NCBI RefSeq assembly: GCF_037201915.1 | Contig: NZ_CP147505.1 | Coordinates: 372,001 to 436,000 of the forward strand | Reading direction: 5' to 3' | Source: Haloplanus sp. CK5-1 | GTDB lineage: Archaea > Halobacteriota > Halobacteria > Halobacteriales > Haloferacaceae | DNA length: 64,000 bases | In this document: in pieces, positions 1 through 64,000 of the stretch | Numbering within the stretch: the stretch's first letter is position 1 | Layout: every line of letters begins with the position of its first letter | Position numbers and translations under genes: made by a program | The notes under the pieces: model-generated | Database searches by the model: none | What the model was told of the DNA's origin: nothing | What the model saw: the letters and a program-made list of their open reading frames with translations, nothing else

Positions 1-607
1 CTCGGACGGCGGCGTCCCGGACTCCTCGCTTGGCCGCGGCCTCGAGGAAGTGCTCGACCGTCAGCGACGAGGTGAAGCAGGCGGCGTCGAGGTCGCCCGC
101 GGCGGCGGCCTCGGTCGAGTGGCCCGATCCGGCCGGGCGGACCAGCCGGTAGAGAACCGTCTCGTCGACGGTCGCGCCAGCGTCCCGGAGGCCGTCGAGC
201 AGGACCGGACTGCCGTGGTCGCTGCGGGCCACTTCGACGGTCGCGCCAGCCGCACGGTCGGCGAGCGCCTCGACCAGCCCGGTCGACGAGAACTCCTCGG
301 GCACCAGATCCACCGCGTAGCCCGCCGCTTCGAGCGCGTCGGCGGTCTTCGGCCCGATGGCGACGACCGTCGCCGTCCCCGGCTCCCAGTCGTCGGCGAC
401 GAGTTCCGCGCCGGTCTTGCTCGTGAACACGACGTAATCGGCGTCCACGGGCCGGTCGCCGGTCGGTTCGACCGCGAGCATCGGGTCGGCGACAGGGTCG
501 GCCCCGAGTTCTTCGAGGAGGGAGCGGGCGGTCGCCAGTCGCTCGTCGTCGGGGCGGAAGACGGCCACGTGCGGCCGATCCTCACGCTCACGCTCGCGCT
601 CGCTCAC
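1..607 (-). CDS. hemD: Uroporphyrinogen-III synthase, 3' end outside window
   Basis: HemD-family enzyme that closes and inverts ring D of hydroxymethylbilane to give uroporphyrinogen III, the branch point to haem, sirohaem and corrinoids. The frame reads from a GTG at 607, whose GTGA overlaps the hemC stop, through to the window edge. It has a beta-alpha start (AVFRPDDERL) and a second-domain segment (EVARSDHGSP) as expected of the two-domain fold. No ATG is available near the start, so GTG with translational coupling to hemC is the best choice. The first residues (SERERERERDR) are an unusual charged run. An in-frame GTG lies 13 codons further in and is an alternative start. Confidence 0.9.
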   Translation of the reverse strand, partial: MSEREREREDRPHVAVFRPDDERLATARSLLEELGADPVADPMLAVEPTGDRPVDADYVVFTSKTGAELVADDWEPGTATVVAIGPKTADALEAAGYAVDLVPEEFSSTGLVEALADRAAGATVEVARSDHGSPVLLDGLRDAGATVDETVLYRLVRPAGSGHSTEAAAAGDLDAACFTSSLTVEHFLEAAAKRGVRDAAVR

Positions 608-1689
608 TCCTCGGCCTCCTCGCGTGCGCGGTCGATCAACTCGGCCGCCCCAGCCTCCCGGAGGTCGGCTGCCAGCGACGCGGCGGCGTCGGCGTGGTCC
701 TCGACCGGCAGGTTGGCCGTCCGCTCGACCGTCTCGGTCCCGTCCAGCGACAACACCTGCACGACGACGTGGACGTACTCCCCCTGGACGACGGCGTAGA
801 CGCCGATGGGGGCGATACAGCCACCGCCGAGTTCCGCGAGGATCGTCCGCTCGACGGTCGTCTCGACCCGGGTGACGGGGTCGTCTACCGCGTTGCGGAT
901 CGTCTCGACTGCCTCGGTCCCCGCCCGGGCCGTCACCGCGATGGCCCCCTGTCCCGGCGAGGGGACGAACCGCTCTTTGGGGAGGCGGACGGTCCCGACC
1001 CTCTCCAGCAGGCCGCTCCGTGCCAGCCCCGCCTCCGCGAGGACGACGGCGTCGTACTCCGTCTCGACCGTCCGCTCCAGTGCCCGCCGTTCGAGTTCGC
1101 TCAGCGCGTCGAACCACTCCTGTGCCGACCGGTCGAACGCGTCCGGGTGTTCCCCTTCCGCCTCGTCTTCGGCGTCCAGCCGCTGCTGGTGTTCGCGCTG
1201 GAGGTTCGGCGCGAGCAGTTTCTCCAGCCGTGTGTCGACGTTGCCCCGGAGCGGTTCGACCGTCAGGTCGGATCGTTCGGCCCGTAACTGTGCGCCTCGA
1301 CGGAGCGACGACGTGCCGACGGTGGCTCCCTCCGGGAGGTCCTCCAGGGCCACGCCGTCGCGGGTCACCAGAACGTCGCCCGCCTGCTCGCGGTCCGGCA
1401 CGCCGGCGACCACCAACTCCGGCGGCGACTCCGTGGGCATGTCCTTCATCGAGTGGACGGCGGCGTCGACGTCGCCGTCGAGGACTCGTTCGTCGAGTGC
1501 CCGGACGAACGCCCCGGTCTTCCCGAGGCGGTGGATGAGTTCGTCACGGATCTCGTCGCCGCGGGTCGACACCTCGACCGTCTCGACCGTGCGGCGTCGC
1601 CCCGCCAACCGGTCGCTGACGCTCGCGGTCTGCCGGAGGGCGAGGTCGGACCCGCGCGTCGCTAGTCGTATGCTCCCGCGCGTGTTCAT
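604..1689 (-). CDS. hemC: Hydroxymethylbilane synthase (porphobilinogen deaminase)
   Basis: Polymerises four porphobilinogens into hydroxymethylbilane in the cytoplasm. The 361-aa product has the family signatures: LATRGSDLALRQ near the N-terminus, VHSMKDMP around 79-85, GTSSLRRGAQL at 125-135, LRGNVDTRL at 148-155, and the dipyrromethane-cofactor cysteine at about 291 in LGGGCIAPIG. An acidic insertion at about 160-205 lengthens it relative to bacterial HemC. The ATG at 1689 puts the conserved LATRGS about ten residues in. The frame stays open upstream, but that stretch has no HemC similarity. The stop overlaps the hemD start, so hemC-hemD form a coupled unit. Confidence 0.95.
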   Translation of the reverse strand: MNTRGSIRLATRGSDLALRQTASVSDRLAGRRRTVETVEVSTRGDEIRDELIHRLGKTGAFVRALDERVLDGDVDAAVHSMKDMPTESPPELVVAGVPDREQAGDVLVTRDGVALEDLPEGATVGTSSLRRGAQLRAERSDLTVEPLRGNVDTRLEKLLAPNLQREHQQRLDAEDEAEGEHPDAFDRSAQEWFDALSELERRALERTVETEYDAVVLAEAGLARSGLLERVGTVRLPKERFVPSPGQGAIAVTARAGTEAVETIRNAVDDPVTRVETTVERTILAELGGGCIAPIGVYAVVQGEYVHVVVQVLSLDGTETVERTANLPVEDHADAAASLAADLREAGAAELIDRAREEAEE

Positions 1690-1783
1690 ACTCGGACCGT
1701 CGCTCCCGAGGGTGAAAAGCGCACCAGTTCCGTCCCTTCCGAGAGGGGAACCTATTCCTCGCGGACCGGTGTAGCCGGGCACG

Positions 1784-2893
1784 ATGTCGAGGATACCCAA
1801 GTACAACGCGGTCGGCCTCTCCCCGACGGTGTGGGGGGTCGAGGAGCGAAGCGACATCGAGACCAACTTGGAGCACATCCACGAGGCGCTCTCGGCGGCC
1901 ACGTGGCTCAGCGGGTTGGAACTCCCGGTCAAACTCGCTGTGCTTCCGGAAGGTGCGCTGCAGGGGTTCACCGACGAGGTGTTCGACATGGACCACGCGA
2001 CCTACCGCGAGGAGATCGCGATAGACATCCCCGGCCCCGAGACGGAGACCCTCGGGGAGTACGCCAAGGAGTTCGAGACGTTCATCGTCGCCTCCGCCAA
2101 GGAGAAGGCCCCGGAGTACGACGAGAAGTTCTACAACACCGCGTTCGTGATCGACCCCGACGGCGACGTGATCCACACCCACCGGAAGGTGACTCCCCTG
2201 TTGCCCGTCGAGCGGTCGGTGTCGCCCCACGACGTCTGGGACGACTGGACGGACCGTCACGGCGACGACCTCGACGACATCTTCCCCGTCGTCGACACCG
2301 AGATCGGACGGATCGGCATCTCGCTGGCCATCGAAGGCGCGTATCCGGAGTACGTCCGCGGGCTCGCGATGAACGGCGCGGAAATCGTCTGCCGAATCGC
2401 GTGTCCGGAGCCGCTCGTGGCGAACGATAGCTGGGAGATCCAGAACCGCGCGCGCGCCCTCGACAACACCTGCTACGTCGTCGCGCCGAACCTGGGCACC
2501 TACTACGTCAGCCCGGACGCCGACACGCCCGTCGACACCTTCGGCGGCGGGTCGATGGTCGTCGATCACAAGGGGTCGATCCTCGCCGAACACGCCTACG
2601 GCGCCGGCTCCTCGTACTGTGCGGCGACGATAGACGTCGAGGGGCTCCGCGAGTTCCGCACCTCCTCGCCGCTGACCAACTGGATCAAGGACCTCCGTAC
2701 CGAGTTGATCCGCCCCATCTACGACCGGGAGATCTACCCGAAGAACCTGTGGCTCGACCGCCAGCCGGTGGACCACGAGACGTACGCCGAGGAGGTGACC
2801 GAGACACAGATCGAGAAGATGGTCGAGGCGGGGATCTTCGTCCCCCCGTACCACGAGCGCGAGGGCGGCGACGGCGACTGCGACGCGGTGTGA
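1784..2893 (+). CDS. Nitrilase-superfamily protein lacking the catalytic cysteine
   Basis: 369-aa carbon-nitrogen hydrolase-fold protein. Glu (LPEGAL, about 56) and Lys (HRKVTP, about 135) of the Glu-Lys-Cys triad are present. The nucleophile segment, normally of ICYD/ICDD type before FPE/YPE, reads ISLAIEGAYPE, so the cysteine position (about 182) is alanine. Downstream NGAEIVCRIACPEP resembles the formamidase/amidase branch and supplies other cysteines, but not at the nucleophile site. It is transcribed away from hemC and converges with hemL (7 nt between stops). It may be a non-hydrolytic binding protein or use altered chemistry; the substrate is unknown. Confidence 0.8.
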   Translation: MSRIPKYNAVGLSPTVWGVEERSDIETNLEHIHEALSAATWLSGLELPVKLAVLPEGALQGFTDEVFDMDHATYREEIAIDIPGPETETLGEYAKEFETFIVASAKEKAPEYDEKFYNTAFVIDPDGDVIHTHRKVTPLLPVERSVSPHDVWDDWTDRHGDDLDDIFPVVDTEIGRIGISLAIEGAYPEYVRGLAMNGAEIVCRIACPEPLVANDSWEIQNRARALDNTCYVVAPNLGTYYVSPDADTPVDTFGGGSMVVDHKGSILAEHAYGAGSSYCAATIDVEGLREFRTSSPLTNWIKDLRTELIRPIYDREIYPKNLWLDRQPVDHETYAEEVTETQIEKMVEAGIFVPPYHEREGGDGDCDAV

Positions 2894-2900
2894 GCCGTCC

Positions 2901-4235
2901 CTACAGCGTCTCCTGATACGCGTCGATCGTCCGCTGGACGTCCGCCTCCGTGTGGGCGTAGCTCACGAACTGCGCCTCGAACTGGTTGGCGGTGAGGAAG
3001 ATCCCTCGATCTTTCATCTCCTGCCAGAACACCCGCTCCCAGCGGTTCGTCTCGGCGGCGGCCACGTCCGCACCCGTCTTCGGACAGGCGTCGTAGTTGG
3101 GACAGTCCTCGCGCTGTCGACAGCCCGCCTCACAGCGTCCCTCGCCCCCCCGACCGTCGCGGGTGAAGACCGTCTTGAAGATGCTCCCCGTGCCGACGAC
3201 GGTGTACTCCGGGGCTCGCTCTTCCAGCACGTCGGTGATCCCCGCGCGCAACCGCTCGCCGAGCGCGTCGACGTGGTCGTACACGTCGTTCTCGGCGGCG
3301 TAACGCAACGTTTCGAGCCCGGCGGCCATCGTCACCGGGTGGCCCGAGAAGGTGCCCGACTGGAACACGTCGCCGCCGGGCGTGAACTGCTCGACGATTT
3401 CGGCCGGCCCGCCGACCGCCCCGACCGGGAACCCCCCTCCGACGATCTTGCCGAGCGTCGTCAGGTCGGGCGTGACGCCGAACTCGCTCTGGGCACACCC
3501 CAGACCCCCGACCCGGAAGCCGGTGATGACCTCGTCGAAGATCAAAAGCGAGCCGTACTCGTCACAGAGTTCCCGCAGCGTCTCGTGGAAGCCCTCGACC
3601 GGCATCACGACGCCCATGTTCCCGAGGACGGGTTCCGTGAGGACCGCCGCGATGTCGCCGCCGTGTTCCTCGAACACGTCTGCGACGGTGTCGGCGTCGT
3701 TGAACGGGACGGGGATGGTGTGCTCGGCGAAGGAGTCGGGGATGCCGGGCGAGGAGGGTGTGGCCCCGTCGGGCCCGCCATCGACGAGTGTCGACTCCTG
3801 TGCGCCGTGGTAGCCACCCTGCATGACGACGATCTTGTCGCGACCGGTGTACGCCCGCGCCAGGCGGACCGCCGACACCGTCGCCTCGGTGCCGGAGTTG
3901 ACAAAGCGCAGCATCTCCACCGAGGGGACGTGCCGGGCGACGAATTCCGCGAGGTCGACCTCCACCTCCGTCGGCGCGCCGTACATCGGTCCGGAACTGG
4001 CGTGTGACTGGATCGCCGCCTCCACCGGGTCGGGGAGGTCGTGGCCGTACAGCAGGGGCCCGTACCCCATCACGTAGTCGAGATACCGGTTGCCGTCGGC
4101 GTCGATGACGTACGCGCCGTCGCCGTCCTCGACGAAGAAGGGGTACGGCATCGACGCGCGGACCGACGAGTTGACGCCGCCGGCCAGCACCGACAGCGCG
4201 CGGTCGTACAGCGCCCGTGATTCGTCGTGGGTCAT
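2901..4235 (-). CDS. hemL: Glutamate-1-semialdehyde 2,1-aminomutase
   Basis: PLP enzyme making 5-aminolevulinate from glutamate-1-semialdehyde in the C5 pathway of tetrapyrrole synthesis. The 444-aa protein has GGVNSSVRA near 19-27, FVNSGTEA (111-118), the cofactor aspartate in [10 protein letters not shown] and the Schiff-base lysine at about 263 (LGKIVGGG). A cysteine-rich insertion, CEAGC followed by CPNYDACPK at 368-385, is absent from the bacterial enzymes I know and could hold metal. The start is the ATG of [13 protein letters not shown]; the longer upstream frame has no HemL similarity. Same strand as hemC/hemD and hemB. Confidence 0.95.
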
Positions 4236-4329
4236 ACTCACGGCTGCGTGCCACTGCGGAAAGAATGTACTGGGTCGCGTCGAAAGGAGCCACACCGCTG
4301 GTGCTCGAACCGGTCGCCGCCTTGCCGAC

Positions 4330-5982
4330 TCAGACCGCGTCGGGACCCTCCTTGCCCGTGCGGACCTGGATCGCGTCGTCGATGGGCATGATGAAGATCT
4401 TGCCGTCGCCGGGTTCGCCCGTGTTGGCCCCCTCGCGGATGGCCTCGGCCACGTCGCGGGCAGGCACGTCGGCGACGACACACTCGATTTTCACCTTCTG
4501 GTGGAGGTCGACCGTGTACTCCTCGCCGCGCCACTGGCCCTTCTTGGCGGGCTGGGAGCCCCGGCCGGAGACGTTGGTCACGGTGATCGATGGCGCGCCG
4601 ACCTCGGCGATGGCCTGTTTCACGTCGCCCAGTTTCTCCGGGCGGATCATCGCGACGACCATCTTGATCTCGCGGTCGTCCTCGCCGCCGTCGGTCCGGA
4701 TCTCCGGGCCGCCGTCGGGCACCGCTTCGGGTTGATCGCCGAACTCGGGGTAGGTGTCGACGCCGTGCTCGGCGACGTCGAGTCCCTCACGCTCGTGGTC
4801 GGGCGAGACGCGAGCCTGCCCGATGGCCTTCAGGCCACCGAACACGAGCGCGGTCGAGACGATGGTCCACGCGCCGATGACGGTGACGCTGACGACCTGT
4901 GCGAGCAGGACCTGCGTCGAGAACCCGTTGATCGAGACGAACGGAAGCAGCACCGCCCCCATGGCGCCCGCACTCCCGTGGACGGGGTAGACGGCACAGA
5001 CGTCGTCGATCTTGAGGTTCCGCTCGACGAATTTGAAGACGATGGGGAGTTGACCGCCGGCCAGCAGCCCGACGACGAGGGCACCCCACCACGTCGAGAG
5101 GTTGGTGATGCTGGTGATACCGACCAGGCCGGCGAGCATCCCGTTGGCGACGTAGAGGGTGTCGACCTTCTGGGTCTGCAGCAGCGAGACGCCGGCAGCG
5201 CCGATAGCCCCCGCACCCATCGCCAGCGTCGTCGTCAGCGCCACGCGGCCGACGGTGTCGGCGAAGGCACCGAGGGCGACCGAGCCCTCCTCGACGACGA
5301 ACACCGAGGCGGCCGTGCCGACGTTGAACCCGTACCAGCCGAAACAGAGGATGAGCGTCCCCAGTACGGCGAAGGTCATCGAGTGACCCGGGATGACGTT
5401 CGACGAGCCGTCGTCGTTGTAGCGATCCATCCGCGGGCCGAGGACCCACGCCGCCGTGAGCCCGGCGATGCCGCCCATCCCGTGGACGATCATCCCCCCG
5501 GCGAAGTCACCGAAGCCGACGCCGAGGACGGTCGAGAGGTAGCCGCCGCCCCACGTCAGCCCCGTCACGACGGGGTAGATGACCGCCGAGAGGACGACGG
5601 TGTACGTGACGTACGCGCGGAGTTTCGCGCGCCCAGCCACGGCCCCGCTGACGATGGTCGCCGCGGTCATGGCGAACACCGCGCCGAAGAGCCAGCCGAT
5701 CCACACGTCGGAGCCGCCGGTGATGTAACCGAACGGGTCCGACGCGCCGCCGACCATGCCGGAAACGCCCGCGCCGATCAGGAAGTAGACGATGACGCCG
5801 ATACTCCAGGTCAGCATGTTCTTGGTCAACTGGTTCGCCACGTTCTTCGAGCGCACCTGCCCCGCCTCCAGCATGGCGAAGCCGGCGTGCATGAAGAAGA
5901 TCAGGAAGGTGACGGTCAACACCCAGACGTTGTTGACGCCCGAGGCGAGTGCCGAGGCGTCGACCTGGAGTGCCGTCAGCAT
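4330..5982 (-). CDS. amt: Ammonium transporter fused to a C-terminal PII (GlnK-like) domain
   Basis: 550 aa. Residues 1 to about 405 are an Amt/Mep/Rh channel with about 11 membrane segments and both pore histidines (MIVHGMGG and VYPVHGSAG). After an acidic linker, 441-550 form a complete PII trimer subunit: [11 protein letters not shown] start, T-loop GQWRGEEY keeping the Gln39 and Tyr51 equivalents, and C-terminal GDGKIF...RTGKE. Amt and GlnK are usually separate neighbouring genes; here the gate regulator is tethered to the channel. The ATG at 5982 is preceded by a strong GGAGGTGA ribosome site and overlaps a short upstream ORF. PII domains sense ATP/ADP and 2-oxoglutarate. Confidence 0.95.
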
Positions 5983-6056
5983 ACGGTCACCTCCACGGGT
6001 GGTGTTTCGGTGTCAGTACTTGGACAGACGTTCGCGTTTTCGATTTTTTCCAGCAT
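5976..6056 (-). CDS. Possible 26-codon leader ORF overlapping amt
   Basis: An ATG at 6056 opens a 26-codon frame (starting [10 protein letters not shown]) whose TGA at 5978-5976 lies inside the first codons of amt, a 7-nt overlap. Its start is about 20 nt downstream of the transcription start expected from the TATA box at 6098-6106, so it would lie near the mRNA 5' end. It could couple amt translation to a leader, or be chance. Nothing in the peptide is recognisable. Confidence 0.3.
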
Positions 6057-6097
6057 GCTCGTTCTCCGTATCGCGATAGTACGTAGGACAACGGCAC

Positions 6098-6124
6098 AAT
6101 ATAAGGATTTGCGTTTACAAACGC
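6098..6124 (-). promoter_or_regulatory. amt-PII promoter with adjacent palindrome
   Basis: On the minus strand CTTATATT (6105-6098) is a good archaeal TATA element about 120 nt upstream of amt. Immediately upstream of it, at 6111-6124, lies the perfect palindrome GCGTTT-AC-AAACGC, well placed for a regulator acting on this promoter. The surrounding 6130-6240 is AT-rich and shows no gene. A nitrogen-responsive regulator is plausible from context only. Confidence 0.5.
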
Positions 6125-6281
6125 TCGTATATAGTGATTAGTGTGGGTATTCGTCCGATATACTATCGAATAGATACTGTATAAGGTCGTAAAGTGGACA
6201 CTCCTGCGGTTCGAACGCCCGAATAATCGAACGAACGTAGTGTCGTTGTCGCCCGGCGGTGTGGCCGCCGCTGCGCCCCGG

Positions 6282-7262
6282 TCAGAGGCCGCGCGCGACG
6301 TCCTCGGCGAAGTACGTGACGATCAGATCGGCCCCTGCCCGCTTGAGCGAGAGCAGGGACTCCCGCGCGACGGCGTCGAGGTCGAGCCACCCCTTCTCGG
6401 CGGCGGCGTGGAGCATCGCGTACTCGCCGCTGACGTTGTAGGCGGCGACCGGGTGGTCGAACTCCCGGCGGACGGCACTCACCACGTCGAGGTAGGGGAG
6501 GCCGGGCTTGACCATCAGGACGTCCGCGCCCTGTTCGGTGTCGAGGCGGACCTCGCGGAGCGCCTCGCGGCCGTTCGCGGGATCCATCTGGTAGTGGCGG
6601 CGGTTGCCGAAGGCGGGCGCGCCGTCGGCTGCGTCCCGGAAGGGGCCGTAGAACGCGCTCTCGTACTTCGCGGCGTAGGACATGATCGCCACGTCGGTGA
6701 AGCCGGCCTCGTCGAGGCCGTCCCGGATCGCCCCGACCATCCCGTCGGTCATGCTGGAGGGGGCGACCACGTCGGCACCGGCCTCGGCGTGGGAGACGGC
6801 GGTCCGGGCGAGGAGGTCGAGCGTCGCGTCGTTGTCGACGGTCAGCGTCGGGTCGTCGCGGGCGTCGGGTTCGAGGACCCCGCAGTGGCCGTGGTCGGTG
6901 TACTCGCAGAGACAGACGTCCGTGATCACCGTCGCGCCGGTCTCGGCGGTGATCGCCCGCGTCGCCCGCTGGACGACGCCGTCCTCGGCCCAGGCGCGGC
7001 TTCCCTCCGAGTCCTTCGACTCGGGGATGCCGAACAGCATCACGGCCTCGACGCCCGTCGCCAACACCTCCTCGACGCGGTCGACCGCGTCGGCGACGGG
7101 CACCCGTTCGTGACCGGGCATCGACTCGATGGGCACTCGCTCGTCGGTCGTCGCGTCGACGAACACGGGGGCGACGAGGTCGGTCGCCTCGAGGTCGGTT
7201 TCGCTGACCAGCGAGCGGACGCCGTCGCGGCGCAGTCGTCGCGGTCGGTCGCGGTGGGTCAT
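6282..7262 (-). CDS. hemB: Delta-aminolevulinic acid dehydratase (porphobilinogen synthase)
   Basis: Condenses two 5-aminolevulinates to porphobilinogen. The 326-aa protein has the zinc-type cysteine cluster at 117, 119 and 127 ([12 protein letters not shown]) and the two active-site lysines at 199 (SYAAKYES) and 252 ([10 protein letters not shown]), so it is the zinc-dependent kind. PSSMTDGM and YNVSGEYAM match the family. It is upstream of amt on the same strand; 299 nt with its own amt promoter separate the two, so cotranscription is unlikely. Start ATG at 7262. Confidence 0.96.
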
Positions 7263-7325
7263 CGTCGGTGGCCTCGGTCGGAACGGACAAAATCCCGTCG
7301 TTCCCCGCGTCGTGACGCAATAGAT

Positions 7326-7874
7326 ATGATCCTCGACGCCCCACGTCGGAGCGTGTTCACCCCGCTCCAGATCGCACAGCTCCCCACCGACCTCCGCGAG
7401 TTGCTCGCGACGGACTACGGGCTCTTGGTCCTCCTTGGCGTGTTCGTCCTCGAGGGGGCGATGCTCCTCTACGTCGTCCCGAGCGAACTCGTGGTGCCGG
7501 GCGCACTCGCCCTGCTCGGTGGCTCCGTCGAGACTGTCGTCGCCGTCGTCGCCGTCGCCGTCGTCGGCGCGACCGTCGGCCAGTACGCGCTGTTCTCGGT
7601 GACGAAGCGTGTCGGCCGGGAGCGCCTCCTCCGGTCCCGCTGGTTCCGCGTCAGCGACGACGCGTTGGCCCGCTTCGAGGGTTGGTTCGACCGGTGGGGG
7701 CCGGTGGTCGTTCCCCTGACCAACACGCTCCTGTTCACGCGCGGCATGGTGACCGTCCCCGCCGGATTGGCCGACATGGACGACCGGCAGTTCGTCCTCC
7801 TGTCGGCGCTGGGCACGCTCTCCTTCCAGTCGATCCTCGCCGGCCTGTATCTCTGGTTCGGCACCGTGCTGTAG
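7326..7874 (+). CDS. DedA-family membrane protein
   Basis: 182-aa integral membrane protein of the DedA/SNARE-associated family, implicated in lipid flipping and membrane homeostasis. It shows four or five hydrophobic segments and the family features: an acidic residue in the first helix ([15 protein letters not shown]), a central G-T-VGQY helix, and [11 protein letters not shown] matching the conserved F-R-P-AG region. Start ATG at 7326, divergent from hemB with 63 nt between the starts. A close relative of bacterial DedA; substrate not inferable. Confidence 0.85.
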
Positions 7875-7889
7875 GACGGGAAAAGAGCG

Positions 7890-8054
7890 CTACTCCGTGC
7901 GGTCGATGTCGATCCTCTCGCGGAGTGCCGCGAGGTCGTCGGATTCCGCGAGTTCCTCCAGACGCTCGCGGAAGTGGTTCTCGCAGAGGCCAACCCGGAT
8001 TCCCTCCTTCTCCGCGGCGTAGGCGGCCTCGCGATCACAGTAGTGGCAGTTCAT
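7890..8054 (-). CDS. Small zinc-finger-like protein (DUF6757-type)
   Basis: 54-aa protein beginning MNCHYCDREAAYAAEKEG, with a CxxC pair followed by LCENHF, giving a plausible C-C-C-H zinc site, and an acidic helical tail. It matches a short conserved haloarchaeal family I recall as DUF6757; function unknown. It lies 25 nt downstream of the PHP gene on the same strand and may be cotranscribed. Start chosen at ATG 8054 because the CxxC motif then begins at residue 3, as in relatives. Confidence 0.75.
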   Translation of the reverse strand: MNCHYCDREAAYAAEKEGIRVGLCENHFRERLEELAESDDLAALRERIDIDRTE

Positions 8055-8079
8055 ACCCCCGATACGGGCTCCCTCCCGT

Positions 8080-8871
8080 TTAACCCTGCGCATCCGGCAG
8101 ACGTGCCGCGATGCGGCCGTACGCCTCGGTCGAGAGGCCGGCGATCCCGAGGCGATCGTCGTGGGCGTCGCTCCCCCCGGTCGCCAGCAGACTGTGATCC
8201 TCGATCACCCGGTCGAGTCGCGTCTCGTCGACCGGGTCGTCGTAGGGGTAGTACCGTTCGACCGCGTCGAGTCCGGTCGCGAGGTCGAGTGCGGCCTCGG
8301 TGTCGGCGTACCGGAACGGGTGAGCGAGCGACACCACCGAACACGCCGTCGAGAGGAGGGTCACCCCTCGCTCGACCGGCGGCACCGCCCGCGAGACGTA
8401 GCACGGACCGTCGTCGCCGATCAGTCGGTCGAACGCGCCGTCGTAGTCGCAGTCGGCGTCGCTCTCGTCGACCGCGCGGGCGACGTGTGGTCGGCCGACC
8501 CCCGGTTCGAACGACACGTCGAGGTCGACACCCAGTCGTGTCTCGATCCGCTCGGTCATGCGGTGGGCCCGGCTCACCCGGTCGGCCTGAATCCGGTCGA
8601 GTTCGGCTCGCAACTCCGGCGTCTCCTCGACGCCGTAACCGAGGAGATCGACCCGGCCCGTCGCCGTCTCGACCTGCAGTTCGATCCCCCGGATCACCGT
8701 CACGCCGTCCCGGACGGTCACGGGCGCGTCCAGTTCCGGGTGAATGCGGTCGTGGTCGGTGATCGCGACGGTCTCGACACCGGCCCGCCGTGCGGCCGCC
8801 GGCACGTCCCGGAGGGACAACCGGCCGTCGGAGACCGTCGTGTGTACGTGCAGGTCGGCAACCACGCCCAT
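8080..8871 (-). CDS. PHP-domain metal-dependent phosphoesterase
   Basis: 263 aa. The first PHP metal motif is HVHTTVSDG at residues 8-16, followed by ITDHDRI; later GIELQVE, LAHPFRY and GGSDAHDD supply the remaining histidine/aspartate metal ligands of the trinuclear site. Related proteins act on small phosphate esters or nucleotides; the substrate is not predictable here. Start ATG at 8871 places the HxH motif at the N-terminus as in the family. Likely operon with the small zinc protein downstream. Confidence 0.85.
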   Translation of the reverse strand: MGVVADLHVHTTVSDGRLSLRDVPAAARRAGVETVAITDHDRIHPELDAPVTVRDGVTVIRGIELQVETATGRVDLLGYGVEETPELRAELDRIQADRVSRAHRMTERIETRLGVDLDVSFEPGVGRPHVARAVDESDADCDYDGAFDRLIGDDGPCYVSRAVPPVERGVTLLSTACSVVSLAHPFRYADTEAALDLATGLDAVERYYPYDDPVDETRLDRVIEDHSLLATGGSDAHDDRLGIAGLSTEAYGRIAARLPDAQG

Positions 8872-9000
8872 ACCGTCCCCTCTCGATCCCCGACGATATG
8901 GTTTGCGCCGATTGGCCCGTGGTTCCACCCCTAGTGAGACGCATCCTCAATTAAGGATGATTATACATTTCGCTCTGTTTAAGGTCGTACATGGAAAACC

Positions 9001-9010
9001 ATTATAGTTA
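9001..9010 (+). promoter_or_regulatory. TATA element of the DUF5789 gene
   Basis: The AT-rich ATTATAGTT is centred about 24 nt before the ATG at 9029, the spacing expected for a leaderless haloarchaeal transcript. The preceding 8872-9000 is a divergent intergenic region with no other gene. Confidence 0.5.
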
Positions 9011-9028
9011 TCGACCGTGTGGAATACG

Positions 9029-9316
9029 ATGATGAAGTTCAACGGCACTGGCGAAATGATCGACGCCCTCGAGTACCCGACGACCACCGACGAAATCATC
9101 GACGAGCACGGTCAACACGAGATCGAACTCCAGCGCGGGACCGAACGCGTCGGCGACGTCCTCGACCGACTGGCGACGGAGGAGTTCGAGACTCCCGAGG
9201 AAGTCCGTCTCTCCGTTCGCTCGGCGGTCGGACACAAGGCGATCGGTCGGCGCTTCTACAGCGACCGCGACCCGACGGCGCTCGGCGAGTCGGGGCCGAC
9301 GCCGCTGTCGCTCTAG
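9029..9316 (+). CDS. DUF5789-family small protein
   Basis: 95-aa acidic protein, MMKFNGTGEMIDALEYP followed by a D/E-rich body and a C-terminal GRRFYSDRDPTALGE segment, typical of the haloarchaeal DUF5789 family (function unknown). Start taken as ATG 9029; an in-frame GTG at 9017 is possible, but the TATA position favours the ATG. Its stop interlocks with the stop of the convergent gene at a shared CTAG (9313-9316). Confidence 0.8.
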   Translation: MMKFNGTGEMIDALEYPTTTDEIIDEHGQHEIELQRGTERVGDVLDRLATEEFETPEEVRLSVRSAVGHKAIGRRFYSDRDPTALGESGPTPLSL

Positions 9317-10320
9317 TCTAGGACCGACTCCAGATCCAGCGGCACCGAGCCTTTGGTGTATCCCGCCGTTCTCCCGTTCGGCCGCATCCGGTAGACCACC
9401 GCAGGTCGGTGGCCCACGTCCGGTCGCTCGTCGGCGACGGCCAACCAGTCGTCGTCCGGGAACGACGAGCAGTCGACGAAGAGGACGACCCCGCCCGCGT
9501 GGGCGGCTAGCTGTCCGTCGGTCTTCGTCTTCGCGGTGTCCCGAACCGCCGCACTCGGGGTTCCGGCGGAGCGGCGATTCGGCGGTAGGGGCCGCGTCAC
9601 CTCCACGAGCGGCTGTTCGCCCCCCTCGCTCCGTGCCTTGAAGTCGATCGAGTGACCGGTCGTCACCTCGATCTCCGGTTCGACGTCGTAGCCGGCGTCG
9701 ACGAGGAGCTTCGCCGTGTTGAACTCGCCCATCGTCGCCGCCATCCGCGTCAGGTCGAGGCGTTCGGAGGTGCCGAGTTTGCTCGCCATCGTCTCCCGGT
9801 CGTCGTCGAGGACGCCCTCGGTGAGGAAGGACTCGTAGAACGCGAGGACGTCGTCCCGGTCGGCGTCGGGGAAGCCCGCCTCGTGGTCCGCGAAGAAGTC
9901 GCGTGTCGTCCACCGGCCGTCCTTCGAGAGGAAGACGGGGAGGAAGAACCACGAGAGGTGGGGGTACTCCGCCAGCCACGGCGACTGTTCGAACAGTTCG
10001 GCGCGGAGTTCGCGCTCGGCCCAGTCGGAGACGCTCTCGGGCACCTCGTGGAAGCCGTACTTGTCGGTTCGCCAGAGAGGCCGGGGCGTCTCCGTGTTGC
10101 CCAGCCAGTAGCCGTCGTCGTCGGACCAACAGAAGAGGGCGGTGTCGCCGTTGTCGACGTCGAACCGCCGGGCGTCGTACCCCTCGGGCGGTTTGAACCA
10201 CGGTCGGCTGCTGGTCGCGCCGAGGTTGGCGTCCAGCGGTTCGAACACCTCGGCTCGGACCTTGCCGTCGGTCCAGCGGCCGGGGGCGTGTCGGAAGCGA
10301 AGGGGTCGTGCCACGACCAC
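9313..10320 (-). CDS. DUF5784-family protein, possible PD-(D/E)XK-like fold
   Basis: 335-aa haloarchaeal DUF5784 protein of unknown function. The N-terminal 120 residues are rich in aromatics (WRTDKYGF, LSWFFLPVFLSKDG). At 216-242 the pattern E-x-E...HSIDFKAR...LVEVTRP resembles the acidic core of restriction-endonuclease-like folds (D then ExT/ExK), which is my inference. A later strand VVLFVDCSS follows. Start ATG at 10320. The final codon region overlaps DUF5789 by 4 nt. Confidence 0.75.
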   Translation of the reverse strand: MVVARPLRFRHAPGRWTDGKVRAEVFEPLDANLGATSSRPWFKPPEGYDARRFDVDNGDTALFCWSDDDGYWLGNTETPRPLWRTDKYGFHEVPESVSDWAERELRAELFEQSPWLAEYPHLSWFFLPVFLSKDGRWTTRDFFADHEAGFPDADRDDVLAFYESFLTEGVLDDDRETMASKLGTSERLDLTRMAATMGEFNTAKLLVDAGYDVEPEIEVTTGHSIDFKARSEGGEQPLVEVTRPLPPNRRSAGTPSAAVRDTAKTKTDGQLAAHAGGVVLFVDCSSFPDDDWLAVADERPDVGHRPAVVYRMRPNGRTAGYTKGSVPLDLESVLD

Positions 10321-10373
10321 CCTACGTCGCCGGACGGTTTACGCGTTCCGCGTCGAACACGACTGAACGTCCG

Positions 10374-10386
10374 TTACATATATATT
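10374..10386 (+). promoter_or_regulatory. TATA element of the DUF5786 gene
   Basis: TTACATATATATT lies about 33 to 27 nt upstream of ATG 10413, implying a leaderless transcript. Confidence 0.6.
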
Positions 10387-10412
10387 CGGAGGTTTCCAAG
10401 TCACAACGTACC

Positions 10413-10583
10413 ATGTCAATGGGTGCCTATGACGAGGACGAGCACGAACGCCGCGCGAAGAAGACCGGGCAGGTCGACACGGAGTTCGACGACGACCGCT
10501 CGGAGTATCGGGGGACCCTCTCCTACGAGTCGGGCGACTCTACCGAGGCGCTCCTGAGCCAGTTCAAGCAACTACAGGAGTGA
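10413..10583 (+). CDS. DUF5786-family small acidic protein
   Basis: 56-aa protein (MSMGAYDEDEHERRAKK..., ending SQFKQLQE) of a conserved haloarchaeal family of unknown function. It has the family's D/E-rich middle and C-terminal helix EALLSQFKQLQ. A second in-frame ATG (10419) could be used, but the TATA spacing fits 10413. A perfect hairpin begins at the stop codon. Confidence 0.75.
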   Translation: MSMGAYDEDEHERRAKKTGQVDTEFDDDRSEYRGTLSYESGDSTEALLSQFKQLQE

Positions 10584-10644
10584 CTGCCTCGCAGTCACGG
10601 GCCGTCGCTCTCCGCCCGGAGCAGTAGCGTCGTCGCCGGCGACG
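10580..10644 (+). repeat. Compact hairpins after DUF5786
   Basis: GTGACTGC-CTC-GCAGTCAC at 10580-10598 is an 8-bp perfect stem with a 3-nt loop that includes the upstream stop codon. CGTCGCCGGCGACG at 10631-10644 is a 14-bp palindrome. No T-tract follows, so they are not classical terminators. The first shares its geometry with hairpins at 54031-54070 and 60719-60816. Confidence 0.6.
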
Positions 10645-10737
10645 GCAGTCGCGCACTCCGGCCGTCGCCCGGCATCCGGTCGACCGGCCGCCCGCCGACC
10701 CGCACCTCTTTCCGTCTCGACCTGTTCGATTCGACCG

Positions 10738-10947
10738 ATGAGTTCCGACCCCTGTGACGGCTGTGGGACGGACGTTCCCGTCGCCGGCGGCGCCGGGAAC
10801 TTCTGGACGTTCGAGGCGGAGTCGACCGGCGGGATCACGCTCGAACTCGCCGACGGTACGGAGCACTTCCTCTGTTTCGACTGTATCGAGCGCCTCCCCG
10901 ACGACCGCGACGTGACCGCCGACGACGTGGCGGCGCTGTCCGAATAG
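10738..10947 (+). CDS. Small zinc-ribbon protein (DUF7561-like)
   Basis: 69 aa with CDGCG at 6-10 and CFDC at about 50-53, forming a likely four-cysteine zinc ribbon, then an acidic tail. Function unknown; it resembles a short haloarchaeal family annotated DUF7561. It ends 29 nt before the helicase gene on the same strand, suggesting a shared transcript. Confidence 0.7.
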   Translation: MSSDPCDGCGTDVPVAGGAGNFWTFEAESTGGITLELADGTEHFLCFDCIERLPDDRDVTADDVAALSE

Positions 10948-10976
10948 TTTACCTGCGGCGGCCGGCAGGAGTCACC

Positions 10977-12800
10977 GTGGACCCCGACCGCATCCGTCCG
11001 TCCTTTCCCGCCCCGACGTTCCGCGGCAATCAAGAGGCCGCCCTCGACGCCATCCGGGACGCCTTCGCCGCGGGCAACGATGTCGTGTTGGTCCGCGCGC
11101 CCACGGGGAGCGGGAAGTCCTTGCTGGCCCGCGCCGTCGCCGGGGCGGCCCGCACGCCCGAGGAGGTCGATCCGGCCGACGCGACCGGCGCGTACTACAC
11201 CACGCCGCAGGTGTCTCAACTCGACGACGTGGCCGAAGACGACCTGCTCGACGACCTCAACGTAATCCGGGGGAAGAGCAACTACACCTGCATCCTGCCC
11301 GACGAGACGACGACGCCCGTGGATCGCGCCCCCTGTGCCCGCGAGTCGGGGTACGACTGCACGGTACAGCACCGCTGTCCCTACTACGCCGACCGCGCCG
11401 TCGCCTCGAACCGATCCATCGCTGCGATGACGCTCGCGTACTTCATGCAGACCGCCGGCTCGGAGGTGTTCGGCCGGCGCGACGTGGTCGTCATCGACGA
11501 GGCCCACGGCCTCGCGGAGTGGGCCGAGATGTACGCCACCGTCGACCTACGGCCGTCGACCGTCCCCGTCTGGGACGACGTTGGCGTCCCCGACGTGACC
11601 GCGGCCGACGACCCGGTCGACCGGACCGCGCGGTTCGCCGAGACGCTCGCCGGCGTCTGCGAGCGGGCGGCGGGGGACCTGACCGCGAGCGACGACCTCA
11701 CGCCCGCCGAGGCCGCCCGCCGCGACCGACTCCAGGAGCTCCGGTCGGAACTCCAGTGGTTCGTCTCCGACTACCGCGATCCCACGAGCGCGACGACGTG
11801 GGTCGTCGACCAACCCGACGGCGAGGGGACGGCGATCACCATCAAGCCACTCGACCCCGAGCGCTACCTCCACCACACCGTCTGGGACCGGGGGAACAAG
11901 TTCGCGCTCCTGTCGGCGACCATCCTCGACAAGGCGGCGTTCTGTCGGGGCGTCGGCCTCGACCCCGCGAACGTCGCCCTTGTCGACGTGCCCCACACGT
12001 TCCCCCTCGACAATCGCCCACTGTACGACGTAACCCAGGGGAAGATGACCTACGAGCACCGCGACGACACCCTCCCCGACGTGGCCCGACTGCTCGTCAG
12101 ACTGCTGGCTCGTCACGCCGACGAGAAGGGACTGGTCCACTGTCACTCCTACGCGATCCAAGAGCGACTGGCCGACCGACTGGCCGACTTCGGCGTCGAC
12201 GCCCGGGTCCACACCCACGACCGCGAGGACCGCGACCGGGCGCTCGAGGACTGGAAGGCGACCGACGACCCCGACGTGTTCCTCTCGGTGAAGATGGAGG
12301 AAGCGCTCGATCTGCGCGGCGATCTGGCGCGCTGGCAGGTGCTCTGTAAGGCCCCCTACCTCAACACGTCGGACTCGCGGGTCGCCCGCCGCCTCGAGGA
12401 GGGGCAGTGGGCGTGGTACTACCGGACCGCGCTCCGGACGGTGATCCAAGCCGCGGGGCGGATCGTCCGCGCGCCGGACGACCACGGCGCGACCTACCTC
12501 GCGGATTCGAGCCTGCTCGACCTGTTCGACCGCGCCCGGGGCGACATGCCGGACTGGTTCGCCGACGCCGTGGACCGGTCGACTCGCCCCGACCTCCCCG
12601 CCTTCGACCCCGAGGCGGCGCTCGTGGCGGTCGACGCGACGCCCGATTCCGGCGCAGGTCGGCAGTCTCGGTCGCGATCCCGGTCGACCGGGTCGACGGC
12701 TGCTCCCACGACGCGGGACGCGACGGACGACTCCGGGGCGAGTGCCGACGGGGACGACGCCCCGGACGACCACCCGCTCTCGGACGTGTGGGGCGAGTGA
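10977..12800 (+). CDS. XPD/DinG-like superfamily 2 helicase with Fe-S cysteines
   Basis: 607 aa. Walker A APTGSGKS at 41-48 and DEAH at 174-177 define the helicase core. Four cysteines at about 105, 120, 128 and 134 sit between motifs I and II, where XPD, FANCJ and DinG carry a 4Fe-4S cluster. C-terminal SVKMEEALDLRG and IQAAGRIVRAPDD match motifs V and VI. Likely a 5'-3' DNA helicase in repair. The start is GTG 10977; no suitable ATG lies before the Walker A. The C-terminal 60 residues are a low-complexity acidic/serine tail. Confidence 0.88.
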   Translation: MDPDRIRPSFPAPTFRGNQEAALDAIRDAFAAGNDVVLVRAPTGSGKSLLARAVAGAARTPEEVDPADATGAYYTTPQVSQLDDVAEDDLLDDLNVIRGKSNYTCILPDETTTPVDRAPCARESGYDCTVQHRCPYYADRAVASNRSIAAMTLAYFMQTAGSEVFGRRDVVVIDEAHGLAEWAEMYATVDLRPSTVPVWDDVGVPDVTAADDPVDRTARFAETLAGVCERAAGDLTASDDLTPAEAARRDRLQELRSELQWFVSDYRDPTSATTWVVDQPDGEGTAITIKPLDPERYLHHTVWDRGNKFALLSATILDKAAFCRGVGLDPANVALVDVPHTFPLDNRPLYDVTQGKMTYEHRDDTLPDVARLLVRLLARHADEKGLVHCHSYAIQERLADRLADFGVDARVHTHDREDRDRALEDWKATDDPDVFLSVKMEEALDLRGDLARWQVLCKAPYLNTSDSRVARRLEEGQWAWYYRTALRTVIQAAGRIVRAPDDHGATYLADSSLLDLFDRARGDMPDWFADAVDRSTRPDLPAFDPEAALVAVDATPDSGAGRQSRSRSRSTGSTAAPTTRDATDDSGASADGDDAPDDHPLSDVWGE

Positions 12801-12913
12801 CCGTGACATCCACACCCGTGCGTAGCGTACTCTGCGGGTCTGCTACGGTGGGCTGGGGGTCTATCCCACGCAACCCTTACCCCCGCTCGACGCCTATCGC
12901 AGACCACGCCCCG

Positions 12914-13123
12914 ATGGTCACGAACTCCTTCAGAACGGCGTTGACTCTGTACCGCAGCGGAACCCTCTCGCTCTCGCAGGCGGCGCGACACGCCGGCTGT
13001 TCGGAGGCGGCGATGGCGGCGGCGCTCGGAGCGGACGGCGCGCCCACGCCCTCCAAGAGCGCACGTGACGGCATCGACGCACCCGCGGCGGGCGGGCGCC
13101 CCGGACCGGCCGGCGCGGACTAG
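12914..13123 (+). CDS. Small HTH-like protein (DUF7317-type)
   Basis: 69 aa: MVTNSFRTALTLYRSGTLSLSQAARHAGCS forms a short helix-turn-helix resembling resolvase/sigma-like HTHs, followed by a low-complexity tail. It resembles a conserved haloarchaeal family of putative DNA-binding proteins. Its stop interlocks with the convergent Nmd3 gene through CTAG at 13120-13123. Confidence 0.7.
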   Translation: MVTNSFRTALTLYRSGTLSLSQAARHAGCSEAAMAAALGADGAPTPSKSARDGIDAPAAGGRPGPAGAD

Positions 13124-14226
13124 TCGGGCAGGACGAACAGGCCGGTCCGCGTCTTGACGACGGGTGTCGTCTCGGCGTCGGGATCGAAGAAGTCCGGTCT
13201 GGGGATCGTCTCGGCGGCGTACGTCTCGGGATCGAGCACCTGCACCGCGTGGTCGTCCTCGACGGCGACGACCGTCGTCTCGACGGCGTCGTCGCGGGTC
13301 GCCACCCGCCGGGCGTCCGACTCCTCCTCGTCGAACGGTGCCTCGTAGTCCTCGCCCGTGGTCAGGCGGACGCCCTTCAGGTTCCCGCTGACGCTCCGGA
13401 CGAGGACGGGCCCGTCGCCGTCCTCGGGATCGATCACGTCGCCGGGCGTGAACGCCGGGAGCCGAACCGCGTACGTGACCCGGTACACCTCGTTGCCGTC
13501 GCCGTCCTCCGTGACGAGGGTGGGGTAGCTCTCGACGCTCCCCCCGAGTTCGCGGACGATGCGGCGGGACACCTCCTCGCCGAGGCCGTTCGTCGACAGT
13601 TTCACGTCCGGGCCGTCGTCGGTCTCTTTCACCTCGGTGACGAAGGCCTCGCGGTCGCCGTCGCCCTCCTTGTCGGCGATGTGGGACTCGGCGATCTCGA
13701 CGGCGCGGCTCCGCTCCTCGGGCGTCGGCGTCCGGTCGACCGCCCGCACCTGCACGGTGCTCGCGTAGTAGCCGCCGGCGATGCGGCCACACCGGTCGCA
13801 GGTACCCCGCGAGATCTTCACCGGGACGACCACCGTCTCCTCCAAGGGCGTCTCGCGGATCACGCCCGTGAACTGGCAGTGCATCCGGATCGTGTTCTCG
13901 TCGACCTGTTCGGGGTCGACCGCCCACGTGACGTCCCGGGCGTCGACGTGGACGCCGAGGGCCTCGCTCACCTCGTCGACGGCGACGTCGGTGTAGTCGC
14001 GGGCCTCGACGTCCACCCAGCGGTTCCCGCGGCGGACCGCACCGCACCCAGAACAGACCAGTACCTCGATCCGGTCGGGTGCGTCGACGAGGTCGAAGTC
14101 CTCGAAGTAGCAGGCGTCACAGAGGCGGCGGTCCCGGTCGCGGGGCGCGCCCGGCAACGGCTCGGGGCGTGCCGGCACCGGATCGCCACAGCGGGGACAG
14201 AACTCCCGGGAGTCGGCGTCGCTCAT
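13120..14226 (-). CDS. nmd3: Archaeal Nmd3-like protein
   Basis: 368-aa homologue of the N-terminal region of eukaryotic Nmd3, the 60S export adaptor. It has four zinc-binding CxxC pairs: CPRCG, CDAC, CSGCG and CDRCG. The middle has the beta-rich Nmd3 core, and an SH3/OB-like C-terminal half follows. In archaea it is presumed to act in large-subunit maturation rather than export. ATG 14226; divergent from no near neighbour (112 nt to the next minus gene). Confidence 0.85.
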   Translation of the reverse strand: MSDADSREFCPRCGDPVPARPEPLPGAPRDRDRRLCDACYFEDFDLVDAPDRIEVLVCSGCGAVRRGNRWVDVEARDYTDVAVDEVSEALGVHVDARDVTWAVDPEQVDENTIRMHCQFTGVIRETPLEETVVVPVKISRGTCDRCGRIAGGYYASTVQVRAVDRTPTPEERSRAVEIAESHIADKEGDGDREAFVTEVKETDDGPDVKLSTNGLGEEVSRRIVRELGGSVESYPTLVTEDGDGNEVYRVTYAVRLPAFTPGDVIDPEDGDGPVLVRSVSGNLKGVRLTTGEDYEAPFDEEESDARRVATRDDAVETTVVAVEDDHAVQVLDPETYAAETIPRPDFFDPDAETTPVVKTRTGLFVLPD

Positions 14227-14338
14227 TACGTGACCGGAGTGGGTCAGCGGGGTTAAGTTCCGCGAATGGGCCGTTCGGTGCCCGCGTCCCGTTCGTGCCG
14301 ACGGTCGGCCGTGGCGCGCTACGATCCGCTTCCGTCGG

Positions 14339-14563
14339 TCAGGCCTCGGTCAGCGTGAAGTCGAACGTGATCCTGTTGCATTTCCCACACTCCAACAGAT
14401 ACTGCCCGTCCGGATCGATCTCGTCGTCGCACGTGTCACATACCATGGTGTCCCCGTCCAGCGTGACCCGTCCGCCGCCGGCAGGACAGTGGTGGTGGTA
14501 CCGGTGTTCGTTCGACAGCGAGTCGCCGCATTTCGGGCACGTTCCCTCAGCGATCACGGCCAT
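14339..14563 (-). CDS. Small zinc-ribbon protein, unknown function
   Basis: 74 aa: CPKCG near the start, HHHC, CDTC in the middle and CGKC near the end give at least seven cysteines and several histidines, enough for two zinc sites. Start chosen at ATG 14563 (MAVIAEGTCPKCG); the frame is open to a TTG 12 nt upstream. A TATA-like stretch (ATTATTTG on the minus strand, about 14590) precedes it. Not recognised beyond a zinc-ribbon fold. Confidence 0.65.
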   Translation of the reverse strand: MAVIAEGTCPKCGDSLSNEHRYHHHCPAGGGRVTLDGDTMVCDTCDDEIDPDGQYLLECGKCNRITFDFTLTEA

Positions 14564-14699
14564 GTTGCGTGGCAATAGATCACAGTGAACAAATAATCTA
14601 TCGGGCTTCGCTCGGGGCGTCCGCTCGGCCGCGACCGGGCGATTCGGGGCGCAACTGTGTGTCGACAGGGTTTATTCCGCCCGGCGAGTACTACCGACC

Positions 14700-15572
14700 A
14701 TGCAGTGGAAACCCGACTGGGGGCTTCGGGGTCGGATGGTCTTGACGATGTTCCTGCTGTTCGTCCTCTACATCGTCTTCGTCGCCATCCTCTGGCAGTA
14801 TGCGGGGCTGTTCTTCGCCGTCGCCCTGATGGGGCTGTTCTCGCTGGGACAGTTCTTCTTCAGCGACCGACTCGCGCTGTACAGCATGGGCGCGAGACGC
14901 GTCGACGCCGACGAGTACCCCCGCCTGCACGCCATGGTCGACCGCCTCTGTCAGCAGGCCGACCTCCCGAAACCCGACGTCGCCGTCGCGGACACGACGA
15001 TGCCGAACGCCTTCGCCGCCGGCCGCTCGCAGAAGAACTCGACGGTCTGTGTCACCGAGGGCCTCCTCCGCACCCTCGACGAGGAGGAACTCGAGGGCGT
15101 GATGGCCCACGAACTCGCCCACGTCAAAAACCGGGACGTGATGGTGATGACGATCGCCTCCTTCCTCTCGACGCTCGCGTTCATGGTCGTGCGGTGGGGG
15201 TGGCTGTTCGGCGGCGGGCGCAACCGTCAGGGCGGGGGTGGTGTCGTCGTGGCCATCGTCGTCTCGCTGGTCGTCTGGATCGTTTCGTTCTTCCTCGTCC
15301 GGGCGCTCTCGCGGTACCGCGAGTACGCCGCAGACCGGGGAGCCGCCGCGATCACCGGTCGGCCGTCGGCGCTCGCGTCCGCGCTGTTGAAGATCTCGGG
15401 TCGCATGGACGACGTGCCCGACCGGGACCTCCGCGAGCAGTCGGAGATGAACGCCTTCTTCGTCATCCCACTCCGGAGCGGCGTCGTCGGCCGCCTGTTC
15501 TCGACGCACCCGCCCACGGAGAAACGCGTCGACCGCCTGCGCGACCTCGAAGGCGAGATGGAACGCCGATGA
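14700..15572 (+). CDS. htpX: HtpX-family membrane metalloprotease
   Basis: 290-aa M48 peptidase. Two N-terminal membrane helices (about 13-52), zinc motif HELAH at 137-141 with the downstream REYAADRGAA segment giving the third ligand, then another helix pair (about 150-205). Takes part in membrane protein quality control. The stop overlaps the next gene's start as ATGA, so htpX and pspAB are coupled. Confidence 0.93.
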   Translation: MQWKPDWGLRGRMVLTMFLLFVLYIVFVAILWQYAGLFFAVALMGLFSLGQFFFSDRLALYSMGARRVDADEYPRLHAMVDRLCQQADLPKPDVAVADTTMPNAFAAGRSQKNSTVCVTEGLLRTLDEEELEGVMAHELAHVKNRDVMVMTIASFLSTLAFMVVRWGWLFGGGRNRQGGGGVVVAIVVSLVVWIVSFFLVRALSRYREYAADRGAAAITGRPSALASALLKISGRMDDVPDRDLREQSEMNAFFVIPLRSGVVGRLFSTHPPTEKRVDRLRDLEGEMERR

Positions 15573-16183
15573 TGGGCCTGCTCGATTCGCTCCGATCGGT
15601 GCTCGGCGTCCGGACCGACGCCGACGCGACCCGCGACGCCGACCCCGAGGACCTGTTCGGCATGAGCACCGCCTACGTCACCATGGAGGCCGACCTCGAC
15701 TTCGTCCCCGTCGACGCCGCGGCGCTCTGTTTCTCCTCGGTCGACAGCACCGACTTCGACACGACGGTCGACGACGTCGAGGAGATCCTCCGGGCGGGCG
15801 AAGCGGAGACTGGCACGACGTTCTACCGCCACGAGGACGACCACGGCTACCGCTGGGTCGTCCTCGAGGACGACGACCCCGAGGATCTGGTGACGAGCGT
15901 CCACTTCGCCGCCGACACGTTCGTCGAACGGGGGTACGGCTCCCGACTGCTGGCTGCCGTCTTCGGGTTCGAACGCGCCCGCGACGGGACGCGCGCCTAC
16001 TGGCTCTACTCCTTCCGGCGGGGGGCGTACTACCCCTTCGTCCCGACGGGCGACCACGAACGCGACAACCGACTGGAGTTCAAACTCCAGTCCGTCCTCG
16101 ACGGCGAACTCGACGTGGAGGACGACGAGAACTACTGGTATCCGCTGTGGCCCGGCGACGACGGCGGCCACCCGTGGACGTAG
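15569..16183 (+). CDS. pspAB: PspA-associated protein PspAB
   Basis: 204-aa cytoplasmic protein matching the haloarchaeal/actinobacterial PspAB family found with HtpX and phage-shock components. It starts MMGLLDSLRSVLG with an amphipathic helix and contains the aromatic-rich YWLYSFRRGAYYPFVP and an acidic C-terminus ENYWYPLWPGDD. The first ATG overlaps the htpX stop; the second, 3 nt on, is equally possible. Context suggests a membrane stress response. Confidence 0.85.
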   Translation: MMGLLDSLRSVLGVRTDADATRDADPEDLFGMSTAYVTMEADLDFVPVDAAALCFSSVDSTDFDTTVDDVEEILRAGEAETGTTFYRHEDDHGYRWVVLEDDDPEDLVTSVHFAADTFVERGYGSRLLAAVFGFERARDGTRAYWLYSFRRGAYYPFVPTGDHERDNRLEFKLQSVLDGELDVEDDENYWYPLWPGDDGGHPWT

Positions 16184-16270
16184 CGCGCCACCGCGGATGA
16201 ATCCCCGTGGCCCCGTGTGATCGGTCACCGTGCCGTCCCGTCTTTTCACTTTCACCTTGGTGTTAACGAG

Positions 16271-16280
16271 GCTTTATGTA
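16271..16280 (+). promoter_or_regulatory. radA TATA element
   Basis: GCTTTATGTA is centred about 29 nt before the radA ATG (16304), predicting a leaderless mRNA. Confidence 0.5.
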
Positions 16281-16303
16281 CGGAGGGGCACAAGCCGAGT
16301 CAC

Positions 16304-17335
16304 ATGGCAGAAGACGACCTCGAGGACCTCCCCGGCGTGGGACCGGCGACGGCGGACAAACTGGTGGACTCCGGCTTCGAAAGCTACCAGAGCATCGCGG
16401 TGGCCAGCCCCGCGGAACTCTCCAACACGGCCGACATCGGCGAGTCGACGGCGAGCGACATCATCAACGCGGCCCGCGAGGCGGCGGACGTCGGCGGGTT
16501 CGAGAGCGGGGCGGCCGTGCTCGAACGCCGCGAACAGATCGGCAAACTCACGTGGAACGTCCCGGAAGTCGACGAACTCCTCGGCGGCGGCGTCGAGACC
16601 CAGTCGATCACCGAGGTGTACGGCGAGTTCGGCGCGGGCAAGTCCCAGGTCACCCACCAACTCTCGGTCAACGTCCAGTTGCCCAAGGAGCACGGTGGCC
16701 TCCGGGGGAGTGCCATCTTCGTCGACAGCGAGGACACGTTCCGGCCCGAACGCATCGACGACATGGTCCGGGGCCTCGACGACGAGACCATCCAGGCGAC
16801 GATGGACGACCGCGGTATCGAGGGCTCGCCCGACGACGAGGAGGCGATGGAGGCACTCGTCACCGACGTCCTCGACAAGATTCACGTCGCGAAGGCGTTC
16901 AACTCCAACCACCAGATCCTGCTCGCCGAGAAGGCGAAGGACCTCGCGAGCGAACACGAGGACAGCGAGTGGCCGGTCCGCCTGCTCAACGTCGACTCGC
17001 TGACAGCCCACTTCCGCGCCGAGTACGTCGGCCGCGGGGAACTCGCTGACCGCCAGCAGAAACTCAACAAACACCTCCACGACCTGATGCGCATCGGTGA
17101 CCTCTACAACGCCGCCGTCCTCGTGACCAACCAGGTCGCCTCCAACCCCGACTCCTACTTCGGCGATCCGACCCAGCCCATCGGCGGCAACATCCTCGGC
17201 CACACCTCCACGTTCCGGATGTATCTCCGCAAGTCCAAGGGCGACAAGCGGATCGTCCGCCTCGTCGACGCGCCGAACCTCGCCGACGGCGAGGCCGTGA
17301 TGCGGGTACAGAACGCGGGACTCGTCCCCGAGTAA
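16304..17335 (+). CDS. radA: DNA repair and recombination recombinase RadA
   Basis: 343-aa RecA/Rad51-family strand-exchange protein. Helix-hairpin-helix domain in residues 1-60 ([12 protein letters not shown]), Walker [10 protein letters not shown] at 107-115, Walker [13 protein letters not shown]2 region NQVASNP. Full length with no intein, although radA is a common intein host in halophiles. Start at [11 protein letters not shown]. Forms ATP-dependent filaments on ssDNA in homologous recombination. Confidence 0.97.
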
Positions 17336-17431
17336 CGACTCTCGCCGACGTCGCGTGTCGGTCCCATAGTATTGGAACCGAAGAACAATTTTACCACCCT
17401 CCGGTGCGTTGTCGAGAACGGTGATAACTCA

Positions 17432-18574
17432 ATGACAACCCGTATCGCCGTCGTCGGTGGCGGCACCGGCGGCACGGTCCTCGCCAACAAACTCACGTCG
17501 AAACTCGCCGCGGAACTCGACGCGGACGAGGTGAAGGTGATCCTGATCGACGAGACGGGGACCCACGTCTACAAGCCAGTCTGGCTCTACGTCGCGTTCG
17601 GCCGGGCTGACCCGTCCGAGGGACTGCGACCGCTCGATGACCTCCTCGACCGTCGGGTTCGGCTCCGGACGAGCCGGGTGACCGACGTGGACACGGCTGG
17701 CAAGCGACTGACTCTCGGAGACGGCGAGACGCTCGAGTACGATCACTTGGTCCTCGCGACCGGGGCACGTCTGGTCCCCGACCGCGTCCCCGGACTCGCC
17801 GAGGGCGCTCACGACTTCTACAGCGCGGACGGGGCCGAACGCCTCCGCGACGCCCTCGCGGACTTCTCCGGCGGCCGTCTCGTCCTGTCAGTCGCTGGCA
17901 TGCCGCACATGTGCCCGGCCGCACCGGTGGAGTTCTCCTTGATGGTCGAGGACTGGCTTCGCGACCGGGGCCTGCGCGAGGCCAGTGAGGTGGTCTACAC
18001 CGCATCGACCGAGCGGTCGCACAAACTCCCGCCCGTCGCCGACTGGACGGACGAGCGGTTCGACGCCCGTGGCATCGAGGCCCACACCGACTTCGCCGTC
18101 GAACGGGTCGCCCCGGACGAGCGGACGCTCCACGCGGCGGACGGCCGGGCACTCGACTACGACCTGCTCGTGACCATCCCGCCACACGCGGGCGTCGGCC
18201 TCGTGGCCGACGCGGGACTGGGCGACGACGGCTGGGTCGAGACCGACTCCCGAACGCTGGAGGCGGCCCATGCCGAGGACGTGTACGCCATCGGCGACAC
18301 GACCGACATCGAACGGCCGATGGCCGGCAGCGTCGCCCACTACCAGGCGGGGACGGTCGCCGACCGCATCGCCGCCAGCGTTCGCGGACACACGCCGACT
18401 GCGACCTACGACGGCAAGGTGCTCTGCTTCCTCGAAGCCGGCCTGGACGAGGCGACGTTCGTCTCCTTCGACTACGACTCCCTCCCCGATCTGCGCGAGG
18501 AGTCGAAACTCGTCCACTGGGCGAAGGGGGCGTACAACGAGTCGTACTGGCTGACTGCACGGGGGTTGATCTGA
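17432..18574 (+). CDS. SQR-like FAD-dependent oxidoreductase
   Basis: 380-aa two-dinucleotide-binding flavoprotein. GGGTGGT at 9-15 binds FAD; the second domain contains AGMPHMCPAAPVEF with Cys161, and VLCFLEAG gives Cys332, matching the redox cysteines of sulfide:quinone oxidoreductases. YAIGDTTDIE is the C-terminal FAD motif. The DUF1641 protein immediately downstream is a known partner of this SQR branch. Probably oxidises sulfide at the membrane; the substrate is inferred. Start ATG 17432. Confidence 0.85.
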   Translation: MTTRIAVVGGGTGGTVLANKLTSKLAAELDADEVKVILIDETGTHVYKPVWLYVAFGRADPSEGLRPLDDLLDRRVRLRTSRVTDVDTAGKRLTLGDGETLEYDHLVLATGARLVPDRVPGLAEGAHDFYSADGAERLRDALADFSGGRLVLSVAGMPHMCPAAPVEFSLMVEDWLRDRGLREASEVVYTASTERSHKLPPVADWTDERFDARGIEAHTDFAVERVAPDERTLHAADGRALDYDLLVTIPPHAGVGLVADAGLGDDGWVETDSRTLEAAHAEDVYAIGDTTDIERPMAGSVAHYQAGTVADRIAASVRGHTPTATYDGKVLCFLEAGLDEATFVSFDYDSLPDLREESKLVHWAKGAYNESYWLTARGLI

Positions 18575-18575
18575 G

Positions 18576-19004
18576 ATGAACGCCGACGACGAGGCGTCGA
18601 AGACGGCGGCCGACGCCCCAGACGACGCGCTGGCGGCCGCCATCGCCGAGGACCCCGAGGCCGTGGCGGCGTTCGTTCAGCGCCTCGACGACGTGAACGA
18701 ACTGCTCGACGTGTTGGCCCTCGCAACCGAGGCGGCCGACGACGAGATGGTGTCGTCGGTGGCGGGCACCGCCGGATCGCTCGGCGAACTGGCCGACGAG
18801 GCCGCGGAGCCGGAAACGGTTCGGGGGGCGCGGACGCTCCTGCGAGCGCTCGGCGACGCGGGCGATCCCGACACGACCTATCGTGGTGTGGGTTCGCTCG
18901 GACTACTGCGGGCGCTTCGCGATCCGGAGGTCAAGCGAGGGCTGGCGTTTCTGGTGGCGCTCGCGCGGGGAATCGGTCGGGAACTGGATCGACAGGACCG
19001 CTGA
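18576..19004 (+). CDS. DUF1641 protein
   Basis: 142-aa helical protein, one base after the SQR-like stop, so translationally linked. The C-terminal GSLGLLRALRDPEVKRGLAFLVALARGIGREL is the DUF1641 signature; the N-terminal half is Ala/Asp/Glu rich. Family members accompany sulfide:quinone oxidoreductases and formate dehydrogenases; their molecular role is unclear. It ends 1 nt before the sufU stop on the other strand. Confidence 0.85.
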   Translation: MNADDEASKTAADAPDDALAAAIAEDPEAVAAFVQRLDDVNELLDVLALATEAADDEMVSSVAGTAGSLGELADEAAEPETVRGARTLLRALGDAGDPDTTYRGVGSLGLLRALRDPEVKRGLAFLVALARGIGRELDRQDR

Positions 19005-19005
19005 A

Positions 19006-19425
19006 TCACTCCTCGGTCGTCGTCTCCTCGATCTCCAACTCTCCCTCGTGGATCTTCGCGCCGTCCTGGACGACCTTCTCCGCGAGGACAGCACACTTGA
19101 TCCGCATGGGGCTGATGTCGACGCCCAGCATCTCCACCACGTCGTCCCGGTCCATCTCGCCGAGTTCGTCGAGCGTGGTGCCGGGGAGTCGCTCGGTCAG
19201 CATGCTCGCGCTCGCCTGACTGATGGCACAGCCGTCGCCGGAGAAGCTGACGTAGTCGATGGTTTCGCCGTCGTCGTCGAGGCGTACGTCGATCTTGATC
19301 GTGTCGCCACACGACGGGTTCTCGCCGACGTGAGAGAACGTCGGATCATCGAGTTCCCCGTGATTCCGGGGGTTCTTGTAGTGATCGAGGATCTGCTGTC
19401 GGTACATATCCGAGCCCATACCCAT
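19006..19425 (-). CDS. sufU: SufU/IscU-type iron-sulfur cluster scaffold
   Basis: 139 aa with the three scaffold cysteines at 39 (NPSCGD), 66 (GDGCAIS) and 111 (RIKCAVL), plus the RxP-like start MYRQQILDHYKNPRNHG. The insertion between Cys66 and Cys111 is longer than in IscU, as in SufU. Assembles or transfers sulfur/zinc-linked intermediates with SufS. Start at 19425, with an alternative ATG at residue 3 or 7. Confidence 0.92.
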   Translation of the reverse strand: MGMGSDMYRQQILDHYKNPRNHGELDDPTFSHVGENPSCGDTIKIDVRLDDDGETIDYVSFSGDGCAISQASASMLTERLPGTTLDELGEMDRDDVVEMLGVDISPMRIKCAVLAEKVVQDGAKIHEGELEIEETTTEE

Positions 19426-19473
19426 AGTTGCGTCCGGGTAGGGTACTGTCGAGTAAAAGGATTCCGGGCCGGC

Positions 19474-20463
19474 TCAGGCCGGCACGGCCCGTTCGTCTCC
19501 TTCGTAGGCCTCGAGCAGTTCGCGGTAGCGGTTCCGGATCGTCACTTCCGAGATGTCCGCCACCTCGCTCACCTGCTTCTGGGTGACCTCCTCGTTGGTG
19601 AGCAGCGGCGCGGCGTAGACGGCCGCGGCGGCGAGGCCGACGGGGTTCTTGCCGCTGTGGACACCCCGGTTCTTGGCGGCCTCGAGCATCTCGCGGGCCA
19701 GTCGCTCGGCCTCGTCCGAGACGCCGAGTTCGGAGGCGAATCGGGTGACGTAGCTCACCGGATCCGCGGGGGCGACCTCGAGGTTGAGTTCCCGGACGAC
19801 GTACCGATAGGTCCGCTTGAACTCCTCCTCGTCGACCCGGCTGACCCGGGCTACCTCGTCGATGGTTCGGGGGACGCCCACCTGTCGGGCGGCGGCGTAG
19901 AGTGCGCTGGTGGCGACGCCCTCGATCGACCGGCCGGGGAGGAGGTCGTCGGAGAGCGCGCGGCGGTAGATCACGCTCGCGGTCTCGCGGACGTTCTCGG
20001 GGAGACCCAGCGCCGACGCCATGCGATCGATCTCGCCGAGCGCCTGTCGCAGGTTTCGCTCTTGGTGGTTCTGGGTCTGGAACCGTCGGTTCCAGGTACG
20101 CAGGCGCTGCATCTTCTCGCGCTGGCGCGACGAGAGTGTCTTCCCGTAGCCGTCCCTGTCTTGCCAGTCGATGGTGGTCGACAGCCCCTTGTCGTGCATC
20201 ATCTTCGTCGTCGGCGACCCGACCCGTGCCTTCTCGTCGCGTTCGGCCGCGTCGAAGGCTCGCCACTCGGGGCCGCGGTCGACTTCGTTCTCCTCGACGA
20301 CGAGGCCGCAGTCGCGACAGGCCGTCTCGCCGTGTTCCTCGTCGGCGACGAGCGATCCCCCACACTCGGGGCAGCCGTGTTCGTGTTCGCGGTCGGTCGT
20401 CTCCGGCCGCGTACTCTCCCCTCGGTCCGTCTCGTCCGCCGTCCAGATGCGTGTTTCTGTCAT
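19474..20463 (-). CDS. tfb: Transcription initiation factor IIB (TFB)
   Basis: 329-aa general transcription factor that bridges TBP-TATA and RNA polymerase. N-terminal zinc ribbon CPECGG...CRDCG, B-finger (RGPEWRAFD), then two cyclin repeats (about 130-215 and 225-310) with DNA-binding helices such as QVSEVADISEVTIRNRYREL. Haloarchaea carry several TFB paralogues; which one this is cannot be said. A long AT-rich upstream region suggests regulated expression. Confidence 0.95.
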   Translation of the reverse strand: MTETRIWTADETDRGESTRPETTDREHEHGCPECGGSLVADEEHGETACRDCGLVVEENEVDRGPEWRAFDAAERDEKARVGSPTTKMMHDKGLSTTIDWQDRDGYGKTLSSRQREKMQRLRTWNRRFQTQNHQERNLRQALGEIDRMASALGLPENVRETASVIYRRALSDDLLPGRSIEGVATSALYAAARQVGVPRTIDEVARVSRVDEEEFKRTYRYVVRELNLEVAPADPVSYVTRFASELGVSDEAERLAREMLEAAKNRGVHSGKNPVGLAAAAVYAAPLLTNEEVTQKQVSEVADISEVTIRNRYRELLEAYEGDERAVPA

Positions 20464-20534
20464 GGTGGATAATGGATGTCACGACCGTACGGGCCGGTCC
20501 CGAACGGCGCGATTCTTCTTGACACATAGTTAGT

Positions 20535-20624
20535 CTTCTAAACATATAAATGCTCGGTCGAAATAGCCGAAAATACATAATATACTCGGCTATCCGGTGA
20601 TTAATACTGTCATATAGTTAGAAG
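20535..20624. promoter_or_regulatory. tfb promoter with nested inverted repeats
   Basis: Minus-strand TTTATATG at 20550-20543 is the likely tfb TATA box. Around it lie ATAGCCGA-N15-TCGGCTAT (20563-20570 / 20586-20593) and an outer pair CTTCTAA / TTAGAAG (20535-20541 / 20618-20624), centred within 2 nt of each other near 20578. A plus-strand CATATAAA-type box occurs near 20638-20646. The pattern suggests a dimeric regulator site upstream of tfb. Confidence 0.45.
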
Positions 20625-20844
20625 GAAAACGCAATTGCATATAAAGTTTCGTGTGCCGTGGCGGGCCAGTTCGCACGGTCCGTGGTTTTCCGGAGGAATT
20701 CATCGTACCGCGACCCGGCGTCGAACCCGAGCGGACTCGAACGGGACCGTCGCGACTGCCGGGTGACTCCGCACCGGGGTGACAGGCCTGTGAGGTGTGT
20801 CGTCGGGTGTGGTGGAGACGACGCGTGCCGATCCGTCCGAGGGG
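20625..20844. other. Gene-free stretch between pcn and tfb
   Basis: No convincing gene. A GTG-initiated 72-codon frame on the plus strand lacks protein-like composition. ACAGGCCTGT near 20783 is a 10-bp palindrome. No tRNA cloverleaf can be drawn. Confidence 0.5.
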
Positions 20845-21588
20845 TTACTCGCTTTGGATGCGCGGCGCGAGCATGAACGTCACGTTCCCGAGCCCTTCGG
20901 CGAAGTCGTAGTGGAGTTTCACCGGGAACTCCTCGCCGAGTTCAACCGTCACTTCGGCGTCGCCGGGAATCGCCTTGTTCATGTCCTTCAGGTAGTCGAG
21001 CGAGAACAGCGAACTGGCCGGACCGGCGTCGAGGTCGATGAGGTCGTCGGCCCCCATCTCGAAGTCCACGTCGTCGGTGTCGCCCTCCGCTTCGATGTGG
21101 AACGTCGCGTCGTCCTCGTCGACGCGGAGGTTGATGTGGTCGGACACCATGTCGGCGGCCGTGATCCCACGGTCGAGTTGGTTCCCTTCGGCGACGATCA
21201 GCGCCGGCAGGTCGAGGTCGGGGATGTCCGGTTCCTGTCGGATGGAGTCGGGATCGATCAGCGCGAGCGTGTAGGACAGCCCGTCGATCCGGATGTGGAG
21301 TTTGCGGGTCTCTTCGTCGAGTTCGAGGTGGACGAGGTCACCGGCGTTCCCCATTCCCGCGATGTCTTCGAGACGGGAGAGGTTGACGCCGATGACGCCG
21401 CCATCGGCCTCGTAGGATTCGAACGCTGCCGCCTCCAGTGAGAGGTCGACCATCCCGACGTTCGCGGGGTCGACCGCACGGATCGCCAGGCCGTCCTCGT
21501 TGAGTCGTACCTTGCACTCGTCGACTAGCACGCTCACGGAGTCGAGGGCGTCCCGGAGCGTCGACGCGCTCACGATGGCCTTGAACAT
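20845..21588 (-). CDS. pcn: DNA polymerase sliding clamp PCNA
   Basis: 247-aa trimeric clamp. Starts [26 protein letters not shown]; has the interdomain loop and the C-terminal LAPRIQSE, consistent with PIP-peptide binding. Acidic surface as usual in halophiles. A minus-strand TATA (around 21612-21620, in GTTAAAAATACC) lies about 30 nt upstream of the ATG, so the mRNA is probably leaderless. Confidence 0.97.
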
Positions 21589-21736
21589 GTACGGAGTGGT
21601 ACGCCCCTGGTGTTAAAAATACCCGCTGTTCGTTCGCGAGCGGGCGCGCGCGGCGCCGGCGCCGACTGCGACGGACGGCCCGGACACGAACGGGTTCGTG
21701 ACAACCCACAGCCGTCCGGGACGTGTCTCGGTTGGT

Positions 21737-21970
21737 ATGGGCGCGGAACCGACCGACGCGGACCGACGACTCGACGTCCGCGATATCGACGGCGAGCCGT
21801 TCGCTGACATCATGTCCGCTCTCGACGAGCTGGCCGCCGACGAATCGCTGTTGCTCGTGAACGGGTTCGAACCCGAACCGTTGTACGACGTGATCGAACG
21901 CCGGGGATTCGCGTACGAGACGGTCAACCCGGAACCGGGGCTGTGGTACGTCGAGGTCGAGGCCGTCTGA
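21737..21970 (+). CDS. Single-domain DUF2249 protein
   Basis: 77 aa: RRLDVRDIDGEPF, then LLLVNGFEPEPLYDVI and WYVEVEAV, the DUF2249 core that resembles the SirA/TusA-like fold. Start at ATG 21737 after TTGGT. It converges with the multi-domain DUF2249 gene with 12 nt between the stops. Likely a small redox or sulfur-related protein; the role is unproven. Confidence 0.8.
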   Translation: MGAEPTDADRRLDVRDIDGEPFADIMSALDELAADESLLLVNGFEPEPLYDVIERRGFAYETVNPEPGLWYVEVEAV

Positions 21971-21982
21971 CCGCCGACCCGA

Positions 21983-23032
21983 TCAGAGGGGTGTCCCGTC
22001 TCGGTCGTCCGTCTCAGCTCTCCCGATCAGGACCTCGAACGCGCCGGGTTCCTGCCGTCGGTACTCCCACCGGAACGCCGGCCCCGCCTCCGCGTCGAAC
22101 TGGTGGTACAGTGGCTCCGGATCGTGGTCGTTCACGAGGACGAACGCCTCCCCGGGCGCCAGCCCCTCGTACGCCTCGAAGATTGCCTCGTGACGCCGTG
22201 CAGGGGGGAGCTCGCGCACGTCCAGTTTCTCGGTCACCGACAGCGACCCCTCCGGCGGTGCCGACGGTTCCGCCGTCGCCCCGCCCGACGCGTCCCCGTT
22301 GGCCTCGTCTTCCTTCGTGATCCGAACACGACAGCGTCCCGGTTCCTCCTCGACGACCGCCCACGTGAACGACTCCCCGTACTGCTGGCGGAACTCGCGG
22401 TGTAGTGGGCGTGGTTCGTGCGGTGCGACGAGTTCCATCGTCGCCCCCTCGAGAAGGGTCCCGTACCGGTGGTGGATCGTCGGGTGACGCTCGGCTTTCG
22501 GAATCTCCCGTACGTCGAACGTCGTGTCGGCCGCGTCGTCGACCGCTCCGTCGCCGTCTCCGGTCTTGCCGATCCGGACGCGCCACTCGCCGGCTCCCTC
22601 GCTCAGGTACTCCCACTCGATCGTCTCCCCGCGCGTCGACCGCAGTTCGTGGTACAGCGGCTTCGGATCGTGATCGTTCACGAGGACGAATCCCTCGCCC
22701 GCCTCCAGCGCGTCGAACGTGCCGGTCAACTCCTCGTGGCGTCGCTGGGGCGGGAGGTCCCGCACGTCGAACGCCGGCCACTCGTCCGCGTCGAACGCCT
22801 CGCCCGTGGTGATCCGGATCTCCCGTGTCTCCGCGTCGATTCGGTCGGCCTCCCAGTCCACCCGTCGACCGCGCTCGATCCGATACCGGTCGAGGAGAGT
22901 CGCCGTCTCGACGGGGTCGGCGTCGGTGACGGCCGTCGTCGACGACTCCGGGTCGGCGTCGTCGAGGTGTTCGAAGAGGCGATCTCGGCGCTCCGCCCGT
23001 GACGCCGATCGAAGCTCCAACGTGTCCGTCAT
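21983..23032 (-). CDS. Multi-domain DUF2249 protein
   Basis: 349 aa made of about four DUF2249-like units. Units at roughly 88-155, 168-240 and 265-340 each have DVRE/DVRDLP-x-x-RH and a DHDPxPLYH or PHEPRPLH motif; residues 6-78 are a degenerate unit ending REIRIT without the DHDP motif. Linkers are acidic. Reiteration of a SirA/TusA-like fold suggests a ligand- or thiol-binding chain. Denitrification loci of halophiles often carry DUF2249 genes; none is seen here. Confidence 0.8.
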   Translation of the reverse strand: MTDTLELRSASRAERRDRLFEHLDDADPESSTTAVTDADPVETATLLDRYRIERGRRVDWEADRIDAETREIRITTGEAFDADEWPAFDVRDLPPQRRHEELTGTFDALEAGEGFVLVNDHDPKPLYHELRSTRGETIEWEYLSEGAGEWRVRIGKTGDGDGAVDDAADTTFDVREIPKAERHPTIHHRYGTLLEGATMELVAPHEPRPLHREFRQQYGESFTWAVVEEEPGRCRVRITKEDEANGDASGGATAEPSAPPEGSLSVTEKLDVRELPPARRHEAIFEAYEGLAPGEAFVLVNDHDPEPLYHQFDAEAGPAFRWEYRRQEPGAFEVLIGRAETDDRDGTPL

Positions 23033-23123
23033 GGCGCGACGTAGTCCCAGCGTCCGGAAAGGCCCTTTCCCGAACCGCTTCGCCCGGCCAAACCGTTATC
23101 CCCCCTAGCCGCCGACCGGTGGC

Positions 23124-24152
23124 ATGAAGCTCTCCGCCGTCGACCTCTCCCCGGTCCCCCACGGTGGCACAGCGGCCGACGCCTACGCCAACACCGTCGC
23201 GGCCGCACAGCAGGCGGAACGGCTCGGCTACTCCCGGTTCTGGGTCGCCGAACACCACGGCATGGCCGACCGACTCGCGGGGACGACCCCCGAGACGTTG
23301 CTCGGCCACCTCGCCGCCGAGACCGAGTCGATCCGCCTCGGCTCCGGAGCCGTGTTGCTCAACCACTACAGCCCGTTCAAGATCGCCGAACTGTTCGGGT
23401 CGCTGGACGCCCTCGCACCGGGCCGCATCGACGCCGGCCTCGGCCGAGCCAACGGCTCGCCGGCAGTCGACCGCGCCCTCGGGACGGAGCGGCGCGTCGA
23501 GAACCCCGACGAGGACCATGCCGAGAAACTCGAAGCCGTCGTCAACCATCTCTACGACGACTATCCGGCGGAGCACGCCTACGCCGACCTGGAGATTCCG
23601 CGGTCCGGTGCCGAACCTCCCGTCCCGTGGGCGCTCGGATCGAGTCCGTCGAGTGCAGCCATCGCCGGCGAACTCGGCCTCCCCTACTGTTTTGCCGCGT
23701 TCATCCGGCCGGGGTTCGCCGTCCGCGCCGTCGAGACCTACCGCGACCGCTTCCGGGCGTCACGGTTGGCCGGCGGCGTCGACGAACCGCGGGCGACGGT
23801 CGCGGTGAACGCGGTCTGTGCCGAGACCGACCACGACGCGGCGCGGCTCCGTGCCGTCGCCGAGGCGTCGTATCGGCGGATGCAACGCGGCGTCGTCGGG
23901 ACCCACCCCACCGTCGAGGAAGCCATCGAGGAACTGGGTGAGGTCCCCGACCCGACGCCCGCGACGCTCGACGCCGACGAGTGGCCGCGGGCCATCTCCG
24001 GGAGTCCGGAGACACTCGCCGGCCTCCTCGACCAACTGGCCGACCGCGTCGGCGTCGCCGAGGTGATGATACAGCACGTCGTCGGCGACCACGAGGACGC
24101 GCTCCGCTCTCACGAACTGCTCGCCCAGGGTGTCGGGCTGGACGGGCGCTGA
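23124..24152 (+). CDS. LLM-class (luciferase-like) flavin-dependent oxidoreductase
   Basis: 342-aa TIM-barrel monooxygenase of the bacterial luciferase-like family, short-chain branch: FWVAEHHGM at about 41-49, LGSGAVLLNHYSPFKIAELFGSLDAL and GLGRANGS are diagnostic. Would use reduced FMN or F420; haloarchaea often use F420. Substrate unknown. Start ATG 23124, the first plausible start, followed by a beta strand MKLSAVDL. Confidence 0.88.
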   Translation: MKLSAVDLSPVPHGGTAADAYANTVAAAQQAERLGYSRFWVAEHHGMADRLAGTTPETLLGHLAAETESIRLGSGAVLLNHYSPFKIAELFGSLDALAPGRIDAGLGRANGSPAVDRALGTERRVENPDEDHAEKLEAVVNHLYDDYPAEHAYADLEIPRSGAEPPVPWALGSSPSSAAIAGELGLPYCFAAFIRPGFAVRAVETYRDRFRASRLAGGVDEPRATVAVNAVCAETDHDAARLRAVAEASYRRMQRGVVGTHPTVEEAIEELGEVPDPTPATLDADEWPRAISGSPETLAGLLDQLADRVGVAEVMIQHVVGDHEDALRSHELLAQGVGLDGR

Positions 24153-24264
24153 CGGGAACTGCGGTGCGTCACGTCTATCAGCGTCGACGGCGTCCCTCCG
24201 GTATGCAACCGACACGCCGAGCCTCACACCACGCGGGGAGCCAGCGACCGGTCGCGGTGGTAGC

Positions 24265-25035
24265 ATGACCGGCAAAGACGAGTACTACAACCGCGCGAAA
24301 CAGGAGGGGTACCGCGCCCGATCGGCCTACAAACTGAAGCAACTCGACGGGACGGCCGACCTGTTCGAGACGGGCGACGCCGTGGTCGACCTCGGCGCGG
24401 CACCGGGCGGGTGGCTTCAGGTCACCGCCGAGGCGGTCGGCCCCGAGGGTACCGTCGTCGGCGTCGACCTCCAGCGGATCGAGTCGCTGGACCACGACGG
24501 CGTCGAGACGATCCGCGGCGACATGACCGACGAGGGGACGGTCGACCGCCTCCGCGACGCCGTGGGCGGTGACGACGTCGACGTCGTCGTCTCCGACATG
24601 GCGCCGAACATGACCGGCGAGTACTCCGTCGATCACGCGCGGTCGGTGTATCTCGCCCGCCAAGCCTTCGACGTCGCTCGCGACCTGCTAGCCCCCGGCG
24701 GCGACCTGGCGGTCAAGGTGTTCGAGGGACCGGACCTCGCGGACCTCCGCGCGGAGATGGAGGAGACCTTCGAATACGTCCGGGCGGTCCACCCGGAGGC
24801 CTCGCGGGACGCGTCGTCGGAACTCTACCTCGTCGCCAAGGGGTATCTCACCGCGCCCGTCACGTCGGGCGACGAATTCACCGTGGAGGTCGTCGACGAG
24901 GGGCGCGAGGGCGACGGCATCGCCCGCGTCGACGGGTTCACGGTCTTCGTCCCCGACGCCGACGTGGGCGAGGAGGTCGAGGTTCGGATCGACGACGTCA
25001 AACCCCGCTTCGCGTTCGCGGAGCGACGGAACTAG
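24265..25035 (+). CDS. rlmE: 23S rRNA (uridine-2'-O) methyltransferase RlmE/FtsJ with TRAM domain
   Basis: 256 aa. RrmJ-type K-D-K-E residues are seen in ARSAYKLKQLD, VVSDMAPNMTG, DLAVKVFEG and SSELYLVAKGY; the SAM loop is VVDLGAAPGGW. Residues about 195-250 form a TRAM RNA-binding domain (GEEVEVRIDDVKPRFAFAE), the usual archaeal extension. Start MTGKDEYYNRAKQEGYRARSA. The stop interlocks with the convergent transporter at CTAG 25032-25035. Confidence 0.93.
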   Translation: MTGKDEYYNRAKQEGYRARSAYKLKQLDGTADLFETGDAVVDLGAAPGGWLQVTAEAVGPEGTVVGVDLQRIESLDHDGVETIRGDMTDEGTVDRLRDAVGGDDVDVVVSDMAPNMTGEYSVDHARSVYLARQAFDVARDLLAPGGDLAVKVFEGPDLADLRAEMEETFEYVRAVHPEASRDASSELYLVAKGYLTAPVTSGDEFTVEVVDEGREGDGIARVDGFTVFVPDADVGEEVEVRIDDVKPRFAFAERRN

Positions 25036-25787
25036 AACTCGTCGACCGGCCGATCCGCCTCGCGCTCGCTCGCCGCCCTCGCGGCGGCGGCCTTCGCCGC
25101 GGCGTCGGCCCGCGACCGCACGACCCCGACGACGGCGTACACGAAGGGCGTGTCGACGATAGCGATCAGGAGTTTGAGCAGGTACTGACCGAGCATCAGC
25201 GCGACGACGACGCTCCAAGGGGTGACGTCCCCGATTCCCGCGTACGTCGGCAGGAGGTAGAAGGCGACGCCGACGAAGATGACGGTGTCGATGGCTTGGC
25301 TCGTCGCCGTCGAGACGATGTTTCGGAGCCAGAGGAAGTCCCCGTCGGTCGCCGCCCGGAGGCGGTGGAAGACGAGGACGTCCCAGTTCTGACTGACGAG
25401 ATACGCCAGCAGGCTCCCTGCGACGATGTTGGTCGCCGGGGCGAGGACGCCCTCGAACTGCGCGGCGAACTCCGCGTTCCGGCCGGGTGCGAGGATGGTC
25501 GACCACACCAGCGCCAGGAGGACGAAGTTCATCGCGAAGCCGACGTTCACCATCACCTGTGCGTCGCGCCGGCCGTAGAGTTCGCCGTAACAGTCCGACG
25601 CGAAGAAGGTGAGCGCGTAAGCCAGCGCCGCTCCCGGGAGAAATATCGTCCCGCCGATCCGCGGCAGGTCGGTCGGGAGCGGGATCGCGAGCACCTTCGC
25701 GGCGGTCAACTGTGCGGTGACGAGCGCCGTGACGAACAGCGCGAGGATCGCCACACGGCCGACCGGCCAGTCCTCGCCGGCGCTCAT
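25032..25787 (-). CDS. VUT/YhhQ-family queuosine-precursor-type transporter
   Basis: 251 aa with six to seven membrane helices. The signature GGTIFLPGAALAYALTFFASD with DCYGELYGRRDA matches the YhhQ/QueT-like family that imports 7-deazaguanine precursors (preQ0/preQ1); in archaea this would feed archaeosine in tRNA. The C-terminus is an Ala/Arg/Glu cytoplasmic tail. The start ATGA overlaps the stop of the upstream RHH gene, so the two are an operon. Confidence 0.85.
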   Translation of the reverse strand: MSAGEDWPVGRVAILALFVTALVTAQLTAAKVLAIPLPTDLPRIGGTIFLPGAALAYALTFFASDCYGELYGRRDAQVMVNVGFAMNFVLLALVWSTILAPGRNAEFAAQFEGVLAPATNIVAGSLLAYLVSQNWDVLVFHRLRAATDGDFLWLRNIVSTATSQAIDTVIFVGVAFYLLPTYAGIGDVTPWSVVVALMLGQYLLKLLIAIVDTPFVYAVVGVVRSRADAAAKAAAARAASEREADRPVDEF

Positions 25788-25960
25788 TCCTCGGACTCCA
25801 GTCGCCCGTGGCGGGCGTCGATGTCGTCCAACAGGTCGAGCGTCTTCCGGACCGACGCCCTGATAGCGTCGCTCCGGTTGACGAACTTGCCGTCTTCGCC
25901 GACGTGGTCGTCCAGATCGGAGAGCAGTTCGTCGGGGATCTCGACGCTGATCTTGGTCAC
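25784..25960 (-). CDS. Ribbon-helix-helix (CopG-type) regulator
   Basis: 58 aa, GTG start at 25960 preceded by a GGAGGGA ribosome site. It begins TKISVEIPDELLSDLDDHV, the RHH beta strand and first helix, followed by FVNRSDAIRASVRKTLDLL. The dimer would bind operator DNA. It overlaps the transporter start by 4 nt (ATGA) and so may autoregulate the pair. Found by reading the strand; no ATG start exists. Confidence 0.8.
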   Translation of the reverse strand: MTKISVEIPDELLSDLDDHVGEDGKFVNRSDAIRASVRKTLDLLDDIDARHGRLESEE

Positions 25961-26127
25961 GCCGCTCCCTCCGGGCCGCGGTCGGTCACGGGTTCTGATA
26001 TTCGCATGGTGTTCTCTCGAGCATATTCTTCGATCGGACGCTTAAACGCGACGGCTTCGTCCGGAACCCGGTCGCCTCCCCTCGCGGTGTGACGGCGACC
26101 CGGGGCCACGCCCGCGACGCTCGGTGG

Positions 26128-28296
26128 CTACGGCTCCGGTACGACGTCCCGCTCCGGGGCCAGGTCACGACGCCCCCCGAGTGTCACCACGAACAGGACG
26201 CCGAGGCCGACACCGTAGGCGACCATCAACGGAATCGTGACGAGGAACATCGTCGTCACGTCGGCGGGCGTCGCGACGGCGGCGAAGCCCATGATGCCGA
26301 CCACCACCTCGCGCCACCGTCCCCGCATGGTCCGGTAGGAGACGCCGGCGGTGTTGAGCAGGAGCATCAGGACCGGGACGTCCGCCAGCAGGCCGATGCC
26401 CGCGGTGGTGAAGAAGATGAGCCAGAAGAAGTTGGTGATGCGGTAGGCGATTATCATCTCCGCTCGGACGCCGTCGGCGACGAGGTAGGAGATGACCGTC
26501 GGCGCGACGGTGGTGTAGCCGAGGGCGAACCCGCCGAGGAGACCGACGACGAGCGCCGCGGCCCAGCCGAAGATGACGTTGCGGTTGCCACGGACGAACC
26601 CGCGTTCGCGCAGCGCCGGCCACGCGTAGTACGTGACGACGGGGAGGGTGACGAGGGCGGCGATCAGCGTCGAGAACTTCACCTCGAAGATCAACGCCTC
26701 CATCGGGTGGAGTGCGACGACGTTGATGTCCTCGGGGGTCACCTGGCTCGGCAACTGCGAGAGGAACTGTTCGAACACGCGGCCGATGCCGCCGGTGTAG
26801 AGCCAGCCGAACGTCACCGCGAGGACGATGCCGAAGACGGCGGCGATGCGGAACGCCCGCGAGGTGAGGCTGTCGAGGACGAACGTCACGTCGCTGTAGT
26901 AGCCGCCGATGTCGTCTTCGTCCGTCTCACCGCCGGTGAACTCGTCGAGGAAGGTGCCGCCGGCGCGACTCGCCCGGTCGCCGAGTTCGTCCGCCGTCGA
27001 CTCGTCGCCACCGTCACCCTCGGCTTCTTCGGCCTCGTCGAACCGGTCGAGGATGGCGCGTGCCCGCTCCTCGTCGCCCGCCTCCATCGCGTCGCCCGCC
27101 ATTGCCACGGCCTCGTCCTCACTCAAGTCGGCGAACGCCTCGGACGGCGCGGCCTCGATCCCCGCGGCGTCGAGTTCCGACAGGTCGATGTCGCCCGGCT
27201 CCCCGACCGTCGCGGGGTCGACCGCCGCCTCCAGTTCGGCGTAGACGAAGTACATGAACGCGACGGTGGTCCCGGCGAGGGTGCCGGCCGCGGTCCACAG
27301 CGCCAGTCCGACACCCCGCGAGACGGGGAGGCTCGCCCCCGGTCCGCCGAGGCGTCGCGAACTCCCCGCCCACGCCAGCAGGTCGTTGACGGCCGGTACG
27401 CCGCCTCGGGTGAAGAAGGCGTACGCGAGCAGTCCACCCACGACCCCGAAGCCGAGGATGACGTTCCAGTGGCGGCCGGCGGCCGTCCCGACGTCGAGTT
27501 GTGCGCTCCCACGCCTGGCCGTCACGACGACCTTCGCGAGGTAGAGGCTGAACCCGTAGAGGGCGATCATCGGCAGCGCCCACATGATCTGGGTAAACGG
27601 GTCCGGCGGGGTAAACAGCGCCCCGGCTGCGACCATACCGACGACGGCGTATCGCCACCGGTCGCGGAACGTCTCGTAGGGGACGATTTCGGCGTACGCC
27701 AGCCCACTCATCGCCAGCGGGAGTTGGGCCGCGAGGCCGAAAGAGAGCGTGAGCAGGAAGATGAACTGCGCCCAGAGGACGATGGAGTAGGTGGGAGTGA
27801 AGCCCGCAGAGAGGGCGTTGTTGGCGAGGAAGGCGAACATCACCGGGAAGAAGACGAGGTAGCCGTAGGCCAACCCGGCGAAAAAGAGGCCGGTCGCCAC
27901 CAGTCCACCGAGAGCGAGTTTCCACCGTGGGACGGGCGAGGAGGGCCACAGGCCGCGGGCTTCGAGTGCGTCCCGCGAGAAGTAGACGAACACCGGGAGT
28001 CCCATGAGTATCCCCACGACGAGACCGATCTTCGCCTGCAGGAGGATCACGTCGAACGGCGTCTGGGCGATGATCTGGAGTTCGCCCGACGCCACCTCGT
28101 CCAGCCGCGACCGGGTGATCCCCTCGAGGAAGCCCCAGACGTACAACCGAAGCGCGTAAAAGGAGCCGATGAAACCGACGAGGAAGACGATGAACACCTT
28201 CTGGAGGTCCTTCTGGGCGGACCGGAGCATCGCGCCGGCCGTCTCCCGACCGGCGTCCAGCGTCTGACGGGTGTCCTCGTCCAGCGCGCTCGACAT
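26128..28296 (-). CDS. tatC: Double-length Tat translocase subunit TatCt
   Basis: 722 aa with two TatC-like modules (about 20-290 and 450-705) joined by extra helices and a long acidic cytoplasmic linker; about 14 membrane segments in all. This tandem TatC is a known haloarchaeal form, fitting their heavy use of the twin-arginine pathway. The second module keeps LHPMEALIFEVKFSTLIAAL. Start taken at MSSALDEDTRQ (28296). Divergent from the second tatC. Confidence 0.9.
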   Translation of the reverse strand: MSSALDEDTRQTLDAGRETAGAMLRSAQKDLQKVFIVFLVGFIGSFYALRLYVWGFLEGITRSRLDEVASGELQIIAQTPFDVILLQAKIGLVVGILMGLPVFVYFSRDALEARGLWPSSPVPRWKLALGGLVATGLFFAGLAYGYLVFFPVMFAFLANNALSAGFTPTYSIVLWAQFIFLLTLSFGLAAQLPLAMSGLAYAEIVPYETFRDRWRYAVVGMVAAGALFTPPDPFTQIMWALPMIALYGFSLYLAKVVVTARRGSAQLDVGTAAGRHWNVILGFGVVGGLLAYAFFTRGGVPAVNDLLAWAGSSRRLGGPGASLPVSRGVGLALWTAAGTLAGTTVAFMYFVYAELEAAVDPATVGEPGDIDLSELDAAGIEAAPSEAFADLSEDEAVAMAGDAMEAGDEERARAILDRFDEAEEAEGDGGDESTADELGDRASRAGGTFLDEFTGGETDEDDIGGYYSDVTFVLDSLTSRAFRIAAVFGIVLAVTFGWLYTGGIGRVFEQFLSQLPSQVTPEDINVVALHPMEALIFEVKFSTLIAALVTLPVVTYYAWPALRERGFVRGNRNVIFGWAAALVVGLLGGFALGYTTVAPTVISYLVADGVRAEMIIAYRITNFFWLIFFTTAGIGLLADVPVLMLLLNTAGVSYRTMRGRWREVVVGIMGFAAVATPADVTTMFLVTIPLMVAYGVGLGVLFVVTLGGRRDLAPERDVVPEP

Positions 28297-28428
28297 ACAG
28301 CATCGAACCCGTCTCGGCGTCATCAATCTTTTCTCTCCTCTCGCCCCCGGACGGGCCGCCTCGAGGTCGGATGCCCCCGGAGACCGATGGAAAAAGGCCT
28401 ATAACAGCACGGGGAATATGTCGGGTGA

Positions 28429-29784
28429 ATGGCTGAGGACTCGGAGTCGGAATCGCCATCCGTGCCGACGGACGACGACCCTTCCGAGCCCCCGTCTACC
28501 TCCGAGTCCGCCGACCGTGACGACGACCCCGACGCCGATATCGACCCGGAGACCGACACCGTCTACACGCCGGACGACGCTCCCGAGGCGGGTGGGTCCA
28601 TCGAGGACTTCCTCGACGACGACGAGACCATCGCGGCCGACGAACTCGCCCCGGCCGGCGCGACCGGTTCCGACGACCCGTACGACCGGGACGAACGCCG
28701 AAGCGTCTCCGACGCCGTCGGCGCACCCGTCCCGGACGACGAACTCGAGGACGACCCGGACCTCGAACTGGCAGCCGCGGTGGAGGACGGCGACGCGGAG
28801 TCGGCCGACACGGACACGGACGACACCGACGGTGGGTCGGCCGACACGGACGTGGATACCGACACGTCCACCGGTTCGACCACCCCCATCTCCGAGACGG
28901 TTCCGGACCACATCGACCTCTCGGACGGGTCGACGACGACCGACGACACCGACGACGGCGACACCGCCGACGCGCCGGCAGCGGGGCCGACGGCCCAGTC
29001 TCCGCCGGCCGATCCCACCGCCATGGACGACGTCGAGGACGGGGTGCTCGGCGAGGGTCCGGCCTCGGACGAGGAGATGCCGCTGGCGGACCACATCGAG
29101 GAGATGATCCGACGGCTGGCGGTCGTCCTCGTCGTCGGTGGGGTCGTCACTCTTGCCGTCTTCCCGGTCGCTGATCAACTCATCAACTTCCTCTGGAACT
29201 CCCACATCCCGGGCGCGGAGACGATCACCGACCGCCGGCCACGGCTCTACGGCCCGCTCGAACTGCTGGTCACCGAACTCAAAGTCGCCGCGCTCGCCGG
29301 ATTCGTCGTCGGCCTCCCTATCGCCGTCTACGAGACGTACCTGTTCATGCGCCCCGGACTCTTCCCCCGCGAACGCCGCTACTACCTCGCCGCCGTCCCA
29401 ACCAGTCTCGTCCTCGCGTTGATCGGCGTCGCCTTCTCCCACTTCGTCGTCCTGCCCGCCATCTTCGCGTACTTCACCTCCTACACCACCGGCACGGCCG
29501 TCGTCGCCTTCGGTCTCAAGGAGACGTTCGGCCTCATCCTCGTCCTCATGGGATACATGGCGCTCGTCTTCCAGATCCCCCTGTTCATCATGCTCGCGAT
29601 CATGATGAACCTCACCACCCGCGAGTGGTTGGAGGGGCGTCGTCTGCTGTTCTGGGGTGGCTTCCTCGGACTGGCGTTCCTCGTCAGCCCCGATCCGACG
29701 GGGATGGCTCCCATCATCGTCGCGGCGACGATGATCACGCTGTTCGAGGGGACACTTGCCCTCCTCCGGTGGACTGACAACTGA
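28429..29784 (+). CDS. tatC: Tat translocase subunit TatC with long acidic N-terminus
   Basis: 451 aa. Residues 1 to about 215 are a disordered Asp/Glu/Ser/Thr extension; 215-445 are one TatC domain with six helices (EEMPLADHIEEMIRRLAVV is the signal-peptide-receptor start). The haloarchaeal TatCo form. The acidic extension is unusually long. TATA-like CCTATAACA near 28401 is about 28 nt before the ATG, so leaderless. Translocates folded RR-signal proteins together with TatA. Confidence 0.92.
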   Translation: MAEDSESESPSVPTDDDPSEPPSTSESADRDDDPDADIDPETDTVYTPDDAPEAGGSIEDFLDDDETIAADELAPAGATGSDDPYDRDERRSVSDAVGAPVPDDELEDDPDLELAAAVEDGDAESADTDTDDTDGGSADTDVDTDTSTGSTTPISETVPDHIDLSDGSTTTDDTDDGDTADAPAAGPTAQSPPADPTAMDDVEDGVLGEGPASDEEMPLADHIEEMIRRLAVVLVVGGVVTLAVFPVADQLINFLWNSHIPGAETITDRRPRLYGPLELLVTELKVAALAGFVVGLPIAVYETYLFMRPGLFPRERRYYLAAVPTSLVLALIGVAFSHFVVLPAIFAYFTSYTTGTAVVAFGLKETFGLILVLMGYMALVFQIPLFIMLAIMMNLTTREWLEGRRLLFWGGFLGLAFLVSPDPTGMAPIIVAATMITLFEGTLALLRWTDN

Positions 29785-29874
29785 CTGTGTGATCGGTTCA
29801 CACTCCGACTGCCCGGACGTACTCACCCTCGGTCTGCAGGAACGCTCTTGTACGGGACGACAGTATCGCCGGAC

Positions 29875-30504
29875 ATGACGACCGTCCTGCTGACCCGTCA
29901 CGGTGAGACGACGTGGAACCGCTCCGGCCGTCTCCAGGGGTGGGCCCCGACGCCCTTGACCGACCGCGGCCACGAACAGGCTCGGTCGCTCGCCACCCAC
30001 GTCGCCGCCGACTACGACGTGGACCGGGTGCTCGCCTCTGATCTCCGGCGCGCCAGACAGACGGCGTCACACCTCGCGGAGGGTGTGGACTGTGACCCCA
30101 CCGTCGAATCGGCGTGGCGCGAACGCGACTTCGGCCGCTACCAGGGGCTCCCCAAGGCGACGGTGTTCGAGGACCACGACCGCTTGTCCATCCCTCGCGC
30201 CGGTCGGGACGCGGTGGACGCCCGCCCGGAGAGCGGCGAGAGTCTTCGGGATCTGGACGACCGCGTCCGCTCGCGGTGGGAGTCCCTCCTCGCCGAGAGT
30301 GCCCCCGACGAGACGGTCGTCGTCGTCTGTCACGGCGGACCGCTCTCCCTCCTCGTCGGGGCCGTCGACGACCGCGACATCGTCACCGCCGTCGCCGACG
30401 GCGAGCAGGACAACTGCGCGCTGAACGAAGTTCGGGTAGCGCACGGGACGACGACGCTCGTCGCGGAGAACCGGACCGACTTCCTCGAGACGCCGCCCGC
30501 GTAG
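29875..30504 (+). CDS. Histidine phosphatase (phosphoglycerate-mutase-like)
   Basis: 209 aa. LLTRHGETTWN at 5-15 holds the phospho-histidine; the second histidine is in VVVCHGGPLSLL. Arg and Glu in RRARQTA and WRERDFGRYQG complete the pocket. Substrate could be a sugar phosphate, cobalamin-pathway or other phosphomonoester. Start ATG 29875. Converges with larE, 15 nt apart. Confidence 0.88.
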   Translation: MTTVLLTRHGETTWNRSGRLQGWAPTPLTDRGHEQARSLATHVAADYDVDRVLASDLRRARQTASHLAEGVDCDPTVESAWRERDFGRYQGLPKATVFEDHDRLSIPRAGRDAVDARPESGESLRDLDDRVRSRWESLLAESAPDETVVVVCHGGPLSLLVGAVDDRDIVTAVADGEQDNCALNEVRVAHGTTTLVAENRTDFLETPPA

Positions 30505-30519
30505 GCCGCCCGCCGTCGG

Positions 30520-31392
30520 TCAGTCCTCGCCGATCGGGTACTCCTGCTCGAACACGTCCTCGACGACCGGCTCCTCCCCGTCGTCCTCGGGACTCACGCT
30601 CCCCGTTTCGTAGCCGTGGAGGTCGAGGGTGACGTGGTCGAAGCCCGCGTCGGTGAGGTGTTCGCGGGCCGCGCGGACGAACTCCTCGTCTAGGGCGGCG
30701 TCGAGTTCGTCGGGGGCGACCTCGATGCGGGCGAGGCCGTCGTGGTCGCGGACGCGGAACTGCGAGAAGCCCCATGTCCGCAACAGCGTCTCGGCCTTCT
30801 CGACGCGACTGAGTCGCTCCTCAGTCACTTCCAGCCCCGTCGGAATGCGCGAGGAGAGACACGCCATCGAGGGCTTGTCGGCGACCGAGAGGCCGTAGCG
30901 ATCCGCGGCCTCGCGGACGTCCTCCTTGGTGATGTCGTGGGCGAGCAGCGGCGAGAACACCTCGAGTTCCTCGACGGCGCGCAGGCCGGGGCGGTGGCCA
31001 CCGCCGGGGTCCGAGGCGTTCGTCCCGTCACACACGGTCGAGAACCCCAGATCGCGGGCCACGTCGTACATCCGTCCCAGCCGCATCGTCCGGCAGTGGT
31101 AACACCGGTCGTCGTCGTTCGCGACGAAGTCCGGGTTGTCGAGTTCGGAGAAGGTGACCGTCTCGTGGCGAACCCCGATTTCGTCGGCCACGCGCCGAGC
31201 GTCGTCGAGTTCCTCCCCCGGCAGCGTCTCGCTTCTGGCCGTGCACGCCACGGCGTCGTCGCCGAGGGCGTCGTGGGCGAGGGCGGCGACGGCGCTCGAG
31301 TCGACGCCGCCGGAGAAGGCGACGACGACGCCGTCGCGCTCCGCGAGGTCGGCCCGCGCGGCGTCGAGTTTCGCGTCGAGACTGCGTGTCAT
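30520..31392 (-). CDS. larE: LarE-type ATP-dependent sulfur transferase
   Basis: 290-aa PP-loop protein: AFSGGVDSSA at about 25-34, DRCYHCRTMRL and SMACLSSRIPTG, the last holding the family cysteine that donates sulfur. Acts late in nickel-pincer nucleotide cofactor synthesis for lactate racemase-like enzymes. larB lies 7.5 kb away; no larC or larA is visible in the window. Start MTRSLDAKLDAAR. Confidence 0.9.
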   Translation of the reverse strand: MTRSLDAKLDAARADLAERDGVVVAFSGGVDSSAVAALAHDALGDDAVACTARSETLPGEELDDARRVADEIGVRHETVTFSELDNPDFVANDDDRCYHCRTMRLGRMYDVARDLGFSTVCDGTNASDPGGGHRPGLRAVEELEVFSPLLAHDITKEDVREAADRYGLSVADKPSMACLSSRIPTGLEVTEERLSRVEKAETLLRTWGFSQFRVRDHDGLARIEVAPDELDAALDEEFVRAAREHLTDAGFDHVTLDLHGYETGSVSPEDDGEEPVVEDVFEQEYPIGED

Positions 31393-31508
31393 TGGCCCCC
31401 TTACCGCGTCGACGGGCAAAAGCGCGTCGTCCGAGTGTGTCACGCGGGCTGACGGCGTCGAGTGAGGTGGAGCAAGTTCTAAGTGTGACGCCGGTGTGTG
31501 GCACGCTA

Positions 31509-32468
31509 ATGACCGAGTCGGTTCGTAATACCGACAGAACGTGTCTCCTCTTGTCCCCGGATCAAGCAGGACTGACCTGGTTTCTGGCCGGGACGGCGTT
31601 CTGTCTCGAGGACGACAGAAACGCGGATCCGAAGCCAAACTCTCAGTTCGAACAGTTTCGCGATGTCTTTCTCGCACGCGACTTCGACCATCCGTTGCTG
31701 GAATCGAACTATCTGACGGATATCCGATTCTGTACGTTCCAAGTGGCTCGGGAGGGATCTCTCGGTCAGAAGCGGACGACGATACAAACGGCCGACTACG
31801 CTGGCGGCTCTCTCGACTTGCTGATTCGGGATCCGGATGCAGCGTGGGACGCGCTCAAGGATGTGTGGGACCGCCATCAACTCCAGTCGGTGGACGAAAT
31901 CGAAGCTACGCCGCTCTCACGGGACAAAGTCCTCTCGCTCCTGTCGGTACTGGTTCACGAGGCGGACCTGCTCGGATTCGTCCTGCCGATGGACGAGTTC
32001 GCGCTCGCCCAAGGGATGACGGACGCGGACCTGCCGGAGTATCTCTCACGAGCCGAACTCGAGACCCGGCAGGGAGCGAGACTGATCTCACAGATCGATC
32101 CGCAAGGCACGGGGTATCTACAGATCTACGCCGATCTGTACGAGGCGAACAACTCCTTCTTCTTGGGAACGATGAGCGACGTGTTTCTGGAGACGTTCGG
32201 GGACGCCGACTCGGGGGCGTCAGACCCGACCGATTCGTGGGATTCGTTTCGTGAGTACGTGTGGCGTCAGGTTCGCCGGACTGAGTGGTTCGAGCCGGGC
32301 CGATACGACGGGACACTCGACCACCGGGATCTGTTCCCTGTCTACTTCGAACCGGACCGAGCCGACCCGAGAACCGAACGTGGCATGTTCAAGCCGAAGC
32401 TGGACTGGGACGACGATCACTACTCGCTTCGAGGTCTCCAGCCCGTTCTGGAGCGGATGGTGGAGTGA
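31509..32468 (+). CDS. Unrecognised 319-aa protein
   Basis: Soluble, no signal peptide or membrane helix. Begins MTESVRNTDRTCLLLSPDQ and carries two cysteines in the first 35 residues and one near 75. The middle (LSRDKVLSLLSVLVHEADLLGF) is helical and could be TorD-like in style, but I cannot support a family. GC content is somewhat lower than its neighbours. Divergent from larE with 116 nt between the starts. Confidence 0.7.
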   Translation: MTESVRNTDRTCLLLSPDQAGLTWFLAGTAFCLEDDRNADPKPNSQFEQFRDVFLARDFDHPLLESNYLTDIRFCTFQVAREGSLGQKRTTIQTADYAGGSLDLLIRDPDAAWDALKDVWDRHQLQSVDEIEATPLSRDKVLSLLSVLVHEADLLGFVLPMDEFALAQGMTDADLPEYLSRAELETRQGARLISQIDPQGTGYLQIYADLYEANNSFFLGTMSDVFLETFGDADSGASDPTDSWDSFREYVWRQVRRTEWFEPGRYDGTLDHRDLFPVYFEPDRADPRTERGMFKPKLDWDDDHYSLRGLQPVLERMVE

Positions 32469-32534
32469 CCGGCAGACGAAGAGGAAAACTTCTTTCACCG
32501 GACCGACCAATTCGCCCTCGGGAGAGACGATACG

Positions 32535-32783
32535 ATGCCTGCCAAGACGGGAACCTCGCACGCGCTCTCGGCGTTCGTCAGCCTGATCGTCGGCTCGATG
32601 CTCTCGAAGTACGTCTGGACCTACACTCCGTCACTCGCCGAAGCGGGTGCGACCATCGGCCGGCAACTCGAACTGTTGATCGGCGCACCGCTACCGCGGG
32701 AGATGGCCGGCGGCCTCGTCGTCGTCGTCCTGCTGTCGTTCCTGTGGGGCGTCGTCTACCACGTCGGCCGCCATGGGGAGTGA
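32535..32783 (+). CDS. Small two-helix membrane protein
   Basis: 82 aa: helices at about 8-28 (HALSAFVSLIVGSMLSKYVW) and 58-78 (GGLVVVVLLSFLWGVVYHV) with a charged loop. No family recognised. It is 66 nt after the preceding gene on the same strand and may be cotranscribed. Confidence 0.65.
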   Translation: MPAKTGTSHALSAFVSLIVGSMLSKYVWTYTPSLAEAGATIGRQLELLIGAPLPREMAGGLVVVVLLSFLWGVVYHVGRHGE

Positions 32784-32840
32784 ACGGGGTCCCGCGAGCG
32801 GTCGCGGGACGCGCCGGACGCCGGCCCTGCCAGTCCGGGA

Positions 32841-33112
32841 TCACGCTCCGTCGCCAGTCCTGGCTCCGGCGTCCGCGATGTCCGACCAGTCGACCGCCTC
32901 GCCGCCCTCGTCGCCGTCGTACTGGTCCGCAACTTGGCGCCCTCGAAGTCGGCCCCTGCGAGGGTGGCGTCTGTGAGGTCGGCCCCGGAGAGCGCGGCCC
33001 CCGCGAGTTGGGAACCGGTGAGGTCGGCGTTGGTGAGATTCGTCCCGCGAAGCGCCGCGTCGGGTTCGATGTCGTCAACGTCTACCTCGTAGGCGCCCGA
33101 GAGGTCGACCAT
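32841..33112 (-). pseudogene. Pentapeptide-repeat protein with a frameshift
   Basis: From ATG 33112 the protein reads MVDLSGAYEV, then at least six A(D/N)LxG-type pentapeptides (TNLTNADLTGSQLAGAALSG). At about 32930-32934 the frame changes: the zero frame becomes basic Thr/Arg-rich noise, while the next frame continues with the normal acidic tail DQYDGDEGGEAVDWSDIADA and stops at 32841. The span of 272 nt is one base short of a 90-aa gene. Either a real single-base loss or a sequencing error. Confidence 0.65.
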
Positions 33113-33226
33113 ACCGTCGCTCTTGTTGTGGTCTGATAACTGTTGGTGGTCGGGCACTTCCGGGTCGCTCGACGGAAACACCCCGACCCGCAACGTTTTG
33201 CCGGATGGGGCGATACTCCCTGCCGC

Positions 33227-35203
33227 ATGGAGCTCACGGCCATCCCGGGCGTCGGCGAGAAGACGGCGGCTGCACTCGCCGACCTCGACGACCCCGAGCG
33301 GGCGCTCCGGGAAGGTGACGTGGCGGCCCTCGCCGACGCACCGGGGGTCTCGACCGGTCGGGCCGCCGCCATCGCCCGCGCGGCCGTCCGGCACGACCAC
33401 GGCGTCGACGGCGAATTCCTCGCCACCGACCGCGCCCGCGACTGCTACGAGTCGATCCTCGACCTCCTCGAGGCCCGGACCGTCACCGACTACGCCGCCC
33501 ACCGGATGGCGACGCTCGTCCCCACCGGCGCGGCCTCCCGGATCGACGAGGTGCGCGACCTCGTCGACCGGGCGACGAGCCACGAGATAGACGAGGCGAC
33601 CCTCGACGCGCTGGCGGGCGTCGAACCCCTCGCCGACCCGCCGCCGACCCGGGTTCGCGACCGGTGTCTCGCCACGACCGACGCCGAGACCTACGCCGCA
33701 GCCGAGGAAGCCGTCCCCGAACTCTCCGTCGAAGTCGTCGACGACGCCCGCGACCTGGCGGAACTCGCCCGCTCGTACGCGACGGTGATCGCCCTCGACG
33801 AGACGTTCGCGGGCGTCGACGTCGCCGGCGACGTCCGGGTCCGCCCCGACGCCCTCGACGACCCCGCCGAAATCGTCCCCGAGCGACTCCTCTCCTTTTT
33901 CGCGGCGAACCGCGACACCCTGTTGGCGGCCGCCCGCGTCCACGAGACGGCGGGGATCGAGCCCCCCTGTGATCTCGACGCCCTCCGGGACGCCCTCGCC
34001 CGCCTCGACGACGACGGCACCCCCGTCGGCGACGACGAACTCGACCGCCTGGTCACCGCCGTCGACGACCTGGACGCCGCCGTCGGGACCGCGGAGTCGA
34101 CCGCCAACGACCACCTCCGGACCGCCATCCGCGAACGGGACGTGACCATCGAGGGGACGGACTTCCTCTCGCTGGTCGAACAGGGGGCCCGCGTCGACGC
34201 CCTCCTCTCCCGGGAACTCGAAGACGAGTTCGACCGCGCGGTCGAGAAGGCTCGCGAGGGTCTCGTCGACGCCCTCGCCCTCGAAGACGAGGCGGATCTG
34301 GCCGAACGCGTCTTCGGCGGCGACCTCACCTTCCCCGTCGAACACGACGAGGACGCCGTCTCACGGCTCCGAACCGAACTGACGGCCGCGCGAGACCGTC
34401 GGGCCGCCCGGCTCAAAAGCGAGTTGGCCGACGACCTCCGGGCGCTGCGCGACCCCGTGGAGCGGCTGGTTCGGGCGGCGCTCGAACGCGACGTCGAACT
34501 CGCGGTCGCCCGGTTCGCCGACGACTTCGACTGTACGCTCCCCGAGATCGGCGACGACGTCACCGGGATCGCCGTCGAGGGCGGGCGCTCGCCGCTGTTG
34601 GACGTGGCGTTCGCGGACGTGGAACCGGTCGATTACTCGGCGTCGGGCGTGACGCTCCTCTCCGGCGTCAACAGCGGCGGGAAGACGTCGACGCTCGACC
34701 TCCTCGCGCTGGTGACGACGCTCGCACACATGGGGCTGCCCGTGCCCGCCGACGCCGCGCGGGTCGAACGCGTCGACGAACTCCACTACTACGCCAAGAG
34801 CCAGGGTACCCTCGACGCCGGCGCGTTCGAGGCGACGCTCCGCGATTTCGCCGACCTCGCCGACGGCACCGACTCGCGGCTCGTCCTCGTCGACGAACTG
34901 GAGAGCATCACCGAACCGGGCGCGAGCGCGAAGATCATCGCCGGCATCCTCGAATCGCTCGACGGTGGCGACGTCACCGCCGTCTTCGTCTCCCACCTCG
35001 CGGGCGAGATACGGGACGCGGCCGGGATCGACGTGGCCGTCGACGGCATCGAGGCCGTCGGCCTCGTCGACGGCGAACTCCGGGTGAACCGCTCGCCGGT
35101 CACCGACCACCTCGCCCGGTCGACGCCGGAACTCATCGTCGAGAAACTGGCCGAGGATTCCGACCGCGACGGGTTCTACGCGCGCCTCCTCGAGAAGTTC
35201 TGA
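33227..35203 (+). CDS. MutS-related ATPase with helix-hairpin-helix N-terminus
   Basis: 658 aa. Residues 1-55 form an HhH pair (IPGVGEKTAAALADL); the C-terminal third is the MutS ATPase with Walker A GVNSGGKTST at 480-489, VLVDELESI and FVSHLAGEI. The mismatch-recognition and connector domains of MutS1 are absent, so it is closer to MutS2/MutS5-like proteins. Role could be recombination control. Start at MELTAIPGVGEK. It precedes the Orc/Cdc6 gene by 58 nt. Confidence 0.85.
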   Translation: MELTAIPGVGEKTAAALADLDDPERALREGDVAALADAPGVSTGRAAAIARAAVRHDHGVDGEFLATDRARDCYESILDLLEARTVTDYAAHRMATLVPTGAASRIDEVRDLVDRATSHEIDEATLDALAGVEPLADPPPTRVRDRCLATTDAETYAAAEEAVPELSVEVVDDARDLAELARSYATVIALDETFAGVDVAGDVRVRPDALDDPAEIVPERLLSFFAANRDTLLAAARVHETAGIEPPCDLDALRDALARLDDDGTPVGDDELDRLVTAVDDLDAAVGTAESTANDHLRTAIRERDVTIEGTDFLSLVEQGARVDALLSRELEDEFDRAVEKAREGLVDALALEDEADLAERVFGGDLTFPVEHDEDAVSRLRTELTAARDRRAARLKSELADDLRALRDPVERLVRAALERDVELAVARFADDFDCTLPEIGDDVTGIAVEGGRSPLLDVAFADVEPVDYSASGVTLLSGVNSGGKTSTLDLLALVTTLAHMGLPVPADAARVERVDELHYYAKSQGTLDAGAFEATLRDFADLADGTDSRLVLVDELESITEPGASAKIIAGILESLDGGDVTAVFVSHLAGEIRDAAGIDVAVDGIEAVGLVDGELRVNRSPVTDHLARSTPELIVEKLAEDSDRDGFYARLLEKF

Positions 35204-35261
35204 GAGGGTCGTCCCCTCGCCGCGGCAACCATTAAGTGGTCACGCGAGCGAGGTGAAAGTG

Positions 35262-36386
35262 ATGACGGAGGACCCCGACGAGGGGATGCTGTCGTGGGAC
35301 GAGTCGGTGTTCCGGGACGAACACGTGTTCGAAATCGACTACGTCCCCGAAACCTTCGACCACCGCGAGTCCCAACTGGAGAGCCTGAAGTACGCCCTCC
35401 GGCCGGCGGTTCGTGGCTCGCGCCCCCTCAACACGATGGTTCGGGGACCGCCCGGGACGGGCAAGACCACCGCGATCCTGAAACTGTTCGGCGAGTTGTC
35501 GGGACAGCCGGGAGTGCGGACCGTCCGGGTGAACTGCCAACTCGACTCGACGCGCTACGCCGTCTTCTCCCGTGTCTTCGAGAGTGTCTTCGACTACGAA
35601 CCCCCTTCCTCGGGCATCTCCTTCAAGAAACTGTTCGGCCAGATCACCGACCGCCTCGTCGACGACGACGAGGTGCTGGTCGTCGCGCTCGACGACGTGA
35701 ACTATCTGTTCTACGAGAACGAAGCCTCCGATACGCTCTACTCGCTGCTGCGTGCCCACGAGGGATCCGCGGGCGTCCGGATCGGCGTCATCGTCGTCTC
35801 GTCGGACCTCGGTCTGAACATGCTCGACGAACTCGACGGTCGCGTCCAGAGCGTCTTCCGGCCGGAAGAGACGTACTTTCCCGTCTACGACGCCGACGAA
35901 ATCGTCGACATCCTGCAGGAGCGGATCGACCGCGGGTTCCACAACGGCGTGATCGGCACGCGGGAACTCGACCGGGTGGCCGAACTCACCGCCGAGAGCG
36001 GCGACCTCCGGGTCGGGATCGACCTCCTGCGGCGGGCGGGGCTCAACGCGGAGATGCGCGCCAGCAAGACGATCAGTATCGAGGACGTCGAGGAAGCCTA
36101 CGACAAGTCGAAGTACGTCCACCTTTCGCGGTGTCTGCGCGAACTCTCCGACTCCGAGCGAGCGTTGGTCGAGACCATCGCGGAACACGACGGACAGCAG
36201 GCCGGCACGGTGTACGAGGCGTTCCACGAGTCGACGGAGCTGGGCTACACCCGCTACACCGAGATCGTCAACAAACTCGACCAGTTGGGCGTCATCGAGG
36301 CCGACTACGCCGACGTGGAGGGTCGGGGCCGCTCGCGGTCGCTGACGCTCTCGTACGATCCCGACGCGGTGCTCGATCGGTTGTGA
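35262..36386 (+). CDS. Orc1/Cdc6-family replication initiator
   Basis: 374-aa AAA+ protein: Walker A RGPPGTGKTT at 61-70, Walker B VVALDDVN at 140-147, sensor-2 GDLRVGIDLLRRAG, and a C-terminal winged helix. The ATG at 35262 has a GAGGTGA ribosome site 5 nt upstream; an in-frame GTG at 35253 is less likely. No origin-type inverted repeats (ORB) are visible in the short flanks, so this may be an orphan paralogue rather than an origin gene. Confidence 0.92.
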   Translation: MTEDPDEGMLSWDESVFRDEHVFEIDYVPETFDHRESQLESLKYALRPAVRGSRPLNTMVRGPPGTGKTTAILKLFGELSGQPGVRTVRVNCQLDSTRYAVFSRVFESVFDYEPPSSGISFKKLFGQITDRLVDDDEVLVVALDDVNYLFYENEASDTLYSLLRAHEGSAGVRIGVIVVSSDLGLNMLDELDGRVQSVFRPEETYFPVYDADEIVDILQERIDRGFHNGVIGTRELDRVAELTAESGDLRVGIDLLRRAGLNAEMRASKTISIEDVEEAYDKSKYVHLSRCLRELSDSERALVETIAEHDGQQAGTVYEAFHESTELGYTRYTEIVNKLDQLGVIEADYADVEGRGRSRSLTLSYDPDAVLDRL

Positions 36387-36436
36387 TCCTGACGGCCGGA
36401 ACACATTTATCCGCGGCATCCTGCGTGCGACCATAG

Positions 36437-37783
36437 ATGCCGCGTGACACGTTCACACGACGCGGGTGGCTCGCCACCATCGCCGCCGGGGTGACGGCGG
36501 GGTGTGGCGGCCGCTCGGTGTCGACGTCGACGCCGACCGACCGCCGGTCGACGCCGACGAGTACGGCGGCGGCGGCCGACGAGGTGACTGCCGAGGCGAG
36601 TGCGTCGTTCGAACGCGGTCCGGGCAACTGTGCCCTCGACTCGGCGCCCATCGCCGACGGAACGTGGCCGATGCCACACCACGACCCCGCGGGAACGAAC
36701 GCTGCCTCCGAGGCCAACGGCCCCACGTCGTTCCCACTCAACGAGCGGTGGACGATGTCGGCGCTCGAATCCCAGGTGACGTTTCCCGTCTCCGACGAGA
36801 AGTACGTCTACGCCGTCGCGGCGAACGCCGACGCCGAGGGGGTTCCGAACTCGGCGTTGCTCTGTCACGACCCGCGCCGAAACGGCGAGATCCAGTGGCG
36901 ACACACGGTCGACGCCACGCCAATCGGCCCGCCGGTCGTGGCCGACGACGCGGTGTACGTCCCGTTCGGCACCCGCGAGGACGCCCGCGTGGTCGCCGTC
37001 GACCGCGACGACGGCACCGCGTTGACCGAGTACGCCCTCCCCGGCCGGTTCGTGGGTGGACTGGCGACGGCGGGCACGAGTCTGGTGGTGCCGACCGACC
37101 GTTCCTACCGCGTCGTCGACGCCCGAACGGGGGGACACTGCTGGTCGTTCTCGCCCAACGACGTCAGCGAAGCGACGCGCCGCGACCGGACGATCAGGGC
37201 TGCTGCCGTGGGTGGGGAGATGGCCTACGTCGGTACCGGCTACCCCGACGGAGCACCGACGGCCGACACCGGACACCTGTACGCGGTCGATCCGTCGGTC
37301 AGCGGCATCCAGTGGCACGTCGAGTTGGGGGGGCCTGTCGGTCGCCTCGCGGTCGCCGACGGGGTCGTTCTCGCGACGACCGGTCACGGCGTCTCGGGGT
37401 TCGATCCCGAAGACGGCACGCGTCTCTGGACGGCGGCCGCCGACTCCGCCGTCCGCCCGGCAACGCTCGCGGTGACCGACGGCATCGCGGTGTACGGCAC
37501 CCGGCGGACGCTCCACGGCATCGACACCGGAACCGGCGAGATGCGCTGGTCGTTCACGTTCGGCGTCCGCGGCGACGTGATCCTCGTCGGCGACGTCCTC
37601 TTCGCCATCGGCCGGACCGATCCGACGGCACAGCGCATCCTCCTCGTCGCGGCCGACGTGGAGTCCGGTCGACGCCGGTGGCAACAGGAGATTTACGACC
37701 CCATCGTGGACGTGATGGCCGCCAACGGCTACCTCTACGCCACCACGACCGACGGCCGCCTGTTCGCGTTCACGAGCATCTGA
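36437..37783 (+). CDS. Tat-exported lipoprotein with PQQ-like beta-propeller
   Basis: 448 aa. Signal peptide TRRGWLATIAAGVTAGCGG has a twin-arginine motif at 8-9 and a lipobox cysteine at 23, so it is exported folded and lipid-anchored. After a Ser/Thr linker, repeated blades of VYAVDxxxG/LxWxxxVD type (residues 95-448) form a PQQ-like propeller. Likely a surface binding or redox scaffold; no quinone ligand can be assigned. Follows Orc/Cdc6 by 50 nt. Confidence 0.85.
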   Translation: MPRDTFTRRGWLATIAAGVTAGCGGRSVSTSTPTDRRSTPTSTAAAADEVTAEASASFERGPGNCALDSAPIADGTWPMPHHDPAGTNAASEANGPTSFPLNERWTMSALESQVTFPVSDEKYVYAVAANADAEGVPNSALLCHDPRRNGEIQWRHTVDATPIGPPVVADDAVYVPFGTREDARVVAVDRDDGTALTEYALPGRFVGGLATAGTSLVVPTDRSYRVVDARTGGHCWSFSPNDVSEATRRDRTIRAAAVGGEMAYVGTGYPDGAPTADTGHLYAVDPSVSGIQWHVELGGPVGRLAVADGVVLATTGHGVSGFDPEDGTRLWTAAADSAVRPATLAVTDGIAVYGTRRTLHGIDTGTGEMRWSFTFGVRGDVILVGDVLFAIGRTDPTAQRILLVAADVESGRRRWQQEIYDPIVDVMAANGYLYATTTDGRLFAFTSI

Positions 37784-37838
37784 GCCCGCGTCGTCACCGA
37801 CCGGGTCGTTTTTGCCCGCCGCCCGCACAGCCGTGTGT

Positions 37839-38540
37839 ATGAAGACGCCGGGTGGATCGGACGCGGCGAAGCGTCGCGCGGGCGAACACGCCGCCGACCT
37901 CGTCGCGGACGGGACGACGGTCGGTCTCGGGACGGGCAGCACCGCCGCGCACGCGATCCGTGCGCTCGGCCGGGCGGTCGAGGACGGCCTCGATATCCGG
38001 GGTGTGGCCACCTCCTACGCCGCCCGGGATCTGGCCCGCGAGGTCGGGGTTCCGCTCGTCGCCCTCGACGCCGTCGAGCGGATCGACCTCGCCATCGACG
38101 GCGCCGACCAGGTGAGCGACGACCTCGCCTTGATCAAGGGTGGCGGCGCGGCCCACGCCCGCGAGAAGGTGGTCGACGCCGCCGCGGACCGGTTCGTCGT
38201 CGTCGTCGATCCCTCGAAGGAGACGCCGACCCTCGACCGATCCGTCCCGGTCGAGGTGTTGCCCGACGCCCGGGCGACCGCCCGCCGTGCGCTCCGTGAC
38301 CTGGGTGGGACGCCGACGCTCCGCGCCGCGGATCGCAAGGACGGTCCCGTCGTGACCGACAACGGCAACCTCGTCCTCGACTGTGATTTCGGCCCCGTCT
38401 CCGACCCCGACTCGCTGGCCACGGAACTCTCGGCCGTGCCCGGCGTCGTCGCACACGGCCTGTTCGTCGGCCTCGCCGACGAGGTTCACGTCGGCCGCGA
38501 GGACGGCGTGACCGTCCGGACGGCCGACGGGAGCGACTGA
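37839..38540 (+). CDS. rpiA: Ribose-5-phosphate isomerase A
   Basis: 233 aa. VGLGTGSTAAHAI (28-40), AIDGADQV and IKGGGAAHAREKVV are RpiA active-site segments including the catalytic glutamate/lysine region. Interconverts ribose-5-phosphate and ribulose-5-phosphate, supplying PRPP synthesis (prs lies at 54 kb). Start ATG 37839. Slightly Ala/Asp-rich, as normal for halophiles. Confidence 0.93.
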   Translation: MKTPGGSDAAKRRAGEHAADLVADGTTVGLGTGSTAAHAIRALGRAVEDGLDIRGVATSYAARDLAREVGVPLVALDAVERIDLAIDGADQVSDDLALIKGGGAAHAREKVVDAAADRFVVVVDPSKETPTLDRSVPVEVLPDARATARRALRDLGGTPTLRAADRKDGPVVTDNGNLVLDCDFGPVSDPDSLATELSAVPGVVAHGLFVGLADEVHVGREDGVTVRTADGSD

Positions 38541-38563
38541 CCGGACGGCTCGCTACGCGGTCG

Positions 38564-38569
38564 AAAAAA
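38564..38569 (-). terminator. T-rich terminator after the DUF1931 gene
   Basis: On the minus strand a run of six T follows the stop at 38590 by about 20 nt, in a GC-rich context, the usual archaeal intrinsic terminator form. Confidence 0.5.
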
Positions 38570-38589
38570 GCGGAGAAACGGACGCCGAT

Positions 38590-38757
38590 CTAAAGGTCGC
38601 GGGGCTGTACGGTCTTCCGGTCGTTCTGCTCTGCGCGGCGCGAGGCGTCCTCGAGGAGTTCCTCGACTTCCTCGTCGAGGGCACTGTAGAAGTCCGACGA
38701 GACGTTCTTGTCCTGGAGCGCTTCCTTGACGGCTGCTTTGACGATGAGGTCTGCCAT
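38590..38757 (-). CDS. DUF1931 histone-fold-like protein
   Basis: 55 aa starting MADLIVKAAVKEALQDKNVSSDFYSALDEEVEELLEDA, a helix-turn-helix-long-helix pattern of the DUF1931 (histone-like) family, ending KTVQPRDL as histones do. Probably a dimeric DNA-associated or regulatory protein. TATA CTTATTAAG near 38786 on the minus strand is about 30 nt from the ATG, so near-leaderless. Converges with rpiA. Confidence 0.85.
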   Translation of the reverse strand: MADLIVKAAVKEALQDKNVSSDFYSALDEEVEELLEDASRRAEQNDRKTVQPRDL

Positions 38758-38849
38758 ACGACCTATACAAGCCAACCCCACTTAATAAGATTTCCCAAAT
38801 CCGCCGCACGTACCGTCACAGATGCCGTTCTGCCGCCTTTCGATACGGC

Positions 38850-38857
38850 TATATAAA
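38850..38857 (+). promoter_or_regulatory. larB TATA element
   Basis: TATATAAA in an AT-poor setting, 52 nt before the larB ATG, implying a leader of about 25-30 nt. Confidence 0.5.
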
Positions 38858-38908
38858 CACTGTGCCGGGAACCGACACCTACGAGTGTCTCACCGCCCCA
38901 CGGCCGGT

Positions 38909-39667
38909 ATGCGCGACGTACTCGACGCGGTGGCGAACGGCGACCTCTCGCCGGCCGAGGCGGAGGTCCGACTCGCCGGCTACGCGACGACGGGCGCGGG
39001 ACGATTCGATGCCGCCCGCGAGCGCCGACGGGGGATCCCGGAAGCGGTGCTCGCGGAGGGGAAGACGCCCGACGAGGTGGCGTCCATGGCGACGGCGGCC
39101 CTCGAAACGACCGGGAGAGCCGTGATCACCCGCGCCGACGACGCCCACGTCGCGGCCGTCACCGACGACCTGCCGGCGGAGGCGACGGTCGACCGCGACG
39201 ACCGTGCCCGGACGCTCGTCGTCCGCACGCCCGCGTTCGATCCGCCGGACCTCGACGCGACGGTCGCCGTCGTCACCGCGGGCACCTCCGACGCGGCGGC
39301 GGCGGGCGAGGCGGGCGTCCTCGTCCGCGCCATCGGTGCGACGGTCGACCGCGTCGACGACGTCGGCGTCGCCCACCTCGGCCGGATCGTCGACCACCTC
39401 GGGACGATCCGGGCGGCCGACGTGACCATCGTCGCCGCCGGCCGTGAGGGGGCGCTCCCGACCGTCGTCGCCGGTCTCGTCGACACGCCGGTGATCGGTC
39501 TCCCGGTGTCGACGGGCTACGGCTTCGGGGGAGACGGGGAGGCGGCGCTGGGCGGGATGCTCCAGTCCTGTACCGCGCTCTCCGTCGTCAACGTCGACGC
39601 CGGCTTCACCGCCGGCGCACAGGCGGGGTTGATCGCCCGCGCCGTCGACGGTGCTCGTGACGATTGA
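38909..39667 (+). CDS. larB: Nickel-pincer cofactor synthesis protein LarB
   Basis: 252 aa. The C-terminal half has AIR-carboxylase-like segments ([50 protein letters not shown]), the LarB carboxylase/hydrolase domain acting on nicotinic acid adenine dinucleotide. Pairs functionally with LarE in the window; LarC is not seen. Start [14 protein letters not shown]. Confidence 0.92.
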   Translation: [252 protein letters not shown]

Positions 39668-39810
39668 GCCGGATACCTTCACATCTCGCCGGTTCTTGTT
39701 CCTTTTCGGATGACAATTGGACGCTTGTCCGGAGTACGCGTGCGCGCGCGGCAGGTATTTACGACTGTGACCCGAACCGACGCCGCCGGCCGCCGGTAGC
39801 CGGCACGATC

Positions 39811-39960
39811 ATGGCACGCTGCGATCACTGCGGGTCACACGTCTCGGAACGCTTCGCACGGGTGTTCGCCGACGCGAGCGGGCGCATCCTCGCCTGCCCG
39901 AGTTGTTCGGCCAACGCCGGTATCGCGGAAGCCTCGAGACGACGCACCCCAAACGCGTAA
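39811..39960 (+). CDS. Small zinc-ribbon protein (DUF7563-like)
   Basis: 49 aa: [19 protein letters not shown] with a CxxC, then CPSC at about 29-32, a minimal zinc ribbon common in haloarchaea and of unknown function. A TATA-like GTATTTAC near 39755 precedes it by about 50 nt. Confidence 0.65.
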
Positions 39961-40078
39961 CCGCTGTAGCGACGTTCGACCACCACGCGAAGCCACCTTC
40001 CGGACGCCGTGTGCGGGCCGACACACGCCACGGCCGGGACGCGGACTACTATGTACGGCCGGAGCGAGCGTCCGACGG

Positions 40079-40354
40079 ATGCACTACGTCTACGTCGTCG
40101 AGTGTGCGGACGGCACCTACTACACGGGCTATACGACCGACGTGGAGCGACGCGTCGCCGAACACGACGCCGGTGAGGGGGCGAAGTACACCCGCGGGCG
40201 GACGCCGGTGGAACTCGTCCACGCCGAGCGATACGAGACGCGGTCGGCGGCGATGTCCCGCGAACACGAGATCAAGTCGCTCTCCCGGCAGGCGAAGGAG
40301 CGCTTGGTCGAGGGCGACGCCGGCGACGCACCCGCGACGGACGACGACGCGTGA
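40079..40354 (+). CDS. GIY-YIG nuclease-domain protein
   Basis: 91-aa single-domain protein: [17 protein letters not shown] holds the two Tyr motifs, with the catalytic Arg in [11 protein letters not shown] and Glu in REHEIKSL. Small UPF0213-like members are of uncertain role in DNA repair. A five-T run after the stop (40361-40365) is a plausible terminator. Start ATG 40079. Confidence 0.88.
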
Positions 40355-40388
40355 GCACCTTTTTGCCGTCCGCCCGGAACCGGGTCGT

Positions 40389-41756
40389 ATGGACGCCATC
40401 TCCTTCGGCACGGACGGGTGGCGCGCCCGTCTCGACACCTTCACCGACGAGCGCGTGCGGATGGTCGGGCAGGCCGTCGCGGACTACCTCGCCGACGAGG
40501 GGGTAGACGCCCCCGTCGCCGTCGGGTACGACGCCCGCGCGACCTCCGAGGGGTTCGCCGAGTCGCTTGCGGACGTCCTCGCGGGCAACGGGTTCGACGT
40601 GCTCCTCCCGGAGCGGGACTGCCCGACGCCCGTGATCGCGTGGGGGATCGTCGACCGCGACCTCGCGGGCGCGCTGATGGTCACCGCCTCCCACAACCCG
40701 CCCGAGTACAACGGCGTGAAGTTCATCCCCTCGGACGGGGCACCCGCGCTCCCCGAGGTGACCGACGCCATCGAGGCCCGCCTCGTCCACCCGTCGACGG
40801 ACGGCCCCCGCGGGTCGGTCGACCGCGTCGACTTCCTCGGCTCCCACGCCGAACAGGCCCGAGAACTGGTCGACCCCGACTGCTCGGAGCTGACCGTCGT
40901 CTACGACGCCATGCACGGGAGCGGTCGGGGCGTCACCGACGCCCTCCTCGAATCGGCGGGAGCGACGGTGATCCGGCGCCGCTGCGAACGGGACACCGAC
41001 TTCGGGGGCGGGTCGCCGGAGCCGAGCCCCGAGCGTCTCGCCGGCCTCGTCGACGCCGTCGACGCCCACGACGCCGACCTCGGGGTCGCGAACGACGGCG
41101 ACGCCGACCGCCTCGCTGTCGTCACGCCCGACCGCGGCTTCCTCGACGAGAACCTGTTTTTCGCCGCCGTCTACGACGCCCTCCTCGACTCCGATTCGGG
41201 CCCGGCGGTTCGGTCGGTCTCCACCACGTTCCTGATCGACCGTGTCGCCGACGCCCACGGCGAGGAGGTGATCGAGACGCCCGTCGGATTCAAGTGGGTC
41301 GCCGAGGCGATGGTCGAGGCCGACGCCCTGATCGGCGGCGAGGAGTCCGGCGGCTTCACCCTCCGCGGTCACGTCCCCGAGAAGGACGGCGTGTTGATGG
41401 CGTTGCTTGCGGCCGACGCGACGGCCGCCGACCCGCTGGACCGCCGCGTCGACCGTCTCCTCGACACCCACGGCGGGGTCGTCGCGGACAAGGTGAGCGT
41501 CGATTGCCCCGACGACCGGAAGGCCGCGGTCGTCGACGCCCTCGGCGACGCCATCCCGGAGACGGTCGCCGACCGCGCCGTCGACGACGTGATCACGCTC
41601 GACGGCTTCAAACTCCTGTTGTCTGACGGGTCGTGGCTCCTCGTCCGTCCGAGCGGGACGGAGCCGAAGATGCGCGTCTACGCCGAGGCCCGGAGCCGCG
41701 ACCGGGTGGACGCGTTGCTCGCTGAGGGTCGTGACCTGGTCGTCGGGCTGGTCTGA
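40389..41756 (+). CDS. Phosphoglucomutase/phosphomannomutase family protein
   Basis: 455 aa. Phosphoserine loop TASHNPPEYNG (about 100), metal loop NDGDADRLA, sugar loop GGEESGGF and phosphate loop RPSGTEPK are all present, so the enzyme should be active. Interconverts hexose-1- and -6-phosphates for sugar nucleotide synthesis; hexose preference cannot be read. Start MDAISFGTDGWRA. Confidence 0.92.
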   Translation: MDAISFGTDGWRARLDTFTDERVRMVGQAVADYLADEGVDAPVAVGYDARATSEGFAESLADVLAGNGFDVLLPERDCPTPVIAWGIVDRDLAGALMVTASHNPPEYNGVKFIPSDGAPALPEVTDAIEARLVHPSTDGPRGSVDRVDFLGSHAEQARELVDPDCSELTVVYDAMHGSGRGVTDALLESAGATVIRRRCERDTDFGGGSPEPSPERLAGLVDAVDAHDADLGVANDGDADRLAVVTPDRGFLDENLFFAAVYDALLDSDSGPAVRSVSTTFLIDRVADAHGEEVIETPVGFKWVAEAMVEADALIGGEESGGFTLRGHVPEKDGVLMALLAADATAADPLDRRVDRLLDTHGGVVADKVSVDCPDDRKAAVVDALGDAIPETVADRAVDDVITLDGFKLLLSDGSWLLVRPSGTEPKMRVYAEARSRDRVDALLAEGRDLVVGLV

Positions 41757-41849
41757 CCCCCCGTCCGTCGAAGTCGACATTCTCATATTCCTCCACTCCT
41801 CAGCCCCGTGCATGGACACGATCGATCGCGACCCACGGGAGGCGCGGGC

Positions 41850-42536
41850 GTGAGCAACGCACTCGGCCCCCTGTCGCGGCTTCGCCGCCTCCCGGACATG
41901 GCCGCAGTCCGGTGGTGGTGTCTCGTCGTCGCGGCCGAACTCGCGGTCGTGACTGCGTACATCGACCTCACCGGCACCATCGTCACCCAACCGCGGTACG
42001 TCGTCTACCCGTTCGTCTGGATCAACGTCGGCGTGTGGGCGATGCTCCGGACGGGGACGCCGAGCGTCGACCGCCGACAGTGGGCGTTCGCGACGGCGAT
42101 GGCCGGCGGGTATCTCCTCCTCCTCTTCGTCGCCGGCGGCACGCTCCAGTTCGGGATCGGTGGGCCGCTCAACGGCGGTGCGGTCGCCTCGATTCACTGG
42201 AACATCCCCGGACTGGGACCGATCGTCGTCTACGGCACGCCGCGGGTTCGGCTGTCGGTCATCCCGTTCAAGGTCGTCGGCTACGTGGCGATGACCTACC
42301 TCGTCTACGCTCGCCTCCTCGACGCGACGCGAGCGGTCCTCTCCGGTGTGTTGGGGCTGTTCTCCTGTGTCGGCTGTGCCTTCTCGCTGCTGCTCCCCTT
42401 GCTCGGCGCGACGACGCTGTTCGGGTCGACGCTCACCGGCCTCGCGTGGGACCTCTCGACGCTCGTGTTCGTCCTCACCGTCGCCCTCCTCTACTGGGCC
42501 GACGAGGTGGGGGCCGCCGTCTCGCGTCGCCTCTAG
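41850..42536 (+). CDS. Haloarchaeal membrane protein (DUF7546-like)
   Basis: 228 aa with six or seven membrane helices and a CxxC (LFSCVGCAFSLLLPLLG) at the membrane. GTG 41850 has a GGGAGG site 8 nt upstream and is the likely start; a 13-codon ORF from ATG 41812 ends in GTGA over this start. Family function unknown; the CVGC pair might be redox active or bind metal. The stop interlocks with the convergent gene at CTAG 42533-42536. Confidence 0.75.
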   Translation: MSNALGPLSRLRRLPDMAAVRWWCLVVAAELAVVTAYIDLTGTIVTQPRYVVYPFVWINVGVWAMLRTGTPSVDRRQWAFATAMAGGYLLLLFVAGGTLQFGIGGPLNGGAVASIHWNIPGLGPIVVYGTPRVRLSVIPFKVVGYVAMTYLVYARLLDATRAVLSGVLGLFSCVGCAFSLLLPLLGATTLFGSTLTGLAWDLSTLVFVLTVALLYWADEVGAAVSRRL

Positions 42537-43129
42537 AACTCCCCACGGAGTCGGTCGTCCGCCGCTTCGGTTTCGACGACGTCGACCCCAAGCGACTCGT
42601 AGAAGGGGCGGACCCCGGGGTCGAACTCGGCGACGAGGCGGTCCCGGTCCTCGGCGGCCCGCGACACGAGGGCGGTGCCGACCCCGCGGTCGCGCCACCG
42701 GCGGCGCGTCGCCACCGCGGTGATGCGGTCGCCGTCGCGGACGAGCGCGCCGACGACGCTCCCGTCGACGGTCGCCACCAGGACGCTCCCCGCTCCGATC
42801 CGCGCACGAACCGCCGTCGCGTCGGCGTCGAGTACCGCGCCGTCGACGATTCGCATCACGTCGAGGTGGTCGTCGGCGGTGGCCGGCCGGACTCGGATGC
42901 GGTCGGCCACGGCGTCGCCGGTCGACGCGCCCCCCTTGACGAGTCGGAGGATACGGACCCTGCCGGCGTCGACGTCGTCGTCCTCGGGGACCGGCGTCCC
43001 GTCGACGAGGACGGCTGCCTCGTGGGGGCTAAAGGACAGTTCCGCCAGCAGGTCGCCGTACGTGGCGCCGTCGTCGAGACGCAGTTCCCGCTCACCCTCG
43101 CCGACCACCTCGACGCGTACCGTCTGCAT
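42533..43129 (-). CDS. SAMP2-like ubiquitin-fold domain fused to GNAT acetyltransferase
   Basis: 198 aa. Residues 1-67 match the archaeal modifier SAMP2: [35 protein letters not shown] and the closing LRLVKGG, whose Gly66-Gly67 would be the C-terminus in the free modifier. Here the frame continues without a stop into a GNAT domain (77-190) with acetyl-CoA loop RDRGVGTA at 146-153 and PFYESLG near the end. SAMP2 is used for conjugation and tRNA thiolation and needs a free Gly-Gly, so processing or loss of that role is implied. Confidence 0.85.
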
Positions 43130-43193
43130 GGACCGACGGAGGGACGCGGCGGTCCTGAACCTTCGGATCCCCGACCACCCCGGTCGACGCTCG

Positions 43194-43889
43194 CTACGCC
43201 TCCGGCGCGTCGATCCCGAGTTCGTCGAGGAGCGTCCGGGCGGCCAGCGCCGACGACTCCGGGCCGCGTGCGGTAACCAGGTCGCCGTCGACCGTGACCG
43301 ACCGGTCGGATCCGAGGTCGGCGTCCCACTCCGCGCCCGCGGCCGTCACCTCGTCCTCGACCCAGTACGGCAGTTTCCGGCCGTCGGGCATCAGGTCCCG
43401 GTCGTCGACGATACCTTCCTCCCAGGCGTTGGGGAAGCCGGTGACGCGACGCCCGGCGACGAGGAAGTCGCCCTCCCCGTCGCGGGTGAAGGCGAGGAGG
43501 CCGACGGCGTGACAGACGACCAGTGCCGTGCCGTCCGTCCCCTCGACGGCGTCGCGCAACAGCGCCCGGGCGTGTCGGTCCTGGTTCACGTCCCACTCGG
43601 TGCCGTGGCCGCCGGGGAACACGACGGCGTCGTAGTCGGCGGCGTCCACCTCGGTCACGCTCACGGGGTCGTCGAGTCTCGGGTCGGTCTCGTGAACCTC
43701 CCGGACGCGGTCGGCAGTCTCCCTGCCGACGTTCGCCGGGTCGACCGACCGCTCGTCGATCACCGGCCGCCCGCCGGTGGGCGTGGCGACGGTGACCTCC
43801 ACCCCCGCGTCGCCGAGCGTGGTCAACGGCTCGGTACACTCTTCCCCCCAGTACCCCTCTTCGCTGACGACGAACAGTGCGGATGGCAT
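43194..43889 (-). CDS. DJ-1/PfpI superfamily protein (Hsp31-like)
   Basis: 231 aa. The nucleophile elbow is VVCHAVG with Cys126-His127, and a Glu is near GYWGEE at the N-terminus, matching the Hsp31/YajL-like type-1 glutamine-amidotransferase-fold proteins, which act as glyoxalase or deglycase/chaperone. [14 protein letters not shown] is the second signature. Start ATG 43889. Confidence 0.88.
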
Positions 43890-44003
43890 ACGCGCCGGCG
43901 TACGGCCGTGACGCGTAAATGCGTTCCCGACCCACCCCGTCCCGCCCCGGCCGTCGCGCCCCGTCTCGGGGAGTTTATGTGGCGACCGACCCCTCGGTAC
44001 GGT

Positions 44004-47000
44004 ATGAGCGAGGCCGACGGGTCGGGGCCGGGACGGGAGATTTGGATCGAGAAGTACCGCCCGGAGACCCTCGACGACGTGAAAGGACAGGACGACATCG
44101 TCGACCGCCTGTCGAGTTACATCGAGCGCGACGACCTGCCGCACCTCCTTTTTTCGGGGCCGGCGGGCATCGGGAAGTGCGTGACGGGCGAGTCGCCGGT
44201 GGTGACGAACCGAGGCGTCGAACGGATCGGCGATGTGGTCGGGGGTACGGATGGATTCGCCACTCCCGACGACGGCTTGGAGGTACTGACGTTCGACGAC
44301 GGCTCGTTCGGGTACGCCGAACCCTCACACGTCTTCGGGAAGGACGCGGACGACCTCGTCCGCGTCACGACCCGGGACGGAAACGAGATGACCGTGACAC
44401 CGGAACACGAACTACTGACGGTCGGGCGAGACGGGTTGGAGTGGGTTCCCGCACGTGACCTCGACGCCGGTTCGCGAGTCGTTCGGCCCCGACACGCGTC
44501 GCTCCCGGATGGTGACGGCCGACTGGACTGGCTCGACGCCATGGACGGCGACCGAACGTTCGTCCACGTCACCGAGGAGTTCGCGGCGACGCACGGGATC
44601 CCGGCCGAGAAGAACTACGTCGGCAAGAAACGGCGCGTGGTCGCCGGACTCCGACGCGGCGAGTCGACGGCCGCTATCGCGGACGCGGCCGATACGACGG
44701 AGAAAACGGTCCAGTCGTATCGCCGTTCGCTCGACGCGTCGCTACACGAACCGAGCACTACGTGTTCACTGTCGTATCTTCGGGGACTGGACGCCGCCGA
44801 CGAGGCGTTGCGGACCCACGTCACCGAGATCCAGTACGTCAACCGCAACAATCAGCGGTCGGAGCCGATCTCGCCGCCGTGGGAACTCACCCCGGAACTG
44901 GCTGCGTTCGTCGGACTGACGGTGAGCGAGGCTCGACTCGACGGCGGTCGGGTGAAGTTCTACAACACCGACGACGGCTTGCTCGACCGATTCGACACCA
45001 CCGCACGGTCGACGTTCGACGTCGAACCTCGACGGGGTGTTCAGAGCGACGTTCCGTACCGGGAGGTCTGTAACCGGACGTTGACGCACTTCTTGGAGGC
45101 TTGTTTCGACGTCGTCGACGAGACGTCCGGCGCCGGCTCCACGCTCGTTCGTGCCGACGAGGCGAGCAGGGCGGCGTTCCTTCGAGCCGTCTTCGATGCC
45201 GAGGGCCACGTCACCGAGCAGGGGGTCGTCGAGTTGACACAAAAAGACGGTAGCCTCATCACGCTACTCTCGTACTTGCTCGCTGGGTTCGGCGTTCCGA
45301 GCCGTCGGAAGCGAGTGGAGAACGCGGCGACCAACGGTTCAGACGAAGAACGGGAGTACCACGCACTCTACGTCTCCAGTTCCCGCCATCTCGAAGCGTT
45401 CGCCGAACACGTCGGATTCAGTATCGACCGGAAATCGGCCCGACTCGCGGCTAACGCCGACCGAGACTCGAATCCGAACGACGACACGATTCCAACACAG
45501 GATGCGGTCGAAACGCTCTGTGAGTCGCTCTATCTGCGGAAGACGGATCACATTCCGGATTCCCTCGACGCCACCTCGCCGGGCCGAGAACGGTACCTCG
45601 ACTGTCTCGATAGCCTTCTCGACGCCGCGGAGACACGGCTCGACGAAGCGGAGCGGGCACTCGAGTGGATCGACGAACTCGGCTCCGACCTCGAGGCGGT
45701 TACGGCCGTCCCCGCAACGTGGGTCGGGACGCGTGACGAACTGGAGCCCATCGAGACGCGTCGCATCCTCTCCGAGCAGGTAGGGGTTCGATCAGACCGT
45801 CTCCTCGAATACGCCGACGGACGGCGAACTCCCGCGAGCGAGCGTGCGGTCGATCTGCTCGACCGGCTCGGGGAACACGACGCCGGCGTCGATATCGAAC
45901 CCGTTCGAACGGCGCTCGATGAGATCATCGAGGGCCTGAACGTTCCGTACGCTCGCGTCGCGGACGGAACCGAGATGCGTGGGACTGACGTGCAGAACCT
46001 CCTGGACGGTGGCAACGACCTCGGGTCACTCCCCCGGTTCCGAACCGTCGCGGACCGCGTCCGATCCATCGCGACCGGGATGCTCTCCGAGGACGTACTC
46101 GAAGATCTCACGACGTTACACACCCTCACGAGCGGTGACCTCTACTTCGACGAGGTCGAGTCGGTCGAACCGATCGACGGGACGCGTCGCGTCTACGACC
46201 TCACCGTTCCCGAGACGCGCAACTACGTCGCCGGACGGGTGCCGACGGTGATGCACAACACAACCTGCGCCACGGCCATCGCCCGCGAGGTGTACGGCGA
46301 CGACTGGCGGGGGAACTTCCTCGAACTCAACGCCTCGGACCAGCGCGGCATCGACGTGGTGCGCGACCGGATCAAGAACTTCGCGCGCTCCTCCTTTGGC
46401 GGGTTCGACTACCGGATCATCTTCCTCGACGAGGCCGACTCACTCACAGATGCGGCTCAGTCAGCGCTCCGCCGAACGATGGAGCAGTTCGCCGACAACA
46501 CCCGCTTTATCCTCTCGTGTAACTACTCCAGTCGGATCATCGACCCGATCCAGTCCCGGTGTGCGGTCTTTCGCTTCTCGCCGCTCCCGGACGACGCCGT
46601 CGGAGCACAGGTCCGCGAGATCGCCGCCGCCGAGGGGATCGACGTGACCGACGCCGGTCTCGACGCCCTGGTGTACGCCGCCGGGGGCGACATGCGGCGT
46701 GCGATCAACACGCTCCAAGCGGCGGCGACGACCGGCGAGACGGTCGACGAGGAGGCCGTCTACACCGTCACCTCGACGGTCCGCCCGGAGAAGATCGAGT
46801 CCATGATCGAGGCGGCCATCGACGGCGACTTCCCGCGGGCGCGGTCGACCCTGGAGACGCTCCTCGTGGATTCGGGGATGGCCGGCGGCGACGTGATCGA
46901 CCAACTCCACCGGTCGGCCTGGGAGTTCGACCTCGACGACCGGCGGACGGTCCGTCTGATGGAGCGGTTGGGCGAGGCCGACTACCGCATCACCGAGGGT

Positions 47001-47057
47001 GCCAACGAGCAGGTGCAACTGGAGGCGATGCTGGCGGCGCTGGCCCTAGAGGAGTAG
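44004..47057 (+). CDS. rfcS: Replication factor C small subunit containing an intein
   Basis: 1017-aa precursor. Exteins 1-58 and 753-1017 make a 323-aa AAA+ clamp-loader subunit: [18 protein letters not shown], Walker A GPAGIGK joined to TTCATAIAR, Walker [11 protein letters not shown] and arginine finger SRCAVFRF. The intein sits in the Walker A loop, directly after the P-loop lysine, so unspliced protein cannot bind ATP. RFC loads PCNA (pcn at 21 kb) onto DNA. The real start is [10 protein letters not shown] (44004). Confidence 0.95.
44178..46259 (+). mobile_element. Intein in rfcS with LAGLIDADG-type endonuclease region
   Basis: 694 residues from Cys (CVTGESPVV, block A) to VPTVMHN (block G), followed by Thr. 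Block B is VTPEHELLT and block F is [17 protein letters not shown]. The endonuclease part shows [11 protein letters not shown], a DOD-1-like motif with altered acidic/glycine residues, and an intact [15 protein letters not shown]-2. An HTH-like segment ([23 protein letters not shown]) lies in the N-terminal half. Length, over twice a mini-intein, fits a full homing element. Confidence 0.93.
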
Positions 47058-47143
47058 TGTGCGCCGGCGACCCCGGACCCTCTCGCCTCCCGCGTCTCCC
47101 CGGAGTACGTAGGTTGGATATCCGTATTATTTCCTGATCCTGT

Positions 47144-47152
47144 ACTTATATA
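47144..47152 (+). promoter_or_regulatory. hemAT TATA element
   Basis: ACTTATATA, centred 28 nt before ATG 47176, so a leaderless transcript is expected. Confidence 0.6.
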
Positions 47153-47175
47153 TGTCCGTGTGACACCCGATCCCC

Positions 47176-48672
47176 ATGGCGGAGTTCAAGATCTCGGAGC
47201 GAGAGCGGGGGCAGGTAAACGGGGACCGCCTCACCGAGCGGATCGGCATCGACGAGGGCGAGATCAACTGGCGGAAGGACTTCACCCAGTTCGACGGGGA
47301 CGACGAGCGGACGGTGGCGGACCTCTCGGACGTGTTCGACGACATCGCCGACGACCTCGTCGAGGAGTTCTACGGCCACATTCAGTCGTACTCGCAGTCG
47401 GTTTCGATCCTCGACTCGTCGTCGAAGTCGGTCGAGGCGCTGAAGCGGAGTCAGGCCGAGTACCTGCGGGATCTGGGGCGCGGGGAGTACGGACAGGACT
47501 ACTTCAGCAGGCGGGCACGGATCGGGAAGATCCACGACATGCTCGATCTCGGGCCCAAGATCTACCTCGGCGCGTACTCGGTGTACTACGAGGGGATCCT
47601 CGAGGCCATCGCCGAGGACGTCAAACGCGACGCGGTCGGTGCCGGAGCGGACGGGACAGGGACCGCCGTCGACGACGCCGTCGATGAGGTCGTCGATCGG
47701 GCGCTCTCGGTGCTCAAACTCATCAACCTCGACCAGCAGGTCGCGATGGACACCTACATCCACTCGTACAGCCAGCGGATCGAGTCCGAGTTGGACCGCC
47801 AGCAGACTGTCGCCCGGACGATCGAATCGTCGGTGGACGAACTCCGCGACGCCTCCGAGGAGGTGGCGACGAGTTCCGGGGAGATCAGCGACATCACGGC
47901 GGACCAGGCCGACAGTATGGCGGAGATCTCGACCGAGATATCCAACCTCAGCGCGACGGTCGAGGAGGTGGCGTCGACGGCGAACCAGGTCGCGGAGACA
48001 AGCGCCCGCGCGGAGGATCTCGCCGTCGAGGGCAAGGAATCCGCCGAAGAGGCGATGGACGTGATGGACGACGTGGGGGAGGCCGCCGACGGCGTCACCG
48101 ACGACGTCGAACGTCTCCAGACGCGCATCGACGAGATCGACGAGATCGTCGACGTGATCAACGACATCGCGAACCAGACCAACATCCTCGCGCTCAACGC
48201 CTCGATCGAGGCCGCCAGAGCGGGCGAGGCGGGCGAGGGGTTCGCCGTCGTCGCCGACGAGGTCAAGAGCCTCGCCGAGGAGTCCCAGCGACAGGCCGGG
48301 CGGATCGAGGAGATGATCGACGAGATCCAGACCGACACGGCGGACACCGTCGACAGCCTCGAAACGACGACTGAGCGGATCGACGTCGGCGTCGAGCGGG
48401 TCGAATCCTCGATGGACAAACTGGACGACATCGCCGACGCCGTCACCGAGACGTCGAGCGGTATCTCGGAGGTGGCCGACGCGGCCGACGATCAGGCCGC
48501 AAGCACCGAAGAACTCGCGTCGATGATCGATCAGGCCAGTTCGCAGGCCGCCCGAATCGAGAGCGAGATCGACGACGTCGCGACCGCCAATCGGGAGCAA
48601 GTGGAGGGACTCGACGGCATCGCCGACACCGTCCGGGAGTTGACGGCGGCGGACGACGACTCCCTCGTGTAG
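47176..48672 (+). CDS. hemAT: HemAT globin-coupled aerotaxis transducer
   Basis: 498 aa. Residues 40-195 are a protoglobin-like sensor with the proximal haem histidine at about 120 ([13 protein letters not shown]). No membrane helices. Then a coiled-coil chemoreceptor domain whose hairpin tip is [29 protein letters not shown], the CheA/CheW contact. Signals oxygen to the archaellum motor. Possible methylation sites lie in the Glu-rich helices around 215-260 and 430-470. Confidence 0.95.
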
Positions 48673-48814
48673 GGACGGGACGGCCGCCGGTGGGCGCGGA
48701 TCGACGCCCGGGCGTGTGCCGTCGCGGGGACTGCAGTCCGGTCTCGTCCCTTTCCCTCCCCGAAACACGCGTTCCCGGAACTGTTTTAGGCGGAGACGGG
48801 CCAAAGAGGTGGTA

Positions 48815-51586
48815 ATGAGCGAACTCGAAGAGGCCTACCGACTCGAGTACTTCGAGGAGGAGGGATTCACCCGACAGGAGTGTGCCTCGTGTGGCGTCCA
48901 CTTCTGGGCGCGGGTGGAGCGCGACACCTGCGGCGAGCCACCCTGTGACGACTACGACTTCATCGGCAACCCCGGGTTCGACGAGTCGTACACCTTAGAG
49001 GAGATGCGCGAGGCCTTCCTCTCCTTTTTCGAGGCCAACGGCCACGAGCGCATCGACCCCTACCCCGTGGCGGCGAACCGCTGGCGCGACGACGTCCTCC
49101 TGACCCAGGCGTCGGTCTATGACTTCCAGCCGCTGGTCACCTCCGGCGAGACGCCGCCGCCGGCGAACCCCCTCACCATCTCTCAACCCTGCATTCGGAT
49201 GCAGGACATCGACAACGTCGGCAAGACGGGCCGACACACGATGGCCTTCGAGATGATGGCCCACCACGCGTTCAACACCCGCGAGGACGCCCCCGACGAC
49301 TACGCCTACGAAGGTGAGGTGTACTGGAAAGACGAGACGGTGGAGTACTGTGACCGCTTCTTCGAGTACATGGGCGTCGACCCCACGGACCTCACCTACA
49401 TCGAGGATCCGTGGGTCGGCGGCGGGAACGCCGGCCCTGCGTTCGAGGTGATCTACCGGGGGCTGGAACTCGCGACGCTCGTCTTCATGTCGATGGAGCA
49501 AGACCCCGACGGCGAGTACGAGATGAAAGACGGCAACCGCTACAGCCACATGGACACCTACATCGTCGACACCGGCTACGGGCTGGAGCGGTGGACGTGG
49601 ATGAGTCAGGGGACGCCGACCGTCTACGAGGCTATCTACCCCGACATGATCGACTTCCTCACCGATCGAGCGGGGATCGACCACTTCGAGGAGGAGCGGG
49701 CGCTGATCGAGAAGGCCGCTCGCCTCTCGGGCTATCTCGACGTCGACGAGGTCGACGACCTGGCCACGGCCCGGGCGGAGGTGGCCGACGAACTCGGCGT
49801 CGACGCCGACGACCTCACCGCCCTGCTCGAACCCCTCGAAGACGTCTACGCCATCGCCGACCACTGCCGGACGCTCGCGTACATGCTCGGCGACGGCATC
49901 GTCCCCTCGAACGTCGGCACGGGCTATCTCGCCCGGATGGTGCTCCGACGGACCAAACGCCTCGTCGACGGCCTCGGCATCGACGCCCCCCTCGACGAAC
50001 TCGTCGACATGCAGGCCGACCGTCTCGGCTACACCAACCGCGATACGATCCGCGACATGGTGCGCACCGAGGAGCGAAAGTACCGCGAGACGCTCGAACG
50101 CGGCTCCCGGAAGGTCGAGAGCATCGCCGAGGAGTACGCCGACCGCGGCGAACCCATCCCCCGCGAGACGCTGATCGAACTGTACGACTCCCACGGTATC
50201 CAGCCGGACATGGTCGAGGACATCGCCGCCGACCACGGCGCGACCGTCGACGTGCCCGCCGACTTCTACGGACTGGTCGCCGCCCGCCACGGCGGGGACG
50301 ACGACGACGAGACGACCGCCGGCCGCGACGGTCGGTTCACGGACCTCCCGGAGACCGACCGGCTGTTCTACGACGACCAGGATCGAACGGAGTTCGAGGC
50401 GGTCGTCCTCGACGTGTTCGAGCGCGAGGAGGGGTACGACGTGGTGCTCGACCAGACGATGTTCTACCCCGAGGGTGGCGGTCAACCGGCGGACACGGGC
50501 GTCCTCTCGACCGACGAGACGACCGTCGAGGTGACCGACGTCGAGAGCCGGGACGGGGTGGTGCTCCACCGGACCGACGGCAACCCCGGCAAAGGCGAGT
50601 TCGTCCGCGGACAGATCGACGCCGAGCGGCGGTTCAGCCTGATGCGACACCACACCGCGACCCACGTGATCGGCCACGCCGCCCGACGGGTGCTCGGCGA
50701 CCACGTTCGACAGGCCGGCGCACAGAAGGGGACCGACCGGTCCCGCCTCGACGTGCGCCACTTCCAGCGCATCTCCCGCGAGGAGGTCAAAGAGATCGAA
50801 CGCGTCGCTAACGAGATCGTGATGGAGAACCAACCGGTGACCCAGGAGTGGCCCGACCGCCACGAGGCCGAGGCCGAACACGGCTTCGACCTGTATCAGG
50901 GGGGCGTCCCGCCGGGCCAGCAGATCCGCCTCGTCCACGTCGACGACGACGTGCAGGCGTGTGCCGGCACGCACGTCGCCCGGACGGGTGACATCGGCGC
51001 GATCAAAGTGATCGACACCGAACCGATCCAGGACGGCGTCGAGCGCATCACCTTCGCCGCCGGCGACGCCGCCATCGAGGCGACCCAGCGGACCGAGGAC
51101 GCCCTCTACGAGGCCGCGGACGTCCTCGACGTCTCGCCCGCGGACGTCCCGGAGACGGCCGAGCGATTCTTCGAGGAGTGGAAGGCCCGCGGCAAGGAGA
51201 TCGACCGCCTGACTGGGGAACTCGCGGAGGCACGCGCCGCGGCCGCGGCCGACGCCGAGGGGGTCGACGTCGGCGGCGTCGACGCCGTGATCCGGCGGAT
51301 GGACGCCGACGCCGACGAACTCCGCGCCACCGCCAACGCCGTCGTCGACGAGGGGGCGGTGGCCGTCCTCGGGAGCGCCCGGGGTGGGAGCGCTCAGTTC
51401 GTCGTCGGCGTTCCGGACGGCGTCGACATCAACGCCGGCGACGTCGTTGGGCGACTCGCCGGACGGGTCGGCGGCGGTGGCGGCGGCCCGCCGGACTTCG
51501 CGCAGGGTGGTGGCCCCGACGTCGACGCCCTGGACGACACTCTGGAGGACGCACCGGACGTGCTTCGGACGGTACGGAGCACCTGA
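48815..51586 (+). CDS. alaS: Alanyl-tRNA synthetase, archaeal type
   Basis: 923 aa. N-terminal archaeal extension with a cysteine cluster ([18 protein letters not shown]), class II core ([20 protein letters not shown]), editing domain zinc motifs [12 protein letters not shown] and CAGTHVA, and a C-terminal domain ending in a glycine-rich [14 protein letters not shown] tract. Joins alanine to tRNA-Ala and clears mischarged serine or glycine. Start [13 protein letters not shown] at 48815. Confidence 0.97.
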
Positions 51587-51629
51587 GAGCGGGCGAAGGT
51601 TCATACCCGATCCCGCGGCCACGCCCGCC

Positions 51630-51872
51630 GTGACCTCCTCGTCGCGGCTCCCGTCGATCCCGCTGTCGGCGTACGGCCTCTTTCTCGCCCTCTCGACGGC
51701 CCTCTGGGTGCGCTCGGTTGCCGCCGCGTCGTCGCACGATCCGACGCCGACGGCGCTGCTCACCGGTCGCCCACCGATGTCGCCGGTTCTGGCGGTTGGC
51801 GGCGTCGGCCTCGCACTCCTCCTCGCCGCCACGGTGATCGGACTGGCACTCCTGACCGCCCGCGCCGCGTGA
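51630..51872 (+). CDS. Small two-helix membrane protein
   Basis: 80 aa from GTG 51630 (TSSSRLPSIPLSAYGLFLAL). Two hydrophobic segments at about 12-35 and 50-75. It starts 43 nt after alaS and ends 37 nt before the hydrolase on the same strand. No family recognised; coding is supported by GC-rich third positions and the clean helices. Confidence 0.55.
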   Translation: MTSSSRLPSIPLSAYGLFLALSTALWVRSVAAASSHDPTPTALLTGRPPMSPVLAVGGVGLALLLAATVIGLALLTARAA

Positions 51873-51909
51873 CCGATGCCACTAACGGCCGGGGGCCGTA
51901 GGACCAGCC

Positions 51910-52701
51910 ATGCCGACCGCATCGAACGGCGCGGTGTCGATCCACTACGCCACAGACGGTGACGCCGACCGGGAGACGGTCCTGTTGCTCGGCGACGTGG
52001 GCTACGGCGCGTGGCAGTGGGGCTGGCAACACGCCGGTCTGACCGGCCCCTTCGAGACGGTGGTGCCCGACCTCCGGGGTGCGGGACGGTCCGACGCACC
52101 GTCGGGGCCCTACGCTATCGAGGACTTCGTCGCCGACGTCGAGGCCGTCCTCGACGACCACGGGGCGCGGCGGGCCCACGTCGTCGGCGCGGGGCTGGGC
52201 GGGATGGTCGCACTCGAACTCGCGCGGGCGTCGACGCGTCCGCAGTCGTTGGCGCTTCTGGGCACCGCCGCGACCGGCGAGGGCCTGTCGCTCGACCCGC
52301 TGTTCGGGTCGCCGGCCGACCCCGACGACCTGACGTCGTCGCTGTCGGCGGCGCTCTCCGACGACTTCCTGAGCGCCCACCCCGAGGCGGTCGACCGGAT
52401 CGTCGACTGGCGCGCCGACGAGGACGCCACCCGCGAGGCGTGGGCGGCACAGGCCGCCGGGGTCGGGGCCTTCGACGCCTCGGACTGGCTGTACGAGGTG
52501 ACGCTCCCGTCGCTCGTCGTCCATGGCCGAGACGACGCCGTCTGGCCGGTCGACCGTGGCCGGCGACTCGCGGAGGGGCTCCCCCGGGGCGACTTCGTCG
52601 GCGTCGACGCGGGACATCTCGTGGGTATCGAGCGCTCCCGTGACGTGAACGACCGCCTCGTCGGGTTCTTCGAGGGTGTCGGCTCGACCGACCGGGCGTA
52701 A
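51910..52701 (+). CDS. Alpha/beta-hydrolase-fold protein without the serine nucleophile
   Basis: 263 aa. DLRGAGRSDAP, VVHGRDDAVWP and DAGHLVGIE supply the fold and the Asp and His of the triad. The nucleophile elbow, normally G-x-S-x-G, reads VVGAGLGGMVAL, so the serine position (about 95) is glycine. It may be a non-catalytic binding or scaffold protein, or use another mechanism. Followed after 33 nt by a GATase gene. Confidence 0.82.
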   Translation: MPTASNGAVSIHYATDGDADRETVLLLGDVGYGAWQWGWQHAGLTGPFETVVPDLRGAGRSDAPSGPYAIEDFVADVEAVLDDHGARRAHVVGAGLGGMVALELARASTRPQSLALLGTAATGEGLSLDPLFGSPADPDDLTSSLSAALSDDFLSAHPEAVDRIVDWRADEDATREAWAAQAAGVGAFDASDWLYEVTLPSLVVHGRDDAVWPVDRGRRLAEGLPRGDFVGVDAGHLVGIERSRDVNDRLVGFFEGVGSTDRA

Positions 52702-52734
52702 GCGACTAACGCCCCGCCCGCCAGGGGACACACG

Positions 52735-53430
52735 ATGAGTCGACCTCGGATCGCGCTCTTGGACGCCTCACACGGTGCGGACCACACCCGCCGGAACTTC
52801 CGTCGGGAACTGGACGCCGACCTCGCGGAGTTCGACGCGTCGGCCGGCGAACTGCCCACCGATTTCGACTACGACGCCGCCGTCGTGACCGGGTCGAAGT
52901 CCTCCGTCTACTGGGACGAGCCTTGGATCGACGCCCTCGTCGCCTGGGTCGGGGAGGCGGCCGACCGCATGCCCGTCCTCGGCGTCTGTTACGGCCACCA
53001 AGTCCTCGCGGAGGCACTCGGCGGCCGCGTCGAGGCGATGGACGACGTCGAACTCGGCTACCGCGAGATCCGACGCCTGACCGAGGACCCCCTGTTCGCG
53101 GGCCTCGACGCCACCTTCGTCGCCTTCGAGACCCACTCCGATCGGGTGGTCGACCTGCCGCCGGGCGCGACGCTCCTCGCCGAGAACGACCGCGGCGTCC
53201 AGGCGTTCCGCCGCGGCGACTGCTGGGGCGTGCAGTTCCACCCCGAGTACGATCGGTCGAGCGCCGAGACGGTCACGCGAGGGAAGGATCTCCCCGAGGC
53301 GCGCATCGACTCGGTCGTCGCCGGCATCGACGACGACACCTACGCCGCCGCCTGCCGGACCAAGCGCCTCTTCGACAACTTCGTCGCGTACGTCGGCCAG
53401 CGGACGGGGACGGGAACTCCCGACGCCTGA
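52735..53430 (+). CDS. Class I glutamine amidotransferase-domain protein
   Basis: 231-aa stand-alone GATase: nucleophile GVCYGHQVLAEALGG (Cys about 84) and FHPEYD histidine-glutamate pair are intact. Resembles GuaA-type N-terminal domains and the YLR126c/gamma-glutamyl GATase-like proteins; without a synthetase partner the acceptor is unknown. The same strand order hydrolase-GATase-propeller-prs suggests a loose operon. Confidence 0.85.
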   Translation: MSRPRIALLDASHGADHTRRNFRRELDADLAEFDASAGELPTDFDYDAAVVTGSKSSVYWDEPWIDALVAWVGEAADRMPVLGVCYGHQVLAEALGGRVEAMDDVELGYREIRRLTEDPLFAGLDATFVAFETHSDRVVDLPPGATLLAENDRGVQAFRRGDCWGVQFHPEYDRSSAETVTRGKDLPEARIDSVVAGIDDDTYAAACRTKRLFDNFVAYVGQRTGTGTPDA

Positions 53431-53482
53431 CGCCTGTCTCGACCTGCCAACCGTTTTGGGGGCCGCTCCCGGAGGTGGCTGT

Positions 53483-54304
53483 ATGGGTCACACTATCGAC
53501 GAGAAGCGCGTCTACGCCGACCGGACGGGGGCCGAGACGGTGCTGATCGCGTCCGAGCGGGGTGTCGTCGTCGCGTCGCTGTCGGCCGACCGCGTCGGCG
53601 AGTTCCGTCTCGACCACCGGACGGCCGCCCGTGACGTGGCCGCCAACGGGGACCGTCGCGCCGTCGCCACCGACGAGGACGTCCTCGTCGGCAGGTACGA
53701 GCCGACGGGGTTCGGGCCGGCGGTAGCGGTCGGGTTCGACGGCGACGACCTCCTCGCGGCCGGGCCGGACGGACGGGTCGCTCGCCTCGACGACGGGTGG
53801 ACGACGCTGGGGACCGTCGAGACGCCCCGCGCCGTCCACGGTGGGATGGTCGCGGCCGCCGACGGCGTCTGGATGGTCGATCAGGGTCTGCGGAACGTCG
53901 GCCTCGGGGACGTCCGTGACGTCCACGGTCGGGGGATGCCCCTCGCGGCCACCGACGACGGCCTCTACCGCCTCGGCAACGGCTGGATGGACGAACGCAG
54001 CGACGCGTTCGGGGTCGTGAGCGTCGACAGCGCGGAACGACGTTCCGCGAGCAGCCGGACGCAGTCCGGCGACGCGGCCGACGACCGCGCCCACGCCGTC
54101 GGCGAGGACGGGACGTTCGTCCGCGAAGCGGTCGGCGAGTGGCGGGCGGTCGAGACGCCCGGCGATCCCGTCGACGTGGCCTACACCGACCGGGCGACGG
54201 TCGCGGTGACCGAAGGCGGGACGCTGTTGGCCGACGCGGGCGAGGGGTGGCGGACGCGGGAACTGGGCGTCGGCGGCGTCTCGGCGCTCGCGGTTCGCGG
54301 GTGA
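53483..54304 (+). CDS. HVO_0234-type beta-propeller protein with hairpin insertion
   Basis: 273 aa of short repeated beta segments (GERGVVVASLSADRVGEF style blades) resembling the haloarchaeal HVO_0234 family. At nucleotides 54031-54070, corresponding to ERRSASSRTQSGDAAD (around residues 183-198), two perfect hairpins interrupt the propeller repeat in frame, giving a loop of low-complexity Ser/Arg residues. No signal peptide. Function unknown. Confidence 0.75.
   Translation: MGHTIDEKRVYADRTGAETVLIASERGVVVASLSADRVGEFRLDHRTAARDVAANGDRRAVATDEDVLVGRYEPTGFGPAVAVGFDGDDLLAAGPDGRVARLDDGWTTLGTVETPRAVHGGMVAAADGVWMVDQGLRNVGLGDVRDVHGRGMPLAATDDGLYRLGNGWMDERSDAFGVVSVDSAERRSASSRTQSGDAADDRAHAVGEDGTFVREAVGEWRAVETPGDPVDVAYTDRATVAVTEGGTLLADAGEGWRTRELGVGGVSALAVRG
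54031..54070 (+). repeat. In-frame tandem hairpins inside a propeller gene
   Basis: CGCGGAAC-GAC-GTTCCGCG (54031-54049, 8-bp stem) and GCCGGAC-GCA-GTCCGGC (54054-54070, 7-bp stem), each with a 3-nt loop and 4 nt apart. The arrangement is like the block at 60719-60816 but here it is translated. Confidence 0.75.
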
Positions 54305-54349
54305 GCGCGGACGGAAACGGTTTTCGGGGCGGCCGTCGATCCACTCCAC

Positions 54350-55204
54350 ATGATCGTCCCCGGTTCGAACTCGCAGGCGCTCGGGGCGGCGCTGGCCGCC
54401 GAGACCGGCTATCCGCTCGCAGACGTGCGGTACGAGCGGTTCCCCGACGGCGAACGCATGGCGTCGACACCCGGTATCGACTCCGGCGTCGACCGGGCGG
54501 TCGTCGTCGCCTCGACGACGACCGACGCCGCCCACGTCGAGCTCCTCCAGTTGCAGGACGCCGCCCGCGAGGCCGGCGCTGACGAACTCGTGACCGTCCT
54601 CCCCTACATGGGGTACGGGCGACAGGAGCGTGCCTTCGAACACGGCCAACCCGTGTCGGCCCGCGCGGTGGCCCGCGCCGTCTCGACCGGCACGGACCGT
54701 GTCGTCCTCGTCAACCCCCACGAGGCGTCGGTGACCGACTTCTTCGACGCCCCCTGTTCGGTCGTCGACGCCGCCCCCCGACTTGCCGACCCCCTCCCCC
54801 CCGACCTCGAGGAGCCGCTCTTCCTCTCGCCCGACGCGGGCGCCGTCGCCATCGCCGAATCGACCCGGGACGCCTACGGCCGGGGCGACGTGGACTACTT
54901 TGAGAAGGTGCGCCACTCCGGTACCGAGGTGGAGGTTACGCCGGGCGACGCCGACGTGTCGGGCCGGGACGTGGTCGTCGTCGACGACATCGTCGCCACC
55001 GGGACGACGATGAGCGAGTCGGTCGGCGTCCTGGCCGACCGCGGGGCCGCCGGGGTGTACGTCACCTGCGTCCACCCGCTGTTCGCACGGAACGCACGGT
55101 CGAAACTCGAACGCGCGGGCGTGTCGGCCATCTACGGTACCGACACCATCGAGCGCGACGTGACCGCAACCTCGGTCGCCCCGGCCGTCGCCGACGCCCT
55201 GTGA
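54350..55204 (+). CDS. prs: Ribose-phosphate diphosphokinase (PRPP synthetase)
   Basis: 284 aa, class III-like archaeal length. PRPP-binding loop VVVVDDIVATGTTMSES, flexible-loop LPYMGYGRQERAFEHGQP and NPHEASVTDFF are seen. Makes PRPP for purine, pyrimidine, histidine and NAD synthesis from ribose-5-phosphate (RpiA at 37.8 kb). Start MIVPGSNSQALG. The next gene begins 1 nt after its stop. Confidence 0.95.
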   Translation: MIVPGSNSQALGAALAAETGYPLADVRYERFPDGERMASTPGIDSGVDRAVVVASTTTDAAHVELLQLQDAAREAGADELVTVLPYMGYGRQERAFEHGQPVSARAVARAVSTGTDRVVLVNPHEASVTDFFDAPCSVVDAAPRLADPLPPDLEEPLFLSPDAGAVAIAESTRDAYGRGDVDYFEKVRHSGTEVEVTPGDADVSGRDVVVVDDIVATGTTMSESVGVLADRGAAGVYVTCVHPLFARNARSKLERAGVSAIYGTDTIERDVTATSVAPAVADAL

Positions 55205-55205
55205 G

Positions 55206-55496
55206 ATGCCCGCCCCGTCGCCCGACCCGCCAGACCCAGACGACGCCCTCGTCCTCGCCCCCGACTGCCGGCGCTGTCCCGCCCTCGTCGAGGCCCGCGA
55301 CCGGATCGCGTGGGGGAACGGGCCGCGGGACGCCGCGGTGATGGTGGTGGGCGAAGCCCCCGCCGCGGGCGACCAGACCGACGACGACTGGCCCGGGGGC
55401 AACCGCTCGGGGTTGGCGTACACCTCGCGACACTCCGGACGGTGGATCCGTTCGCTGCTCGCGGCCCACGGGGTCGAAACTCGCCCGCGGCCGTAA
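55206..55496 (+). pseudogene. Truncated uracil-DNA glycosylase (family 4/5-like)
   Basis: 96 aa. CRRCPALVEARDRIAWGNGP holds the Fe-S cysteines and VMVVGEAPAAGDQ the first catalytic-motif region; then GGNRSGLAYTSRHSGRWIRSLLAAHG. The protein stops after HGVETRPRP, where relatives continue for another ~100 residues with the second cysteine pair and the uracil-binding motifs. No continuation is visible in any frame before the HIT gene 69 nt on, so the 3' half has been lost. Confidence 0.75.
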
Positions 55497-55565
55497 CGTC
55501 GGGTCGCGACCCGATCCTCCCGCCAGTCGCGTGGTTTCTTTAGCGTGGCCGTGCTACGGCCGCGC

Positions 55566-55985
55566 ATGACCGACTGCATCTTCTGTAGCATCGTCGACGG
55601 CGACATCCCCAGTCACACCGTCTACGAGGACGACCGTGTGATGGCCTTCCTCGACGCCAACCCCCTCGCTCGGGGCCACACGCTCGTCATCCCGAAGGCC
55701 CACCACGAGCGGGTGAACGACCTGCCCGCGGACCTCGCGACGGACGTCTTCGCGGCCGTCCACGACCTGACCGACCGGATCGAACGCGCCGTCGACGCCG
55801 ACGCGACGACCATCGCGTTCAACAACGGCACCGCCGCCGGTCAGGAAGTTCCTCACGTCCATGCCCACGTCGTCCCCCGATCCGAGGCCGACGGCGGGCG
55901 ACCGATCCACGCCCTGATCGAGGACCGCCCCGACGTGGCCGACGACGAACTCGCGGACCTGGCCGAGACCATCGGCTCCGCCTGA
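55566..55985 (+). CDS. HIT-family nucleotide hydrolase
   Basis: 139 aa. N-terminal CIFCSIVDGDIPSHTVYEDD and the histidine triad HVHAHVVPR are complete, as in HINT/diadenosine-type hydrolases. Likely cleaves AMP-linked nucleotides. Start at 55566. This is the last ordinary chromosomal gene before the IS-bounded island. Confidence 0.93.
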   Translation: MTDCIFCSIVDGDIPSHTVYEDDRVMAFLDANPLARGHTLVIPKAHHERVNDLPADLATDVFAAVHDLTDRIERAVDADATTIAFNNGTAAGQEVPHVHAHVVPRSEADGGRPIHALIEDRPDVADDELADLAETIGSA

Positions 55986-56283
55986 CATGGCCCTTCGTGT
56001 CGGCCGTGCCGCCCGATGAAATGGGATTAAACAATATTATTTCGTTTCAATAAACTACTTTATACTGGCCGTCCGTTCTCCATATCGCGGAGGTGACCGA
56101 CATACAGACACGAACTATCGGTAGAACACAGCATACTGCCACTACCGAATGAGGCTTGGTCAGTCTCCAGCGTGTTACGCCTGGGCATATCCCCGTTCAG
56201 TTCGTGGCAGACGCTCACACTCGCTACCGGTGGAGCGTCACCGCTTTTCGTCCGCCCGTGCCGGTCCTTCCCGCCGTCGAGCG
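55986..56283. other. AT-rich boundary between chromosome and island
   Basis: Base composition drops sharply after the HIT stop; 56020-56070 contains several TATA-like runs (TTATACTGG). A short coding-like fragment with no family can be read on the minus strand. No tRNA or clear attachment core is visible. Confidence 0.4.
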
Positions 56284-56974
56284 GGTCGCGTTAACTTTGG
56301 CGTGAGTTGTGCCGGACGGCGAGGGCTTGGAGCCACGATTCTGCTGTCTGCGGTTCGACATGGCTGAAACTAGTTGCAAATGAGGAGGTTCGTCGTTCTA
56401 TTTCCCAAAAGACACGTTCGATGGCATTCCGATTCCCATGTGAAACCATCTGGAATCGGTACCCGTCTTCGTCGAGGACGTTCACTAGATAATCGGCGTC
56501 ATCGACGAGAAATTCGACGCCATCTAGCCGATATCGTCGATGAAGTTCGGTCAGAAACCATCGCGTCGTCTGTTTCGTCGTCGCTGGAAACAGCCTGAAC
56601 TGCAGGATTTCGTTTGTTTGGGGATCGACGGCACCGTACAGCCAGTAGTCGTCACCGTTGATGCGGATCACTTTCTCGTCAACCGCAAGTTGATCCGCAC
56701 TCACCGTCGACATCGGCTGTAGATCGGCCTTGTGCACCCAGTTGTGAACCGCGACGTGACTACGTTTGACTCCCAACTCATCGAGAAACTGACTGGCATC
56801 CCTTGTTGACATACCGGCGAGATGACACCGGATGCCCACTTGAATCGCCCACTCGGGAGTCCGCTTTCGCTCCACAAACGACAAGTCGATCCACTCGATA
56901 CATCCGTTGAGGCGGTCGAATTCTGGCATAAGCACTCAGAACTCGTCCGCCTCATCCTCTAACTTAACGCGACC
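56284..56974 (-). mobile_element. IS6-family insertion sequence, copy 1
   Basis: Ends are GGTCGCGTTAACTTTGG at the left and, read inward, GGTCGCGTTAAGTTAGAGG at the right: an 11-bp perfect terminal inverted repeat with further partial match. One transposase gene fills nearly the whole element. No target duplication. Confidence 0.9.
56291..56929 (-). CDS. IS6-family DDE transposase (copy 1)
   Basis: 212 aa from ATG 56929; a GTG 6 nt upstream is possible. DDE residues: LAVDEKVI (D), LVDDADYL (D) and NAIERVFWEIERR (E). HTH-like N-terminus MSTRDASQFLDELGVKRSHVAVHNWV. Differs from copy 2 by a few residues (for example DEDGYRFQMVSHG against DEDGCRFQMISHG), so the copies are not freshly duplicated. 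Confidence 0.92.
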   Translation of the reverse strand: MPEFDRLNGCIEWIDLSFVERKRTPEWAIQVGIRCHLAGMSTRDASQFLDELGVKRSHVAVHNWVHKADLQPMSTVSADQLAVDEKVIRINGDDYWLYGAVDPQTNEILQFRLFPATTKQTTRWFLTELHRRYRLDGVEFLVDDADYLVNVLDEDGYRFQMVSHGNRNAIERVFWEIERRTSSFATSFSHVEPQTAESWLQALAVRHNSRQS

Positions 56975-57030
56975 GTCAGCCCCTCACATACCTTCATAAC
57001 CATCCAATTTCACTTCGGGAGTATACAAAC

Positions 57031-57897
57031 ATGGTCGGTACCCCGGACAATCCCCTCACGCAATCTTCTACGTATTCGGGCAAAGTGTATCGGCTCTCCA
57101 GCACTCAAGGATCGCTCAGTCTCGAGTTCCTTCGCGACCAACTGGACGGTACAACCATTCATCTAGACCCACCATCTGAGTACGAGGAAGATGATGACCT
57201 GATTAAACCGGATGTATTCAAGAAAGACGGTAAAATCAAGATCATCACCACCATCGAAGACGTGGAAATCGTTGGGGACGGCAGCCTAAGAGCACTCTCC
57301 GGCAATATCGTGCTCGACGAAACCGGTTCAGTCGTATTTCGAGATGATCGAGTCTTGATCTTGGATACCGAATCGGTCCGCTTTCTCTCCTTTAGCGACG
57401 GTGATGACTACTACATGGTGCTGATTGCCGGACGGAACCTCGTTGAAAACGTTCTCGAGATCATCCGTGAGAAACTCGGAAACCTGGATCTCTCACTTCT
57501 GGAGGTCAACCTCAGTTCAGACGACATCGAACACATTGCCGACCAGCTCGCCGAAGAACTCCTGAACACTACATTCCAAGACTTCCCTCAGTCCTCGATA
57601 AACAAGAAGTACATTTCTGGTCGTGGCTATCAGTCCGAGCCGGAATACCAGGAGGAAAAGAAACGGGGATCGGTGCGCACTCACATGATGGCAACACAGG
57701 AAATCGGCGAAGGCGAGAAGGTCATCAGTATCTCGGAGGATGCGCTGGTTCGAAGCTACTCTAACATGGAACTGGAGACCTATCTTACGCTGATCCAAGA
57801 GTACCTTCTCCCCCAAATCTCAAAACAATCGACGGTGACTGACTTCACGGCACCAGGTGACCAGTCAACGGTAAACGACTTCGCCGACCAAAACTGA
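57031..57897 (+). CDS. Island protein with two C-terminal PIP-box-like motifs
   Basis: 288 aa, unrecognised. Mixed alpha/beta, acidic, no membrane helix. The tail reads QSTVTDF (266-272), a 5-residue spacer, then QSTVNDF (278-284); both fit Q-x-x-h-x-x-F, the core of PCNA-interacting peptides, though each lacks the second aromatic. Codon use is AT-richer than the chromosome. The next gene starts 10 nt after the stop. Confidence 0.75.
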   Translation: MVGTPDNPLTQSSTYSGKVYRLSSTQGSLSLEFLRDQLDGTTIHLDPPSEYEEDDDLIKPDVFKKDGKIKIITTIEDVEIVGDGSLRALSGNIVLDETGSVVFRDDRVLILDTESVRFLSFSDGDDYYMVLIAGRNLVENVLEIIREKLGNLDLSLLEVNLSSDDIEHIADQLAEELLNTTFQDFPQSSINKKYISGRGYQSEPEYQEEKKRGSVRTHMMATQEIGEGEKVISISEDALVRSYSNMELETYLTLIQEYLLPQISKQSTVTDFTAPGDQSTVNDFADQN

Positions 57898-57907
57898 ATA
57901 GCACACT

Positions 57908-58234
57908 ATGCCGTTCCCCGGACAACAGTCGATTCTCGAACTTGTCGGGGGAATCTCTCTGCTGGCGATTGCGCTGTTTGTCGTGAAAACCTTCCTCAAT
58001 TCGGTGTTCGCTCGCCTAATCGGTGATCGAATCGTTGATCGATGGATTTCACAGGCCAAGAAGAAGGCCAAGGCATACCAAACGCGGTATAAGAAAATCA
58101 AGGCGGACTTGGAGTTCAGTGCGTATGTAACCGACAGTCGTACGGTCAATGAAGCTTCTGAGGCTGTAGAATCAGCCATCAGAAGCAGTGTCTCGCGTAG
58201 CAAGGGTGCGGCGGAAGTTCAGGAATTCCACTAG
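57908..58234 (+). CDS. Membrane-anchored island protein (N-terminal part of an interrupted ORF?)
   Basis: 108 aa: one N-terminal membrane helix (LVGGISLLAIALFVVKTFL, about 12-30) then a basic helix QAKKKAKAYQTRYKKIKADL. Ends at TAG 58232. The same frame continues open for seven codons to the next start and on to 58717, so it may be the front part of a 269-residue protein broken by an amber codon. Confidence 0.7.
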   Translation: MPFPGQQSILELVGGISLLAIALFVVKTFLNSVFARLIGDRIVDRWISQAKKKAKAYQTRYKKIKADLEFSAYVTDSRTVNEASEAVESAIRSSVSRSKGAAEVQEFH

Positions 58235-58255
58235 ATAGACGAGAAAACGGCCAGC

Positions 58256-58717
58256 GTGACCGTCGACTACCTCAACAGCGATCCTTTCGAGATCACGATA
58301 GACCTCATACAGGACAACAGCTCGTTCTCACACTCAGACGTGAACTCGGTTGCTGACGCGAAACTGGATTCTATCGGCGTTGACATTTGCTTTGAGTTCG
58401 ATTTTAGAAATCTCAAGGGCGTACTCATGGACGTCGGGACCTTCGCGCAATTTCTTCGGGAGAGCATGGATGACGAGTTCAATGTGAGGTCAGTTACGGA
58501 AAGTCGATTCAAGGTCGGGATGCTGGAGAATGATTTGACCCTCGACGACTGGATTCAGGAACAACGTTTTGAGACCAGTCTGTTGCTGAAGGACGAACAG
58601 GGTGAGCGGTCCATCGAATTCCGTGGTGATGAGGCGGTCATCACTGCACCGTACCCCGAGGTAGATGACCAGACGGCGGAATACATCCGACTCACGTTGC
58701 TCAACTACTATCTCTAG
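58256..58717 (+). CDS. Soluble domain, probable continuation of the preceding gene
   Basis: 153 aa from GTG 58256; in the same frame as 57908-58234 and separated only by one TAG and seven codons. Beta-rich (TVDYLNSDPFEITIDLIQ), no known family. A ribosome site before GTG is absent, which favours a split gene over an independent one. Confidence 0.65.
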   Translation: MTVDYLNSDPFEITIDLIQDNSSFSHSDVNSVADAKLDSIGVDICFEFDFRNLKGVLMDVGTFAQFLRESMDDEFNVRSVTESRFKVGMLENDLTLDDWIQEQRFETSLLLKDEQGERSIEFRGDEAVITAPYPEVDDQTAEYIRLTLLNYYL

Positions 58718-58837
58718 CAATTGGCGTCAATACTGGTGAGGGGCAGTGTGGTAGTCCGGGCGCTGATTGGTGCCAATTAGAACAATAGAGTGTCCGGTAT
58801 GGTCGGTTAGTTCTGTTTCGCTGAAACCTCTCGCCAA

Positions 58838-58897
58838 TAGACTGATGCGCCCATCTGAAGGAAACCAACATAATTGGAGTCAACTTTAATCAGTCTA
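58838..58897. promoter_or_regulatory. Inverted repeat upstream of the wHTH-like gene
   Basis: TAGACTGAT (58838-58846) and ATCAGTCTA (58889-58897) are a perfect 9-bp inverted pair, 42 nt apart, just upstream of a TATA-like AGATATACC near 58909. A regulator site or a looped operator is possible. The rest of 58718-58953 holds no gene. Confidence 0.45.
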
Positions 58898-58953
58898 TGT
58901 CAGAGTAAGATATACCAACATAGACCGTATTAGTGAGTGTTGAGGCAAGCCAA

Positions 58954-59598
58954 ATGACCGAAGACGATAACCCAGATCGGGAAGACCTCGCAGAGAGACT
59001 GAAGAAACTCCCAGCCGACGAACGGCGAAAACTATTGGAAGAGGTAGAGTCTGAAGAAGAACTACCGATACTCCGATGGTCCTCGAACCCTGTGGCAGTT
59101 AAGGCTGCGTTCAACTTCGTTGAGCGCGAGGGAACTGTGACGTTCGAAGAGTTACGGTCCTACCTCCAGAGCGAGGGGCATATCGATGCGGAAGAGGGAT
59201 CGTACAACTTCGGAATCGTGGAAACTGATGATGGAGTGTTTTTCAACACTACGGGCGACCGTGAACCGGAAACAGAAATTTCGCTAACAAATACCGGGCA
59301 AGAAGTCGCAGCCGTCTTCGATGAAACCCCCGACCTTCGCCCCATCGAACGCACATTACTAATCGGTATGCAGCCATATGGAAGCGCGTTCTTCTATCTC
59401 AGTACGCTTGAGGAGAACCGCGAGGACGGCGGTCTACTTAGGGAAGACCTTGAAGAAGCACTCGTAGACGAGTATGAAGGGTCTGGAAAATACTACACGG
59501 GTTACTACAACAGCTGGTTCCACAAGTTGGGCGTAGTAGAGAAGGAAAGAGTTGGGAGGAAAGTGAAGTATCGCCTCGCAACTCCATCAGGGTGGTAG
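58954..59598 (+). CDS. Island protein with coiled-coil start and winged-helix-like C-terminus
   Basis: 214 aa. N-terminus is charged helix (EDLAERLKKLPADERRKLLEEVESEEE); the C-terminal YTGYYNSWFHKLGVVEKERVGRKVKYRLA has a winged-helix look, suggesting a DNA-binding regulator. ATG 58954 chosen; an in-frame GTG at 58933 is possible. Low GC. Confidence 0.65.
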   Translation: MTEDDNPDREDLAERLKKLPADERRKLLEEVESEEELPILRWSSNPVAVKAAFNFVEREGTVTFEELRSYLQSEGHIDAEEGSYNFGIVETDDGVFFNTTGDREPETEISLTNTGQEVAAVFDETPDLRPIERTLLIGMQPYGSAFFYLSTLEENREDGGLLREDLEEALVDEYEGSGKYYTGYYNSWFHKLGVVEKERVGRKVKYRLATPSGW

Positions 59599-59714
59599 TT
59601 ACGAAAACAATGACCAAAAATTCTGATATGCCAAAATTTCCCGGTTTGTACCCCTCCCGGTAGCTGTTGAGTTGCGCTGTTTCTCCGTGGTTAAAGAATT
59701 GAATTGAGAGTTTG

Positions 59715-60641
59715 TTAAATGTCGTCCAGATCCCGTCTGCGCTGTTCCATCTTCTCACGCTCAGTGCGACGATCGTAGTGCTTGTTGAGCACGTCGCCAC
59801 TCACGTTTGCACGGTCAGACACAGCTGGTCGGGGCACATCGTTTGAGAGCCAGTGGGTGATCCCTCCACGCCGCACAGCGTGTGGCGAGACGCTTGACGG
59901 GCATTTGCTGGCTTGCTGACGGTCAGTAGCGGCTGTACAGTTCTCGACGTCTCGATTGTGTGGGCACTCCCCCGTACTTATGCACGGGCGAGTAGCGGCG
60001 TAGATGTCGACCGCAATCGTGTTGCGATGGATGCGACCATAGGTGGTGGTGATGAGCGGCTCGCGCCCGTAGTCATCGGTTCGTTCGGATCGCTTGTGGT
60101 CGGTCCAGTCGTTGAGCAGTGTGACCGTATCTGATTTGAGGGCGACAGTTCATTCACCCTCGTGCTGGTTCTTCAGGGGTGTGTTTGCTTCGGGATGGTG
60201 TCTGATCTCCAGGTACTCGTCTCGTGGGTGGTAGTCGTCGAGATCAATCGCCCGAATCGCCCCTCGCCTCAGCATCGTTCTCCATGCCAAGTGAAGGACG
60301 ACGTGCTCGCGGGACGCATACTGGTACGTGTCGTAGTGGTCGAGGAGTGATTCTGCGACGTCGGAATCGAGCATCACGTCGCGCTCATTCTCATCATTCC
60401 ATCTGGGTTTTGAGCGTCACGCGGTTGAGATCCCCGTCGTCTCGACGCCAGTTTCGGTACTGGTTGATAGCCGCCCCTTCAAGCTCGCTGAGGTCGTCGA
60501 TGTTGGCTTCCTCGCGACACCAACGGGTAAGTGGCCGAGTCGTGAGCGGTGGCTATACAGCGTTGCTTCGGTGACGTCTCGGGAGTCGAGGTAGCGCTCA
60601 AGTGCGCCCTCGGGGTCGGAAGGGATGCTTGCGTCAGTCAT
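59715..60641 (-). pseudogene. Decayed tyrosine recombinase (integrase)
   Basis: The start (ASIPSDPEGALERYLDSRDV, from ATG 60641) shifts frame after SRLGHL, continues as TRWCREEANIDDLSELEG to LKTQM, then lacks about 30 codons before NERDVMLDSDVAESLL in another frame. After KNQHEGE there is an in-frame TGA, and the rest reads on as VALKSDTVTLLNDWTDHK. Catalytic residues are still legible: Arg in WRTMLRRGAIR, HAVRRGG and the tyrosine in LNKHYDRRT. At least two frame changes, one deletion and one nonsense codon. Confidence 0.8.
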
Positions 60642-60718
60642 GCTAGTGGTGGTGTTGAATCGTGTTCCACCACAACAGCCCGAGGATGGCGACTGGCGCG
60701 GCCCTCTTAGCTTCGGGT

Positions 60719-60909
60719 GCCGACCAGCGGTCGGCTTCCGGTGCCGGAAGCGCAGGCGCGCGAAGCGCGCCGAGAACCGAGCGTGGAAGTCCGCCCGGAA
60801 CGGCGCGTTAGCGCCGCACGCCCGGCAGAACCCGCGAAAGTCAAGTCCTGGAGCGCCCATCGACGATTTCTCGCCCGTGATCGCACGACTGCGACGGAGC
60901 AATCGTCGA
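60719..60909 (+). repeat. Block of perfect short hairpins next to the integrase remnant
   Basis: GCCGACC-AGC-GGTCGGC (60719-60735), CTTCCGG-TG-CCGGAAG (60735-60750), GGCGCGC-GAA-GCGCGCC (60755-60771), CGGCGC-GTTA-GCGCCG (60801-60816), then TCGACGATT / AATCGTCGA (60860-60868 / 60901-60909) enclosing TCGCA-CGAC-TGCGA. Six perfect stems in 191 bp with no supported gene. Could be structured RNA, recombination substrate or a palindromic repeat family. Confidence 0.75.
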
Positions 60910-60929
60910 CGTCGTCGTCTCTGAGTGCA

Positions 60930-61037
60930 CTGCCGTTGATTTCGTTCAGTCACCGAACGATTCCGAACGACGGCGGTTTTGTCCCGTGGTTCGCTGTCTC
61001 TACGGCGTGGTGCATGGCTGCTAATCATTGGGTCATT
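60930..61037 (+). repeat. Diverged direct repeat, copy A
   Basis: 108 bp sharing a codon-phased pattern with 62494-62604. Read in frame it gives conserved ISF, RTIP, WFA and NHWVI blocks; non-matching positions fall as whole codons and the two copies differ by one codon in length. May be the end of a small protein or a repeat that looks coding. Confidence 0.6.
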
Positions 61038-61161
61038 AATGCCTCTCGGTTACGAGCAACTGTGTCCCGGTAAAATCAGGCGGTAGTGGTCACGGAAACG
61101 CGACACTGCCGGTAGTTGATGAGACCGAATACAGGACGCACTCGGTCATCTTGCCCTTGAG

Positions 61162-61707
61162 TCAGTCGAACTCGGGGACGAAATCCTCGGCGAGTTCGGG
61201 AGCGAGTTCACTACCGGTGAGCCAGGTGATTTGCTCGTCGTCGAATCCGTAGTTCGGGAGTAGCGATTCGGCTGCTTCGCCGAGTGGAATATCGTTCGTG
61301 ACCACGAGAACTCGATCCCCGACCCCATCAAGCAGGATTTCGAGGGCCAGTCCCACGATTTCGGTATCCGCTTTCTCGACGACATCCTCTGATCGATCAC
61401 TGGAGTTCGCGATGAAGTTCCGTGCCCGATCCATCACCGTTGAGACGTCCGAGTCCGAATAGGCCGGACTCTCGGTGACCTTCATCCATCCCTCCTGTAC
61501 TGCCTCGTCGACAGGGGATTGATCCGGAGAGTACGCGTCGAGTGCAGGATCACCAGTCACCTCGGCGTACACCTGTGGCGAGATGCGAAAAACGGTATCG
61601 CGCTGATGGGCTTCGCGGGCGAGTGCTTGGAACCGCGTACCGTCACGTCGACCGCAACTGATGAGAACCGACGAATCGATGAAGACGACTTCTCCGTCGC
61701 GTCCCAT
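61162..61707 (-). CDS. PIN-domain nuclease-like protein
   Basis: 181 aa. Acidic PIN residues are present: Asp11 (FIDSSVL), Glu49 (YAEV), Asp114 (EKADTEIV) and Asp139 (TNDIPLG). Follows the winged-helix gene by 6 nt on the same strand, the layout of a toxin and its regulator/antitoxin. Larger than VapC (about 130 aa), so it may be a housekeeping-type PIN or a haloarchaeal branch. Confidence 0.82.
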   Translation of the reverse strand: MGRDGEVVFIDSSVLISCGRRDGTRFQALAREAHQRDTVFRISPQVYAEVTGDPALDAYSPDQSPVDEAVQEGWMKVTESPAYSDSDVSTVMDRARNFIANSSDRSEDVVEKADTEIVGLALEILLDGVGDRVLVVTNDIPLGEAAESLLPNYGFDDEQITWLTGSELAPELAEDFVPEFD

Positions 61708-61713
61708 ACTGGA

Positions 61714-62292
61714 TCAGGCCTCGACGACGGGGCGGAGTGCATCCAGAACGACGCCTGCTTCCAAGGGGGAAAGGTCCTGTTCACGAGCCATAATCCGGTG
61801 TGTGACGGACCCCTCGGCGTATTCGCGGGCGTAGTCGAGTGCGACGGCGAGCCCGTCGAGTCCGTGGCGGTCGATGTACGTATCGACGCCGTCATCCCGA
61901 ATTCGACGGGCGATCGCCTCGACTAGCTCCGGCGTGATTCGTCGTTCGGCATCGCCCGCGACCAGTTGGAGGTCGATCTCGTGAGCCGTATATTCCGCCG
62001 GCCGTCCGTCGTTCGACTGTTCGACGAAGCCTGCGGCTTCGAGGTCGTCGACGTATTCGTAGACCGTTCGTTGTGGGAGATCGAGCGTCTCGACGACATC
62101 CTGGATCGTCGTCTCCGGATGATGGTCGATATAGGTGTAGATCCACGCTTTTCGGGGATTCTCGAGGAGCGCGAACACCTCGCCACCAGTATCGAGTGGG
62201 GTATCCCAGTTAGCTTCTCTCGTCGCCATCAGTAATAGCAAGTTGCGCGCAAATTGCAATAAGTCTTGTTGAGATGGAGTCGTCACTGACAT
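61714..62292 (-). CDS. Winged-helix regulator paired with the PIN gene
   Basis: 192 aa from ATG 62292 (a TTG precedes it). TTIQDVVETLDLPQRTVYEYVDDLEAAGFV is a clear winged-helix with recognition helix. The C-terminal half (HEIDLQLVAGDAERRITPELV and on) resembles haloarchaeal HTH proteins found before PIN genes. Probably binds its own promoter and may neutralise or control the PIN partner. Confidence 0.8.
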   Translation of the reverse strand: MSVTTPSQQDLLQFARNLLLLMATREANWDTPLDTGGEVFALLENPRKAWIYTYIDHHPETTIQDVVETLDLPQRTVYEYVDDLEAAGFVEQSNDGRPAEYTAHEIDLQLVAGDAERRITPELVEAIARRIRDDGVDTYIDRHGLDGLAVALDYAREYAEGSVTHRIMAREQDLSPLEAGVVLDALRPVVEA

Positions 62293-62655
62293 CAACGTTC
62301 TACGAGCGCGCGGAGGGCTATCGTACGACCGGATCTCTCCCCATCGGTGTATTCAGTATCCCTCGATATCGACCGTCTCAGGCCCAGCAAGGGACTTCGT
62401 TCACCGACCGAACGAGCGCCTGCAGCGCCCATTCGCTTATCGAACGACCAACATCCGACAGACGGCGTCGGGTTGTTTATAAACCGACTTTGGCTGCCGA
62501 ATTTGATTTCGTTCGATAGTCGAACGATTCCGTTTGAGTGGGGTGCCGTCTGGTGGTTCGCGTACATCCAAACCCGGTGGAAAGGGTATAATCATTGGGT
62601 CATTGGATGTCGCGCGCGACCGTAATGGTCAGGTTGTACGCTATCATCTATCAAG
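62293..62655. other. Gene-poor stretch with repeat copy B
   Basis: Carries the plus-strand ORF-like segment holding repeat copy B and a TATA-like TTTATAAACC (62475-62484). Apart from the repeat I can support no gene; the upstream part of the frame has no family. Confidence 0.5.
62494..62604 (+). repeat. Diverged direct repeat, copy B
   Basis: 111 bp, same orientation as 60930-61037. Contains CGTTCGA-TAG-TCGAACG (62510-62526), a perfect 7-3-7 inverted repeat; copy A keeps only the outer CGTTC/GAACG. The copies flank the PIN/winged-helix pair. Confidence 0.6.
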
Positions 62656-62711
62656 ATGATGCGTCGGTTCGAGAAAGGAGATAGCGTCCGAGTCGACATC
62701 CCTGATGAAAC
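62656..62711 (+). pseudogene. 5' fragment of a small gene cut by IS copy 2
   Basis: Reads MMRRFEKGDSVRVDIPDET and then enters the IS. FEKGD-RV-DIPDE is the opening of short haloarchaeal proteins with an SH3/L21e-like start. No matching 3' part follows IS copy 2 or copy 1, so the remainder is gone or elsewhere. Confidence 0.6.
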
Positions 62712-63402
62712 GGTCGCGTTAACTTTGGCGTGAGTTGTGCCGGACGGCGAGGGCTTGGAGCCACGATTCTGCTGTCTGCGGTTCGACATGGCTGAAACTA
62801 GTTGCGAACGATGAGGTTCGTCGTTCTATCTCCCAAAAGACACGTTCGATGGCATTCCGATTCCCGTGTGAAATCATCTGGAATCGGCACCCGTCTTCGT
62901 CGAGGACGTTCACCAAGTAATCGGCGTCATCGACGAGAAATTCGACGCCATCTAGCCGATATCGTCGATGAAGCTCGGTCAGAAACCATCGCGTCGTCTG
63001 TTTCGTTGTCGCTGGAAACAGCCTGAACTGCAGGATTTCGTTTGTTTGGGGATCGACGGCACCGTACAGCCAGTAGTCGTCGCCGTTGATGCGGATCACT
63101 TTCTCGTCAACCGCAAGTTGATCCGCACTCACCGTCGACATCGGCTGTAGATCGGCCTTGTGCACCCAGTTGTGAACCGCGACGTGACTACGTTTGACTC
63201 CCAACTCATCGAGAAACTGACTGGCATCCCTTGTTGACATACCGGCGAGATGACACCGGATGCCCACTTGAATCGCCCACTCGGGAGTCCGCTTTCGCTC
63301 CACAAACGACAAGTCGATCCACTCGATACATCCGTTGAGGCGGTCGAATTCTGCCATAAGCACTCAGAACTCGTCCGCCTCATCCTCTAACTTAACGCGA
63401 CC
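62712..63402 (-). mobile_element. IS6-family insertion sequence, copy 2
   Basis: 691 bp with the same ends as copy 1 (GGTCGCGTTAACTTTGG left). Left flank GATGAAAC and right flank AGCGAATT do not match, so there is no target duplication and flanking DNA was rearranged or deleted. Confidence 0.9.
62719..63357 (-). CDS. IS6-family DDE transposase (copy 2)
   Basis: 212 aa, nearly the same as copy 1 with full DDE residues and HTH; begins MAEFDRLNGCIEW from ATG 63357. Appears functional. Orientation is the same as copy 1, so the copies could recombine and delete the cargo. Confidence 0.92.
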   Translation of the reverse strand: MAEFDRLNGCIEWIDLSFVERKRTPEWAIQVGIRCHLAGMSTRDASQFLDELGVKRSHVAVHNWVHKADLQPMSTVSADQLAVDEKVIRINGDDYWLYGAVDPQTNEILQFRLFPATTKQTTRWFLTELHRRYRLDGVEFLVDDADYLVNVLDEDGCRFQMISHGNRNAIERVFWEIERRTSSFATSFSHVEPQTAESWLQALAVRHNSRQS

Positions 63403-63423
63403 AGCGAATTCGGGACTGCGGTT

Positions 63424-63972
63424 ATGGACCGCGAGGCTGCGTACGTGAAACAGCAAATCGCTACTGATGACCGAATTCTGAATGTAGGATGCGGCATCGG
63501 TTCGCTCGAAGAACGCTTTCCCGAGCACGAGATTATCGGACTGGATCGTTCGGCGGCGATGGTACAAGCAGCTCAAAATCGAGTTTCTGCACCGTTCGTT
63601 CTTGGCGATGCGACTGCGCTCCCGATCGCAACCGCGTCGATTGATGCGGTCGTCTTCGTCTCAACGCTCGAATTCATCCCTCGTCTCGATGCAGTACTTA
63701 GGGAAGCGACTCGCGTCCTCGCTTCCGGTGGGACGCTGGTTGCACTCGTGTTGAACACGCGCTCGGAGTATGTACAATCGAACCTTCAGCGAGAGGGTTC
63801 GTACTTCCAGCGGATGGTCCACCGGGACTCTGACGCCGTGACGAAAACCATCTTGGAATACGTTGATGGGAAGCAGGAGTTCTTTTTGGGAATCTCCGAT
63901 GAGGAAGTCTTCGAGAGTACTGATCCAACGACTGCTGCGATCTCAGCGATAGTCGGAACTCCGCATGAGTGA
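63424..63972 (+). CDS. Class I SAM-dependent methyltransferase, N-terminus cut by IS copy 2
   Basis: 182 aa from ATG 63424: motif I ILNVGCGIGSLEE, motif II-like GLDRSAAMV, then FVLGDATALPIATASIDAVVFV. The frame is open back to the IS edge with SEFGTAV, which looks like normal protein, so the true start lay upstream and was lost; the first ATG may now serve. Substrate unknown. The remaining 28 nt hold nothing. Confidence 0.75.
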   Translation: MDREAAYVKQQIATDDRILNVGCGIGSLEERFPEHEIIGLDRSAAMVQAAQNRVSAPFVLGDATALPIATASIDAVVFVSTLEFIPRLDAVLREATRVLASGGTLVALVLNTRSEYVQSNLQREGSYFQRMVHRDSDAVTKTILEYVDGKQEFFLGISDEEVFESTDPTTAAISAIVGTPHE

Positions 63973-64000
63973 CCACAATATCCTTGCCTGCGTTCCGTGA

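Follow-up and report, generated by a model that had tools for sequence, protein, structure and literature searches.

In the haloarchaeal genus Haloplanus, SAMP2 is fused in frame to a GNAT acetyltransferase and is probably made as a precursor

INTRODUCTION

SAMPs are generally depicted as proteins that end in Gly-Gly and are ready for use. Maturation of a ubiquitin-like protein (Ubl) upstream of its use has long been seen as eukaryotic, as for ubiquitin, SUMO, and NEDD8, and lately also as a property of the ubiquitin of Caldiarchaeum.

Ubl precursors and Ubl-enzyme fusions cut by JAMM proteases are kinds already known. Linear MoaD-MoaE and SAMP1-MoaE fusions are found in bacteria and Crenarchaeota and have been engineered in H. 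volcanii, in which HvJAMM1 cuts the linear SAMP1-MoaE fusion in vivo and requires Gly-Gly to cleave linear fusions (PMC4443979). By contrast, an in vitro result cited in PMC8832034 is that HvJAMM1 does not require Gly-Gly in linear fusions and, going by that citation, published work on this point disagrees. Strains of H. volcanii deleted for jamm1 and assays of SAMP fusions in this species have been published. MoaD-MoaE is cut by DRJAMM (PMC8832034), while CsJAMM cuts SAMP precursors and CsRpn11 cuts CsUb-pre (PMC6043591). In Halobacteria, the arCOG00535-arCOG04721 neighbourhood, i.e., SAMP2 next to a GNAT, was tabulated in 2010 by Makarova and Koonin (PMC2948915).

Here, we analyze a gene of Haloplanus sp. 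CK5-1 in which these two proteins share one reading frame. It lies in a stretch of 64,000 nucleotides (contig NZ_CP147505.1, positions 372,001 to 436,000), which we refer to as the window and to which all coordinates apply. A preliminary description of this DNA listed three outcomes for the fusion, i.e., cleavage in the manner of a ubiquitin precursor, delivery of the acetyltransferase as a fused partner, or retirement of the modifier, and ranked it as the best candidate in the window for an undescribed system.

RESULTS

Architecture of the SAMP2-GNAT fusion

The preliminary description gave the correct coordinates for an in-frame SAMP2-GNAT open reading frame (ORF) but not its strand, which is minus (Table 1). 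The plus-strand reading of 42533-43129 is open as well, yet we rejected it because both domains sit on the minus strand. In profile searches, the SAMP2 equivalog NF041919 scored 100.2 bits over residues 3-67 (cut-off, 70) and PF21965 scored 91.2 bits (cut-off, 27), and the domain matched the solved structures of H. volcanii SAMP2 (2L32, E 1.8e-18; 4HRS, E 5e-18). It closes with LRLVKGG at residue 67, as the preliminary description had recognized. The assignment of the second half to GNAT holds equally: PF13673 and PF13508 exceeded their gathering scores, with their best stretches inside residues 106-192, and the acetyl-CoA loop R146-x-x-G149-x-G151 is intact, with R146, G149, G151, and A153 invariant in 12 Haloplanus species.

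Table 1. Positions of the SAMP2-GNAT fusion gene and its parts in the window, and loci at which SAMP2 is fused to a peroxiredoxin-like domain
Feature	Position or loci	Strand	Basis or genomes
SAMP2-GNAT fusion ORF, 198 aa (stop TAG, 42533-42535)	42533..43129	(-)	ORF and sequence
SAMP2 beta-grasp ubiquitin-like domain, residues 1-67	42929..43129	(-)	NF041919, PF21965, 2L32/4HRS matches
Gly66-Gly67; JAMM predicted to cut after Gly67	42929..42934	(-)	Invariance in 12/12 species
Linker, residues 68-77 (10 residues)	42899..42928	(-)	Alignment, model pLDDT
GNAT acetyltransferase domain, residues 78-198	42536..42898	(-)	PF13673, PF13508, structure matches
Acetyl-CoA loop RDRGVGTA, residues 146-153	42671..42694	(-)	Sequence, conservation
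Promoter-like element GAASSTTCAGG	43154..43164	(-)	Upstream sequences of 12 species
SAMP2-AhpC/TSA fusion loci	L121, L122, L128, L123, L145-L149, L152, L159, L160		G025, G031, G022, G051, others

The encoded Gly-Gly is not at the end of the chain; rather, 131 residues lie downstream of Gly67, and processing is therefore needed before adenylation. K65 is the sole lysine of the entire fusion protein of the window. Because it is in the SAMP2 half, the GNAT half offers no lysine on which it could be sampylated, which rules out that the GNAT is a lysine target of its own SAMP2. An AlphaFold2 model built from 12 sequences has two folded domains, and its pLDDT falls below 50 solely at residues 65-72, i.e., from Lys-Gly-Gly into the first residues of the linker; the junction is thus predicted to be flexible and disordered. 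The best structural neighbours of the model are GNATs, led by the protein N-terminal acetyltransferases NatC and Ard1, and this likeness in fold weakly suggests that the GNAT half may be a protein acetyltransferase.

In all 12 Haloplanus species, the element GAASSTTCAGG is located 25-35 nt 5' of the ATG, and we infer that it is a leaderless haloarchaeal promoter. A scan for sigma-70 promoters and terminators gave no match, as expected of an archaeon. A gene for a DUF7546 membrane protein (window 41808-42536, plus strand) is convergent with the fusion gene, and the two stop codons overlap (42533-42536). Also on the plus strand are a gene for the small subunit of replication factor C (window 43875-47057), which is split by a LAGLIDADG-containing intein and adjoins a DJ-1/PfpI gene and the SAMP2 locus, and a gene that joins a protoglobin domain to an MCP signalling domain in a HemAT-like architecture (window 47176-48672).

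Conservation of the fusion in Haloplanus

The SAMP2-GNAT frame is uninterrupted in all 12 Haloplanus genomes examined, and this rules out a sequencing error or the loss of a stop codon in a single assembly. In particular, none of the 12 has a stop codon at residue 68, a possibility that the preliminary description had raised against the fusion. K65-G66-G67 is invariant and there are no replacements at the Gly codons; across the 12 species, Gly66 is encoded by four different codons (GGG, GGC, GGT, and GGA) and Gly67 by three. Accordingly, both residues are held while their codons drift synonymously. Taken alone, this invariance would also fit a structural hinge. Mean identity among the 12 species is 77% in the SAMP2 half versus 70% in the GNAT half, and mean dN/dS is 0.31 versus 0.37, indicating that the SAMP2 half is constrained at least as strongly as the GNAT half.

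The linker after Gly67 varies from 5 to 15 residues and cannot be aligned across the genus. One rival idea is that translation also initiates internally in the linker to give a separate GNAT, with the fused form as a by-product. The sequence AAG-GGN-GGN that encodes Lys-Gly-Gly resembles a ribosome-binding sequence, some linkers contain in-frame GTG codons, and the linker of a fusion outside the genus (G142) contains a Met. However, no in-frame start is conserved, with position and type varying among the 12 species, and three of the genomes (G002, G003, and G010) have their first in-frame start at least 20 codons downstream of Gly67, where the GNAT fold has already begun. Moreover, internal initiation cannot free the C-terminus of SAMP2, and processing would still be required. 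We therefore regard this explanation as very unlikely.

A single SAMP2 and an intact sampylation pathway

Of 391 haloarchaeal genomes sampled, 381 have a SAMP2 match above the cut-off of the family. The eight Haloplanus genomes in this sample have exactly one match each, namely, the fusion, and a profile search of the window's own genome found no second SAMP2. Other ThiS/MoaD-like proteins that we read as candidates for a separate intact SAMP2 are of the MoaD type with FPPV[SA]GG ends. The preliminary description had proposed a survey of haloarchaea for the fusion and for a separate SAMP2, with a second intact copy and loss of Gly66-Gly67 as the outcome that would count against it; neither was seen, and the fusion was present in 12/12 Haloplanus genomes and in two genomes outside the genus (G142 and G047). 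In this class with near-universal SAMP2, three genomes of one genus (g6; G016, G331, and G334; 89-99% complete) lack a match. Another genome, G284, has two matches of equal score near opposite contig ends (G284:C1:3326-3541 and 3939603-3939818), which represent either genuine duplication or overlap in the assembly.

All 12 Haloplanus genomes encode a UbaA-type E1 and the thiolation enzyme family TIGR00269 (NcsA). Two JAMM paralogues are present in 11 of the 12 and one in a 79%-complete MAG; both paralogues have the HSHP..S..D metalloprotease motif (read in two species), and one matches Pyrococcus JAMM1 in sequence (5LDA, E 1.4e-8). JAMM1 is widespread, and its presence is therefore only weakly diagnostic of cleavage of the fusion.

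These data bear on whether the SAMP2 domain has been retired as a modifier, i.e., is a relic N-terminal extension of the GNAT. As encoded, its C-terminus is blocked, and in the alignment it has Arg at position 59 versus Lys58 in H. volcanii SAMP2, both of which a relic would explain. However, the SAMP2 half is under purifying selection no weaker than that on the GNAT half, K-G-G is invariant despite synonymous turnover, and UbaA and NcsA are kept with no replacement SAMP2. A blocked, useless SAMP2 would strip UbaA, NcsA, and JAMM of their substrate. Thus, sequence comparison largely refutes this reading, and we consider it scarcely credible.

Origin of the fusion from adjacent genes

In most of the haloarchaea examined, a GNAT gene follows samp2 on the same strand, often within tens of bases. 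In the 146 loci in which both could be placed, 132 have separate genes on the same strand and 14 have a single ORF. In many of the pairs, the two genes are in the same frame with one stop codon between them, so that a fusion requires only the loss of that stop. This comparison shows stop-codon loss in an ancestral samp2-GNAT pair to be the origin of the Haloplanus fusion. SAMP2-GNAT fusions have arisen independently about three times, i.e., in Haloplanus, in G142 (another genus of the same family), and in G047 (another family); their tree needs three changes, and its well-supported branches force at least two. A single origin is ruled out, as G142 clusters with G024, an unfused member of its own genus.

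Other fusions and tails after Gly-Gly

GNAT is not the only partner. An AhpC/TSA peroxiredoxin-like domain follows SAMP2 within one reading frame in 12 of the genomes sampled, which belong to four genera (Table 1). Based on the tree, these fusions have about three independent origins, and they arise where an AhpC/TSA gene follows samp2. One of the genera (g41) also holds an unfused member (G294). JAMM is present in all 14 fusion genomes outside Haloplanus.

Many further SAMP2 genes encode short tails of 1-24 residues. Gly-Gly is kept in all SAMP2s of 174 haloarchaeal genomes. Of these proteins, 120 end at Gly-Gly and 54 have residues after it, as either 1-25 additional residues (28) or long fusions (26); because some loci were drawn from fusion searches, this set is enriched for fusions. 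In 97 SAMP2 loci selected by genus when their tails had yet to be read, 74 end at Gly-Gly, 18 have short tails, and 5 are long fusions (~24% with residues after Gly-Gly). Encoded residues beyond Gly-Gly are not unusual in the SAMP2 family.

Tails are also found on other SAMPs. In 11/12 Haloplanus genomes, VSGG of the SAMP1-type protein is followed by 1-6 residues (L287-L298, L306, and L301, which include loci of other genomes), and a minority of 18 other haloarchaea read have a tail on this protein; SAMP1 of H. volcanii likewise terminates in VSGG (PMC4443979). The tail is a single residue in a third SAMP-like protein, which has it in 10/12 Haloplanus genomes. Thus, Haloplanus needs C-terminal trimming in any case, and an activity that removes tails must exist there if the tailed SAMPs are to work. 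In the 99%-complete genome G030 (L313 and L107), which has no JAMM1-type match, SAMP1 and SAMP2 both end exactly at Gly-Gly; this is one anecdotal case consistent with tails needing JAMM1. In G048 (L302), the SAMP1-type frame continues for >120 low-complexity, Arg/Pro-rich residues past Gly-Gly, which could reflect a tail, the loss of a stop codon, or a fault in the assembly.

The main rival to a precursor is a fusion that stays wholly or largely intact, with SAMP2 serving to dock or regulate the GNAT by recruiting it to partners that bind SAMPs (UbaA, JAMM, Cdc48, or the proteasome) and with Gly-Gly as a hinge or recognition motif. Such a role would fit the genus-wide fixation of the in-frame fusion and the wide conservation of GNAT as a neighbour of SAMP2, which suggests a functional link (PMC2948915). 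However, it leaves the genome without free SAMP2 although NcsA and UbaA are retained, and a functional hinge would not be expected to vary in length and sequence as this linker does. Elsewhere, SAMP2 is joined to an unrelated peroxiredoxin, and in many other genomes it has unconserved tails of 1-11 residues; SAMP1 is tailed as well. We therefore find a lasting intact fusion unlikely.

DISCUSSION

Because the fusion is the only SAMP2 and its Gly-Gly is strictly conserved, Haloplanus most likely synthesizes SAMP2 as a precursor from which a protease must release it. By precedent and constraint, we think it probable that the fusion is a SAMP2 pro-protein resembling a ubiquitin precursor and that a JAMM1-type desampylase cleaves it behind Gly67. 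According to this model, the stop of samp2 was lost in the Haloplanus ancestor, placing SAMP2 and GNAT in one chain. The JAMM1-type zinc desampylase retained in the genome would cleave after Gly67 and free mature SAMP2 with the Gly-Gly needed for adenylation by UbaA, thiocarboxylation, and sampylation; the same cut would yield the free GNAT enzyme in a 1:1 ratio with SAMP2. Tolerance of the fusion, we suggest, comes from a desampylase that may recognize the SAMP body and C-terminus whatever comes after. Such indifference to downstream residues would be the probable cause of the repeated acquisition of tails or partners by SAMP2 and SAMP1 without loss of Gly-Gly. Among the three outcomes in the preliminary description, the cleaved precursor is thus the best supported, while retirement of the modifier is at odds with the invariance of Lys-Gly-Gly, the single SAMP2, and the intact set of E1, NcsA, and JAMM.

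More tentatively, haloarchaea may have a precursor economy in which a constitutive JAMM trims SAMPs past Gly-Gly, SAMP genes repeatedly run into their neighbours, and each cleavage frees both the tag and a functionally linked enzyme, so that tagging is tied to acetylation or redox defence. This is a possibility, though a doubtful one. If it is true, these would be the first natural fusions of SAMP2 of the ubiquitin-precursor type. If many haloarchaea make SAMP2 or SAMP1 with tails or enzymes after Gly-Gly, a maturation step also belongs to the SAMP system, and JAMM of Haloplanus would be needed to make SAMP2 at all, besides recycling it. The recurrent partners point to the SAMP2-linked acetyltransferase, long noted and unexplained, and to the peroxiredoxin-like protein as functional associates.

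To call this an undescribed system, as the preliminary description did, is an overstatement, since the gene neighbourhood (PMC2948915) and JAMM-cut SAMP fusions (PMC4443979) are on record; the fusion itself was not found described. In the literature searched, which was thin in subscription journals, so that absence from it is not proof, we found no account of a natural SAMP2-enzyme fusion that alone supplies the modifier, of such a fusion arising repeatedly with two different partners, or of SAMP tails being widespread among haloarchaea.

The fusion shares with eukaryotic ubiquitin precursors, i.e., ubiquitin-ribosomal protein fusions and polyubiquitin, a ubiquitin fold with Gly-Gly at the N-terminus of a longer chain. 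It differs from them in that SAMP2 is an archaeal protein of the ThiS/Urm1 type that works with no E2 or E3, its partner is an acetyltransferase or a peroxiredoxin, the likely protease is a JAMM, and, in Haloplanus, the fusion is the only source of the modifier. In MoaD-MoaE and SAMP1-MoaE, as in SAMP2-GNAT, a beta-grasp Gly-Gly protein is N-terminal to an enzyme, and the protein is inactive until cut by a JAMM, as we predict for SAMP2-GNAT; unlike in MoaD-MoaE, the modifier is SAMP2 rather than MoaD, and the partner is a GNAT, which is neither MoaE nor an enzyme using the modifier's sulfur. CsUb-pre and the SAMP precursors of Caldiarchaeum (PMC6043591) are likewise archaeal Ubls with residues past Gly-Gly that are trimmed by JAMM, a step predicted for SAMP2-GNAT; however, CsUb belongs to another Ubl family and has only a nine-residue tail, whereas a folded enzyme follows Gly-Gly in SAMP2-GNAT. 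Finally, the arCOG00535-arCOG04721 pair (PMC2948915) consists of the same two genes, adjacent and separate there and in one frame in Haloplanus.
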